A stretch of 20,979 nt of DNA. It comes from a virus. Position 1 is the first letter of the stretch. Every line of letters begins with the position of its first letter. The notes beneath the pieces were generated by a model, which did not search any database, was not told where the DNA came from, and saw only the letters and a program-made list of their open reading frames with translations. Where the stretch lies: positions 1-20,979 of IMG/VR virus record IMGVR_UViG_3300042691_002428; one strand, given 5' to 3'. This document shows, piece by piece, positions 1 through 20,979 of the stretch. The position numbers and the translations under genes are program-made.

Positions 1-62
1 AAGCTTTAGAGCTTGCTGATGAGGCGCAAGCCATTGTCAACGGTAAGGAAGAGGGGGTCTAA
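1..62 (+). CDS. 3' end of an upstream phage gene (partial)
   Basis: A reading frame enters from the left edge and ends at the TAA at 60-62. The last 19 residues read ALELADEAQAIVNGKEEGV. The next gene's ATG follows the stop directly (TAAATG), so the two are probably in one transcript. The fragment is too short to identify. In related phages this place before the capsid genes is usually held by a portal or other packaging gene, but that is context only. Confidence 0.5.
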   Translation, partial: ALELADEAQAIVNGKEEGV

Positions 63-455
63 ATGCCACATATGCTCATGGATCATGAGATTGATCCAAA
101 ACAGAAACTGCTTGATGACTTGGGTGACATTTCTCAGATTGAAATCTTCAATAACAAGCTCTTGGTGGCGGTCTACATCCGCCCGGAAAAGGCAAAAAGC
201 GGCCTTTATCTCCCCGACCAGAACCGTGAGGAAGATAAATTCCAGTCCAAGGTTGGCCTGTTGGTCAAAAAGGGCAACGCCGCTTTTGAGGATGACACTG
301 GTGCATGGTTCAAGGACATTGAGATCAACATGCACGATTGGCTGGTTGTGCGCCCCAGTGATGCTTGGAGCATAACCATTAATGGCGTTCTATGCCGTAT
401 TGTTGAGGATGCGCTGGTCCAAGGCCGCATCCCTCATCCTGACGCCGCTTGGTAA
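63..455 (+). CDS. GroES-like co-chaperonin (phage-encoded)
   Basis: A 130-residue protein that reads as a GroES/Cpn10 fold. After a ~28-residue leader comes a beta strand (NNKLLVAVYIRP, residues 30-41). A flexible segment at about 42-62 follows, with a hydrophobic triplet (GLYLP) where the GroES mobile loop carries its GroEL-binding IVL. Next are the KVGLLVKKG strand and a C-terminal strand pair (DWLVVRP and NGVLCRIVEDALVQGRI). Co-chaperonins of this type cap the host GroEL chamber and help fold capsid proteins; T4 gp31 is the known phage example. No GroEL subunit is in the window, so it would work with host GroEL. A G-rich ribosome site precedes the ATG; M4 and M6 are alternative starts. It sits directly upstream of the capsid block, which fits an assembly role. 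Identity comes from motif reading only. Confidence 0.7.
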   Translation: MPHMLMDHEIDPKQKLLDDLGDISQIEIFNNKLLVAVYIRPEKAKSGLYLPDQNREEDKFQSKVGLLVKKGNAAFEDDTGAWFKDIEINMHDWLVVRPSDAWSITINGVLCRIVEDALVQGRIPHPDAAW

Positions 456-466
456 GGAGATAACCG

Positions 467-1384
467 ATGTCTGGAGAAACCGAACAGTTTCCGCTCGACC
501 TTGGAGATAAGGTAGAGGTTGAGAAAGAGCCGGAAATCGTGCTTTTGGCTGAAGACGAGCCGGAAGTTGAGCCCGAAAAGCCTGCCAAAGCCGCAGTTGA
601 ACCTGACACGGCGATTGAAGAGCTAAATCGGCGGCTGCAAGCTGAACGTCAGGCTCGTGAAGAGGCTGAATCTCGCGCGCGTGAAGCTGCTGCGCGTGCG
701 AATCAGGCTGCTTATGAGGTGGAAGACACCCATTTGCACCTTGTTAAGAGTGCGATTGACACGGTTAAGCGCGATCAGGACATCCTGAAAGCCAACCTGA
801 AAGAAGCGTGGAGTATTGGCGACTACGACAAAGCCGCCGAATACCAAGAAATCATGTCTGTGAACGCCGCCAAGCTGCTTCAGCTTGAAAACGGCTTTCA
901 GGAAATGCAGGCGCGGCCCCGCACGGAGCCTTCTCGCCCCGCAGCGCCGGCCCAGCAGAGCGGTCCTGACATTGACAGCCTGATCCAGCGCGTAACGCCG
1001 CTGTCAGCGCAGTGGTTGCAGAGCAATCGTGACCATCTGAAGGACTCCCGCTCATTCCGCATCATGGCGAGGGCTCACGAGGACGCTATTGACCATGGGA
1101 TTATCCCTGAATCGGATGATTACTTCCGATTTGTGGAAAACCGCCTTGGCATTAAGGGCGATTCTGCCCCGCCAGATGTCGCCATGTCCGCTGCTGCGGC
1201 TCCGGTTCAGCGCCGTCAGTCGCCCCCAGCGGCTCCGGTGTCCCGTCAGCCTTCAAATGCTAACGGCAGCAGGCCGCATGTGGTCAAGTTGACGCCTGAG
1301 CAGCGTGAAGCTGCGCGAATCAGTGGCGTCACTGAAGAAGAATACGCCCGTCAGATGCTTAAAGAGCGCAATCGCGTGCATTGA
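467..1384 (+). CDS. acidic coiled-coil protein, candidate capsid scaffold
   Basis: A 305-residue protein with a very acidic N terminus (about residues 1-50, rich in Glu, Asp and Pro). A charged heptad-like helix follows at about 50-80 (NRRLQAERQAREEAESRARE) and further helices to about 150. Then comes a Pro/Ala/Gln-rich linker, a compact segment around 170-230 and a basic C terminus (LKERNRVH). This acidic, helical, low-complexity build with a basic tail, upstream of the major capsid gene, is typical of scaffolding or assembly proteins. I see no specific family signature, so the role is inferred from shape and position. The start is well supported by an AAGGAGA ribosome site just upstream, 11 bases after the previous stop. 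Confidence 0.5.
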   Translation: MSGETEQFPLDLGDKVEVEKEPEIVLLAEDEPEVEPEKPAKAAVEPDTAIEELNRRLQAERQAREEAESRAREAAARANQAAYEVEDTHLHLVKSAIDTVKRDQDILKANLKEAWSIGDYDKAAEYQEIMSVNAAKLLQLENGFQEMQARPRTEPSRPAAPAQQSGPDIDSLIQRVTPLSAQWLQSNRDHLKDSRSFRIMARAHEDAIDHGIIPESDDYFRFVENRLGIKGDSAPPDVAMSAAAAPVQRRQSPPAAPVSRQPSNANGSRPHVVKLTPEQREAARISGVTEEEYARQMLKERNRVH

Positions 1385-1394
1385 GGAGGATTAA

Positions 1395-2000
1395 ATGGAA
1401 GACGCTGCCCAAAATGCGCCTCGCCCGCGTGGTCGCAAGCCAAATTCACAAAAACCTGTCCTGCCAACTCGCCACGTAGGTGTTGAAATGCAGTCAAATG
1501 AGATGGAACGCCCGCCGCTTCGCCCGGCAATGCGTGAAGAAGACCCTCGTGCTTCTGCGGCTCGCCGCGCGGCTGAAATTCGCGGCCATTTGGGCGATTT
1601 GGACGAGGGAACCGACCAGTTTGCTCTGCCGCCGTCGCCGGATGGCTGGACTTACGAGTGGAAGCGCAAGTCCACGCTTGGCGCGGAAGATCACGCCCAT
1701 ATCCTTGCTCTCAAGCGCATGGGTTGGACGGAAGTTCCGGCAGATCGTCATCCTGACGCCATGCCAGATCAGGGCCGCTACTCCACGATTGAACGCAAGG
1801 GCATGATCCTGATGGAGCGCCCGACCGTTATCACTGAAGAGCTTCGCGCTCTTGAGTTGAAGAAGGCTCGCAATCAGGTCCGCGCCAAGGAAGAACAGCT
1901 TAACGGCCCGCCGGAAGGTGGCCTTGGGCACCGCGACCATGCACAGGTCAAGCCCAAGATCAACAAGGGCTACTCTCCGATTGAAGTGCCAAAAGAATGA
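1395..2000 (+). CDS. conserved-type phage protein of unknown function
   Basis: A 201-residue protein that I do not recognise. The N terminus (about 1-60) is Pro/Arg-rich and probably disordered. The middle (about 75-145) looks folded, with several Trp and charged residues (DGWTYEWKRKSTLGAEDH, then LKRMGWTEVP). A charged helix follows (ELRALELKKARNQVRAKEEQ), then a Gly/Pro-rich tail. No signal peptide or membrane segment is visible. It starts 10 bases after the preceding stop behind a GAGGAGG ribosome site, so it is co-translated with the scaffold candidate. It is the last gene before a terminator-like hairpin. A head-assembly or DNA-packaging accessory role is possible from position only. Confidence 0.6.
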   Translation: MEDAAQNAPRPRGRKPNSQKPVLPTRHVGVEMQSNEMERPPLRPAMREEDPRASAARRAAEIRGHLGDLDEGTDQFALPPSPDGWTYEWKRKSTLGAEDHAHILALKRMGWTEVPADRHPDAMPDQGRYSTIERKGMILMERPTVITEELRALELKKARNQVRAKEEQLNGPPEGGLGHRDHAQVKPKINKGYSPIEVPKE

Positions 2001-2007
2001 CATGACA

Positions 2008-2037
2008 GAAGGGCCATCTACGGGTGGCCCTTTACTT
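2008..2037 (+). terminator. rho-independent terminator candidate
   Basis: Arms GGGCCA (2011-2016) and TGGCCC (2025-2030) pair perfectly around an 8-base loop. Two further A-T pairs (2009-2010 with 2031-2032) extend the stem, and a T-rich stretch (TTTACTTTTC) follows. It lies just after the stop at 2000 and separates the early head genes from the capsid genes. Confidence 0.7.
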
Positions 2038-2085
2038 TTCTGTGTTAAGGCGTATTGTCATGTCACGGCCCCCGTATGGAGGCTT

Positions 2086-2105
2086 CCTCTCCCCGGCGCG
2101 AGAGG
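2086..2105 (+). other. small hairpin in the capsid-gene leader
   Basis: CCTCTC (2086-2091) and GAGAGG (2100-2105) form a perfect 6-bp stem with an 8-base GC-rich loop. It has no T-tract, so it is not a classic terminator. It lies in the 173-base gap (2001-2173) before the decoration and capsid genes, where it may be part of a 5' leader. I found no convincing -35/-10 promoter in this gap. Confidence 0.35.
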
Positions 2106-2173
2106 CTTAACTTTCCCGGTTCCTAGTGCCCCCGGTGTGGCATGATGGGACTTCCTGAAAAGGAGGCACCGTC

Positions 2174-2755
2174 ATGGCGAATGCTAATACGCCTTTCGGT
2201 TTTAGCCAGTACAGCGGCACCGGCTCTGCTCCCACCTATGAGCAGATTGCGGTCAAGATCGCCTACAATGCTACGAACATCTTCTACGGCGACCCCGTAG
2301 AGCCCGACACCAACGGCTACGTTGTGCAGGGTGACGGCACGACCGGCAACGCCGGTATTGCTGGCATCTTCGTCGGCTGCAAGTATCTCTCTGTCTCGCA
2401 GAAGCGCGTTGTCTGGTCCAACTACTGGCCCGGTTCTGACGTTGCCTCCAGCCAGACGGTTGAGGGCTACATTGTCAATGACCCGAACGCTAAGTTCCTT
2501 GTCCAGTCCGACTCCACTGGTCTGACGCAGGCTGATGTCAACCTGAACATCGGCTATGCGATTGGCACGGGCAACACCGCTTCTGGCATTTCTGGTGCGT
2601 ATGTCACCGGCGCTGCCACCACGGCGACCCTGCCTTTCCGCGTCATCAGCCTTGTTGTTGATCCGCCGGGCTCTGCTGGCACGGAAGCTGGCGCTTACAA
2701 TCGCGCGATTGTGGCGTTCAACAACGTCGCCACCAAGTCCCTCACGGGCATCTAA
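2174..2755 (+). CDS. capsid-associated structural protein (probable decoration/stabilising protein)
   Basis: A 193-residue protein, poor in charged residues and rich in Gly, Thr, Val and Asn, consistent with an all-beta virion surface protein. It begins MANANTPFGFSQY, a start style I know from phage structural proteins encoded next to major capsid genes. Later parts include KYLSVSQKRVVWSNYWPG (about 74-91) and a beta-rich C-terminal half. No signal peptide or membrane segment is present. A strong AAGGAGG site lies upstream of the ATG. It is followed after 15 bases by the capsid gene, so both should be made in large amounts from the same message. A decoration or stabilising role is inferred from position and composition. 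Confidence 0.6.
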   Translation: MANANTPFGFSQYSGTGSAPTYEQIAVKIAYNATNIFYGDPVEPDTNGYVVQGDGTTGNAGIAGIFVGCKYLSVSQKRVVWSNYWPGSDVASSQTVEGYIVNDPNAKFLVQSDSTGLTQADVNLNIGYAIGTGNTASGISGAYVTGAATTATLPFRVISLVVDPPGSAGTEAGAYNRAIVAFNNVATKSLTGI

Positions 2756-2770
2756 GAGGAGTAAGGACCA

Positions 2771-3676
2771 ATGGCTGTCAATCTTTCGGCTATTAAAGAC
2801 CTTCTCCTCCCCGGCCTCCGTGGGATTGAAGGCAAGTACGAGCAGATTCTGTCTCAGTACGACAAAATCTTCACCAAGCACGACTCCAAGATGGCGCTTG
2901 AGCGCACCGCTGAAATGCGCTTCTTGGGCCTTGCTCAGTTGAAGACTGAAGGCGCGCAGACTGCTTTCGACAACAACGCCGGCGAGCGTTACGTGTACAA
3001 CCAAGAGCATACTGAAATTGCTCTTGGCTACGCGATCACCCGCAAGGCGATTGACGACAACCTCTACAAGACCCAGTTCGCCCCCTCGAACCTTGGCCTG
3101 ATGGAATCTTTCCAGCAGACGAAGGAAATCTACGGCGCGAACGTGCTTAACACCGCTACGACCTACAATGCGTCGGTTGGCGGTGACGGCGTGGCGCTGG
3201 TGTCGGCTTCCCATCCGATTGATGGTGGCACGATCTCCAACTACACGACGAACGAGCTTAACGAGTCTACCCTGCTGAACGCGATGATCGCGATCCGCAC
3301 GAACTTCAAGGACCAAGCCGGTCTGAAGGTGTTCGCGCGTGGCCGTAAGCTCATCGTGCCGGCGGCTCTTGAGCCGGTTGCGATCCGTCTGACGAAGACG
3401 GAACTGCGTCCGGGCACGGCGGACAATGATGTGAACGCGATCATGATGACTGCCGGCGGTCTGCCGGAAGGCTACATGGTCAATGACTTCCTCACGTCTG
3501 CGGCCTCGTGGTTCCTCCTCACGAACATTGATGGCCTCTCCTACATGGAGCGCGTCAAGTTCGAGACCGATATGCAAGTGGACTTCGTGACCGACAACCT
3601 TCTGGTGAAGGGTTACGAGCGTTACAGCTTCGGCTACTACAACTGGCGCGCGATCTACGGCGCGATCCCGTCGTAA
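2771..3676 (+). CDS. major capsid protein (HK97 fold, Mu gpT-like)
   Basis: A 301-residue protein that assembles the icosahedral head shell. The N-terminal helix region (1-60) is followed by a stretch resembling the E-loop (GERYVYNQEHTEIALGYAI, 71-89). The segment ALVSASHPIDGG (142-153) matches the 'A.HP' turn common in Mu gpT-like capsid proteins. KLIVPAALEP (193-202) matches the conserved P-domain strand. The C terminus has ASWFLLTN (245-252) and GYERYSFGYYNWRAIYG (281-297), the closing signature of this group. Length is usual for unprocessed HK97-type capsids, and no separate protease gene is seen here. An AGGAG ribosome site lies just before the ATG, and a strong hairpin terminator follows the stop. 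The scaffold candidate and co-chaperonin upstream fit a head-assembly block. Confidence 0.85.
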   Translation: MAVNLSAIKDLLLPGLRGIEGKYEQILSQYDKIFTKHDSKMALERTAEMRFLGLAQLKTEGAQTAFDNNAGERYVYNQEHTEIALGYAITRKAIDDNLYKTQFAPSNLGLMESFQQTKEIYGANVLNTATTYNASVGGDGVALVSASHPIDGGTISNYTTNELNESTLLNAMIAIRTNFKDQAGLKVFARGRKLIVPAALEPVAIRLTKTELRPGTADNDVNAIMMTAGGLPEGYMVNDFLTSAASWFLLTNIDGLSYMERVKFETDMQVDFVTDNLLVKGYERYSFGYYNWRAIYGAIPS

Positions 3677-3682
3677 GGCAAA

Positions 3683-3709
3683 GGGGCGGGGGCTACGGCT
3701 CCCGCCTTT
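3683..3709 (+). terminator. hairpin terminator after the capsid gene, UACG tetraloop
   Basis: A 9-bp stem, GGCGGGGGC (3685-3693) with GCTCCCGCC (3698-3706), contains a single G-T pair. It is closed by the four bases TACG, giving C(UACG)G in RNA, a member of the very stable UNCG tetraloop class. A short TTT tract follows. It starts a few bases after the capsid stop. It could end transcription or protect the 3' end of the abundant capsid message. Confidence 0.75.
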
Positions 3710-3723
3710 CATCTAGGTTCACC

Positions 3724-3768
3724 GATCTTGTAGACCGGCCTAGCGGACGCTGCACAGACTACAAGATC
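3724..3768 (+). promoter_or_regulatory. perfect 10-bp inverted repeat in the leader of the next structural gene
   Basis: GATCTTGTAG (3724-3733) and CTACAAGATC (3759-3768) are exact reverse complements separated by 25 bases. They end ten bases before an AGGAGG ribosome site (3778-3783). A competing shorter pairing exists: CTAGG (3713-3717) with CCTAG (3739-3743), which encloses the first arm. The layout could be an RNA leader structure or a protein-binding operator. There is no T-tract, so it is not a terminator. Confidence 0.5.
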
Positions 3769-3788
3769 ACATCGTGCAGGAGGGCCTT

Positions 3789-4244
3789 ATGGGCGCTACT
3801 ACTTTTACTGGTCCCATTCGGGCTGGTAACATTCTCAACACGAGCGGCACCACGCTTGGCAAGGACGTTGCGAACGTCGGTTCTGTCGTGATGGCGCAGT
3901 CTTCGCCTGTCACGCAGGCTTCGGGCGCGACCTCCATCGTGATCCCCGCCAACAGCCAGATTCTCTCCATTGACGTTATGGTCACGACGGCTTGGGACGG
4001 CGTTGCCACGACGTTTGGCGTTGGCACGACGGCTTCTGCCACGTTCCTGACCGCCGCTGGCGCGCTTGACGGCGTTGCTGTCGGCCCGCTTGCGGCCACT
4101 CCGGGCACTGACGCTACCCGCGCCGGCAACTGGAATGACGTTGGCACGACGGATCGCAAGATCGCCGTTACCTCCACCAACACCGGCGCTGGCGTCGGCG
4201 TTATCACTGTTACCTACGTTCAGGCCCGCAACCTGACCGCGTAA
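3789..4244 (+). CDS. head surface/decoration-type structural protein
   Basis: A 151-residue protein rich in Thr, Ala, Val and Gly with few charges, predicted all-beta. It begins MGATTFTGPIRAGNILNTSG and has alternating hydrophobic strands such as ATSIVIPANSQILSIDVMV. I recall phage virion proteins with the same 'GPIRAGN' opening encoded beside capsid genes; the exact role (decoration or head fibre) is not settled by sequence. I chose the ATG at 3789, five bases after AGGAGG (3778-3783). A GTG at 3774 is in frame but overlaps that ribosome site. The gene has its own leader with an inverted repeat and lies between two strong hairpins, so its dosage may be set separately from the capsid gene. 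Confidence 0.6.
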   Translation: MGATTFTGPIRAGNILNTSGTTLGKDVANVGSVVMAQSSPVTQASGATSIVIPANSQILSIDVMVTTAWDGVATTFGVGTTASATFLTAAGALDGVAVGPLAATPGTDATRAGNWNDVGTTDRKIAVTSTNTGAGVGVITVTYVQARNLTA

Positions 4245-4265
4245 ACCTAGCCATTGGAGGCTATC

Positions 4266-4529
4266 ATGAAGGGTCGTAATGCTCGCAAGTCCGGTGGCGT
4301 TGTGATGAAGAACAGCGCCCCCACCGATGTGTACGCTGGCGCTAGCTCGGAAGTCGTGAAGGAAGCCAAGGGCGGCACCAACGGCTTCAAGAAGGGCGGC
4401 AAGGCTATGGGCAAGGTCCATGGCGAGGCTGCTAAGATGAACGCTGGTCGCAAGCCCCGTAAGGCTGGCGGCGGTGTCTTCTCGACGGCTTCCACGGGTT
4501 CGCCCCGCAAGGCAAGCTCTCACTACTGA
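4266..4529 (+). CDS. small Lys/Gly-rich basic protein
   Basis: An 87-residue, strongly basic protein full of Lys-Gly and Arg-Lys motifs (FKKGGKAMGKVHGE; AGRKPRKAGGGVF), ending in a Ser-rich tail (SPRKASSHY). It has no hydrophobic core, signal peptide or membrane segment, so it is probably disordered or folds on nucleic acid. The ATG at 4266 follows GGAGG (4256-4260) by five bases; an in-frame TTG at 4254 overlaps that site and is unlikely. Similar Lys/Gly-rich small proteins are often seen near capsid genes of environmental phages. DNA binding inside the head is a reasonable guess but unproven. A strong terminator follows. Confidence 0.6.
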   Translation: MKGRNARKSGGVVMKNSAPTDVYAGASSEVVKEAKGGTNGFKKGGKAMGKVHGEAAKMNAGRKPRKAGGGVFSTASTGSPRKASSHY

Positions 4530-4553
4530 GTAACGCTCCCATTCAGTGGTGGG

Positions 4554-4580
4554 AAACGGGGGCCATTGTGCCCCCGTTTT
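4554..4580 (+). terminator. strong rho-independent terminator
   Basis: AAACGGGGGC (4554-4563) pairs perfectly with GCCCCCGTTT (4570-4579) around the loop CATTGT, and a further T follows. The AT end of the stem supplies both the A-tract and the T-tract, so it may work in both directions. It separates the capsid block from the small-gene block that begins at 4595. Confidence 0.85.
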
Positions 4581-4594
4581 ACTAGGAGGATACA

Positions 4595-4834
4595 ATGCCC
4601 GGCGCATGGACACGCAAAGAAGGCAAAAACCCGGAAGGCGGCTTAAATGAGAAGGGCCGCGCCTCTCTCCGGGCTCAGGGCCATGACATCAAGCGCCCCC
4701 AGCCAGAGGGCGGCTCCCGCAAGGATAGCTTCTGTGCCCGGATGACCGGCATGAAGCGCAAACTGACTGGTTCAGCCAAAGCTGCTGACCCTGACAGCCG
4801 AATCAACAAAGCTCTGCGTAAATGGGATTGCTAA
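4595..4834 (+). CDS. small conserved phage protein, DUF6321-like
   Basis: A 79-residue basic protein. Its features are a GGLNEKGRASLRAQGHDIK stretch (about 15-33), a RKDSFCARMTGMKRKL core (about 42-57) and a C terminus INKALRKWDC. The 'SFCARM(S/T)G' core plus the closing 'K(A/S)LRKW.C' is a pattern I know from small phage proteins of unknown function grouped as DUF6321. The assignment is from memory of the motif, not a search. Two Cys (one in the core, one as the last residue) could bind metal or form a bridge. An AGGAGG site lies just before the ATG. Its function is unknown; the position between capsid and connector genes suggests a virion or assembly role. Confidence 0.6.
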   Translation: MPGAWTRKEGKNPEGGLNEKGRASLRAQGHDIKRPQPEGGSRKDSFCARMTGMKRKLTGSAKAADPDSRINKALRKWDC

Positions 4835-4835
4835 T

Positions 4836-5003
4836 ATGTCTGAGAAACCTTTTTGGGAGAAAGAGGCTCCGAAAGATGCTAAAGTGAAGCATCTGAGCCG
4901 CAAGCAAGTTCAGTCTGCCAAAGCAAAGGCTAGAGCCGCAGGGCGACCCTATCCAAACTTGGTGGACAATGCCGCCGCAGCGCGGGCTGGAAAGGGCAAG
5001 TAA
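4836..5003 (+). CDS. 55-residue basic small protein
   Basis: A short open frame fills the gap between two genes exactly: its ATG lies one base after the previous stop and its TAA is followed at once by the next ATG. The product starts MSEKPFWEKEAPKD, has a Lys/Ala-rich helix (about 20-35), then AGRPYPNLVDNAAAAR and a basic end (AGKGK). The 'AGRPYPNLVDN' segment resembles other small phage proteins I have seen in this place. There is no clear ribosome site, so translation is probably coupled to the upstream gene. Function unknown; the basic charge suggests nucleic-acid contact. Confidence 0.65.
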   Translation: MSEKPFWEKEAPKDAKVKHLSRKQVQSAKAKARAAGRPYPNLVDNAAAARAGKGK

Positions 5004-5330
5004 ATGCAGTACCGCACCATTTCTCTGACCGATGAGGGCCGCAGCGAGATCGTCGCGGTTGATGATTTCCAGACCCCGTTCAATCTCGGTCTTGCGGCCA
5101 ACGTCACGGCTGGTTCGCCCACGTTCAGCATTCAGTTTTCTTTGGATGACCCGAACGCTGTTGGGTATGACAAGGACACGGCTCTGTGGTTCAGTGCAAC
5201 CGGCCTTTCTGGTGTGAGCGCCGATGCGGCTGCGGCTTTGACGGTTCCTTGCCGCGCCATCAGCATTTACATGGCCCCCGGTGTGACCGGTACGGTTGAA
5301 CTTAAAGTCGTGCAGGCTGGCCCCGCTTGA
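5004..5330 (+). CDS. small beta-rich structural protein, unknown
   Basis: A 108-residue protein with alternating hydrophobic residues through most of its length: TFSIQFSLDD (about 39-48), TALWFSATGLSG and a C-terminal VTGTVELKVVQAGPA. This suggests a compact beta sandwich. No signal peptide or membrane segment is visible, and I do not recognise a family. It begins immediately after the stop of the 55-residue gene and is followed after 12 bases by the connector candidate with its own GGAGA ribosome site. A minor virion role (head completion or decoration) is inferred from position. Confidence 0.55.
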   Translation: MQYRTISLTDEGRSEIVAVDDFQTPFNLGLAANVTAGSPTFSIQFSLDDPNAVGYDKDTALWFSATGLSGVSADAAAALTVPCRAISIYMAPGVTGTVELKVVQAGPA

Positions 5331-5342
5331 TAGGAGAGCCTG

Positions 5343-6028
5343 ATGACGACCAGCGGGACGTACACCTTTAATCCGTCTCTGGGCGAATTGACCCTGTATG
5401 CGTACAACCTGATTGGTGTACGCAACACGGCGCTCGTGCAGGAGCATATGGAGACGGCCCGCATGGCGACCAACCTCCTTTTGGCAAGGTGGTCTAACCA
5501 AGGCGTCAATCTGTGGGCGGTTGATCTTCAAACGGTGCCGTTGGTGCAGGGGACATCCTCATACGCCGTGCCGTCTGACACGGTAATGATCTTGGATGCC
5601 TACATCACGATTGCTCAGGGCAATTCAAACACCGACCGTATCATTCTGCCTGTGTCACGCACCGAATATGCGTCCTACCCGAACAAAGAGCAGCAGGGTT
5701 TCCCGACGACCTATTGGTTTGATCGCCTACTTGATCCCACAATCACGCTCTGGCCCGTTCCGGATGGCGGTGAGGCAAGTACGTTAAAGTATTACCGTGT
5801 GCGGCGCTTGCAAGATGCCAGCTACACGGGCGGTCAAAACGTAGAAATCCCGTATTTGTGGCTTGAGGCGTTTGCCTACGGGCTTGCCACGCGGCTGGCG
5901 CAAGTCTGGTCGCCCGACAAAGTTCAGATTATGAAGCCTTTTGCCGACGAGGCGTATCAGATCGCGGCGGATCAGAATACTGAGTACGTTTCTCAGTACA
6001 TTTCTCCGCAAATTCAGGGGTACTTTAG

Positions 6029-6032
<4 letters not shown>
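5343..6032 (+). CDS. head-to-tail connector/adaptor candidate
   Basis: A 229-residue protein of the style seen in podovirus adaptors (P22 gp4, T7 gp11, SU10 adaptor). An N-terminal helical part contains LGELTLYAYNLIGVRNTAL (13-31) and ETARMATNLLLARWSNQGVN. Beta-rich segments follow (TVPLVQGTSSYAVPSDTVMILDAYI), then the typical DPTITLWPVPDGG turn. A C-terminal helical region comes next (EIPYLWLEAFAYGLATRLAQ) and an Asn/Gln-rich tail. Such proteins bind under the portal, close the head and receive the tail. It follows the capsid genes and overlaps the next gene by two bases (GTGA). A second protein with similar features begins at 20568. The family assignment is by pattern and context only. Confidence 0.55.
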
Positions 6033-9846
<3,814 letters not shown>

Positions 9847-9850
<4 letters not shown>

Positions 9851-10983
9851 GCAGTCTTTCGCGCTTCAGCCCTGACTTTACTGCTGGTCAACAGCGGTTC
9901 CACGTCAACAACACAAATACCATCACCGGGTATTTGAAGTGTGACGGCAGCGTTGTGTCGCAGGCTACGTATCCTGAATTGTATGCTCAGATCGGGCTTA
10001 TCCCAGATGGCCCTGTCCTGACTACATGGACCGTAGGAACATCTCCAATAAACAGACCATACACTGCGACATATGGTAATGGTGTGTTTGTTGCTGCTGG
10101 AGATGCCAGTAGCTTAGTTACATCAACTGATGGTGTTACTTGGACTTCCAGAAACCCAAATTTCCCTGCTGGAACAACAGATATATTTGGCTCGGACTTT
10201 GGCGGGGGAATCTTTGTTATTGGAACAGATAACGGCTCCTTAGCTACATCAACTGACGGAGCTACATGGACGCTGAGAACATCAGGCACAACATCCTCAA
10301 TAGAAGCCGTCGCCTATGGCAACTCATTATATGTGATAGCGGGCGCAAATGGTTTTCTTCGCACGTCTACAGACGCGATCACTTGGACCGCAAGAACAAC
10401 AGGAACAACAAAAAAAATAAATGCAGTTAAGTATCTAAATTCTCAATGGGTTTATGTTGGCAATGACAGTACGCTTGCGACATCCACAGATGCCATAACG
10501 TGGACCGCAAGAACGGCTAACGCCTTCTCTTCAAATGTAGCTGCTACCATAAATGACATCGCGTATGGAAACGGTGCTTACGTGTATTGCTCCAGTTCCG
10601 GTATGATGGGCTACTCAACGGATGCTATACGGTGGGTAACAGCTACACTGGCAAGTCCCAGCACAGTTAGGTCTGTTAATTACTTTGGCAATATTTTTGT
10701 TGCTACATTGAACTTTAACAGCCCGTTCGCAGATGCGTATGTTTCTTATGATGGCCTTACATGGTCGTCTGTAACATCTGGGTCGTCTTATAACATTTTT
10801 GATTCTGCTTACAGCGGAACGCGGCTTGTTGCTGTTGCAACCAACGGCTCAAGTGCCGCTACGTTTATGTACGCTGATTACTATACATACTCCTCAACAA
10901 CCAATTTCAAATTACCAACTACGAGTACTGGCATTATATCAGCAAACGCCACAACTCCGGTTGCTTACATCAAGGTGAAGTGA
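9847..10983 (+). CDS. split tail-collar/seven-repeat propeller protein B
   Basis: A 378-residue paralogue of its neighbours. After MSSLSRF and a short lead, TGYLKCDGSVVSQATYPELY (about 28-47) is the collar first half, including the 'CDGS' form usual in tail-collar proteins. Seven propeller-like repeats follow; clear blade ends are TSTDGVTW, TSTDGATW, TSTDAITW (twice), YSTDAIRW and SYDGLTW, and the seventh is degenerate. The end, SSTTNFKLPTTSTG ... VAYIKVK, is the collar second half. The ATG overlaps the preceding stop (ATGA), so translation is coupled. Base composition is AT-richer than the capsid genes. A receptor-binding or adhesion role is inferred from collar plus propeller architecture and the fibre-gene context. 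Confidence 0.7.
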
Positions 10984-10984
10984 C

Positions 10985-12166
10985 ATGAGCAGCCTTAAAG
11001 CTCTCCTTTCCGCGCCAACAGACAATGCTCTTGGCGTCCCAACTTGGGACGATAAGGTTACATCATCTACATGGTTAAAGGGCGGCGCTATCTTCTCTCA
11101 AAGCACATACAGTTCTTTGTATTCAAAATACAGTTTGCTTGGCAAAACAACTGTAACAGACTGGAGGTCTGGAATTTGCGCCGTGAACTCAAATGATTTT
11201 CTCGGTTTTGCATCTTCCAGCTCTCTTGCATTAATGGTTGGTTCGGGAAGCGGGGTAAGAACGTCTGAAGACGGAATTGTATGGACGACAAGAAGCTCTT
11301 CTGCTGTCTCACAGAATTTAAGAGGCTGCACATATGGTAATGGATTATTTGTATCTGTCGGAAGCTCAGGGGTCATTAACACGTCCACAGATGCGATCAC
11401 ATGGACAAGACGAAGTGTCCTGACAAGTGCCACAATTAATTCTGTAACGTATGGCAGCAGCGTATATGTGCTTGCTGGTGATGTGGAAACCGTCGCCACT
11501 TCTACGGATGCTGTAACGTGGACGGTTAGAAGCACGCCGGGTGGCTCAAACTGGAATTTTAAGTCTATTGTGTATGCCGGTGGCATTTTCGTGATTGTGG
11601 GCAACTCAGGCTCTACAGGAAACGTCAGCATTTTAACTTCTGCTGATGGTATTACATGGACGCTAAGAAGCCCAAGCGCCACGAACAACCAATTAACCGC
11701 AGTGACCTACGGAAATGGCCTTTATGTAGCTGTCGGGAATGCAAACACCATCATGACATCCACCAATGCGATTACGTGGACCACGCGGAGCCAAGCGCCC
11801 GGAATGTCAAGCCAGAATTATGGCAGCGTTGCTTACGGGGATGGTGTATATTTGCTTGGTGGCATATCAGGAATTTCCACTTATGATACAGTGGCGTATT
11901 CTACAGATGCCATTACATGGTCAATTAGGTCAGTTCCGCCTCAATCTCCGAACATTGACCAACAATATAACGTATATGCGCTTCATTATTTTAAGGGTAA
12001 ATTTTTATACGGAGGATTAGGCGTTGATGGTGGGGCTAAGGTTAACGCCGGCACTTTTGGATATTCTAACCTGTTTAATTATGACCCAAACACGGAGTTC
12101 CAAACTCCATCAACCAGCTATATAGTCACGAACTCTCCGTCAAACATTTACGTTAAGGGGGTGTAA
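10985..12166 (+). CDS. split tail-collar/seven-repeat propeller protein C
   Basis: A 393-residue third paralogue. MSSLKALLSAP is followed by STWLKGGAIFSQSTYSSLYS (about 27-46), a more diverged collar first half in which the usual 'DGS' is replaced by GGA. Seven repeats follow, with blade ends TSEDGIVW, TSTDAITW, TSTDAVTW, TSADGITW, TSTNAITW and YSTDAITW and a last degenerate blade. The closing NTEFQTPSTSY ... NIYVKGV is the collar second half. It begins one base after the previous stop and its own stop abuts the next ATG (TAAATG). Blades 4, 6 and 7 carry extra loop residues, so this copy has the most elaborated surface. Probably a virion adhesin. Confidence 0.7.
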   Translation: MSSLKALLSAPTDNALGVPTWDDKVTSSTWLKGGAIFSQSTYSSLYSKYSLLGKTTVTDWRSGICAVNSNDFLGFASSSSLALMVGSGSGVRTSEDGIVWTTRSSSAVSQNLRGCTYGNGLFVSVGSSGVINTSTDAITWTRRSVLTSATINSVTYGSSVYVLAGDVETVATSTDAVTWTVRSTPGGSNWNFKSIVYAGGIFVIVGNSGSTGNVSILTSADGITWTLRSPSATNNQLTAVTYGNGLYVAVGNANTIMTSTNAITWTTRSQAPGMSSQNYGSVAYGDGVYLLGGISGISTYDTVAYSTDAITWSIRSVPPQSPNIDQQYNVYALHYFKGKFLYGGLGVDGGAKVNAGTFGYSNLFNYDPNTEFQTPSTSYIVTNSPSNIYVKGV

Positions 12167-12871
12167 ATGGAGACGCATATCATGATCGCCACGCCTGCGC
12201 AGGGTGGCAATGTCAATCTTCCGTATGCTTTGTCTTTGGCAAACACGTTTGTCTTCTGCCAGAACAACGGAATTAAGATTACACCGCACATCATGGAGAC
12301 GGGCTCTCTTTTGGTGGCGGAACGCAACAGGATCGTGCAGGCGTTTTGGGAGTCAGATTGCACGCATCTTCTGTGCATTGACGCCGATCTTGGCTGGCCT
12401 CCAGAAGCCATCGCCGCCATGCTGGCATCTGGCAAGGAGTTTGTGGCCGGGATTTACCCCGCCAGAGGGGAGAAGAATTGCTTTATCTTCCGTCCAGATT
12501 ATTTGCCGAATGGGGCGATCAAGACAGACCAGCACCTTCTCAAAATGAAATACATCCCTGCCGGCTTCATGCTGATCGCCCGCAGCGTCATCGCCAAGAT
12601 GCGCGACAAGCACCCTCAGCTTTACTATGAGCCGAAGGACCCGCGCAACAACCCAGAGCCGGGGTTCGCCTTCTTCAACACAGAAATTTATGAGGGCGAG
12701 TTCTGGGGTGAGGATTTCACCTTTTGTCGGTACGCTGGCGAGGCGGGCGTTGAGATTTGGGTGGACCCGCTAATTCAGTTCAACCACGCCGGCACCATCG
12801 GCATGCTGATGGAATGCCTTACGACCGATCCTGAGAAAGCCGCCAAGCCCACATTGTCACAGGTGGCCTGA
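12167..12871 (+). CDS. GT-A type glycosyltransferase
   Basis: A 234-residue protein with a GT-A pattern. An N-terminal strand (IMIATPAQG) comes first, then TGSLLVAERNRIVQAFW (45-61). THLLCIDADLGWPPEAI (66-82) contains the D72-A-D74 motif expected to bind a metal and the sugar nucleotide. A ~100-residue acceptor region follows, with WGEDFTFCRYAGEAGVEIWVDP near the end, resembling the 'EDxxFCxRa...G..iw.dp' closing motif of family-2-like enzymes. It would transfer a sugar from a nucleotide donor in the cytoplasm; no membrane segment is present. It abuts propeller gene C and overlaps the next glycosyltransferase by one base. The acceptor is unknown: phage fibre, other virion protein or host glycan are all possible. 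Confidence 0.75.
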   Translation: METHIMIATPAQGGNVNLPYALSLANTFVFCQNNGIKITPHIMETGSLLVAERNRIVQAFWESDCTHLLCIDADLGWPPEAIAAMLASGKEFVAGIYPARGEKNCFIFRPDYLPNGAIKTDQHLLKMKYIPAGFMLIARSVIAKMRDKHPQLYYEPKDPRNNPEPGFAFFNTEIYEGEFWGEDFTFCRYAGEAGVEIWVDPLIQFNHAGTIGMLMECLTTDPEKAAKPTLSQVA

Positions 12872-13833
12872 TGGGTATCGTCTATGACGAACAGAACCTG
12901 ACCGCCAATGGCGGAACAGAGTTGATGATGCGTGGGCTTGAGAGCCGTCTGGACCCTAAATTTTTTGATGGACTTGTCCTGTCGCGCAACCTTGCCAAAC
13001 TGGAGGAAGCGTCCAAGGGCGTGAAAAGGGTGTTCTGGGCGCATGAAGTGCCCGCAACGCCGCAATCTGACATGGTGGAGTATCAGCACCTCGCCAACAA
13101 ACGCTGGCAGGGGTTTGATGCAATGGTGTGCGTATCCAACTGGCAAATGTTGGAATATGCCCGGTCTTTTCAATTCCGTTGGCCTGATTGGCAACGCACA
13201 CGGGTCATGCTGAACGCGATTGACCCAATCCCTGCTCATGACAAGCCGCATGACAAGATCAGGCTCATCTATATGTCGAGCCCGCAGCGTGGCCTGAAAA
13301 TCCTCTACGACGTGTTTCAGCGCCTCTGTCAGAAGCACGACGACATTGAGCTTGAGGTTTTCTCCTCTTTTAAGCTCTACCAAAACCCGCTGGAGACAGA
13401 TCAGACCTATCACGATCTGTTCGCCCGCATGCAGGACGACCCGCGCGTCATCTATCGCGGCCTTGGCACCAATCAGGATGTGCGTGAGGCGATCACCCGC
13501 GCGCATATCTTCGCCTATCCGTGCATATGGGGCGAGACAAGTTGCCTATCCTTGATTGAGGCGATGAGCGGCGGTCTGTTGTGCGTGCATCCCAACAATG
13601 CGGCGCTATTTGAGACGGCCTGCGGGATCACCAATATGTACCACTACCCGCCAGAAGGCCACGCTGATGTGTTTTACACAGAGCTTGACCGTGCTATAAA
13701 TCAATGGAAGACGGGCGACGTTGAGCATCTTTCGGCGCAGAAGGCTCACGCTGATCGCGTCTATTCTTGGAAGCATCGCGTACCCCAATGGGAGCGGTTG
13801 CTCACAGAGCTACGTGAAGGAATAACGCCATGA
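12871..13833 (+). CDS. GT4-family (GT-B) glycosyltransferase
   Basis: A 320-residue protein. The N-terminal domain has NGGTELMMRGL near the donor/acceptor cleft. The middle has VFWAHEVP and VCVSNWQ, typical of GT-B N-domains. The C-terminal half starts at IRLIYMSSPQRGLKIL and contains the 'GETSCLSLIEAMSGG' motif, the E-x7-E pattern of retaining GT4 enzymes. It is slightly short for the family (usually 350-400 residues), with a trimmed N-terminal domain. The start overlaps the upstream stop (TGATG) and the end overlaps the PP-loop gene by four bases (ATGA), so the three genes are translationally coupled. A cytoplasmic sugar-transfer role is well supported; donor and acceptor are not. Confidence 0.8.
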   Translation: MGIVYDEQNLTANGGTELMMRGLESRLDPKFFDGLVLSRNLAKLEEASKGVKRVFWAHEVPATPQSDMVEYQHLANKRWQGFDAMVCVSNWQMLEYARSFQFRWPDWQRTRVMLNAIDPIPAHDKPHDKIRLIYMSSPQRGLKILYDVFQRLCQKHDDIELEVFSSFKLYQNPLETDQTYHDLFARMQDDPRVIYRGLGTNQDVREAITRAHIFAYPCIWGETSCLSLIEAMSGGLLCVHPNNAALFETACGITNMYHYPPEGHADVFYTELDRAINQWKTGDVEHLSAQKAHADRVYSWKHRVPQWERLLTELREGITP

Positions 13834-14636
13834 AAGCCGCAGTTGCATTTTCCGGCGGTCTTGATTCAACTTATGCAATCTGGAAAATTTTGACGACGAC
13901 GCAAGACTCCGTTACGGCGGTCATCTTTGATTTAGATGGGCTGTTGCCGGAGGATTATGAGACGTATGACATTCGCATTTTTTTGAGGAACGCTAAACTT
14001 GAGTCCTCTTTGGCGAAGGTGCAGCCAATTTTAGACTGGTTTGCCGCTAATCTGCGCCCTGTGAACCTCGCGGTCGTGCCGATCACGCCAGATAAGCTCA
14101 TCCACGAGCATCCTAATACGCCTGAAACCTATTTTACAGACTGGGGGGTTGGGTTGGTGAACGCGGGAGATTTGGACCGCATCATCATTACGCACGAAAA
14201 AGAAAATGACGGGAACGCCAATCGGGGGCGGTTTGGCAAGGAAGGACCCGGTTCATGGCTTGCCTATGACCGTTTTATGCTAAACGCCACGCGCGGCTCC
14301 TTAGAGTTCCCGCTGCTTGATTCTGATTACCACCATGGCGTGGCTATGGCGGAAATTCCACATGACTTAATGGCTCTTGTGTCATCTTGTAATTCGGGCA
14401 GAGAAAACTGCACTTGCTTTAAGTGCAGCAAAATGAAGTTTTTTGAACGCGAGCTTCAGGCCGGCAAAACAACGTCTGAAATCTCTAACTACATCATGTC
14501 AAAATCTCTTCAGCCCAATGGAAGATGGCTGACCATGAAAACATGGTTGGGAGAAGAAGACATTGGTTACATCCCAAGCATGATTTTTGAAGAGAAGGAT
14601 ATGCCAACGTGGCCTTCATCCGTCTTCAAATCCTAA
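13830..14636 (+). CDS. QueC-like PP-loop ATPase with zinc-type Cys cluster
   Basis: A 268-residue protein opening with VAFSGGLDSTYAIW, a textbook PP-loop (SGGLDS, residues 8-13) that binds ATP and activates a substrate by adenylation. Residues 187-199 hold C187, C194, C196 and C199, similar to the C-terminal zinc site of QueC (7-cyano-7-deazaguanine synthase), though the spacing differs from the usual C-x8-C-x2-C-x2-C. Between these lies LVNAGDLDRIIITHEKENDG, in the substrate region. QueC makes preQ0 for tRNA queuosine, or for 7-deazaguanine DNA modification in some phages. No FolE, QueD, QueE or DpdA partner is in this window. An amide-forming enzyme acting on a sugar is another possibility. 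It overlaps both neighbours, so it belongs to the glycosyltransferase operon. Confidence 0.6.
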   Translation: MKAAVAFSGGLDSTYAIWKILTTTQDSVTAVIFDLDGLLPEDYETYDIRIFLRNAKLESSLAKVQPILDWFAANLRPVNLAVVPITPDKLIHEHPNTPETYFTDWGVGLVNAGDLDRIIITHEKENDGNANRGRFGKEGPGSWLAYDRFMLNATRGSLEFPLLDSDYHHGVAMAEIPHDLMALVSSCNSGRENCTCFKCSKMKFFERELQAGKTTSEISNYIMSKSLQPNGRWLTMKTWLGEEDIGYIPSMIFEEKDMPTWPSSVFKS

Positions 14637-15544
14637 CTTTTTTGCTCTTTATCGGGTCGGCGTCGGCGCTGGCTGACGTGAAGATCGTGGTCGGCTCCAA
14701 CGTGGACGGTCACTATCTGAACGCGCGCATCGTCGCCCGGCATTTTGGCGGGGTCGTCCATGTGGTCCCCGGTGCGGCGGGACTGAACGCCGCCAATTAC
14801 CTCGCCACGGTGTCCGCGCGTGACGGGTCAGAGATCGGCACGTTCACGTCGCGGGTGTTCCTGTCGGCGCTGTTTGATGACCCCGCCGCCCGCTATGATC
14901 TCGCCACCATGCACTGGCTTGGCTCTTTTGTGGACGGGCGCAAAAACCCTAATATAGTCTGGGTTAAGCCCAATCAGGAGCTAATTGGCGGTTCGGACGG
15001 CAGTGTGTCTGTGAGCCCCTTTAAGGTGCTTAACAGGGTATTGCGAAGCCAAATACGCGAAATAACGGGCTATTCTGACGTAAATACGATCCGGTTGGCT
15101 TTTGAGCGCAATGAGATCACCGCCGTCGTGTTCAATCTGGTTGGCGTGAAAACCGTCTCGCCGCACTGGCTGGGCTCGTCGGATGTGAAGCCTTACCTTC
15201 AGTATAACTTTGGCACCGTGCGCCACCCTGAATTTCCCGATGTACCTACGGCCATGGAGCAGATAGCCGATCCGCAGGACCGGGACTTGTTCGCCTTGTT
15301 TGAGATGCAGGGCGTTTTGGTGCGCCCCTATGCGCTGCCGCCGGGCGTGCCATCTGCCATGGTTGTCAAATGGCGTGACACGTTTGCCAAGCTCATGACA
15401 AATGAAGAATACATTAGAGACGCTCAAAAGATTGGTCTTGAGCTAACGCCTGTGTCAGCGCATGAGGCTCAGGAGATTGCGACACAGATAGCCCGTGCGG
15501 ATGTAAGTTTAAAGACAAGTCTGCGATCTCTGGCGTCACGCTAG
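14609..15544 (+). CDS. TctC/Bug-type periplasmic solute-binding protein
   Basis: A 311-residue protein with a signal peptide: Arg5, a hydrophobic core (about 6-16) and an Ala-x-Ala type cleavage site after A22. The mature part reads as a tripartite tricarboxylate transporter receptor (TctC/Bug family). It has VVPGAAGLNAANYLATVSARDGSEIGTF in place of the family's 'pGAgGl.aanylar..pdGttig', then LATMHWLGSF, FPDVPTAME and a C-terminal KWRDTFAKLM helix. Length is normal for the family and I see no frameshift. These proteins bind small carboxylates in the periplasm. No transporter membrane subunits are present. The GTG start overlaps the PP-loop gene by 28 bases. Finding it between phage glycosyltransferases and a tailspike is unusual; it may be an auxiliary host-derived gene. 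Confidence 0.75.
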   Translation: MAFIRLQILTFLLFIGSASALADVKIVVGSNVDGHYLNARIVARHFGGVVHVVPGAAGLNAANYLATVSARDGSEIGTFTSRVFLSALFDDPAARYDLATMHWLGSFVDGRKNPNIVWVKPNQELIGGSDGSVSVSPFKVLNRVLRSQIREITGYSDVNTIRLAFERNEITAVVFNLVGVKTVSPHWLGSSDVKPYLQYNFGTVRHPEFPDVPTAMEQIADPQDRDLFALFEMQGVLVRPYALPPGVPSAMVVKWRDTFAKLMTNEEYIRDAQKIGLELTPVSAHEAQEIATQIARADVSLKTSLRSLASR

Positions 15545-15585
15545 TTGGGCGAGTAGAATAGCTCTCTGTCACGACGGGGATTTTC

Positions 15586-17103
15586 ATGGCGAATGATAAG
15601 GCGAGCATATTTAACGGCCTCATTCGGCTGGGCCGCTCCCCCTCCAACGGCGAAGTTCTGATCGGCAACGGATCGGACTTCCAGCTTGCGCCCCTGACCG
15701 GGGGCAGCAACATCACAATCACCAACAGCGCCGGCCAGATTGAGATTTCGGCGTCTGGAGGTGGTCCAATCGGGCCGACTGGTCCTACTGGCGCTGCTGG
15801 TCCGGCTGGTGGTCCTGCTGGGCCGACGGGGCCAACCGGGGCAACTGGGGCTTCCTCTTCCGTGGCGGGGCCAACAGGTCCTACGGGTCCGTCCTCCACG
15901 GCTCTTGGCCCGACAGGTCCAACTGGCCCGTCTGGCCCCTTGGGTCCGACCGGGCCTACGGGTTCCTTCAACGCATTTGGGTATGTCAGCGTCCTCGACT
16001 TTGGCGCGGACCCGACTGGGGCTATTGATTCAAGCGCAGCGTTCCAAAGCGCAATTAACTCTCTTGCGCCCTTGGGTGGCACGGTGGTTGTGCCGCCGGG
16101 CAATTATCTCATCACCAGCAGCGTGTATGTCGGAATCCGCAGCACGTCTCCTATTGGTCCGACAACGCCCTTGGTCGCCAACGTCTATTTGGTTGGCCCG
16201 ACGCCGGCGGCGGTGCAGTCTTTGGAGACTTCTCAGTATTTCCTCTATGCTAACATAACGCTCAGTTCTTCAGCGAGTTTTGTCCTTGGTGGCATGTCGG
16301 GCGTGGACGGGCTGCGTATCTTCCGTCAGGGCCTGACGTTCACCAGAACCGCGCCAGCGTCTTACGCCGGGACGGCTGTTTATGGGGCCGGAGGCCAAGA
16401 GGTCAGTGTTAAGAACTGTTTTATCCTTGGCTTTTCTCAGGCTGTTCACCTTCTTAATTGCCCCGGCTCGACGGTGGATAGTGTCTACTTTGACTGCACA
16501 AATGGCATTCTGGTGGACTATTCCTTGGATGTTACGCGCGTCATGAACTGCCACGGATTCCCGTGGGTGACAGATGGCGTGAAGCTCACCGCCGCCGACA
16601 ACAACCGATCTGGCTACGCTTACCGTTTCCTTACCCACAATGACTGGACTGAGGTTATCAACTGCTTCTCGTATGGCTATTTCCGGGGCTTTTTCGTGGA
16701 CACCTATGCCACGATTCAGTTTGTGGCGTGCGGTTCAGACAACACCCAGCAGCATCCCTCGTCTGCCGGCTTTGTAGTTGGCAATCTGAGCGCAAACGGG
16801 TCAGTGCATTTGATCGGATGCCTTTCAGCCGCCACGCAGAATAACTTCTACATGGATGCAAATGTTGGTGTAGTCCTTATGGACAACTGTGAAAGCTGGG
16901 GCGCACAAAACGGTTCGGGAGTTGGCAACGGATTTGTCAACGCAAGTGGGGTAACTTTTATTAACAACACCTACATCCATGATAATGTGGTTGGGTATCA
17001 AGTGACTGGCGGCACCGTATATGGATCGGGTGTCGCGTTGCGTGGGAACGGTACGACAGGTTCAGGTTTCATCAACGCTATGCCCACGACGGTTAGCGTT
17101 TAA
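15586..17103 (+). CDS. collagen-stalked tailspike with pectate-lyase-like beta-helix
   Basis: A 505-residue protein. The N-terminal ~60 residues look like a virion-attachment segment (NGEVLIGNGSDFQLAPL). A collagen-like stalk follows at 63-126 with Gly-Pro-Thr triplets. From about 132, YVSVLDFGADPTGAIDSSAAF and GGTVVVPPGNYLI are the hallmark start of Pectate_lyase_3-type right-handed beta-helices. The rest has the repetitive short-strand pattern with Asn/Cys ladders (VKNCFIL, VINCFSYGY, VHLIGCLS, VLMDNCES) up to a Gly-rich end. Such spikes bind or cleave surface polysaccharide; catalytic residues cannot be set from sequence alone. It has a GGGG ribosome site. It shares collagen cassettes with the 6759-8765 fibre and lies between the solute-binding protein gene and the MT-GT fusion. 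Confidence 0.8.
   Translation: MANDKASIFNGLIRLGRSPSNGEVLIGNGSDFQLAPLTGGSNITITNSAGQIEISASGGGPIGPTGPTGAAGPAGGPAGPTGPTGATGASSSVAGPTGPTGPSSTALGPTGPTGPSGPLGPTGPTGSFNAFGYVSVLDFGADPTGAIDSSAAFQSAINSLAPLGGTVVVPPGNYLITSSVYVGIRSTSPIGPTTPLVANVYLVGPTPAAVQSLETSQYFLYANITLSSSASFVLGGMSGVDGLRIFRQGLTFTRTAPASYAGTAVYGAGGQEVSVKNCFILGFSQAVHLLNCPGSTVDSVYFDCTNGILVDYSLDVTRVMNCHGFPWVTDGVKLTAADNNRSGYAYRFLTHNDWTEVINCFSYGYFRGFFVDTYATIQFVACGSDNTQQHPSSAGFVVGNLSANGSVHLIGCLSAATQNNFYMDANVGVVLMDNCESWGAQNGSGVGNGFVNASGVTFINNTYIHDNVVGYQVTGGTVYGSGVALRGNGTTGSGFINAMPTTVSV
15772..15963 (+). repeat. collagen-like stalk of the tailspike
   Basis: Gly-X-Y triplets, mainly Gly-Pro-Thr, with interruptions SSSVAG and SSTALG that resemble the AASTVAG breaks in the other fibre gene. 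Confidence 0.75.
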
Positions 17104-17125
17104 GTTAGGCATAGAGGGGGCTCAC

Positions 17126-18718
17126 ATGCCGTTTAGTTCGCAGTCTGGCAAGGCCAGCATCAAATGGGTTATGTCTAAAATCCCTGTTCCCAAGACAGCG
17201 CTGGACATCGGCGTTGGCGAGGGTGGCTATGCTAAGATGTTTCCAAATCTGCAATGGACAGGCGTTGAGATTTGGGAGCCATATGTAGAGAAATACGCTC
17301 TGAAGAAATTGTATCCTGATCTGCATGTGGCGGATGTCAGGACATGGGACACTGATAAGCGTTTTGACGTATGCTTTTTGGGTGACGTTCTTGAGCATAT
17401 GTCCGTTGAGGACGCTCAGGTATTGGTGCGCAAAGCCAAGCGTTGGGCCGCAACTGTTATTGTCAGCATCCCGATTGGCTCATATCCGCAGGGTGAATTT
17501 GACGGGAATCCTCACGAGGCTCATGTTACGGATAACTGGACTGACGAGGATGTCAAAAGAGCCTTTGGCAAGCCTACGTGGTCTTATATTGAAAAGGAGA
17601 TTGGGGTTTACGTATACTCCCCGTTTCCTGTAAAATTAACCTATTGCGTGTACGCCATCAGCAAGAATGAGGAACAGTTTGTTCGTCGGTTCTGCCAGTC
17701 CGCTCAAGACGCTGATCTTATCCTCATTGCTGACACTGGAAGTAGTGATGGAACCGCTGATCTCGCCCGAAACTGGGGCGCGATGGTCCACGACATTCAC
17801 ATATCTCCTTGGCGGTTTGATCTGGCTCGCAATGCCGCTCTTGCTCTTATTCCCCGGTCTATTGACATATGTATTTCACTTGACTTGGACGAAGTACTAG
17901 AGCCCGGCTGGAAACGTCGGATTGAAGAGGTATGGGTTCCCGGTAAGACCACTAACCTGTGGTACTACTTTGATTGGGGCCACAACATCCGCTTCCCCTA
18001 TCGGAAAATTCACAGTCGCCACGGCTACCACTGGCATCATCCGTGTCATGAAGATTTGCGGATTGATGGCCGCGTGGAGCATGTCACGGCGTGGTGCCCG
18101 CATCTTTTGGTCAGCCATCACCCGGACCCGACAAAGAGCCGGGGCCAATACATGGAGATGCTGGAGGTTGCGGTTAAAGAAGATGACAAGGACCCGCATC
18201 ACTACTTTTATTATGCGCGTGAGTTGACCTTTTACCGGCGCTGGGAAGATGCCAAAGTCGCGCTTCAGAAGTATCTGGATATGAACGCCCTGAGCGCCCA
18301 AAATGAGCGGTGCTATGCCATGCGCCTCATGGGCAAGTCCTACGCTGAAACAGGAGACGCCCGGACTGCTGAGAAGTGGTATTACATGGCTGCTGGCGAG
18401 GCTCCTAATACAAGAGAGCCTTGGTGCGAATTGGCTATGCTTATGTACCGTCAGCGGCGCTGGGAAGAGTGTTTTGCGGCGTCCATGCGGGCTTTGCGAA
18501 TCACCGACCGGCAGTTGGTTTATACGTGTGACCCTACCGTTTGGGGGTATTGGGCTCACGACCTCGCCAGCATATCGGCTTGGAACTTGGGGCTAAAAGA
18601 AATTGCTCTTCAACAGGCCAAAATTGCGGTTGAGCTTGAGCCTAATGACTTACGTTTACAGAAGAACTTAGAGTATATTCTGAACGCAATTCAAGCTCAG
18701 GGGGAGAAAGCGGCATGA
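17126..18718 (+). CDS. methyltransferase-glycosyltransferase-TPR fusion
   Basis: A 530-residue three-part protein. Residues ~1-165 form a class I SAM methyltransferase: ALDIGVGEGGYAKMF (25-39) is motif I, GVEIWEPY the acidic ribose-binding strand end, and FLGDVLEHMS (84-93) the motif IV region. Residues ~170-330 are a family-2-like glycosyltransferase: YCVYAISKNEEQFV, IADTGSSDGTADLA (201-214) and the D-x-D-like SLDLDEVLEPGW (251-262). Residues ~370-525 are helical, TPR-like repeats (YAETGDARTAEKWYYMA; IALQQAKIAVELEPND). The fusion suggests one enzyme that adds and methylates a sugar, with the TPR part holding the acceptor. I start at ATG 17126 behind GAGGGGG; the longer frame back to 17021 would overlap the spike gene and lacks a site. 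The acceptor is unknown. Confidence 0.75.
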   Translation: MPFSSQSGKASIKWVMSKIPVPKTALDIGVGEGGYAKMFPNLQWTGVEIWEPYVEKYALKKLYPDLHVADVRTWDTDKRFDVCFLGDVLEHMSVEDAQVLVRKAKRWAATVIVSIPIGSYPQGEFDGNPHEAHVTDNWTDEDVKRAFGKPTWSYIEKEIGVYVYSPFPVKLTYCVYAISKNEEQFVRRFCQSAQDADLILIADTGSSDGTADLARNWGAMVHDIHISPWRFDLARNAALALIPRSIDICISLDLDEVLEPGWKRRIEEVWVPGKTTNLWYYFDWGHNIRFPYRKIHSRHGYHWHHPCHEDLRIDGRVEHVTAWCPHLLVSHHPDPTKSRGQYMEMLEVAVKEDDKDPHHYFYYARELTFYRRWEDAKVALQKYLDMNALSAQNERCYAMRLMGKSYAETGDARTAEKWYYMAAGEAPNTREPWCELAMLMYRQRRWEECFAASMRALRITDRQLVYTCDPTVWGYWAHDLASISAWNLGLKEIALQQAKIAVELEPNDLRLQKNLEYILNAIQAQGEKAA

Positions 18719-18722
18719 CAAA

Positions 18723-18968
18723 GTGGACACCCAATCCCTCGTAAATTTGGCCTTTGGCATCATTCTTACAGGTCTTGGCTGGTTCGGGCGTCAGCTTTGG
18801 GACGCCGTTAAAGACTTGCGCAAAGATTTACACAAAATTGAGTCGGACCTTCCGCGCGTTTACGTCGCCAAGGAAGAGTTCCGGCATGACATTCAAGAAA
18901 TTAAACAAATCTGCAATGAGATATTCCGCAAAATAGACGACCTTCGCGACAGAAAGGCAGACAAATAA
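18723..18968 (+). CDS. small membrane protein, holin candidate
   Basis: An 81-residue protein with one N-terminal membrane segment (about 6-25: VNLAFGIILTGLGWFGRQLW) followed by a charged helix (KDLRKDLHKIESDLP) and a second helical stretch ending DLRDRKADK. A small size, one membrane span and a charged coiled-coil tail immediately before the other lysis genes fit a class III-like holin or a membrane helper. Holins open the inner membrane to release or activate the endolysin. The GTG start lies just after the previous stop (18716-18718), and its stop overlaps the next ATG (TAATG). There is no experimental-type signature, so the call rests on topology and place. Confidence 0.5.
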   Translation: MDTQSLVNLAFGIILTGLGWFGRQLWDAVKDLRKDLHKIESDLPRVYVAKEEFRHDIQEIKQICNEIFRKIDDLRDRKADK

Positions 18969-19462
18969 TGCCTACCGCAGAGGAAAAGCAGGCTAAAATA
19001 GCCGAAGACATGGCTGCCAGCGCGAGCAAGGGTGCTTTGGTGGAGAAGGTTGTCTTCGCCGGGGTGCCGATCTTGTTCTCCTGCGTTGTTTATCTCATGA
19101 ACAGCCTTTCAACGGCTAACTCGGAGATTATTCAGCTTAAGTCAAAGATTGCTGTAGTGGTAAATGCCGAGAATAAGGCTATTCCGCCGCAGGGCACGAC
19201 CATAGACATGGCTGTAATTCGGGAACAGTTGAATGACAAAATTGACAAGGTTGAGCGCGACGCTGCTCTAGCCCGCGCCAGCATGACCTTGGACCGCGAG
19301 CGTTCAATGTCCGCGATTGAGAAGAGCCGACTGGAAATGACCGCAGACGCTGCACAGGCTCGCGCGGCAATCCGCTCGGAGGCCTCTTTGGCGAGGGCCG
19401 AAATGGAAAAGAAAATTGCTCTGCTTGAGCGTGAAATTCAAACTCTTAAACAAGGGAAGTAA
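18968..19462 (+). CDS. membrane-anchored coiled-coil protein in the lysis cassette
   Basis: A 164-residue protein. A soluble N-terminal helix (1-25) is followed by one membrane segment (about 27-46: VVFAGVPILFSCVVYLMNSL). The rest is a long Ala/Glu/Arg-rich coiled coil (about 85-164: LARASMTLDRERSMSA ... IALLEREIQTLKQG). It is co-translated with the holin candidate (overlapping TAATG) and followed closely by the endolysin. It could be a second holin/antiholin-type partner or a structural membrane anchor. A spanin role is less likely, since a better i-spanin/o-spanin pair lies downstream. No family recognised. Confidence 0.55.
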   Translation: MPTAEEKQAKIAEDMAASASKGALVEKVVFAGVPILFSCVVYLMNSLSTANSEIIQLKSKIAVVVNAENKAIPPQGTTIDMAVIREQLNDKIDKVERDAALARASMTLDRERSMSAIEKSRLEMTADAAQARAAIRSEASLARAEMEKKIALLEREIQTLKQGK

Positions 19463-19465
19463 GCC

Positions 19466-20185
19466 ATGAGAATGTCCGCAGAGGGCCTTGCCCTTGTCAA
19501 AGAGTTTGAGGGTCTGCGTCTGAAGGCATACAAGTGCCCGGCTGGCGTTTGGACGATTGGTTACGGCCATACTTCTGCGGCGGGTGCGCCTGAAGTCCGT
19601 GAAGGCATGGAGATTACCAAGGCCGAAGCTGAAGAAATCCTCAAGCGTGACATGGTTCAATATGAGAAGGGCGTTGAAAAATTAGTTAAGATTAAAATTA
19701 CTCAAGGTCAATTTGATGCCTTAGTAGACTTTGCCTACAACGCTGGCGTTGGCGCTCTTGCCAAGTCCACGCTTTTAAAGCGTGTCAATGAAGAGCGGTT
19801 TGACGACGTTCCGGCTGAATTTATGAAATGGACCAAGGGTGGCGGCAAAGAGCTTCCGGGTCTAGTTCGCCGCCGCCGCGCAGAGGTTAAGCTCTGGCGC
19901 GGTTTGGAAACTGAAAAGCCGGTTTGCAATGATGAGGCTCGCGCCGAACCGGATATGCCTGCTCCTAAGAAGAGCATTGTTCAGTCAAAAGAAGCCAATG
20001 GTGCTGTGATTGCCGGCGGCGCTGGTGCGATTGCCGTTGTTCAGGAAGTCATGCCTATAGTGAAAGAGGGCGGGGACATCCTTTCTGCAATGAGTACGAC
20101 GGCTATTGTCTGCCTTGTCATTATTGTGGCGGCTGGAGCAATCTGGTATTTCAGAAAACAGAGGCTTGACGAGGAGGGGGCATGA
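19466..20185 (+). CDS. GH24 endolysin (lysozyme) with C-terminal membrane segment
   Basis: A 239-residue muramidase that cuts the glycan chain of peptidoglycan. The N-terminal catalytic domain (about 1-148) carries VKEFEGLRLKAYKCPAGVWTIGYGH. Relative to T4 lysozyme (E11, D20, T26) the positions are E15, C24 and T30, so Cys replaces the usual Asp with identical spacing. The family core continues with ITQGQFDALVDFAYNAG and a closing LPGLVRRRRAEVKLW. Residues ~175-195 are Gly/Ala/Val-rich and 208-228 form a clear membrane segment (TAIVCLVIIVAAGAIWYF), then RKQRLDEEGA. A C-terminal anchor on the lysozyme is less common than a free enzyme or an N-terminal SAR segment. The stop overlaps the i-spanin start (ATGA). 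Confidence 0.85.
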   Translation: MRMSAEGLALVKEFEGLRLKAYKCPAGVWTIGYGHTSAAGAPEVREGMEITKAEAEEILKRDMVQYEKGVEKLVKIKITQGQFDALVDFAYNAGVGALAKSTLLKRVNEERFDDVPAEFMKWTKGGGKELPGLVRRRRAEVKLWRGLETEKPVCNDEARAEPDMPAPKKSIVQSKEANGAVIAGGAGAIAVVQEVMPIVKEGGDILSAMSTTAIVCLVIIVAAGAIWYFRKQRLDEEGA

Positions 20186-20412
20186 TTGGATTTCTGTTCT
20201 CGCCTATCGGGCGGTTTGTATCCGCAGTTGGCGGGGTTCTTCTCGCCATTGCGGCTGTATATGGCAAAGGCCGACGAGACGCCCGGCAAAAGTTGGAGGC
20301 TGAAGCTAATGCTGACGCTCTTGCACGCACGCAGTCTGCTATTAGGGCCGGGGATAACGCTGCTGTTGATTCTGCCCGGCTGCGCAACTCCGACGGCCAC
20401 CGTCGCGACTAA
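20182..20412 (+). CDS. i-spanin (Rz-like)
   Basis: A 76-residue protein with an N-terminal membrane segment (about 9-27: GRFVSAVGGVLLAIAAVYG) and a periplasmic helix rich in Arg, Ala and Glu (GRRDARQKLEAEANADALART), ending SDGHRRD. That is the layout of an inner-membrane spanin subunit. With its outer-membrane partner it spans the periplasm and fuses the membranes at the last step of lysis. It has a strong GAGGAGGGGG site inside the end of the endolysin gene and overlaps it by ATGA. The o-spanin is encoded in another frame from within its 3' half, as in many Rz/Rz1 pairs. It is short for the family. Confidence 0.7.
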   Translation: MIGFLFSPIGRFVSAVGGVLLAIAAVYGKGRRDARQKLEAEANADALARTQSAIRAGDNAAVDSARLRNSDGHRRD

Positions 20413-20533
20413 TAAATCCGTCTGCGAAGTATGGAAGCCGGTATCTTGGTCTAAGAAGGATACCGATCAGACCATCACGGAAGTGAAGGTCAACAATGCC
20501 AGACGTGAGGGGTGGTGCCACGATTTCAAATAA
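20309..20533 (+). CDS. o-spanin lipoprotein (Rz1-like), overlapping the i-spanin
   Basis: A 74-residue product read in a different frame from the i-spanin. It begins with a signal sequence (LLLGPGITLLLILPGC) whose L-P-G-C lipobox puts the lipidated Cys at residue 25. The mature part has ATPTATVATNKSVCEVWKPVSW and a basic, hydrophilic end with Cys near the C terminus (NNARREGWC), a C-terminal style I recall from phage o-spanins. I take ATG 20309, about ten bases after GGAG; the same frame extends upstream to 20186, but that would put 41 residues before the signal. The last 40 codons continue past the i-spanin stop, so the pair overlaps rather than being fully nested. Confidence 0.7.
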   Translation: MLTLLHARSLLLGPGITLLLILPGCATPTATVATNKSVCEVWKPVSWSKKDTDQTITEVKVNNARREGWCHDFK

Positions 20534-20567
20534 ATGCTATCATTAGCCAAACGCGCGGGGCTTGATC

Positions 20568-20979
20568 GTGACCACAGGTCTTACCTACTCAACCTATAAG
20601 ACCCAAATCGCCACTTTGGCGGTTGTGGCCGAAACCGACCCCAATTTCCTGATCGTGTTGCCGCAGGCAATTACGTATGCGGAAAACCGCATCTACCGTG
20701 ATCTTGACCTACTCAGCACCGTAACTTCAAACACTTCCTATTCGGTGGCGGCTGGTAACAGGAATTTATCCGTTCCTGCGTCTGCCTTTGTCACTATTCA
20801 GGAAGTAAATGTCATTTTGCCAGCTGGCACGAGCAACCTTGAGACGGGTACGCGATCTCCGCTGCTTCCGGTGACAAAAGAATATCTTAATCTCGTCTAT
20901 CCCAGCGTCTCTAGTTCCTCGACGCCGCAGTATTTTGCGATGATAAATCAGAGTGACATGATTGTTGGGCCTTGGCCTG
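20568..20979 (+). CDS. adaptor-like phage structural protein (5' part)
   Basis: The frame starts at GTG 20568 (an in-frame TTG lies at 20562) behind GGGG and stays open to the window edge, giving 137 residues. Helical N-terminal features include TYSTYKTQIATLAVV and LIVLPQAITYAENRIYRDLD (about 29-48). Next come SNTSYSVAAGNRNLSVPAS and LPVTKEYLNLVYPS, and the end so far reads SDMIVGPWP. I recall this 'AEqRIYRelDL' helix and 'YFAMI.....IVGPWP' strand from head-tail adaptor proteins of podovirus-like phages (SU10 adaptor type). It lies after the lysis genes, 34 bases beyond the o-spanin stop, suggesting another structural block follows. Confidence 0.6.
   Translation, partial: MTTGLTYSTYKTQIATLAVVAETDPNFLIVLPQAITYAENRIYRDLDLLSTVTSNTSYSVAAGNRNLSVPASAFVTIQEVNVILPAGTSNLETGTRSPLLPVTKEYLNLVYPSVSSSSTPQYFAMINQSDMIVGPWP

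Follow-up and report, generated by a model that had tools for sequence, protein, structure and literature searches.

A TctC/Bug-like solute-binding protein gene beside a PP-loop enzyme gene in a freshwater phage

Cyanophages carry pstS, a gene for the binding component of a host uptake system, without a transporter of their own (PMC6359870), and genes related to the tripartite tricarboxylate transporter (TTT) have been mentioned in passing on aquatic viral contigs (PMC4164917; PMC8115048). In the open-access literature searched, we came across no work dealing with a clade of TctC proteins in phages or with the association of their genes with a PP-loop gene. We analysed here a stretch of 20,979 nucleotides (IMG/VR record IMGVR_UViG_3300042691_002428), hereafter called the window, whose source is a freshwater phage carrying a gene of the TctC/Bug kind.

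Organisation of the locus and family identity

A preliminary description had located at 14609-15544 an ORF for a signal-peptide-bearing TctC/Bug-type protein, between a PP-loop enzyme gene, which it overlaps by 28 bases, and a tailspike gene. This arrangement was borne out by the coordinates of the following features.

13830..14636, + strand: gene of a QueC-like PP-loop enzyme, the recurrent partner (SGGxDS motif, weak QueC-type matches, pairing, fold)
14589..14599, + strand: purine-rich, Shine-Dalgarno-like GAAGAGAAGGA, ending 9 nt before the GTG of the binding-protein gene (by eye)
14609..15544, + strand: TctC/Bug-like solute-binding protein gene, 311 aa, GTG start (ORF, orthologues, fold, clade)
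14609..14636, + strand: overlap of exactly 28 bases between the two genes, also found in the contigs L002 and L003
14609..14674, + strand: predicted Sec signal peptide, residues 1-22 (by eye, relatives, model helix)
14933..14941, + strand: codons 109-111 (D-G-R), typical of the phage clade (alignment comparison)

The N-terminus of the binding protein (MAFIRLQILTFLLFIGSASALA followed by D, with predicted cleavage after ALA) indeed reads by eye as a Sec-type signal peptide, as had been claimed. In line with this, the AlphaFold (AF2) model has a helix at residues 2-18, within the predicted peptide, and a similar N-terminal pattern was seen in those aligned phage relatives that have complete N-termini. 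On the 3' side, the gene at 15586-17103 matched PF12708, a pectate-lyase-type Pfam family (E 1.2e-10), and its PHROGs matches were to tail spike/fibre. Promoter and terminator scanning returned sites no more numerous than in shuffled sequences.

Other features of the window were observed around this locus. Collagen-like Gly-Pro-Thr repeats occur in two tail-region proteins (6759-8765 and 15586-17103), and three tandem related proteins with repeated motifs (10 protein letters) are encoded at 8750-12166, the third of them with a weak DUF6242 match. A fusion of a methyltransferase with a family 2 glycosyltransferase, with TPR-like matches, is found at 17021-18718; comparison with L003 places its probable start after the listed ATG, near 17126.

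The assignment to the TctC/Bug proteins had to be drawn from distant homology and fold. No Pfam family matched the window protein at E<=1; PF03401 (TctC) was thus missing at this threshold, as it was at E<=0.01 in a second scan. No NCBIfam model matched, and the sole PHROGs match had an E value of 0.16, so that a family scan would list the window copy as unknown. A tblastn search against plasmids retrieved 30 records, with E values down to 3e-15, several of which are annotated as TTT substrate-binding proteins. The five plasmid homologues examined all match PF03401, four of them over the cut-off and the other, L004, just below it (26.8 vs 27 bits), and each has a TctA-like gene in its fetched flanks. 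Against PDB sequences, phmmer with the single window protein stayed at chance level, while a profile including the bacterial homologues matched chains of TphC/TBP, BugD, Bug27 and MatC. A phage-only profile (A4) was also at chance level, indicating that the PDB profile result leans on the bacterial rows. The fold search offers more independent support, though the model was built from the same alignment. This model (pLDDT 92.9, pTM 0.85) predicts for the window protein the two lobes of a periplasmic binding protein, and each of the 17 best PDB matches is of the TctC/Bug type, with E values from 1.1e-10 to 2.7e-8 and TM-scores by query length of 0.57-0.65. Taken together, homology searches, profile search and modelling indicate that the window protein is almost certainly a TctC/Bug-like binding protein, outside the curated Pfam family. 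The family named in the preliminary description thus stands on fold and distant homology, without the expected match to PF03401.

Orthologues, phage clade and distribution

In other metagenomes, the contigs L002 and L003 carry a binding-protein gene 78% identical to the window copy, with the neighbouring genes in unchanged order and again a 28-base overlap; being near-identical to each other at the locus, they count as one lineage seen twice. These syntenic copies provide the related-contig comparison proposed at the outset, and they rule out an assembly chimera, which had been named as the finding that would overturn the claim. Between the window and L003, dN is 0.16 and dS about 1.9, a dS near saturation, and the most constrained stretch of the protein is 101-190 (pN 0.057, pS 0.75). 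The gene is intact and under purifying selection, as computed from these comparisons.

Phylogeny against bacterial homologues, also proposed in the preliminary description, set the phage copies apart. A single branch of the maximum-likelihood tree (support 100/99) separates the 32 phage copies, which stem from both podovirus-like and T4-like phages, from 21 bacterial relatives; this bacterial set, gathered with a pattern and from plasmids, is possibly incomplete, and the tree has several long branches. The clade is accompanied by changed residues. In a 41-row alignment, the first-loop Asp (GG-x-x-D type) was present in 13/13 bacterial rows and in none of the 28 phage rows; the five plasmid homologues also keep it. 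Conversely, at the positions of window residues 109-111, the phage rows mostly read D (27/28), G or N (27/28) and R (23/28), and this D-[GN]-R occurs in no bacterial row. According to the family fold, both sets of residues would line the ligand cleft; lacking the first-loop Asp, the phage proteins may bind another ligand, or none.

None of the 30 carrier records contained TctA, a weak absence given the many fragments among them, and a phage-borne TTT transporter was rejected as a candidate accordingly. An orphan protein of this kind could, as the preliminary description had already proposed with regard to the native transporter, act as a decoy or blocker, occupying the host TTT permease or sequestering a periplasmic compound, for instance against competitors or superinfecting phages, and the altered loop residues would fit altered binding. 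Such a role leaves the pairing with the PP-loop gene unexplained, and we consider it clearly unlikely.

Scans of IMG/VR found 22 contigs through the binding protein alone and others through the PP-loop gene, giving about 30 with the window; most of these records are fragments, which makes absences weak. The carriers are of two broad kinds. The first shares capsid, adaptor or tail genes with the window or its relative G023, and the second consists of T4-like phages, with neck and terminase genes in common with the contig L106, the names of the T4-like genes having been read from sequences and extended by tblastn between loci. By contrast, searches of 50,697 named phage records with the window copy and with two further copies found no relative. 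Nor were there relatives in named phages for two PP-loop proteins, and a DNA-level search with window positions 12.0-18.8 kb against named phages returned nothing. The earlier statement that this is not a usual phage gene thus held for named phages, but not for the IMG/VR contigs nor for UniProt, where some phage proteins bear labels of this family (see below).

The binding-protein gene was present in 4/44 records sampled largely on the basis of their capsid, among which are many fragments and two records included for having the gene; with this occurrence, it looks accessory. This patchiness could be that of a non-functional passenger or of an assembly artefact. We regard either as highly improbable, the artefact being refuted by the syntenic copies from other metagenomes, and the passenger opposed by purifying selection and by a phage clade that extends across unrelated phages. 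On sequence comparison, the gene looks instead like a phage-only branch recurring in unrelated aquatic phages, not a stray bacterial gene.

The capsid gene of the window (2771-3676) had at least 600 matches in IMG/VR, the best 80 at 88-100% identity, and a single close named phage record among the matches listed (MW202675, 88.8%); it may mark a common but hardly described phage group. The nearest named relatives of this capsid with known hosts are Pelagibacter and Roseobacter phages (38-43% identity), followed at lower identity by phages of Caulobacter, Alcaligenes and cyanobacteria, which is at best a weak hint of alphaproteobacterial hosts.

PP-loop pairing and proposed role

The main regularity, beyond the neighbour named in the preliminary description, is the pairing with a PP-loop gene across unrelated phages. 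A QueC-like PP-loop gene adjoins the binding-protein gene in 20/23 contigs, namely the 22 found through the binding protein alone and the window. These 20 include G023, where the adjacency spans both ends of the 58-kb contig and fits a circular or permuted genome. The pair is co-directional with the PP-loop gene first in phages of the capsid group, convergent in L103, L104, L123 and L125, and opens with the binding-protein gene in L106. Three binding-protein genes and two QueC-like PP-loop genes occur in L165, and one and several, respectively, in L166. The exceptions, L118-L120, have no adjacent QueC-like gene; a second TctC-like gene lies nearby, which in L118 and L119 is over the Pfam cut-off for PF03401, together with further PP-loop-like genes, of which one matches Asn_synthase weakly, and 2OG-Fe(II) oxygenase genes. 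Some PP-loop contigs are devoid of the binding-protein gene. Judged from gene neighbourhoods, the two genes look like an established two-gene phage tool.

Several side observations were made in the carriers. In the T4-like L165 (3102-9152), L166 (4400-8808), L168, L169 and L170, several binding-protein and PP-loop genes are found, in places interleaved on opposite strands, and in some with 2OG-Fe(II) oxygenase-like genes in between. A single frame of L104 (3086-4348) comprises an apparent truncated binding-protein N-terminus and then a full copy in frame, either a fused duplicate or an assembly effect. Curli-like genes (CsgG-like, curlin-like) were recognised by eye near the binding-protein gene in L118 (2458-5415) and L166 (9325-12329).

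The partner enzyme stays below the QueC cut-offs (PF06508, 14.6 vs 22 bits; TIGR00364, 9.8 vs 150.3 bits), and its Cys motif is partial and variable. Its model is fair (pLDDT 86.4) and resembles NcsA, QueC, LarE and argininosuccinate synthase, with low TM-scores. The PTPS and TGT families were not found in the 23 carrier records, although many of these are fragments and both functions may come from the host. With these two families not found in such partly fragmentary records and the partner below the QueC cut-offs, a queuosine role is not supported, and membership of the gene in a queuosine/archaeosine pathway was rejected as a candidate.

Our preferred, though tentative, reading, which we hold to be possible rather than probable, is that of an orphan solute-binding protein, adapted to phages, which would supply a host transporter with a captured solute and be coupled to the PP-loop enzyme. 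In the infected cell, the Sec system of the host would export the binding protein, which would bind a small solute once in the periplasm; going by the family, a carboxylate or a close analogue is the first guess. The solute would then be delivered to a TctAB-type transporter of the host, since none of the 30 carrier records, most of them fragments, shows TctA, and the idea of feeding the host a solute, already put forward in the preliminary description, remains plausible. More speculatively, the PP-loop enzyme in the cytoplasm may have the imported solute as its substrate, or a substrate fed by it; to judge from its family, this enzyme would use ATP to activate, for instance, a carboxylate group. 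The failure to reach PF03401, the lost first-loop Asp, the 3/23 contigs that have no adjacent QueC-like gene and the PP-loop contigs devoid of the binding-protein gene count against this mechanism.

The binding protein could also be a plain nutrient-uptake auxiliary gene, boosting the uptake of organic-acid-like compounds through the host TctAB, the PP-loop gene being unrelated cargo of the tail-fibre island. The TctC fold and predicted export signal, the TctA genes near bacterial homologues, the position of both genes in a cargo-rich tail region and the pstS precedent of cyanophages (PMC6359870) are in line with it. The pocket loop is changed, however, and the two genes remain neighbours in unrelated phages although their order and strand vary, for which shared cargo alone is no easy explanation; we thus place this reading on the unlikely side.

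Alternatively, in line with the recruitment to another binding role raised in the preliminary description, the fold may have been put to use in the envelope or virion, for example to present a precursor for the modification of tail fibres or surface glycans by the neighbouring gene products. The gene does lie among glycosyltransferase and tail genes, T4-like phages have it in several copies with PP-loop and 2OG-Fe(II) oxygenase genes as neighbours, and the loss of the first-loop Asp with the gain of D-[GN]-R gives this some weight. Yet the predicted signal peptide would direct the protein to the periplasm, away from cytoplasmic assembly, and recruitment of this kind seems rather improbable to us.

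Returning to solute capture coupled to the PP-loop enzyme, a more elaborate form can be proposed, which we consider doubtful. In such a two-part system, a re-tooled exported TctC-type protein would scavenge a specific solute that, once imported, the QueC-like PP-loop enzyme would use to modify a phage or host molecule, and the module would have been exchanged between phages of the podovirus-like and T4-like kinds, with multiplication to several copies in certain of them.

Comparison with known systems

From a functional point of view, the named travelling enzyme provides a testable handle on phage uptake or synthesis during infection. For annotation, a window copy that matches no Pfam family calls for caution. 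With the TctC/Bug proteins of TTT systems (PF03401; BugD 2f5x, Bug27 2qpq, MatC 6hke, TphC 7ndr), the window protein has in common the predicted fold, a full-length two-lobe alignment and distant sequence homology, and its N-terminus reads by eye as an export signal. Unlike them, it falls outside the Pfam model, its carriers are without TctA, and the first-loop Asp is lost and D-[GN]-R gained; the mature phage protein also starts shorter, the DFYKGK-like stretch being absent from nearly all phage rows. As for PstS of cyanophages, it belongs to a different binding-protein family, and its ligand, phosphate, is known. The partner gene shares with QueC and related PP-loop enzymes the SGGxDS motif and the predicted fold, but differs from them by scores below the family cut-offs, a variable partial Cys motif and the lack of PTPS and TGT in the 23 carriers.

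Proteins of uncultured Caudovirales phages labelled PBP2_Bug_TTT or Bordetella uptake protein (e.g., A0A6J5T247, UniProt) have the same predicted fold, with 12-16% identity to the window protein over fold alignments. Automatic 'Bug' labels on proteins of uncultured phages are thus already known, and the kind is not wholly new. What is new here is a phage clade apart from its bacterial relatives, its changed loop residues and its recurrent pairing with a PP-loop gene, which suggests that a solute-binding protein has become established in aquatic phages and forms a separate lineage there.
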